From a virus, in the IMG/VR virus record IMGVR_UViG_3300025098_000344, positions 1 through 20,937 of that record: a stretch of DNA of 20,937 bases; one strand, 5' to 3'. Shown here one piece after another: positions 1 through 20,937 of this stretch. The notes under the pieces were generated by a model. The model worked only from the letters and a program-made list of their open reading frames with translations, was not told the origin of the DNA and did no database searches. The translations under genes were made by a program, and so were the position numbers. Positions within the stretch are counted from its first letter, which is position 1, and every line of letters begins with the position of its first letter.

Positions 1-817
1 TACCTTTAAACCAAAAACTAAATGTTACAGAAGTGTAACCATCAATTAAAGTATTATCATTAATAGCAATTTCTTGCCCACTACTACCATCAAAATCAAA
101 AACATAATCTTTTAAAGAACTATTAGGAACTAAATAATCAGCTCCGTTAAAAGCTGATTTATCACCTAAATTATAGAATGCAACTGGATTTAATGTCATT
201 GGGTTTCCTATACCAGTAGAGCTTGAACCATAAAGAGCAGCAATATCTCCAGTAGCAGTTTGACCTACTGAAACACCACCGTCAGAAAGTGTATAATTAA
301 AAATAGTTGCTCCGTCAAGTTTACCTTCAAATAAGGATATTGTACCGATATACGAACCTATAGTCAACTTTTTACTTGCAATATTACTTGATGTAGTTCC
401 TGTTGATATATCTTTTAATACTCCATTTAAAAATAGCTTAATAGTGTTTGTTGCCTCATTATATGTAAATGCTAAATGTTGCCAAGCATCATCAATAAAT
501 CCTATACTTATCCATCCTGAATCGCTTTCTTTAGTTCGAGTATTTCTACTAACTCTTACATTATTATTAGTTTTTACTGCAATATCAAAACCAGCTATTG
601 TGGGTGAACCAGAATTGCTAAATGCATAAACTGTACTTGTTCTTGAACTTGAAGCATAAACCCAAATAGAAGCAGATAGGTCGCCATTATCATAATCAGT
701 TGTAGTTCCTAAATCTATATAACTACTCCCATCAAAGTCCATAGAATAGTTACTCTGCTTGTCTTTATTCTCATTGTTAGGCAAACGCCATTGTCTATTT
801 GTAAACTGTGTACTCAT
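1..817 (-). CDS. LamG-domain virion surface protein, partial (C-terminus off the left edge)
   Basis: The frame is open from an ATG at 817 to the window edge, giving 272 visible residues and no stop. After a short N-terminal segment (MSTQFTNRQWRLPNN), a LamG/concanavalin-A-like domain runs from about residue 24 to 180. Landmarks are the YSMDFDGSSYIDLG opening, the DAWQHLAFTY core strand, the LFLNGVLKD turn and the LEIGG-like strand LTIGSYIG. A linker ending in LVPNSS leads into a second LamG copy that starts with YVFDFDGSSGQEI near residue 238 and is cut off. LamG domains bind glycans or proteins, so a role in surface binding or decoration of the virion is inferred. The start lies 2 nt after the stop of the upstream LamG gene, so the two are co-transcribed. 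The exact virion location (tail fibre or head fibre) cannot be read from the sequence. Confidence 0.8.
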   Translation of the reverse strand, partial: MSTQFTNRQWRLPNNENKDKQSNYSMDFDGSSYIDLGTTTDYDNGDLSASIWVYASSSRTSTVYAFSNSGSPTIAGFDIAVKTNNNVRVSRNTRTKESDSGWISIGFIDDAWQHLAFTYNEATNTIKLFLNGVLKDISTGTTSSNIASKKLTIGSYIGTISLFEGKLDGATIFNYTLSDGGVSVGQTATGDIAALYGSSSTGIGNPMTLNPVAFYNLGDKSAFNGADYLVPNSSLKDYVFDFDGSSGQEIAINDNTLIDGYTSVTFSFWFKG

Positions 818-819
818 AA

Positions 820-2922
820 TTAATCTCCCATTCTATTCCAGTAAATTAGGTTTGAACCTGATACTGTGGTTAAGTCTTTAGTTAAATTAGTTGATGTTGC
901 GTTATATATCTCTGCTATTTGGTTTACTGTTCCGCCTGTTCCATCTGTTAGAGCTGTGTTCCAGATTGCTACCTCGTCAATTAAGCCATTCATAAAGCTC
1001 GTATTACCACCTATTTCTAATGATTGTGTATTTAATATAGTATTGTTGCCAAGAGTATCTCTTAAAGTTGTAAAAGATTGTGAAACTCCATTTAAATAAA
1101 TATTAACTCCACTTGCTAAACTACTCCCATCATAAGTAATACATACGTGATTCCAAGAGTTTAGTGGTATTATATGTGATGTGTAAACATATAAAACTTT
1201 TCTACTGCCTGTGCTACCACTATTTTTGTTACTTATTGAAAAATCTATTCTATTTTGACAACTACCACAATTTGAATATATATCAAATGCAAAGCCTCTT
1301 GTTGCTGATGAATCGTATTTATTAACAATATTTTTAGTTCCAGTAACAGCATTTGCATTTACCCAACTTGAAATACTAAATGCTTGATTATAATCATAAT
1401 TTAAAACATTTCCAGCATCTATATAATCTGAACTGGCAGAATCAAAATTCATACTGTAATTATTAGCAATTCCAGCAGCAGTTACAGCTAAATCAAATGT
1501 TGATGAATTAGGACATCCAGCACCACTTGTTTCATAGAATATTTTATAAGATTGTATAGTAGAATTAGCTAAATCAATTTCACCAGTAGAAGAGTTAATA
1601 CTTAGTCCACTTGGATAAGCACTAAACACACCACCAGAAGTAGTTGGAGTAGTTGTTAAACTTGCAGTTCCTGTTTGTGGTAAGCTATTTGAACTATAAG
1701 CAAAAGTAGCACCATCTAAAGCATTTACTGTAATAGTATTATTTACTGTATTTGAACAACTTCCATTAGTAGTATAAACAACAGTATAAGTTCCAGCAGT
1801 AGAATTATTTACATTTATAACACCTGTAGAACTATCTATACTTAAATTACCAGTTGATTCGCTAAATGTACCTGATTCACCTGTGATAGTTGGAGCTGGT
1901 GTTGTTAAAGAATATGTTTCGTGATATATAATAACACCATCATTAGGCATATAGTAAGTAGTTCCGCTCAATGTGTGAGAGTGTGCTGTTCCGTCTGAGC
2001 TTTCTGCCTGTGCTGCTGATTCAGTAGTATATAAAGGATAATAACCATCTACAGCTAAAGCACCCGTTGGCATTTGACAATAAGAACTTGCTGAATAAGT
2101 TACTGTTGCAGTATCTAAAGGTAATTCTGTTACTGTAGAAGCAGAAGAAGTAGCACTACACCCATTGCTATCAGTTCCTGTTACTGTATAACTACCAGCA
2201 GTTACATCTACAGATTGTGTAGTTTCTCCATTACTCCATAAGTAAGAAGATAAACCAGCAGTAGCAGTTAGTGTTGTTGTACTACCAGCACAATAAGTTA
2301 AAGTTCCTGTTATTTCAACAGTTGGTAAAGCATTTACAGTAATTGTAGTACCACCAGAACTTGTACAACCATTGGAATCTGTACCAGTAGCAGTAAATAA
2401 AGTTGTAGTACTTGGTGATACTGTTCTTGGATTATCTGTATTACCATCATTCCATACATAAGTAGAAGCACCACTTGCAGTTAATATTGTGCTTTCTCCA
2501 TTACAAATAGTACCAGCAGAAACACTTACAATAACAGTTGGTAAAGCATTAATAGTTAGGTTAAATGTAGCAGTTGCAGAATCTGTATCTGTATATGTAA
2601 TTAAATAACTTCCTACAGTAGAAGCATCAATATCAACTTCACCAGTTGTTGTACTAATAAACACTAATCCAGTAGTTGAACTAAATGTACCAGCACCAGC
2701 ATTGTTTCTTATAGTTGGTGTAGGGTCGCTTGCATCAGCACAAAAAGCACTTGCAGAATAAGTTATTGATACAACTGGTTGCCCTCCAGCAATATTAGTA
2801 TCACCACTTGGCGAATCATCATAAACAGCACCAAAGTTATTGGTAGAATTAGCTTTTGCTTTTCCCCAATCGTTGTTGTTGTTAACTGCACCTTGTCCCC
2901 ATTCTATTGTATTATCTGGCAT
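820..2922 (-). CDS. Large virion surface protein with Ig-like repeats and C-terminal LamG domain
   Basis: A 700-residue protein with clear modules. Residues 1-45 are Asn/Gly/Trp-rich (NTIEWGQGAVNN...DWG...), a short segment I recall at the start of other Bacteroidota phage structural proteins, possibly an anchor. Residues 53-128, 274-402 and 407-480 are one type of Ig-like repeat, with TYSxSxxC near the start and a SSTGxIxxxNSTxGxY core. Residues 129-196 and 200-265 are a second type ending in TGTDSNGC, similar to repeats of bacterial gliding adhesins such as SprB. The second type-one repeat carries an insertion (about 289-340) with the motif SDGTAHSHTLSGTTYYMPN. Residues 488-670 form a LamG domain (YSMNFDSASSDYIDAG, SWNHVCITYDG, MNGLIDEVAIWN). 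No signal peptide is seen. A receptor- or surface-binding role is inferred. Confidence 0.82.
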   Translation of the reverse strand: MPDNTIEWGQGAVNNNNDWGKAKANSTNNFGAVYDDSPSGDTNIAGGQPVVSITYSASAFCADASDPTPTIRNNAGAGTFSSTTGLVFISTTTGEVDIDASTVGSYLITYTDTDSATATFNLTINALPTVIVSVSAGTICNGESTILTASGASTYVWNDGNTDNPRTVSPSTTTLFTATGTDSNGCTSSGGTTITVNALPTVEITGTLTYCAGSTTTLTATAGLSSYLWSNGETTQSVDVTAGSYTVTGTDSNGCSATSSASTVTELPLDTATVTYSASSYCQMPTGALAVDGYYPLYTTESAAQAESSDGTAHSHTLSGTTYYMPNDGVIIYHETYSLTTPAPTITGESGTFSESTGNLSIDSSTGVINVNNSTAGTYTVVYTTNGSCSNTVNNTITVNALDGATFAYSSNSLPQTGTASLTTTPTTSGGVFSAYPSGLSINSSTGEIDLANSTIQSYKIFYETSGAGCPNSSTFDLAVTAAGIANNYSMNFDSASSDYIDAGNVLNYDYNQAFSISSWVNANAVTGTKNIVNKYDSSATRGFAFDIYSNCGSCQNRIDFSISNKNSGSTGSRKVLYVYTSHIIPLNSWNHVCITYDGSSLASGVNIYLNGVSQSFTTLRDTLGNNTILNTQSLEIGGNTSFMNGLIDEVAIWNTALTDGTGGTVNQIAEIYNATSTNLTKDLTTVSGSNLIYWNRMGD

Positions 2923-2931
2923 AATATATTT

Positions 2932-3435
2932 TTAAAGTACCCAACCTCCAAAATCTGCAACATCATCTGGGTACATATCCTCTTGACTATTAGAATAGTA
3001 TTCAGGTATTAATCCAGCTGCGTTATTTTGCATAAAATCTATAAATCTGTTTGTGTAAAACTGTGCTGTAGTTCTACTTCTTTCAACTAAGCTATCTACG
3101 TGTTCTTTGCTTAATGCTGTGCTATTTTCAGGATTTTTAGTATATATACCACCATTTGAAATATTAACACCAGCATAAGGTAAGTATTCAACTAAACTCC
3201 AATGTAGTAGCATTGGCTTAATATAATCGTTTAATAATGCTAAGTAAGGATTTGCTAAAGTACCAGCAACTATTTCATTTTGTATTTTAACATATAACTC
3301 AGTACCTAAATAATTTTGTATGTGTATATCTTGCGCTTGGTTTATAAATGGTAATAATTTATCATTATCTATATTACCATTAGCAGCAGTAAATACTGAA
3401 ATATCGTGTCTTGTTACAAATAGTGCTTTACTCAT
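2932..3435 (-). CDS. Head-tail connector / adaptor protein, DUF6712-like
   Basis: A 167-residue, mostly helical protein. It has the layout of small head-completion adaptors that sit under the portal: an N-terminal segment (LFVTRHDISVFTAANGNID), a helix with FINQAQDIHIQNYLGTEL, then a second helix pair around YLALLNDYIKPMLLHWSLVEYLPY. I recognise this as resembling the DUF6712 family of Bacteroidota phages, whose members are placed like the HK97 gp6-type connector. It lies 3 nt after the 122-aa coiled-coil gene and 9 nt before the Ig/LamG protein, within the head cluster that contains the portal. Assignment to the connector ring rests on family resemblance and position; no catalytic residues are expected. 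Confidence 0.65.
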   Translation of the reverse strand: MSKALFVTRHDISVFTAANGNIDNDKLLPFINQAQDIHIQNYLGTELYVKIQNEIVAGTLANPYLALLNDYIKPMLLHWSLVEYLPYAGVNISNGGIYTKNPENSTALSKEHVDSLVERSRTTAQFYTNRFIDFMQNNAAGLIPEYYSNSQEDMYPDDVADFGGWVL

Positions 3436-3438
3436 TTC

Positions 3439-3807
3439 TTATAATTTAAAACCTTGAGCTTTCTTAATTATAGTTTTAATTTCACTCTCCCATTGCTCAG
3501 CTCCTTTAATCTCTTTAGCTATATTAGAAGGTAATTTAACGCCTAATTCTTTAATTTCTTTTTTTATTTTTTCTCCTAAACTAATAACATTTTGTTGGTC
3601 TTTTAATGATTCTTTTAAAGAAGATAATAATTTTGGTAATTTATCAATCCAATCTTGCATATCTCCACCAGAATTAGAACCTGACTTAATTGCTTTACTT
3701 GATAATTTTTTAAAATCATCAGCTAATGATAACTCTATCTTCTCAGATTTTAACTCTACCTTTTCTTTACTTAATGTTTCAAATATTCTTTCTATTGTTG
3801 TTTTCAT
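3439..3807 (-). CDS. Small coiled-coil head-module protein (paralogue of the next gene upstream)
   Basis: A Lys/Glu-rich protein of 122 residues, predicted to be helical throughout, with no known enzyme motif. Residues 14-32 (KEKVELKSEKIELSLADDF) nearly match the same positions of the 118-aa neighbour and share a core with the scaffold protein's residues 16-28. The middle (SLKESLKDQQNVISLGEKIKKE) and the end (GVKLPSNIAKEI) look like a coiled coil followed by a short conserved tail. It starts 10 nt after its paralogue and is 3 nt from the connector gene. I do not recognise an experimentally defined function. The shared N-terminal motif suggests that it is packaged in, or assembles with, the procapsid. 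Confidence 0.7.
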   Translation of the reverse strand: MKTTIERIFETLSKEKVELKSEKIELSLADDFKKLSSKAIKSGSNSGGDMQDWIDKLPKLLSSLKESLKDQQNVISLGEKIKKEIKELGVKLPSNIAKEIKGAEQWESEIKTIIKKAQGFKL

Positions 3808-3817
3808 TACTTACTTT

Positions 3818-4174
3818 TTATAATTCTTTTAGAAAAAAATCTACAGAATCGATGTCTTTTTTTAAATCTGGTCTACCTATTTTATTATTAATTTCTTTTT
3901 CATCTAAACCTAATTCTTTTGCTTGTTGCTTAATTTTTTCAAGAGGTTTAACTAATGATTTTAATTGATTTTTATTTTTTTCTGCATCTTTTTTAAAAGC
4001 AGATTTTAATTTTTGAACCTTATCCCAATCATCCACTAATTCATTTGTTTTTTTTATTGCTTGGTTATATTCACTTATAAAATCACTTACTAAACTTAAC
4101 TCTATCTTTTCAGCTTTTAGCTCTACTTTATCTTCTTTTGTTAGTTTATTAAAAACTGTTTTTAATGTATTCAT
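3818..4174 (-). CDS. Small coiled-coil head-module protein (paralogue of the next gene downstream)
   Basis: A 118-residue Lys-rich helical protein. Residues 13-32 (KEDKVELKAEKIELSLVSDF) align with the 122-aa protein encoded immediately downstream, and the bases encoding that segment are also clearly similar, so the pair looks like a tandem duplication that has diverged. The central region (KLKSAFKKDAEKNKNQLKSLVKPLEKIKQQAKELGLD) has coiled-coil character. The gene starts 4 nt after the portal stop. Its function is not known to me; position between portal and connector, plus the motif shared with the scaffold, point to a minor head component. Confidence 0.7.
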   Translation of the reverse strand: MNTLKTVFNKLTKEDKVELKAEKIELSLVSDFISEYNQAIKKTNELVDDWDKVQKLKSAFKKDAEKNKNQLKSLVKPLEKIKQQAKELGLDEKEINNKIGRPDLKKDIDSVDFFLKEL

Positions 4175-4178
4175 TTTT

Positions 4179-5999
4179 TTACTTTTTATAATTTGGATGA
4201 TGTCCTTTATTTGGCATATTTACAGGAGCTTTCTTTGCATCTTTATGCCCTCGCGGTTTTGCCTCATAACTCTTTGGTATTTCTTTTACCACATCATAAT
4301 CTTTTAAATCTTTACTTCCTTTTTTACCATCTAAAGCAGCATCAATTTTCATTCTATACAATACTTGTTGCCATTTATGCCTACAATATACGCCACCTTT
4401 AAACTTAAATAAATCATATTTTTGGCCTTTGTGCATTGGTAATTCAGCAGCTTTAAAATTCATTTGCCTACTTGCTTTATCAATATCTTCTAATCTATAT
4501 ACAACACCTCTTTTGCTTCTTGCCATCATTTCTTTGCAAAACTTTCTACTCTTACCACCTTTGCCTTTTGCACTTGCTGTATTGTATTTGTATCTAACTT
4601 TATAATAACTTTTATCTAATGTAGAAAAACCGTTAGGGTCATTCTTAATAGGTGTATCACTTTTAACTGCTGATGCTAATTCTATCATATTATCAGCCCA
4701 ATCTTCAACACTAATATTATCTTCACTAACATCTCTAATATCAACTATTTCAAATTCTTCACTATTCATTATTTCGCCACCTAACGTATCTAATGCTTCA
4801 TTTAATAGTAAATCACTATCTGCATCTGAAATGCTCTTAGAAGCCATTATTTCAAGCTCTGTGCTAAAATCATCATCATCTTCTTTAATACCAGTTTGCT
4901 CTTCTTTTTCTTCATTATCAAGTTCATCCAACTCCATAAACTCAAGTGGTTCTATAGTTTTAAAGTAAAGATTTAAACTAATATCATTAACTGCTAAAAT
5001 TGTATCTAAGCTATCAATTAAAAGGTTTTGGTATGGTTGTATAACTACGTTATTAAAAAGCCTTGAGGCGTTCTCTATTTCATCAGCATTAGAAGAAAAT
5101 CCATTAGCAGAAGATAAGCCTAATAATAACGGTGATGTAACTCTGTGAGTAAGCATAATCTTCTTAGAACATTCTTCACTTAAATAAGAGTAATGTGCTG
5201 GAGCATCATTTAATGGTACATCATCGATAGTTGTTTTACTTTCTGCATTGTTGTTAAATGCAACAATTACCTTTTCTCCATAGCTACCAGTTAGCTTATT
5301 CATTATATCATTTTTGATAGCTAATTGTTTTTCGCGGTCAGGAATACCATTTGAAAAATTTATAATTTTAGTGCCTGAAAAAGAACACATTGCATCGTTT
5401 ATTAAGTATTCAGCAATCTCTTTTTCTAAAGTAGCATAAGCAGTATTGTAGTCTGCTGGACTATAATAGTAAAATCCAGTTACATATCTTTTAATAATAA
5501 ATATTTCATTTTGTGCACCACTACCAAATACAGGAAACTTTTTTAGTTTTGTATTGTGTTTTACTTTACTCCAATCAGCAGAATAAAAATAGTTTTTTAT
5601 TTCGCCTTTATCATTCATCTTTTCAGCACGTAAAGTTTCTCTTGGAAAGTGTGTTATTGCTGATATTTTATTACCATTGTAAGTTATTTGAAAAGCAGCT
5701 TCTCCTAATAACTTTAAATCTTGGCAAACATTTCTTAAATCGTGAGGTTTTACCAAACTTTTCATTTGTGCATACTGGTCTGGCTTTTGCGCAGAATCAG
5801 TAGCATCTAATCCTTTTCCGTAAATTTGATTAACAACACCGTTAATTACAGCATTGTTTGTTGTGCTATCCATATAAGCATCTATCAAACTTTGGTAATA
5901 ATCATTGTTATCGCCTATTGATACCCAATCTTTATTACGTTCTTCTGTGATTGTTGGCCTTTCGTATTGGCCTAATTGTATTAAATGTAAATTATCCAT
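4179..5999 (-). CDS. Portal protein with an extra C-terminal Cys/His domain
   Basis: The portal forms the dodecameric ring at the capsid vertex through which DNA is pumped by the large terminase. The 606-residue protein has a portal-like core over roughly residues 20-355. Recognisable parts are the N-terminal helix region (YYQSLIDAYMDSTTNNAVINGVVNQIYG), the LKLLGEAAFQITYNG strand, and the late-core segment LTHRVTSPLLLGL...ADEIENASRLFNNVVIQPYQ, typical of the portal wing and stem. An acidic linker (355-385) follows. Residues about 455-560 form a second domain with C488, C539, H541 and W543 (YDLFKFKGGVYCRHKW), resembling the C-terminal domains of Mu gpF-like minor head proteins. The tail is basic (KPRGHKDAKKAPVN). 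The gene overlaps the upstream gene by 8 nt. The portal assignment is firm for the core; the second domain is by resemblance. Confidence 0.8.
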   Translation of the reverse strand: MDNLHLIQLGQYERPTITEERNKDWVSIGDNNDYYQSLIDAYMDSTTNNAVINGVVNQIYGKGLDATDSAQKPDQYAQMKSLVKPHDLRNVCQDLKLLGEAAFQITYNGNKISAITHFPRETLRAEKMNDKGEIKNYFYSADWSKVKHNTKLKKFPVFGSGAQNEIFIIKRYVTGFYYYSPADYNTAYATLEKEIAEYLINDAMCSFSGTKIINFSNGIPDREKQLAIKNDIMNKLTGSYGEKVIVAFNNNAESKTTIDDVPLNDAPAHYSYLSEECSKKIMLTHRVTSPLLLGLSSANGFSSNADEIENASRLFNNVVIQPYQNLLIDSLDTILAVNDISLNLYFKTIEPLEFMELDELDNEEKEEQTGIKEDDDDFSTELEIMASKSISDADSDLLLNEALDTLGGEIMNSEEFEIVDIRDVSEDNISVEDWADNMIELASAVKSDTPIKNDPNGFSTLDKSYYKVRYKYNTASAKGKGGKSRKFCKEMMARSKRGVVYRLEDIDKASRQMNFKAAELPMHKGQKYDLFKFKGGVYCRHKWQQVLYRMKIDAALDGKKGSKDLKDYDVVKEIPKSYEAKPRGHKDAKKAPVNMPNKGHHPNYKK

Positions 6000-6345
6000 A
6001 ATATATAAATTGATTGTCTCCTGTGCTTTGTTCTATATAAACACCGTTTGAAATTTCATAGTCTGAAAGTGTTTGGTCAGAACAGTACATTTTATCTTTA
6101 AAAATTATTGCGTTATCTGTTGTATTGGTGATTGTAATAGTATAGTATTGATTTTCAACTAATGCTTGAGTAGTTGAATATTGGTAATAGTAATCCAGTT
6201 CAGAAAATGTTGCATCATTATCTGTTGCTATAACTTTATTTTGAGCTTCTGACTTTATCACTAATTTATAAGTTTTACTACCAGTAATTGTTTCTCTTGG
6301 TATAAAGTTAATAATTCGTGTGCCACTTGTAGTTAATATTTGCAT
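5992..6345 (-). CDS. Small beta-rich virion protein, function unknown
   Basis: A 117-residue protein with strand-rich composition. It opens with ILTTSGTRIINFIPRE, has repeated Thr/Tyr-rich strands (YYYQYSTTQALVENQYYTITITNTT) and ends in an aromatic tail (NQFIYYG). I recall similar small proteins in flavobacterial phages beside tail tube or portal genes, with no assigned function. It is the first gene after a strong intrinsic terminator and overlaps the portal start by 8 nt, so it begins the portal-connector-surface protein transcript. It is probably a structural or accessory virion protein, such as a head decoration or tail attachment factor; this is inference from composition and position. 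Confidence 0.65.
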   Translation of the reverse strand: MQILTTSGTRIINFIPRETITGSKTYKLVIKSEAQNKVIATDNDATFSELDYYYQYSTTQALVENQYYTITITNTTDNAIIFKDKMYCSDQTLSDYEISNGVYIEQSTGDNQFIYYG

Positions 6346-6356
6346 ATTTTTTTAAT

Positions 6357-6387
6357 AAAAAAGGGGAGGCTAATCACTTCCTCCCCT
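6357..6387 (-). terminator. Strong intrinsic terminator after the tail tube gene
   Basis: Read on the minus strand, AGGGGAGG pairs with CCTCCCCT (8 bp, 10-nt loop) and is followed at once by six T's. It lies in the 93-nt gap between the tail tube stop and the 117-aa gene, so it should separate the highly expressed capsid/tube message from the portal transcript. The rest of the gap holds no ORF I can support. Confidence 0.85.
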
Positions 6388-6438
6388 CCAATCAAACTAT
6401 ATATTATGAATCACACAATTATATTAATCGCGTCTTTT

Positions 6439-6987
6439 TTAACTATTTGTACCTACAGTAACTGTTACAGTTGCAGAAGTCATTCCCGCAAACGGGTCAG
6501 CAGCAGTACCACCAGCAATAAAATTAGCTGGCTCAAGCTCTTGACCAGTTAAAGTTAATGAGTAACCGCTTAAATCTCCAAAAGCTGTTCCTGTAGCTAT
6601 ACTTCCACCAGTTACTTCCATTCCGTGCTCTAAGCCACATAAAAAGAAGTTACCGTTTCTATCTTCAACAGCAATGTGAGGTCTTCCGTAAGCCATTAGC
6701 TTAAGTTCCTTATTGTCTTCTTTAGATAGTTTAGGTAGTGTTAAAGTTAATGTTTCTTCAAAGAATGTTGTACCATTCTCTCTTGAGGATGTAATAGCAG
6801 TTTCCAAACTATTAGTTCCTTTTAAATCATATTGGTAGCAAGTAAATGTACCAGATAAATCAGTAATTTCGTCAGCAGTTTTGGTTACAGTTCCTAAGTC
6901 TCCAAAGTCTACAAACCAAGCTCTAACTATACCACCAATTACATCTTTACACGGTACTCTTCTACCAGCTGTTAAATCGCAAGCCAT
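6439..6987 (-). CDS. Major tail tube protein (probable)
   Basis: A 182-residue protein starting MACDLTAGRRVPCKDVIGG, an opening I recall from tail tube-like proteins of Bacteroidota phages. The body alternates beta strands and charged turns (ITDLSGTFTCYQYDLKG, FFEETLTLTLPKLSKEDN) and carries the GRPHIAVEDRNGNFFLCG segment. The C-terminus is Thr/Val-rich (SATVTVTVGTNS). Tail tube proteins stack as hexameric rings around the tape measure and line the DNA channel. It follows the major capsid gene by 54 nt, with a stem-loop between them, and is followed by a strong terminator, which fits a protein made in high copy. The identification is by family look and context; no fold prediction was run. Confidence 0.7.
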   Translation of the reverse strand: MACDLTAGRRVPCKDVIGGIVRAWFVDFGDLGTVTKTADEITDLSGTFTCYQYDLKGTNSLETAITSSRENGTTFFEETLTLTLPKLSKEDNKELKLMAYGRPHIAVEDRNGNFFLCGLEHGMEVTGGSIATGTAFGDLSGYSLTLTGQELEPANFIAGGTAADPFAGMTSATVTVTVGTNS

Positions 6988-7005
6988 ATTATTAAAATTT
7001 AAATA

Positions 7006-7026
7006 AAGGGGGAATCACACCCCCTT
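7006..7026 (-). terminator. Stem-loop attenuator between capsid and tail tube genes
   Basis: On the minus strand AAGGGGG pairs with CCCCCTT around a 7-nt loop, followed by TATTTAAATTTT. The stem is strong but the T run is interrupted, so partial termination or mRNA 3'-end protection of the capsid message is more likely than a full stop. Confidence 0.7.
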
Positions 7027-7041
7027 GTTATTAATTAATTC

Positions 7042-7986
7042 TTAGGCGTGGTATAAAACTATATCAGAACCTATTCCGTATTGTACACCAGAAGTAAATC
7101 TCATTATTACTCTGACATTTTGTGAACCGTCAAGGTCAGCCATATCTAATACTTTAACTTCGTTCATATCTGATAATAAACCAGTACCAAAGTATAAGTT
7201 AGATTTTTGAGCAGCCATTGCAGTATCATCAGCTAAACCATTAGCAACAAAGATTTTCACACCATCAAAAGATAGTTGTCCACCAGCGTTGTACCATTGT
7301 GTTCCTTTTGAATCAGTACCAGCAGCACCAATTGAAGTAGCAAAACCACCTAAAGCTCTAACATAAGCTCTTGCAATGTTTTGTGATACGTAAATGTGTA
7401 AATCTTCTTTATTGTAAAGTGCAGAAGGTACTGCATCAACAATAGAACCTAATTTGTCAATTACGTTAGCAGCAGTTACAGCAGCGTGAGATGCTACATC
7501 AATAACATCACTATCAGCTAAAGCTAAAGTTACTAAACCATCAAATTCTCCAGCGTTTGCATTAACACCTTTCCAAATGTTCTGCTCAGTTTTTTCAGCT
7601 ACTAAACCAGCTACGTGGCCAATAATGAAATCTGAAAATTTAGGTGGCATTTTATCAAATGCAGAATATCCCATTTGAGCAGCTTCCCAATCCGATTGGA
7701 AATCTTGCTTACAGAACTCAAGGTTTACTTGAAACTCCTCTGGTTGTAATAATCTTTCAGTTAATGTTACTTGGTCTGCAGTTCCAGAAAAATCACAAGC
7801 AGCATTACCTATAATAGATGATGCAGTTGCTACTTTCTTCATTGTAGACTTATATTTGATATTAGGCATTACTTCTATTCCGCCTTTATCAATTGTGTTA
7901 GCACTCAGTAAAGCTGCTGACAGGTATTTCCCCGCAAACTCACCAGCATAAGTACTTGTAATTGGTGTATTTAAACTATTCGCCAT
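7042..7986 (-). CDS. Major capsid protein (HK97 fold)
   Basis: This 314-residue protein has the length of compact HK97-fold capsid proteins. It lies 11 nt after an acidic scaffold-like gene and is followed by the tail tube gene. Typical parts are the N-terminal segment ending in FAGKYLSAALLSANTIDKGG, the long helix region FQSDWEAAQMGYSAFDKMPPKF...AEKTEQNIWKG (the spine-helix area), a small-residue central domain, and the C-terminal P-domain strands (NVRVIMRFTSGVQYGIG). It has somewhat more GC-rich codons than its neighbours, which fits a highly expressed gene. No N-terminal scaffold domain is fused, so the separate upstream gene probably provides scaffolding. Whether it is cleaved by the upstream protease cannot be told. 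Confidence 0.85.
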   Translation of the reverse strand: MANSLNTPITSTYAGEFAGKYLSAALLSANTIDKGGIEVMPNIKYKSTMKKVATASSIIGNAACDFSGTADQVTLTERLLQPEEFQVNLEFCKQDFQSDWEAAQMGYSAFDKMPPKFSDFIIGHVAGLVAEKTEQNIWKGVNANAGEFDGLVTLALADSDVIDVASHAAVTAANVIDKLGSIVDAVPSALYNKEDLHIYVSQNIARAYVRALGGFATSIGAAGTDSKGTQWYNAGGQLSFDGVKIFVANGLADDTAMAAQKSNLYFGTGLLSDMNEVKVLDMADLDGSQNVRVIMRFTSGVQYGIGSDIVLYHA

Positions 7987-7997
7987 TTTATTTTATA

Positions 7998-8600
7998 TTA
8001 ATTATTGTTAAAAATTTTATCAAAAACCCTGTCTTTAGTTGTAGCTGTTCTATTGCTTGCAATATGAAAATTTACTTTATTATCAACTTCAGCTTCAGGA
8101 TTATGTTTTACAGGTTCAGGAGCAACAGCAGAAAGTTCTTCTTTCTCTTCTATTACTTCTTCCTTCATTTCTTCTTTGTTACCCATTTTTTCAATCATTG
8201 CTTTGATTTCTTCAACAGCAGATTTGAATTCTTCTTTGGTAACATATTCCATTTCTTCTTTTTCTTCTTCCTCTAATTCAGTTTCTTTAACTTCTTCAGA
8301 TTCTTCAGATAATTCTTCTTCAGCTACCTCTTCTTCAGCAGCTTCTTTAATACTGTCAATTAAACCTTCTTCAGTTACAACTAAAACTTTGCCTTCTTCT
8401 AATTTATATTCACCAACAGGAAGAGCAATTTCTTCATCATCAGTTTTAATAAATACAGATTTTCCAGCTTCAAAAGATTCTGCAACTAATACAGTACCAT
8501 TTTCTAATGTAATTTCAGCCATTTCTATTTTTTCTTCAGAAAGTTCAACTTTTTCACCAACAATATTTTTTATTTTGTTTAGTATTTCGTTTGCTTTCAT
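7998..8600 (-). CDS. Acidic capsid scaffold-like protein
   Basis: This 200-residue protein precedes the major capsid gene. Residues 15-28 carry GEKVELSEEKIEMA, the motif also found in two coiled-coil proteins near the portal. Residues 30-80 form a compact beta-like domain (VLVAESFEAGKSVFIKTDD, EIALPVGEYKLEEGKVLVV). Residues about 85-165 are extremely Glu-rich and helical, as in scaffolding proteins. The C-terminus (TATTKDRVFDKIFNNN) is basic and conserved-looking, a likely capsid-binding tail. Scaffolds guide capsid assembly and are then lost or digested, here presumably by the protease encoded 1.4 kb upstream in the transcript. A 64-nt untranslated stretch with possible promoter motifs lies in front of this gene. 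Confidence 0.75.
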   Translation of the reverse strand: MKANEILNKIKNIVGEKVELSEEKIEMAEITLENGTVLVAESFEAGKSVFIKTDDEEIALPVGEYKLEEGKVLVVTEEGLIDSIKEAAEEEVAEEELSEESEEVKETELEEEEKEEMEYVTKEEFKSAVEEIKAMIEKMGNKEEMKEEVIEEKEELSAVAPEPVKHNPEAEVDNKVNFHIASNRTATTKDRVFDKIFNNN

Positions 8601-8615
8601 AATTTGAGTATATAC

Positions 8616-8625
8616 CTATAAACGT
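8616..8625 (-). promoter_or_regulatory. Shared motif ACGTTTATAG before the scaffold gene
   Basis: The 10-mer ACGTTTATAG (minus strand) sits 15 nt before the scaffold ATG. The identical 10-mer sits 3 nt before the ATG of the first tail-operon gene (17394-17403). It resembles a -7 element (TAnnTTTG) only partly, and no clear TTTG box lies at the usual distance here, so it may be a phage-specific promoter element or a leader motif. Confidence 0.45.
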
Positions 8626-8649
8626 TTGAAAACCTTTACTGTTATATTT

Positions 8650-8661
8650 TTTTACAACTTT
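8650..8661 (-). promoter_or_regulatory. 12-bp motif AAAGTTGTAAAA upstream of the scaffold gene
   Basis: AAAGTTGTAAAA (minus strand) lies 50-61 nt before the scaffold start. It is identical to a 12-mer at 17866-17877, just upstream of the promoter of the 42-aa gene. Both copies are in the few intergenic stretches of the window. It could be an upstream activator or repressor site, or chance in AT-rich DNA. Confidence 0.3.
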
Positions 8662-8664
8662 ATT

Positions 8665-8805
8665 TTATACTTTGCCTATTCCTTGAGCTTGTAAGCTACC
8701 ATCACAGCATTTATTACTGTATCTTTTACCATCAGGACATAAGCAACCGCGCTTAGTATTTTTAGGTGATGTATTACTTGGTGTTTTAAATTTTTTACTT
8801 TTCAT
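8665..8805 (-). CDS. 46-aa Cys-rich small phage protein
   Basis: A gene missed by length cut-offs: it starts with ATG at 8805, 5 nt after the protease stop, and codes for 46 residues. A basic N-terminus (MKSKKFKTPSNTSPKNTKR) leads to GCLCPDGKRYSNKCCDG, with four cysteines (C21, C23, C33, C34), and then SLQAQGIGKV. The CxC...CC pattern and GIG ending match small proteins I recall in many Bacteroidota phages beside head genes; none has a function known to me. The cysteines could bind a metal ion. Position between the prohead protease and scaffold suggests a minor head component. Confidence 0.75.
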   Translation of the reverse strand: MKSKKFKTPSNTSPKNTKRGCLCPDGKRYSNKCCDGSLQAQGIGKV

Positions 8806-8810
8806 ATTAT

Positions 8811-10016
8811 TTATTTTATAGGTACACAATTAGGTACTTTTTTACCATCTTTAATTTTCATACCATACTGCTCATAACCAGCTTGGCAAGGTTTTTTCAT
8901 TTGTGTGTGTTCTTCACAAGGCATATACCATTCTTTACCTTCAAACTCGTGAATGTGAAAACCTTCACAACCAATATTTTTAGCCATCTCTTCAGCTTTT
9001 TCTTGTGTGCTGTAAGCTAATCTATCATCTATAATAGCAAAGTTATCATCTACTACCATTGAAGCTAAATTAATTTCACCTAATTCTTTTAACTTGCTTT
9101 CACTCCATCTAAGGCCAGCTTTACCACCCCATAATAAATAACTAATTGTACCACACGCTTCTTTATCTCCTTCATCATAATATTCTTGCGCTCTACTTAA
9201 ATAGCTGTACATTCTTTTTAAAGTTTGTAAACTAATGTTTTCTTTTTGTGCTAATTGTTGCGCTCTAATTTTGCCAACTTGTGTTGCACATTTATTATTA
9301 ACTTTTTCATTTAGTTCAATACCTCTTTTAGCATTATTACTAACTCCTTGTGGATAATCATTATAAGTTTCTAATTCTATCTTTTTGCCAGATTTAGTTC
9401 TTTTATCTTTCTTAATTAGTGCCTTAATATTACTAAGCATATATTCAGCTTCTTCTTCTTCAATAGCTGCCATCTCTGCTTTCGTATCTGGTTTTTTAAT
9501 TTGTGCTTTATCTGCAAAATAACCTTCAATACTAAAACCTTTTACTTTACCAGTTTTAACATAATCAGTCCAAATTTCATCATTCTCTACTTTCATAGAA
9601 ATCATCCAAGTACCTTCAGGCATTTCTAAACCATACTTAGCAGATTTGTCCATTTTAGTATCTTCTACTATCCACGATTCAACAACAGTTAAACCATTAA
9701 CACTCATTTGGTGTTCTAAGGTTGCATTGTTTTGATTACTGTTTTGAAAAAATAATTCGCTTGCTCTTCTTACTGTATCTTTAGAAAAGTAAACATAAAA
9801 CATAGTATCATTACGTTTTCTAAATATTGGCTTGTTTGGTATTAAAGCTGCACCAAGAAGAAGTTTTTTCTCTTCATCTATTTTTGCAAGTTGTATTTCT
9901 TCACTTGCTAATGTTATAAAATCTGATTCAATAGCTGGATTTTCTACAATGCTAACTGCATCTATTCCAACCATCTCTTCATTTTCTTCATCTAATATTA
10001 ATTCTATTATATCCAT
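8811..10016 (-). CDS. Prohead serine protease, XkdF-like, with extra C-terminal domains
   Basis: The 401-residue protein has an N-terminal XkdF-like (Peptidase_S78_2) protease domain over about residues 52-170: LLLGAALIPNKPIFR, a LEHQ motif with H102, and GFSIEGYF with S162. H102 and S162 are the likely catalytic His and Ser. Such proteases cleave scaffold and head proteins during capsid maturation. Residues about 210-312 form a second domain (VSNNAKRGIELNEKVNNKCATQVGK ... MYSYLSRAQEYYDEGD) that I recall from other phage head proteins without a firm function. Residues 318-370 form a third (GCEGFHIHEFEGKEWYMPC), followed by a Cys-containing tail (PCQAGYEQYGMKIKDGKKVPNC). The gene follows the tape measure stop by 11 nt, an unusual place for a head protease. 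Confidence 0.75.
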   Translation of the reverse strand: MDIIELILDEENEEMVGIDAVSIVENPAIESDFITLASEEIQLAKIDEEKKLLLGAALIPNKPIFRKRNDTMFYVYFSKDTVRRASELFFQNSNQNNATLEHQMSVNGLTVVESWIVEDTKMDKSAKYGLEMPEGTWMISMKVENDEIWTDYVKTGKVKGFSIEGYFADKAQIKKPDTKAEMAAIEEEEAEYMLSNIKALIKKDKRTKSGKKIELETYNDYPQGVSNNAKRGIELNEKVNNKCATQVGKIRAQQLAQKENISLQTLKRMYSYLSRAQEYYDEGDKEACGTISYLLWGGKAGLRWSESKLKELGEINLASMVVDDNFAIIDDRLAYSTQEKAEEMAKNIGCEGFHIHEFEGKEWYMPCEEHTQMKKPCQAGYEQYGMKIKDGKKVPNCVPIK

Positions 10017-10027
10017 TGTATTTTATT

Positions 10028-11962
10028 TTAAAAAGTTGCTTGTGTAATTGTATTGTTTTGTAATTGTTGTGCTGTGGTTACATCTCCAGCTACTACAAAT
10101 GCTTGTGTTGGTGGTTGATTAGCTAAAGCCATAGATACTTGATTTGCTTGGCTTTGCCCTACTACATTAAAACTTGGTGCTTGTGTTGGTGAAGTTGCTG
10201 CTCCGCCTGATGGGGTTGGAACACTTCCGCCGCCAGTAGCTCCAGAAGGATTAAATTTTTGTGTTGCAATAGCTGCTACTTGTGCAGCACCAGCTACTCC
10301 CATAGCTACCATATTACCAATCCTTAATGCTTGTGGTGGTGTAAAATCAGTAGTTTCTTTAGCAACTTTCATAATAGCTACAGAAGTATTAATTAATGTT
10401 TCAACTATAGCTAAACCTTTTTGTAAGTTAAATGCTCTTTCTGCATTTTTTTCATTTTGATTTGCAAATGCCTGAATCAAATTTGACATAGCCATTAATG
10501 AATTTGCTTGAATAGATTCTTTTGCATCTGCTATATATTGCGCTCTATCAAGTTCTTTTTTATCTTGGTTTTCAGAAAACTCATTAAACTCAGCTTCCAT
10601 TTCATCCCAATGTTCTTTTTGGTCTGCAAGTTTCTGGTCTTGAATTTCTTTATCTCTTGTTTTATTTTTTTGTCTTGATTCCTCTAAAAACTCATTGTAA
10701 GCAATTTCTGCATCTATTTTAGCTTGTGTACCAGCGTTAGCAGTATTTATAACATCTAATAATCTTTGAGCTTCTATTTCTTGTTCCTCTGCATCTATTT
10801 CTTTTAATCTTTCTAATTTCTCTAACTTATCTTCTATTTCTTCTGCATCAAATCTTTTCTTTTCAATAGCTAATTTATTTTCTGATTCTAACCTTGAATT
10901 AATAAGCTCTTTTTCTTCTTTTTGTAATGCTGCTGCGTTTGTTAATTGTTCACTTCTAAACCCTTCAACAGTTGCTCTTACTGCTGCAAGTTCGTTTTCA
11001 GCTTCCATTACAGCTTTTTTAGCTTCTACATTATCTTTATCTTTTTTAAGTTCTGCTTTTGCTGCTCTTAATGAAATTTGAGCATTAGATAACATTGCTT
11101 TTTCTTGTTGGTCTAATACTAAAGCAAGTTCATCGTTTGCTTTTTTTCTTTCTGCTATGCTTTTTCTTTCATCATCTCTTATTTGCCTTTGTTTTTCAGC
11201 TTGTCTGTCAAACTTTTCAATTAAACCTTGATTTGCTACAGCAGCAAGTTCAGCAGATTTTTTTAATTCAATATTAGATTTAGCTTGTTCGTATGTTGAT
11301 TTAGTATATTCTGTTAATGCAGTTACGCCTTTGTTTACTACTTCTGTAGCTTTTTCTACTGAATTATCTACACCAGTTAATACATCTACAAATTCACTTC
11401 CAGCATTTTTAACTTCATCTATTGCACCTTTAAAATCACCAGCAAATAGTTTTTGCATTGCTTTACCTAAAAAGCCAAATACTTCAAGAGCTGATTTTAC
11501 TCTTTCAATAATATTATCTTTTATTGCGTTACCTAATGCTTTTACAGATTCTAAAGGGTCATCAAATATTTTCTTAAAATAACCTGAAATTGTTTCTATA
11601 TTCTTAGATATATAATTAAAGAAATCATTAAAAGCTATGGATAATGATTCAAAAGCAATATTAAAAGTATCTACTACTTTTTGATTTTGTTCAAATAATT
11701 CTTTCAATAAACCAAATGCTGCAATAGCTAATCCAACACCAGCAGCTTTTAAAGCTGTTCCCATCATTCTAAAACCACCAGCAACACCTTTTGCACCTTT
11801 TTTTAATGTAGCAAATGCTTTACCAGAAGATTTTAAATCACTTACTTCTGTATTAGTTTTTTCTAAACCAGTATTAAGATTATCAACTTCACTTGTTAAG
11901 TTTTCTAAATCTTTCTCTGCTTTATCAGTTTTAGTTATTATTTCAAATATCTTAGTAATCAT
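10028..11962 (-). CDS. Tail tape measure protein
   Basis: This 644-residue protein sets tail length and is threaded through the tube. The N-terminus (residues 1-45) is heptad-rich. Residues 60-90 form a small-residue hydrophobic stretch (ALKAAGVGLAIAAFGLL), a hallmark of these proteins. Residues about 230-490 form a long charged coiled coil rich in Ala, Glu and Lys. After it comes the segment MAMSNLIQAFANQ...ERAFNLQKGLAIVETLINTSVAIMKV, which I recall from many tape measure proteins, and then a Gly/Pro/Gln-rich C-terminus. At about 0.15 nm per residue it would fit a tail near 100 nm, so a long-tailed virion is expected. No peptidase or lysozyme domain is seen. Its ATG overlaps the stop of the 45-aa gene (ATGA). 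Confidence 0.85.
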   Translation of the reverse strand: MITKIFEIITKTDKAEKDLENLTSEVDNLNTGLEKTNTEVSDLKSSGKAFATLKKGAKGVAGGFRMMGTALKAAGVGLAIAAFGLLKELFEQNQKVVDTFNIAFESLSIAFNDFFNYISKNIETISGYFKKIFDDPLESVKALGNAIKDNIIERVKSALEVFGFLGKAMQKLFAGDFKGAIDEVKNAGSEFVDVLTGVDNSVEKATEVVNKGVTALTEYTKSTYEQAKSNIELKKSAELAAVANQGLIEKFDRQAEKQRQIRDDERKSIAERKKANDELALVLDQQEKAMLSNAQISLRAAKAELKKDKDNVEAKKAVMEAENELAAVRATVEGFRSEQLTNAAALQKEEKELINSRLESENKLAIEKKRFDAEEIEDKLEKLERLKEIDAEEQEIEAQRLLDVINTANAGTQAKIDAEIAYNEFLEESRQKNKTRDKEIQDQKLADQKEHWDEMEAEFNEFSENQDKKELDRAQYIADAKESIQANSLMAMSNLIQAFANQNEKNAERAFNLQKGLAIVETLINTSVAIMKVAKETTDFTPPQALRIGNMVAMGVAGAAQVAAIATQKFNPSGATGGGSVPTPSGGAATSPTQAPSFNVVGQSQANQVSMALANQPPTQAFVVAGDVTTAQQLQNNTITQATF

Positions 11963-12096
11963 TTCTTCATTCTTAATTGGTTAAATGCTTCTTTAAATGT
12001 TAGTGGTACTTTATTAATACCTAATGCTATCTTTATATGTTTATCATATAATTTATTTTCTTTACAAAATTCTAATGCTTCTAATATTGTTTTCAC
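11959..12096 (-). CDS. 45-aa protein upstream of the tape measure, GTG start
   Basis: This gene fills the gap between the 740-aa tail protein and the tape measure. Its GTG start overlaps the upstream stop (GTGA at 12096-12093), and its TGA overlaps the tape measure ATG (ATGA at 11962-11959). Such double coupling is strong evidence that it is translated. The 45-residue product (KTILEALEFCKENKLYDKHI...VPLTFKEAFNQLRMKK) is helical and basic at the end, with one Cys. The position just before the tape measure is where tail assembly chaperones often lie, but a recognisable chaperone is encoded elsewhere here. The function is unknown. Confidence 0.72.
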   Translation of the reverse strand: MKTILEALEFCKENKLYDKHIKIALGINKVPLTFKEAFNQLRMKK

Positions 12097-14315
12097 GTTG
12101 GTTCGTTTAGTAGTTCAAAGTTTGTTTCACCACTTTGTAATTTAGTGGACATTTTATTTATTGTATAAGCTCTTGTGCCAACTACAATTAAATCATCTAA
12201 TGTTAGATTTAATAATACTTTTAAAGGCAATACAGCAGAGAACTTAAATATCCTTGTTCTTTTGTTAAATACTCTTGTAATGTAGTTTTGATAATACAAT
12301 TGAAATAAACTGTTGTTGTTACCACCATAATCTGTTAATTGATAACTATCTATTTCACTACCAAAGTTTAAGTTATATGTAGGTGGTGTTGAGGATGTTC
12401 CTAATTCATTAGCGTTGTGAGGCATCCAAAAGTTGTTCAAAGTGTAATTAGTTCCTGTTGGACATAAAGCACCATAAGTTTCAGGTCTTGTACTGTCTAA
12501 AAAGTTAATAGGACTTGCATAAATACCAGTTCTTGCAACACCATAAAATATTAAAGGTTGCCCAATTTCTGGGCTTAAATCTATATTTAAAAAACTTCCA
12601 GCTTGTACTTGAGTAAAAACACCACTTGTTTTATCTTGTAATCTTTCAAATAGCATATTTTCAAAAGGAAGTTTTATTTGATAGATATTTTTCTTGCTAA
12701 CATCAGTAACATAATTTAGTTCACCATACTTTTTATTGTTTACTAATTGAAACTGCTCTGCTAAAATGCTTTTTGGTTCTGAATACTCAAAATCTACTTC
12801 ACTAAATGGTATTACATCACAAACTGTATGTTCATCTGTTTTTACATATTGTGTTATATCGTGAGTATCTCCACCAGAATAATAATTATCTAAAGTTTTA
12901 ACTACTATCTCATTATTAAAATCAACATAAGCAGTTAAGTTAAATTGCCTAAATAAACCATTTAAAAAATCTTTAATTTTTAGTTTTGGCATCTGCTCAG
13001 TAACAACTACTAAATTATCTTGTGGTGATAGTGTTGTAGAATTACTTGTAAAAGTTGCACTCCAATTAAAACTCAATACAGTACCATCAAAATTATTAAA
13101 GCTAAAATCTCTTGTTATTGTAAACTTAGATTGAAATTGTATAGAAGAATCTGTCATTAATCTACCAACAAAATCATTACCATTAGGGTCAAAAGCAACT
13201 AATGAAGCTACATCCAAACCATTAGCACCACCAATTGTTAATGTAACAGAACTTGTACCACTTTGGTTTTCTACCTTTGCAAATGATTCCCAATTATTAG
13301 CACGTACTATTTCTAAACTATATTCTACAGTAGTAAATCCACTTGCAGGAGTTACTTCAAAAGTTATAGTAGTAACATCTGTATCTGGGCTAAGATTAGA
13401 GTTCCATTTATATACACCAGTATTTAAAGTAAAGTAACCTGTATAACCAGAAGTATCTGTTAGCTCTGTACAATTAGCACCACTACAAGTGTAAAAATCA
13501 CTATTACCAATCCAAGTTCCAGCAGTAGCCATTTTACCTTTTTCTCTATGTAACCATAAATACAAATTATTCATAGCAGCAGAATCAAAGAACTCACCAG
13601 TTTTAAAAGTTATGTTGTATTGTTCTTCAATAGCTTTTATAATATTCTTAACTGTTACTGCTGGTTTTAAATCTTCTGGTACTACACCCCTTTTATTATG
13701 ATGTGTTGATTGTGTAGATATATTTAAACCGTTATTGGTGTTACCAGTATCATCGTAAATATAACTTTGTGAGTGTGCTATTAATGGATATATAATTGCA
13801 TCGTTATAAGCTACAGAATCAACAGTAAAATTTAAACCATATTCTAAACCATTTTTAACATTAGTAATTGTTGCACTATGATTAAATTCATTTAACCAAA
13901 CTAAATCAGAAAGTTCATCTTCATTGATAGCATTTTTAAATTCTGTTGTATTACCAAAGAATGTTACCTTATACATAGAAGGTTCTCCAAACTTCATTAC
14001 AACTTCATTCAATTGTATTTTACCAAACCTAAAATGTAAGTGATTTAATTCAATTCTTGATTCACAAAAAACACTTGAATCAAAACCATCTATGTCTGGA
14101 TTGTACCAATGCTTAAAAATCTTGTTGTTAGTTTTACTTGCTGGTAAATTAAAAGTTCTACTATAATCAGTAAATATTTTATCAATATCATTTACATCTT
14201 GTATTACTTGAGTTAATGAAATTAATTCTTCTTCCATTAAATCAACCCTAACAAAATCTTGTTCTGTTGTTGTATTTCTTAGCTGTGGCTGTATGTATAA
14301 AATAACTTTTTGCAC
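12093..14315 (-). CDS. Large tail-tip/baseplate-like structural protein, GTG start
   Basis: This 740-residue protein starts with GTG at 14315, sharing one base with the upstream TAG stop (TAGTG). No ATG suits the coupling better. The N-terminal third contains DLMEEELISLTQVIQDVNDIDKIF and FTDYSRTFNLPASKTNNKIFKH, which I recall as conserved in large tail proteins of Bacteroidota phages. The middle holds beta-rich stretches, and the C-terminus (residues about 600-740) has LNFGSEIDSYQLTDYGGNN and a strand-rich ending. Position directly upstream of the 45-aa gene and tape measure supports a distal-tail or hub role. No lysozyme or peptidase motif is visible, and a receptor-binding role is possible but not shown. 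Confidence 0.65.
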   Translation of the reverse strand: MQKVILYIQPQLRNTTTEQDFVRVDLMEEELISLTQVIQDVNDIDKIFTDYSRTFNLPASKTNNKIFKHWYNPDIDGFDSSVFCESRIELNHLHFRFGKIQLNEVVMKFGEPSMYKVTFFGNTTEFKNAINEDELSDLVWLNEFNHSATITNVKNGLEYGLNFTVDSVAYNDAIIYPLIAHSQSYIYDDTGNTNNGLNISTQSTHHNKRGVVPEDLKPAVTVKNIIKAIEEQYNITFKTGEFFDSAAMNNLYLWLHREKGKMATAGTWIGNSDFYTCSGANCTELTDTSGYTGYFTLNTGVYKWNSNLSPDTDVTTITFEVTPASGFTTVEYSLEIVRANNWESFAKVENQSGTSSVTLTIGGANGLDVASLVAFDPNGNDFVGRLMTDSSIQFQSKFTITRDFSFNNFDGTVLSFNWSATFTSNSTTLSPQDNLVVVTEQMPKLKIKDFLNGLFRQFNLTAYVDFNNEIVVKTLDNYYSGGDTHDITQYVKTDEHTVCDVIPFSEVDFEYSEPKSILAEQFQLVNNKKYGELNYVTDVSKKNIYQIKLPFENMLFERLQDKTSGVFTQVQAGSFLNIDLSPEIGQPLIFYGVARTGIYASPINFLDSTRPETYGALCPTGTNYTLNNFWMPHNANELGTSSTPPTYNLNFGSEIDSYQLTDYGGNNNSLFQLYYQNYITRVFNKRTRIFKFSAVLPLKVLLNLTLDDLIVVGTRAYTINKMSTKLQSGETNFELLNEPT

Positions 14316-15460
14316 TATCTAATATTGTTTACTAAAGCAAATGATTTTTCAAAGTTCATTGTGTAGTTTATTAACCTGTCGTTTAATCCTGTTTTTTTGG
14401 TAAATGAGCTATCTTTTAAATTAACTGGATAAATAACATTATCTGAATCAGTTAGCCAGATGTTTTCACTAACCATTAATTCTTCAAAAAATGGATTCAT
14501 TAATTCATTAACAAAACCACTATTTAAAACAATTGATTCTGTAGCATTAGCATTAAATGTTTTCTTTGCGTGTGCTGTTGTAGAATAAGTATTAAAAGTT
14601 AAAGATTCTTGACAATCGTCACCAGGCTCTTCCCCTGGCTCTAATTGAACAGCTCTTGCTTCAAATATACTTCTGTTAAAATTCTCACTTCTTGATTCTA
14701 AACTTTCTATAGATTTCTTAAAGAAAAACAAATCTTGCATTGCTCCCCATCTATTTACAAATGTGATTTTATTTACTGGATATTTACATTCTTCAATTTC
14801 TTTTGTGTAAATAGTTGTAAAACTTGTAGTGTCATAAGTAACTTTAACTCTTGCAACATCTTTAATAGCTGTAGCAGTAAATTGAGAATATTGTATTTTT
14901 TGGTTTTGGTTACCATTATCTGTGAACGTATCTGTTCCTACTGTAATGCCATTAGCACTTATATATTGAACTTGGCTTACTCTTTCAACATTTACAGGTA
15001 TTGTTAGTGTGCTTCCTTTGTGATATTCAAAGTGTGTGCCTGTTATCATTGCAATAGGTTCTGTAGTGTAGTTTACGCCATCCTTAAATTTATTATAACC
15101 TTCTTGAGCCAAGTAAGTGTTTGAAGTTACTGAGCCAATTATAGTACCATCTGATTCTCTTGCTGAGGTTGCTACAGTTACCCAAATAGAACTTTTAGCA
15201 GAAGATGCTGAATAAGTACCAGTAAATATTTGTTCTAAATGGTCATTTACTATTTCGCTAATATCAAATGAAACACTATTCTCAGCACCTAATGGTTTTT
15301 TCTGTAGTGAGTAAGTTGAATATAAATCATCACATATTTCTGTAGATGAACTTAAACCACCAAATACAGTTATGTTTATCTGAAAGTAACTAAGGTTAGC
15401 ATCTGTTTCTTGTGGTGTTCTTATGAAATAAGGGCTTCTTGTTCTTATTATTGTACTCAT
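14315..15460 (-). CDS. Tail-tip-associated structural protein
   Basis: A 381-residue protein of mixed beta character. It starts MSTIIRTRSPYFIRTP and contains LSYFQINITVFGG, a long Thr/Ser-rich strand region, and the notable segment CKYPVNKITFVNRWGAMQDLFFFKKSIES. I recall this NRWG...FFF pattern from conserved virion proteins of Bacteroidota phages but know of no defined role. It overlaps the preceding neck gene by 4 nt and is translationally coupled to the 740-aa protein, so the two probably act together in the tail tip or baseplate. It could be a distal tail (Dit-like) protein; that is inference from gene order. Confidence 0.6.
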   Translation of the reverse strand: MSTIIRTRSPYFIRTPQETDANLSYFQINITVFGGLSSSTEICDDLYSTYSLQKKPLGAENSVSFDISEIVNDHLEQIFTGTYSASSAKSSIWVTVATSARESDGTIIGSVTSNTYLAQEGYNKFKDGVNYTTEPIAMITGTHFEYHKGSTLTIPVNVERVSQVQYISANGITVGTDTFTDNGNQNQKIQYSQFTATAIKDVARVKVTYDTTSFTTIYTKEIEECKYPVNKITFVNRWGAMQDLFFFKKSIESLESRSENFNRSIFEARAVQLEPGEEPGDDCQESLTFNTYSTTAHAKKTFNANATESIVLNSGFVNELMNPFFEELMVSENIWLTDSDNVIYPVNLKDSSFTKKTGLNDRLINYTMNFEKSFALVNNIR

Positions 15461-15942
15461 TGTAAATCTAATTTATCTTCTAAAAATCCAGCAACTATTT
15501 CATCTCCGTATAAATCTAAACCACGTTCAAACGGTTTAGTAAAAAATAATGTTGCTCTAATACCTTTGTTTTTAATACTTCTTGCAATTAAAAAATTTAA
15601 TGATTGCCTACTAACAAACCTACCTTTACTATCTCTTGGTGCAATACCTTTTCTAATACTCCACTTATCAAATACTTTGCTTGGTGGTTGTTTAGTAGTG
15701 TATTTAAATGGACTTGCAGAGCTTTCTGGGTATGTAGATTTAGAACCTTTAACACCTTTATCTATAAACTGACCATAGTCCTCGCTAAGAAACGAAACTT
15801 TATCTCCTTGTATTTTATACTCTAAACTGTTATATAGTTGCTTAGAAGCGTTATTTTTCTTTTTAGTTAGGTTGCTTCTTGATTGCTGTATAACGTACTT
15901 AGCGTATTTCTCTAATGCCTTTTTAAATTCACTCATTAGCAA
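15457..15942 (-). CDS. HK97 gp10-like neck / tail-completion protein
   Basis: A 161-residue basic protein with the marks of the HK97 gp10-like family. It has an N-terminal amphipathic helix (FKKALEKYAKYVIQQSRSNL), then KQLYNSLEYKI, a short strand and the diagnostic YGQFIDKGVKG motif, followed by a variable basic loop and the late helix SLNFLIARSIKNKGIRAT. These proteins act at the head-tail interface or help tails assemble and attach. The length is near the family norm. It overlaps the upstream gene by 7 nt and the downstream one by 4 nt. ATG codons occur at residues 1 and 3; MLM versus MSEFKK as the true start is undecided. Confidence 0.78.
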   Translation of the reverse strand: MLMSEFKKALEKYAKYVIQQSRSNLTKKKNNASKQLYNSLEYKIQGDKVSFLSEDYGQFIDKGVKGSKSTYPESSASPFKYTTKQPPSKVFDKWSIRKGIAPRDSKGRFVSRQSLNFLIARSIKNKGIRATLFFTKPFERGLDLYGDEIVAGFLEDKLDLQ

Positions 15943-16391
15943 TAAGTCATTTCATCATTAGTACCACAATCAAAAGTAACAGCCCAGCCAGCAAGCATAT
16001 TATCAAAACGCTCTGTAAATGGTTCACAAGAAGCTGGATTAATTAACTCAAACTTATCTTTATATAAATCGCTCTTTTGCAAAACTCTTATAACTCTTGT
16101 TGCTAATGCTAACTGAGTGTTTAATATATCTTGCCTGTTGTCGTTGCCTCTATACAAATCTATTACTTGTTCATTGCTAATATCTACTAAATCCATAAAG
16201 AAGATAGTAATATTAAATGTAATATAATTGTTGTTTATTGTACTATTATTTACCATTACGTGAGATAACGGAAACAAGCTCTGTTTCTTTAAATCAATAT
16301 CAGCTATATCACCAAATGTAATTTCATTGTTAAATGGTTCTGCAACAATTACTTCTTTTATTTTATCTATTATATTGTAAAAACTGTTCAT
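15936..16391 (-). CDS. Probable tail terminator / tail completion protein
   Basis: A 151-residue protein that starts with an amphipathic helix (FYNIIDKIKEVIVAEP), followed by FGDIADIDLKKQSLFPLSHVMVNNS, an alternating strand (YITFNITIFFMDLVD) and a long helix (ILNTQLALATRVIRVLQKSDL). This strand-helix plan and its place next to the gp10-like gene fit tail terminators, which cap the tube and join it to the neck. I recall similar proteins annotated only as hypothetical in flavobacterial phages. Its ATG overlaps the stop of the upstream 88-aa gene (ATGA). Confidence 0.55.
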   Translation of the reverse strand: MNSFYNIIDKIKEVIVAEPFNNEITFGDIADIDLKKQSLFPLSHVMVNNSTINNNYITFNITIFFMDLVDISNEQVIDLYRGNDNRQDILNTQLALATRVIRVLQKSDLYKDKFELINPASCEPFTERFDNMLAGWAVTFDCGTNDEMTYC

Positions 16392-16654
16392 ACTATTTTT
16401 ATATATCGTGGTGTGTGTTCACCTAAATCTTGATTAATAAATTCATCTAAGTCATCAATAGCATTATCAAAATCCATTTTATCACGTTGTATTAATAAAT
16501 CTAAACATATCCAATAATCATATATTGCTTGAATTGGATTGTTAGCTGTAATACCTATAAATGCTTCTTCAAAGCCATCAACTAAAATTATGTGTTCATT
16601 CTCAATTAATAAATTGCGTTCTGTTAATTCTTCTAATATATCGTCCTTTGTCAT
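16388..16654 (-). CDS. Small acidic phage protein, function unknown
   Basis: This 88-residue acidic protein contains LIENEHIILVDGFEEAFIGIT, then AIYDYWICLDLLIQRDKMDFDNAIDDLDEFI, a pattern I recall from small proteins in many phages of diverse hosts, with no role assigned. The composition suggests a compact, soluble, mixed alpha/beta protein. Its start overlaps the stop of the frameshifted chaperone reading frame (ATGA at 16654-16651), so its translation would be coupled to the frameshift product rather than to the shorter chaperone form. Confidence 0.7.
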   Translation of the reverse strand: MTKDDILEELTERNLLIENEHIILVDGFEEAFIGITANNPIQAIYDYWICLDLLIQRDKMDFDNAIDDLDEFINQDLGEHTPRYIKIV

Positions 16655-16908
16655 CGTTGGCTTCTTTTTAATATTTGTTGTTCTAATTCATATTTATCTT
16701 TTTCAAATGCTAAGTGCATTAAACAGGTGTGTAGTTTTGATTTGGTAATTTGATTGTATTTGAGAATGTCTCCATTAGTAAGTCCGTAGATAGATTGATA
16801 CCAGCCCCATTTTGCAGAGAATCCCGCAGATGCTGAGGAAGCTCTACCTCCTTCTGAGTTGCTAAATAATTCAGGATAGTTTTCTGTAATTCGTTCTTTA
16901 AACTGTAA
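16651..16908 (-). CDS. -1 frame extension of the tail assembly chaperone (frameshift product)
   Basis: An 85-codon frame overlapping the end of the 223-aa gene, in the -1 frame. It has no ATG, GTG or TTG until codon 64, so it cannot be a normal gene, but it is protein-like: RITENYPELFSNSEGG, then KWGWYQSIYGLTNGDILKYN, then CLMHLAFEKDKYELEQQILK. The WGWY...L..GD...LxFEKDK pattern is what I recall at the end of tail assembly chaperones. Its codons end mostly in A/T like the rest of the genome, whereas the overlapping zero frame has many CTG, CAG and GAG codons. A -1 slip on the T9 run at 16907-16915 joins it to residues 1-161, giving a 246-aa protein. Its stop overlaps the next gene's ATG. A homopolymer indel would give the same product without recoding. 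Confidence 0.72.
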   Translation of the reverse strand, partial: LQFKERITENYPELFSNSEGGRASSASAGFSAKWGWYQSIYGLTNGDILKYNQITKSKLHTCLMHLAFEKDKYELEQQILKRSQR

Positions 16909-17390
16909 AAAAAAACAATAGCACCAAATACAATATCTAAAGTAACTTCTGTCATATCGTACTTTTCAGCACTTTCATATTCTTCTATTAAATACTGCTT
17001 CTTCTTCTTGTAGGTTATTGGCCTATATAAAACACCTATTGCTTTGTTCATTAAATCCCAATCAGCAAGGTAAGTATCTAAATCAACATATTCACCAAAT
17101 GAAATATCATCCAGCTTTGGTATAAATCCAAACTCTTTATCATTTAAAGTAAACCTATCTATAAACTTAGGTTCGTTATTAAATAACTTTGATAGCTCTT
17201 CGCAGATATTGTTTATATCAGTAGCTTTTATTTGTAATACTTGTTTAAGTGGTATATTACAAAATATCTCTACCATCTTTTGTTGTAGAAACGAATCCAG
17301 TTCTTTACCCTCAGCAATCTTTAACCACTTTTGATATTGCTTTAAAGTAACCTCATTAAGAGTTTCTGGTATGTTGATTGTTAGTTTCAT
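16719..17390 (-). CDS. Tail assembly chaperone, zero-frame product
   Basis: The 223-residue zero-frame product of a tail assembly chaperone gene. The first 160 residues look like a conserved domain (INIPETLNEVTLKQYQKWL, then FGFIPKLDDISFGEYVDLD, then MNKAIGVLYRPI, then TLDIVFGAIVFF). Chaperones of this kind (lambda G/GT type) keep the tape measure soluble and recruit tube protein, with short and frameshifted long forms in a set ratio. After F161, frame zero continues NELQKTILNYLATQKEVELPQ..., ending TPV at 16719; this end has atypical codons and local GC enrichment, consistent with dual coding. It is the first gene after a terminator and a conserved leader motif, with ATG only 3 nt from that motif. 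Confidence 0.68.
   Translation of the reverse strand: MKLTINIPETLNEVTLKQYQKWLKIAEGKELDSFLQQKMVEIFCNIPLKQVLQIKATDINNICEELSKLFNNEPKFIDRFTLNDKEFGFIPKLDDISFGEYVDLDTYLADWDLMNKAIGVLYRPITYKKKKQYLIEEYESAEKYDMTEVTLDIVFGAIVFFYSLKNELQKTILNYLATQKEVELPQHLRDSLQNGAGINLSTDLLMETFSNTIKLPNQNYTPV
16907..16916 (-). other. T9 slippery run, candidate -1 frameshift site
   Basis: On the minus strand G followed by nine T's then AC is read GTT TTT TTT TAC (residues 159-162). It contains the heptamer T TTT TTT, a classic slip site. A -1 slip here opens the 85-codon extension. Polymerase slippage adding one base to the run would have the same effect. It is the only heptamer of suitable form I found in the overlap. Confidence 0.65.
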
Positions 17391-17393
17391 TAT

Positions 17394-17406
17394 CTATAAA
17401 CGTATT
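17394..17406 (-). promoter_or_regulatory. Leader motif AATACGTTTATAG before the tail operon
   Basis: The motif lies 3 nt before the ATG of the chaperone gene. It shares ACGTTTATAG with the scaffold leader (8616-8625) and AATACGTTTA with 17508-17517. TACGTTTA matches the Bacteroidota -7 box (TAnnTTTG) except for the last base, and a TTTG lies 22 nt upstream (17427-17430). Used as a promoter, it would give a nearly leaderless mRNA. Confidence 0.5.
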
Positions 17407-17433
17407 AATTAGTAAATCGTTATATACAAATAT

Positions 17434-17473
17434 AAAAAAAAGTAGGCAATGCTCTTTTGCAAATACCTACTTT
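17434..17473 (-). terminator. Intrinsic terminator upstream of the tail operon
   Basis: On the minus strand AAAGTAGG pairs with CCTACTTT (8 bp), enclosing a loop that can form a short inner CAA/TTG stem, followed by a run of eight T's. It should stop anything read into this region from the right, isolating the tail operon from upstream transcription. Confidence 0.8.
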
Positions 17474-17507
17474 AAACCAAAACATAAATTTTAAATCAAG
17501 ACTTTAC

Positions 17508-17517
17508 TAAACGTATT
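17508..17517 (-). promoter_or_regulatory. Second copy of the AATACGTTTA motif
   Basis: AATACGTTTA (minus strand) repeats the motif at 17397-17406, 111 bp away. It lies between the two terminators. If it is a promoter element, the transcript would be a short untranslated RNA of roughly 70 nt ending at the terminator at 17434. No ORF is seen behind it. Confidence 0.3.
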
Positions 17518-17570
17518 CAGAAAGTTATTTTTAAATTACAATCAAATATAATAAAAATTTCTCTTATATA

Positions 17571-17590
17571 TCTTATCTTTTCTTATCTTA
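17571..17590. repeat. Two tandem 10-bp repeats TCTTATCTT(T/A)
   Basis: TCTTATCTTT and TCTTATCTTA follow directly on each other, then TCT; a related TCTTATATA precedes them. The 10-bp period equals one helical turn. They lie in the noncoding stretch between the two terminators. A protein-binding site is possible; simple-sequence drift is equally possible. Confidence 0.4.
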
Positions 17591-17621
17591 TCTAAATGCT
17601 TAAGGGTGGCTTAAGCGTGGC

Positions 17622-17650
17622 TATAAAAAAAGCCACTTTTTACGGTGGCT
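17622..17650 (-). terminator. Intrinsic terminator after the 42-aa gene
   Basis: On the minus strand AGCCAC pairs with GTGGCT (8-nt loop), followed by seven T's, 25 nt after the 42-aa stop. A further GTGGCT copy at 17617-17622 lets the same DNA form an overlapping hairpin followed by five T's on the plus strand, so it could act in both directions. Confidence 0.85.
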
Positions 17651-17674
17651 CTTTATTCTGTGTTTTTTAATATT

Positions 17675-17803
17675 TTATTTAAATGCTTTTGCAAATTCTT
17701 TTACTTCTTCGTAAGTCCATCCCGCTTCTTTTAGTATTATATCTTCTTCTTTAATCATTTCGTTTAATAATTCGCTGTTTAATATTTCGTTTATGTTTTT
17801 CAT
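17675..17803 (-). CDS. 42-aa acidic small protein in its own transcription unit
   Basis: ATG at 17803 opens 42 codons: MKNINEILNSELLNEMIKEE, then DIILKEAGWTYEEVKEFAKAFK. The product is acidic and helical, with a Trp-Thr-Tyr turn between two amphipathic helices. I do not recognise a family. The unit is complete: a promoter ends 28 nt before the ATG and an intrinsic terminator starts 25 nt after the stop. No Shine-Dalgarno site is present, only an A-rich leader, as is normal in Bacteroidota. Being transcribed apart from the terminase and tail operons, it may be expressed at a different time, for example as a host-directed or regulatory peptide. It could also be a minor remnant ORF, though the flanking signals argue against this. 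Confidence 0.7.
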   Translation of the reverse strand: MKNINEILNSELLNEMIKEEDIILKEAGWTYEEVKEFAKAFK

Positions 17804-17831
17804 TTTGTTTTGGTTTTTGTTAATTACAATG

Positions 17832-17862
17832 TAAATATAAGTATAATTATTTAACTAACAAA
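17832..17862 (-). promoter_or_regulatory. Bacteroidota-type promoter for the 42-aa gene
   Basis: On the minus strand TTTG (17862-17859) is followed after exactly 19 bp by TATATTTA (17839-17832), against the known consensus TTTG / 19-21 bp / TAnnTTTG; only the last base differs. Transcription would begin near 17825, about 22 nt before the ATG. Confidence 0.7.
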
Positions 17863-17865
17863 TTA

Positions 17866-17877
17866 TTTTACAACTTT
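17866..17877 (-). promoter_or_regulatory. 12-bp motif AAAGTTGTAAAA upstream of the 42-aa promoter
   Basis: This 12-mer is identical to the one before the scaffold gene (8650-8661) and lies 3 bp upstream of the TTTG box. A related AATTGTAAAA sits next to it, so TTGTAAAA occurs twice in tandem here. It is a candidate operator or activator site. The remaining bases up to the terminase stop at 17914 hold nothing else that I can support. Confidence 0.3.
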
Positions 17878-17913
17878 TTTACAATTTTTTTTATTCTACC
17901 TCTGTAATTTTTT

Positions 17914-19125
17914 TTAATAAATGTGATATTCTCCTAAGTTTGGATTCTGTAATTGATAGCTAACTGCATACCTCAGCGCATCAATAGCGTGGTTAAAATT
18001 ATCAACTGGTGTTTGTGATTTCTTTTCTAACCAACAATAGTTATTTAACTCTTTAATTAATTCTGTACTATCTTCAGTAATTACTAAATCATAATCTTGT
18101 AATAAACTAATACCAAATGTTATTGAACCTTGTCCTTTGATAGCTGGTACAACATTACAATCTCTGCTTAGTTCTGTTATTAATCTTGGTTCTGCTGAAT
18201 CACCAACTATTAAATTATCTGCTGCAAACTTTTTATTAAGTTGTAATATCTCGCTTGTAGTTAACTTAGTTTGGTAAAAGCATAGTTGTATATAGATAAC
18301 TTTATTTTCTTTGTCTATACTTGTTTTAACTAATGTGCTTGGGTCATTGCTAAATCCATAATCTTGACCAAATACAACTTTACCTACTTGCTTAAATTCT
18401 CCTATACTCCAATCAGTAAATATAACACCCTCAGCTTTGTCCAGCCAAGCACCTTCTATTGTATGCTTGTATCTGTTTGGTCTTCTAACCTTCATTGTCT
18501 CTATCTGCTTAATATAGCTTTCTGAAAGGTTATCTAAGTTATCTAAATATGTAGTGTGTATATAGGTAGTATCTTCTTTAGTTATGTTACTACCAGCAGC
18601 AACACCCCTATCTTCAAACCAACGTTTATAAATGAAATGTTCTTTAGTTGTAGGATTCAATATTAATATTACTCTATTCTCTTGTACTTTGTTTCTTACA
18701 GATAAATCAATCTTATCAAATATATCCTCATCATTTAATTCTTCTGCTTCATCCATTACCCAAGTAGTAATACCTTGTAATGATTTAAGATTTGCTGTCT
18801 GGTCTCCTGAGCTGGTTTTAATACCTCTAAATATTATCTTACTACCATTGCCTTTATTTATTATCTCATCCTTTGTTATTTTAAACTGGTCGATAACTCC
18901 AAGCAGTTCTAACTTTTCTATAAATTCAGGTATGATTGAAATGCCAGCAGCTCTTAGAGTGTACCTTGTAAATAGTATTGTATGGCCAGCTTGATAGGTT
19001 AATAGTAGAAGTACAGAGTTTATAGCAAATGATTTACCAGAACCTCTACCACCAGTTACAATAAAATAACGTGAAAGTGATTCGTTAAATACTAAATACT
19101 TTTTATTGAGCTTTAATCCTTGCAA
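17914..19125 (-). CDS. terL: Large terminase subunit (ATPase and nuclease)
   Basis: The motor that packages DNA into the capsid through the portal and cuts the concatemer. The 403-residue protein has a Walker A GGRGSGKS (residues 25-32), Walker B TTWVMDEAEE with D125 and E126, and a coupling motif LILNPTT (153-159). The C-terminal RNase H-like nuclease has its metal-binding acidic residues in GQDYGF (D255), VGDSAE (D309) and NHAIDALRYA (D382). Length and motif spacing fit the PBSX-like terminase family (Terminase_3 and its C-terminal domain). The start overlaps the small subunit gene by 23 nt. The gene ends 52 nt before the promoter of the 42-aa unit and has no terminator of its own, so read-through would reach the terminator at 17622. 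Confidence 0.95.
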   Translation of the reverse strand: MQGLKLNKKYLVFNESLSRYFIVTGGRGSGKSFAINSVLLLLTYQAGHTILFTRYTLRAAGISIIPEFIEKLELLGVIDQFKITKDEIINKGNGSKIIFRGIKTSSGDQTANLKSLQGITTWVMDEAEELNDEDIFDKIDLSVRNKVQENRVILILNPTTKEHFIYKRWFEDRGVAAGSNITKEDTTYIHTTYLDNLDNLSESYIKQIETMKVRRPNRYKHTIEGAWLDKAEGVIFTDWSIGEFKQVGKVVFGQDYGFSNDPSTLVKTSIDKENKVIYIQLCFYQTKLTTSEILQLNKKFAADNLIVGDSAEPRLITELSRDCNVVPAIKGQGSITFGISLLQDYDLVITEDSTELIKELNNYCWLEKKSQTPVDNFNHAIDALRYAVSYQLQNPNLGEYHIY

Positions 19126-19441
19126 TGATGTTTCTAAAATCGTGGTTTACTTCTTCTGTAGTATTTACATCAACAGTATCTTTTAAGTTACCATACAAGT
19201 TATTATATATAGCATTAAAAGCATTTACATCACCTTTTTCAATAGCTTTATTAACTAATGCCTCTACCATTAAATACTCTTTACTTTGCCAAACTGGTTT
19301 ACCATCTGTATCAACTTTCTTAACCATTAAGCTAAGTATTTCTTTAATTATTGTGCTTCTATTCTTAGCACCTTTTGGTTTGCCTTTTGGATTACCGCTT
19401 TGGCCTTTAGTCCAACTTTTTAAGTTTTGTTCTCTTGACAT
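19103..19441 (-). CDS. terS: Small terminase subunit-like protein, DUF5681 type
   Basis: This 112-residue protein starts MSREQNLKSWTKGQSGNPKG and continues KPKGAKNRSTIIKEI. The WxxGQSGNPKGRPKGxKN pattern over residues 9-26 marks DUF5681, which I recall just before large terminases in many phages and prophages. The C-terminal part is helical (EALVNKAIEKGDVNAFNAIYNNLYG), suitable for oligomerisation. Small terminases bind the packaging start site and regulate the large subunit. The direct overlap with the large terminase supports this role. Two perfect 11-bp tandem repeats end at the base before its ATG and could be a binding site for it. Confidence 0.8.
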   Translation of the reverse strand: MSREQNLKSWTKGQSGNPKGKPKGAKNRSTIIKEILSLMVKKVDTDGKPVWQSKEYLMVEALVNKAIEKGDVNAFNAIYNNLYGNLKDTVDVNTTEEVNHDFRNIIARIKAQ

Positions 19442-19463
19442 TTTTCACTGTATTTTCACTGTA
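19442..19463 (-). repeat. Two perfect 11-bp tandem repeats touching the terS start codon
   Basis: On the minus strand TACAGTGAAAA occurs twice in a row (22 bp) and is followed at once by ATG. Spacing of 11 bp puts the copies on the same face of the helix. A pac/cos recognition site for the small terminase, or an operator controlling the terminase genes, are both plausible; neither is shown. The T run beside them is simple sequence. Confidence 0.6.
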
Positions 19464-19491
19464 TTTTTTTAAAAACATTAGTAGCTTTCTT

Positions 19492-19869
19492 TCAATTGCT
19501 TTTGCTTTCTCTTTCGTATTCATATTCATTATATAATCTTCTCATTGTATCTACTAAACCTTTAACGCAACTACCACAACTGGATGCTTTTTTATTGGTG
19601 TTAAATACTCTATTGTGTATTGTTAGCAATCCTTTTTGTTCGTTTGCATTTACTACATTCTTTTGCTGGTTAAAGAATCCTTTTAGATATATATATTCTT
19701 CTTCATTTAAACATTCTACTTTGTATGGAAATAATTTATTTAACTTTTCTTTTCTTGCATCACATCCACAATCCTTACCTATCTTGTCAAATATCCAATC
19801 AGTAGCTTGTTTTATACCTGTGGCTTTTGTTATCTTTTCTACTGTATCGCCTAAACCTTTACTCTTCAT
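19492..19869 (-). CDS. Conserved phage protein with two Cys pairs, function unknown
   Basis: This 125-residue protein opens with MKSKGLGDTVEKITKATGIK and then DCGCDARKEKLNKLFPY, with C34 and C36. A second pair, SSCGSCVKGL (C98 and C101), lies near the helical C-terminus (VDTMRRLYNEYEYERE). CxC plus CxxC could form one metal site. I recall this GLGDT...CGCxxRKxKLNxLFPY pattern near terminase genes of Bacteroidota phages, always without a function. The start overlaps the sigma-like gene by 11 nt and the stop is 50 nt before terS, so it belongs to the terminase transcript. Confidence 0.75.
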   Translation of the reverse strand: MKSKGLGDTVEKITKATGIKQATDWIFDKIGKDCGCDARKEKLNKLFPYKVECLNEEEYIYLKGFFNQQKNVVNANEQKGLLTIHNRVFNTNKKASSCGSCVKGLVDTMRRLYNEYEYERESKSN

Positions 19870-20368
19870 TAATTTTTTTTTTAATTTCTTTAATACAATT
19901 ATTTATAGTTCTCCATACAACTACGTGTGATATATTAGTTGCTGCAGATAGTTTTCTTATACTGTGGAATTTCTTTCTATATAAGTTAAATAACTTTCTA
20001 TCAAACCAATAGAATTCATTTACTATATCATCTACTACTTTTTCTATATCTACATACTTTGTATTGTCTGCTTCTATAATGTTTTTTAGGTCTTTATCTA
20101 TTAGTAAATCTTTATCAACTCGTATTGTATCAATGAATATATTGTGCATCATCTTATATATAAACGCTTTATTTAAAGAATCGTTATATAGAATATCGTT
20201 AATTTTTACTTTTTTACTATCAATTTTACTATGTAAAGCAATATAAAAGTCGTGTAATAAATCTTTTGCTGGTATTTTACTATTGCTGCTTATTTCCTCA
20301 GCCATACTTAGCCAAGTTTCTTCATCTCTTACCAAGAGGTGCAATATATTATTTACTTCTGTACTCAT
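19859..20368 (-). CDS. Sigma-70-like DNA-binding protein (phage transcription regulator)
   Basis: A 169-residue protein with a sigma-like two-part plan. Residues 36-85 resemble region 2 (KDLLHDFYIALHSK, then AFIYKMMHNIFIDTIR), which binds the -10/-7 box and core polymerase. Residues about 120-165 resemble region 4, with a helix-turn-helix (KFHSIRKLSAATNISHVVVW, then RTINNCIKEIKKKI), which contacts the upstream box. The linker is acidic. It is shorter and more divergent than host sigma factors, as in phage-encoded ones, and may be a terminase-linked regulator rather than a true sigma. It overlaps the nuclease gene by 20 nt and the next gene by 11 nt. A link to the ACGTTTATAG motif is speculation. 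Confidence 0.65.
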   Translation of the reverse strand: MSTEVNNILHLLVRDEETWLSMAEEISSNSKIPAKDLLHDFYIALHSKIDSKKVKINDILYNDSLNKAFIYKMMHNIFIDTIRVDKDLLIDKDLKNIIEADNTKYVDIEKVVDDIVNEFYWFDRKLFNLYRKKFHSIRKLSAATNISHVVVWRTINNCIKEIKKKINEE

Positions 20369-20699
20369 CTAATTCAAGAAGTATATTTACGAAATCATCG
20401 TATTTTAAAGCAATGTAATCGTCTTCAAAGTTTTTAGTAAATACTACTACAGGAGTTTTTAGTGTACCTCTTGCATCTCCTTTGCTTTGTTCTAATGCTT
20501 TCCATATATTAAGTTTCTCTTGGTTCTTACATTCCCAGCTATATTCAGATAGTATACCACTTGTAGTCATAATATCTCCTTTAATACTCAATCCGCCTGA
20601 GTTTGGTGTTCTTCTTATATTAGTATCAAACTTTTTAGCTAAATCTTTTGCAATTTTTAACTCAAACCTTTTACCTTTTTGATTTGCATTTAAACTCAT
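20349..20699 (-). CDS. PD-(D/E)XK nuclease, Holliday-junction-resolvase-like
   Basis: A 116-residue protein with the nuclease core: E13 in KGKRFELKIAKDL, D42 in SIKGDI, and E56-x-K58 in YSWECKNQ, then a helix with KALEQSKGDARG. The order E ... GD ... ExK and the length fit the archaeal Hjc-like and phage VRR-type small endonucleases. The RRTPNSGGLS segment would be the DNA-contact loop. Candidate roles are resolving branched DNA before packaging or trimming recombination intermediates, in keeping with its position in the packaging operon. All predicted metal-binding residues are present. Its ATG overlaps the stop of the upstream 54-aa gene (ATGA). Confidence 0.78.
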   Translation of the reverse strand: MSLNANQKGKRFELKIAKDLAKKFDTNIRRTPNSGGLSIKGDIMTTSGILSEYSWECKNQEKLNIWKALEQSKGDARGTLKTPVVVFTKNFEDDYIALKYDDFVNILLELDEYRSK

Positions 20700-20860
20700 A
20701 TCTTTTGAAAATGTTTTCTAATTACTGCTCCAAGTTCAGCATCATTAGTATATACTCTACACAAAAAAGCAATGTTGTACTCAACAGGAGAATCAACGCT
20801 ACGGTAGTGAGAGTCCTTCGTTTGTCTGTATTCATTTAATGTTCTCTTTTTACTTTTCAA
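20696..20860 (-). CDS. 54-aa conserved small phage protein with TTG start
   Basis: A gene with no ATG in frame: an upstream in-frame TAA lies 9 nt before the TTG at 20860, leaving TTG as the best start. The product is MKSKKRTLNEYRQTKDSHYR, then SVDSPVEYNIAFLCRVYTND, then AELGAVIRKHFQKI. The KRTLNEYRQTKDSxY pattern is one I recall at the N-terminus of small proteins common in Bacteroidota phages, so this frame rather than its neighbours is coding. Its stop overlaps the nuclease ATG by the ATGA arrangement and its start overlaps the upstream membrane peptide by 11 nt. The function is unknown. Confidence 0.75.
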   Translation of the reverse strand: MKSKKRTLNEYRQTKDSHYRSVDSPVEYNIAFLCRVYTNDAELGAVIRKHFQKI

Positions 20861-20930
20861 AATATTTTTTTATTATCACGACAATTAAAGCACCAGAGAT
20901 AAAACTGGTTATGTGTGATGTGATTAACAT
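20850..20930 (-). CDS. Small membrane peptide, possibly the C-terminus of a longer gene
   Basis: ATG at 20930 gives 26 residues (MLITSHITSFISGALIVVII, then KKYFEK), with one hydrophobic segment followed by a positive end, the look of a single-span membrane peptide. The frame stays open to the window edge (two more Leu codons), so the gene may begin outside. It overlaps the TTG-started gene by 11 nt. The function is unknown; small membrane peptides of this kind are frequent in phage genomes. Confidence 0.5.
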   Translation of the reverse strand: MLITSHITSFISGALIVVIIKKYFEK

Positions 20931-20937
20931 TAATAAT

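Follow-up and report, generated by a model that had tools for sequence, protein, structure and literature searches.

Why should a phage keep a short gene with expression signals of its own between its packaging and its structural genes? The window analysed here, the whole 20,937 bp of an uncultivated virus record (30.5% GC), carries these genes in a single long minus-strand array (820–20860), and the biggest gap in this array is the 523-bp interval between terL and a gene for a protein of 223 aa. Within the interval lies an ORF of 42 codons, which the initial annotation had described as a self-contained unit. The gene on one side (17914–19125, minus strand) can be assigned with certainty to TerL by its Pfam matches (PF04466, E 6.1e-36; PF17288, E 5.8e-19). 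The gene on the other side (16719–17390, minus strand) matches PHROG 32199, a PHROG of unknown function, and the Pfam search found no domain in it; the name 'chaperone' that it had been given is unsupported. The nearest isolates by TerL are the Nonlabens phages P12024L (52.9% aa) and P12024S (52.6% aa), and the host would therefore very likely be a marine flavobacterium. The phage group of the window very likely comprises virulent-type phages of Bacteroidota, with marine Flavobacteriia as hosts.

Two other genes of the window deserve mention. A 169-aa protein (19859–20368, minus strand) is weakly similar to a phage RNA polymerase sigma factor (PHROG 1740, E 0.0039), the P12024L gene at the corresponding place being annotated as containing Sigma-70 region 2; judged by this similarity it may control late genes. 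A PDDEXK_15/RusA-like Holliday junction resolvase-like protein (20349–20699, minus strand) adjoins the packaging genes.

Related loci were collected by IMG/VR scans with TerL and with the next gene, and 139 loci hold both. The interval between these two anchors measures 40–1543 bp, and still about 120 to 1543 bp among loci with TerL at least 94% identical. L087 lacks exactly 291 bp of the window (17623–17913, minus strand), although its terL (99.8% aa), its next gene (99.1% aa) and the flanking DNA (93.7–96.9%) are nearly the same. Alignment with this empty slot delimits the whole inserted cassette, which begins directly after the terL stop codon and ends in ...GTGGCTTTTTTTAT. Empty slots read TAT TGA AGCC (some TAT TAA AGCC) and filled ones TAT TAA, cargo, TAT AGCC, so that the left junction always lies immediately behind the final sense codon of TerL. 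The AGCC...GATAAG flank divides the slot into two sub-sites, of which site 1 precedes and site 2 follows it. Site 1 holds the window's cassette and, in other loci, methyltransferases. In L059/L060/L089/L090 the window's 42-aa cassette occupies site 1 and another cassette site 2, and the slots of L115 and L175 are double as well. As 40 of 92 slots are empty, the cargo is dispensable. The alignments show three slot states: empty, singly filled or stacked. Comparison of this interval in related phages, as the initial annotation had suggested, thus revealed a hypervariable cargo slot with the window's cassette as one content state; the self-contained unit is confirmed, but its interchangeable nature, as one of many, had been missed.

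Read along the minus strand, the slot of the window consists of AAAAAATTACAGAGGTAGAATAAAA..., promoter, leader, 42-codon ORF, terminator, the flank AGCCACGCTTAAGCCACCCTTAAGCATTTAGATAAGATAAG... and a second hairpin leading into TATATTTG. The promoter, TTTG-N19-TATATTTA (17832–17862), is assigned to the sigma-A type by sequence match and from the relatives. It agrees with the Bacteroidota consensus TTTG/TANNTTTG (PMC6847099) at 9 of 10 positions, which bears out the near-perfect promoter claimed earlier, and the perfect form TTTG-N19-TATATTTG is present in the relatives L084, L088, L091 and L100. The predicted +1 lies at about 17827, close to the 17825 given before. The A-rich leader GTAATTAACAAAAACCAAAACAAA (24 nt, 17804–17827), common to cassettes with unrelated ORFs, has an A at −3 and contains no Shine-Dalgarno sequence; Kozak-like A-rich initiation has been described in Flavobacterium (PMC6847099), and a flavobacterial start-site map exists (PMC9723704). 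The cargo ORF (17675–17803, translation MKNINEILNSELLNEMIKEEDIILKEAGWTYEEVKEFAKAFK) was found as annotated, its ATG 59 nt after TTTG in a range of 52–70 nt across cassettes. The intrinsic terminator also held up: the hairpin and T-run GAGCCACCGTAAAAAGTGGCTTTTTTT at 17652–17624 is of the site-1 type common to other cassettes, and AAGAGCCACCGTAAAAAGTGGCTTTTTTTA folds at −12.4 kcal/mol (z −3.0).

The flank that divides site 1 from site 2, AGCCACGCTTAAGCCACCCTTAAGCATTTAGATAAGATAAGAAAAGATAAG... (17564–17622), stands directly after terL in empty slots; it consists of the inverted repeat GCTTAAG-N5-CTTAAGC followed by GATAA/GAAAA repeats. It is conserved in all empty slots, also in the distant phages L051–L055. 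The right border (17427–17470, fold z −3.3) is formed by the hairpin GTAGGTATTTGCAAAAGAGCATTGCCTAC and a T-run into the −7 element TATATTTG, and is conserved where the structural operon begins, so that this operon also starts behind a perfect −7 element.

Could such a unit have arisen by chance? The promoter string alone is not above expectation, since the window has 5 gene-strand matches at 9 of 10 positions or better where 8.4 are expected, and was therefore not used as proof. A scan with the E. coli-type sigma-70 consensus, the wrong promoter type for these hosts, gave matches at or below chance and was discarded. In the 218-kb Chryseobacterium phage MA9V-2, the stretch 30886–30947 is 84% identical to the window's promoter and leader over 64 nt. 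Homology was rejected as the explanation, the gene behind it being unrelated; we keep the likeness as a sign of what would be a general strong flavobacterial start. By length, the chance of an ORF of at least 42 aa in an interval like this one is P = 0.045, which is borderline. The codon usage of the ORF scores +8.3 bits against a null of −15.4 ± 6.5 (fraction at or above, 0.0002); this clearly coding-like usage supports a translated gene. Base composition sets the insert apart (22.0% GC, against 31.1% for terL and 31.4% for the next gene), yet the ORF with 25.6% reaches only the 8th percentile of 129-nt CDS windows. The comparative evidence settles the matter: the same promoter and leader stand ahead of at least 32 unrelated ORF families. 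Moreover, the only other carriers of the 42-aa gene, L059/L060/L089/L090 (two contigs, terL 83%), are 100% DNA-identical over the whole ORF, and the frame-disrupting changes in relatives that the initial annotation had named as evidence against the gene were not found. On these comparisons the promoter–ORF–terminator unit on the minus strand is confirmed as real.

The cargo comprises 47 distinct proteins (42–112 aa) that fall into 32 families at E 1e-3. Over 1053 between-family pairs, promoter and leader are on average 81.5% identical over 45 nt, whereas the first ORF codons reach 39%. Two kinds of terminator occur, GAGCCACCGTAAAAAGTGGCTTTTTTT at site 1 and GAGCTACTGTAACAGGTAGCTTTTTTTT at site 2; a simple pattern finds them in 39 of 52 occupied slots, and the 13 without this motif are mostly methyltransferase and MazG-like slots. 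The recognisable cargo consists of an N6 DNA methyltransferase (PF01555, E 2.4e-34) and a MazG-like pyrophosphohydrolase (PHROG 2245, E 2e-6); the other families gave no match of clear known function. At first sight the slot might be a dump for AT-rich DNA and ORFans that break no operon and bring the phage no benefit, as its many empty states, the low GC of the insert relative to the window and the scarcity of recognisable functions would allow. Neutral filler does not, however, explain why promoter, leader and mostly the terminator stay intact around changing ORFs, why each genome has a single slot, or why methyltransferases recur. The repeated families F0–F3, too, remain open reading frames in divergent phages. 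We consider this explanation quite improbable. Of 24 relatives' genomes of 28–32 kb, 12 contain the cassette promoter a single time and none contains it twice.

Slot methyltransferases were seen in L005, L024, L028, L086, L091, L096, L113, L142, L143 (intervals) and L172, with a start some 6 nt behind the terL stop codon. Their ends are conserved and their middle varies strongly, those of phages with TerL about 30% identical included; this middle is presumably the target-recognition part, and its variation possibly a swap of methylation specificity. A further element of about 30 nt, GAGGCAGCCGA...AGCGTAAGTCCTC, is conserved at site 2 between the cargo stop codon and the terminator (L100, L040, L039, L088, L017 and others). 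Its outer stem varies from GAGG/CCTC to GAGC/GCTC and it is not in Rfam; by its sequence it is possibly a structured 3' UTR element or a recombination anchor.

Not all cargo encodes protein. At six loci (L020:5205–5660, L014:2240–2705, L012, L141:3180–3620, L143:4640–5080 and L142:5434–5874) the gene between cassette promoter and terminator is replaced by a conserved, ORF-free element of about 430 nt. It folds with z −3.46 relative to shuffles and has 6 compensated pairs, is present in both promoter contexts, and is matched in seven contigs by a pattern scan. These loci raise the question whether the window's own unit is mainly a small-RNA gene with an incidental ORF. Against this, the window has an ATG at the cargo start position, codon usage that is coding-like, and a leader as A-rich as those of translated genes; comparison of the window, the 430-nt cargo and the 3' element with Rfam returned only terminator-like chance matches. 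An RNA gene in the window is thus very improbable.

Turnover was computed on a TerL tree of 92 distinct rows. Slot content falls into 28 states with at least 45 changes. The sister of the window, L084 (SH-aLRT 97), carries a different cargo, and close neighbours on the tree hold a methyltransferase plus another cargo (L005), a methyltransferase (L086) or nothing (L087). The second carriers of the window's cargo (L090 and copies) sit in a distant clade with TerL at 83%. The promoter pattern matched 53 viral stretches, among them phages with TerL at only about a 30% match in which the cassette again lies just behind terL; in L157/L161 (TerL 29% match) the MKNLNL cargo is nearly unchanged. The alignments therefore show that cargo moves even where the TerL proteins of two phages differ by 70%. 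In a second explanation, the 42-aa protein is a phage-internal regulator of packaging or late transcription. Its place at the border of terL and the structural operon, which starts directly after the slot, would suit such a role, as would a small, acidic protein predicted to be helical. A regulator that is needed would be conserved, however. That close relatives have nothing in the slot, and others unrelated proteins or RNA, argues against this reading; we regard it as improbable.

How, then, is the cargo exchanged? The MKYFWNH family occurs in L034 and L017 and the MKNLNL family in L115, L092 and L084, so that one and the same cargo can follow promoters of different types and occupy either site. 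This is what recombination through shared borders would leave. We propose that genes are replaced by homologous recombination between co-infecting phages, anchored in the conserved promoter and leader on one side and in the terminator and flank or the right border on the other. The phage's RecE-like exonuclease may help: a RecE/exonuclease VIII homologue is present in the relative G011 (PHROG 412, E 4.5e-45), and the window encodes the Holliday junction resolvase-like protein mentioned above; the search for recombination genes found no ERF or YqaJ recombinases. The constant left junction might instead point to a self-mobile element that enters by site-specific integration or transposition at the terL stop codon. 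The small cassettes, however, contain no integrase- or transposase-sized ORF, no target duplication was seen, and a second site exists behind the flank block. In addition, the hybrid promoter and hybrid flanks of L092 suggest crossing-over within the shared AT-rich block. Self-mobility is accordingly given very little probability. Taken as a whole, the model of an accessory-gene cassette in a dedicated cargo slot behind terL is highly probable; the insert boundaries, the turnover, the transfer and a constant expression frame in which the gene is replaced are each shown by the alignments.

With regard to expression, the sequence signals suggest that the host sigma-A RNA polymerase would transcribe the cassette directly, in which case the cargo could be made without phage factors. 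Translation initiation would be A-rich and free of Shine-Dalgarno pairing, and the terminator would insulate the cassette from the structural operon. The cassette may also have the separate timing or level of expression proposed in the initial annotation, although the structural operon likewise has a perfect −7 element at its start.

The 42-aa protein itself is acidic (pI 4.6, charge −4.5) and predicted to be helical at low confidence; its AlphaFold model is weak (pLDDT 68.5, pTM 0.35). Pfam, PHROGs, PADLOC, NCBIfam and 50,697 phages (including tblastn) contained no homologue, and a degenerate GWTYEEVKEF pattern found no match in 84,980 genomes. The best matches in the PDB were generic helices, without any known small-protein family by sequence similarity. 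In these searches it had no homologue outside this phage group. In view of the frequently empty slots and of content that changes within near-identical backbones, the cargo would be of use under certain conditions, most likely when the phage faces particular hosts or rivals; a cargo useful only on some hosts would be gained and lost quickly. The earlier idea of an accessory, host-directed or anti-defence unit is favoured in part by the discrete insert, the fast-turnover slot, the host sigma-A-type promoter and the recognisable slot contents. Candidates for cargo with a known defence or counter-defence function are limited to the methyltransferases and MazG-like proteins, PADLOC 2023 covering defence systems and not most counter-defence proteins. 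Within the cassette model we lean towards a host- or rival-directed 42-aa protein, taking counter-defence, exclusion and takeover together, and such an acidic helical protein would most likely act as a small inhibitor by binding to a protein of the host or of a rival phage.

Among known systems, the cassette resembles the PeSLs, the composite promoter–stem-loop motifs described as mediating gene shuffling in T4-like phages (Arbiol 2010 and Comeau 2014, cited in PMC4503421) and thought, according to the same source, to supply homology for recombination. As far as PMC4503421 describes them, both have a conserved host-like promoter and a stem-loop terminator bordering genes that are exchanged between related phages, and the cassette promoter, by sequence of the host sigma-A type, may be an early host-polymerase promoter like that of PeSLs. 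In contrast to the many PeSL copies along a large myovirus genome, there is here one slot per 30-kb genome, behind terL, and the cassettes differ from the PeSLs of that account in their Bacteroidota sigma-A promoter, their RNA cargo and their exchange at TerL about 30% identical. Like the morons of lambdoid and Mu-like phages (PMC4378225), the cassette surrounds one coding region with promoter and terminator signals of its own, is an insert that parts two genes which are neighbours in relatives (L087 empty, window filled), and has a lower GC content than its surroundings. Unlike in morons, where they come with each gene, promoter and terminator are common to many cargos. None of 24 near-complete relatives has a tyrosine integrase, which makes lysogenic expression unlikely; in structure the cassette is a moron, though probably not of the lysogenic-conversion kind. 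The anti-phage hotspots of P2-like phages and P4 satellites (PMC9122126) are likewise small fast-turnover loci between two conserved genes, but they span 1–5 kb, carry validated defence systems and belong to temperate phages and satellites, whereas the slot spans 0–1.5 kb and holds mostly 42–112-aa ORFs of unknown function. Nonlabens phages P12024L/S share the gene order around terL and a related right anchor gene (30% aa), yet in them terL abuts the next gene, with no slot and no cassette.

The cargo of this moron-like, PeSL-like exchange cassette probably serves counter-defence, exclusion or host takeover. In the widest form of the proposal, which we hold with evenly divided confidence, the slot is a standardised cargo dock, one per genome with fixed promoter–leader and terminator. 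By way of this dock, marine Bacteroidota phages from two or more TerL lineages would draw on a common stock of over 30 small-protein families and structured RNAs. Most members of this stock, including the 42-aa protein, would be undescribed factors for counter-defence, exclusion or host takeover. The exchange cassette occurs in tiny genomes without the PeSL density of the T4 type, and offers a natural experiment on single-gene exchange, with a constant expression frame and variable content of RNA and protein. Since two anchor genes and a promoter string suffice to read the slot in any virome contig, it provides a catalogue of probable host- or rival-directed genes and a list of clonable candidates for counter-defence genes of flavobacterial phages.
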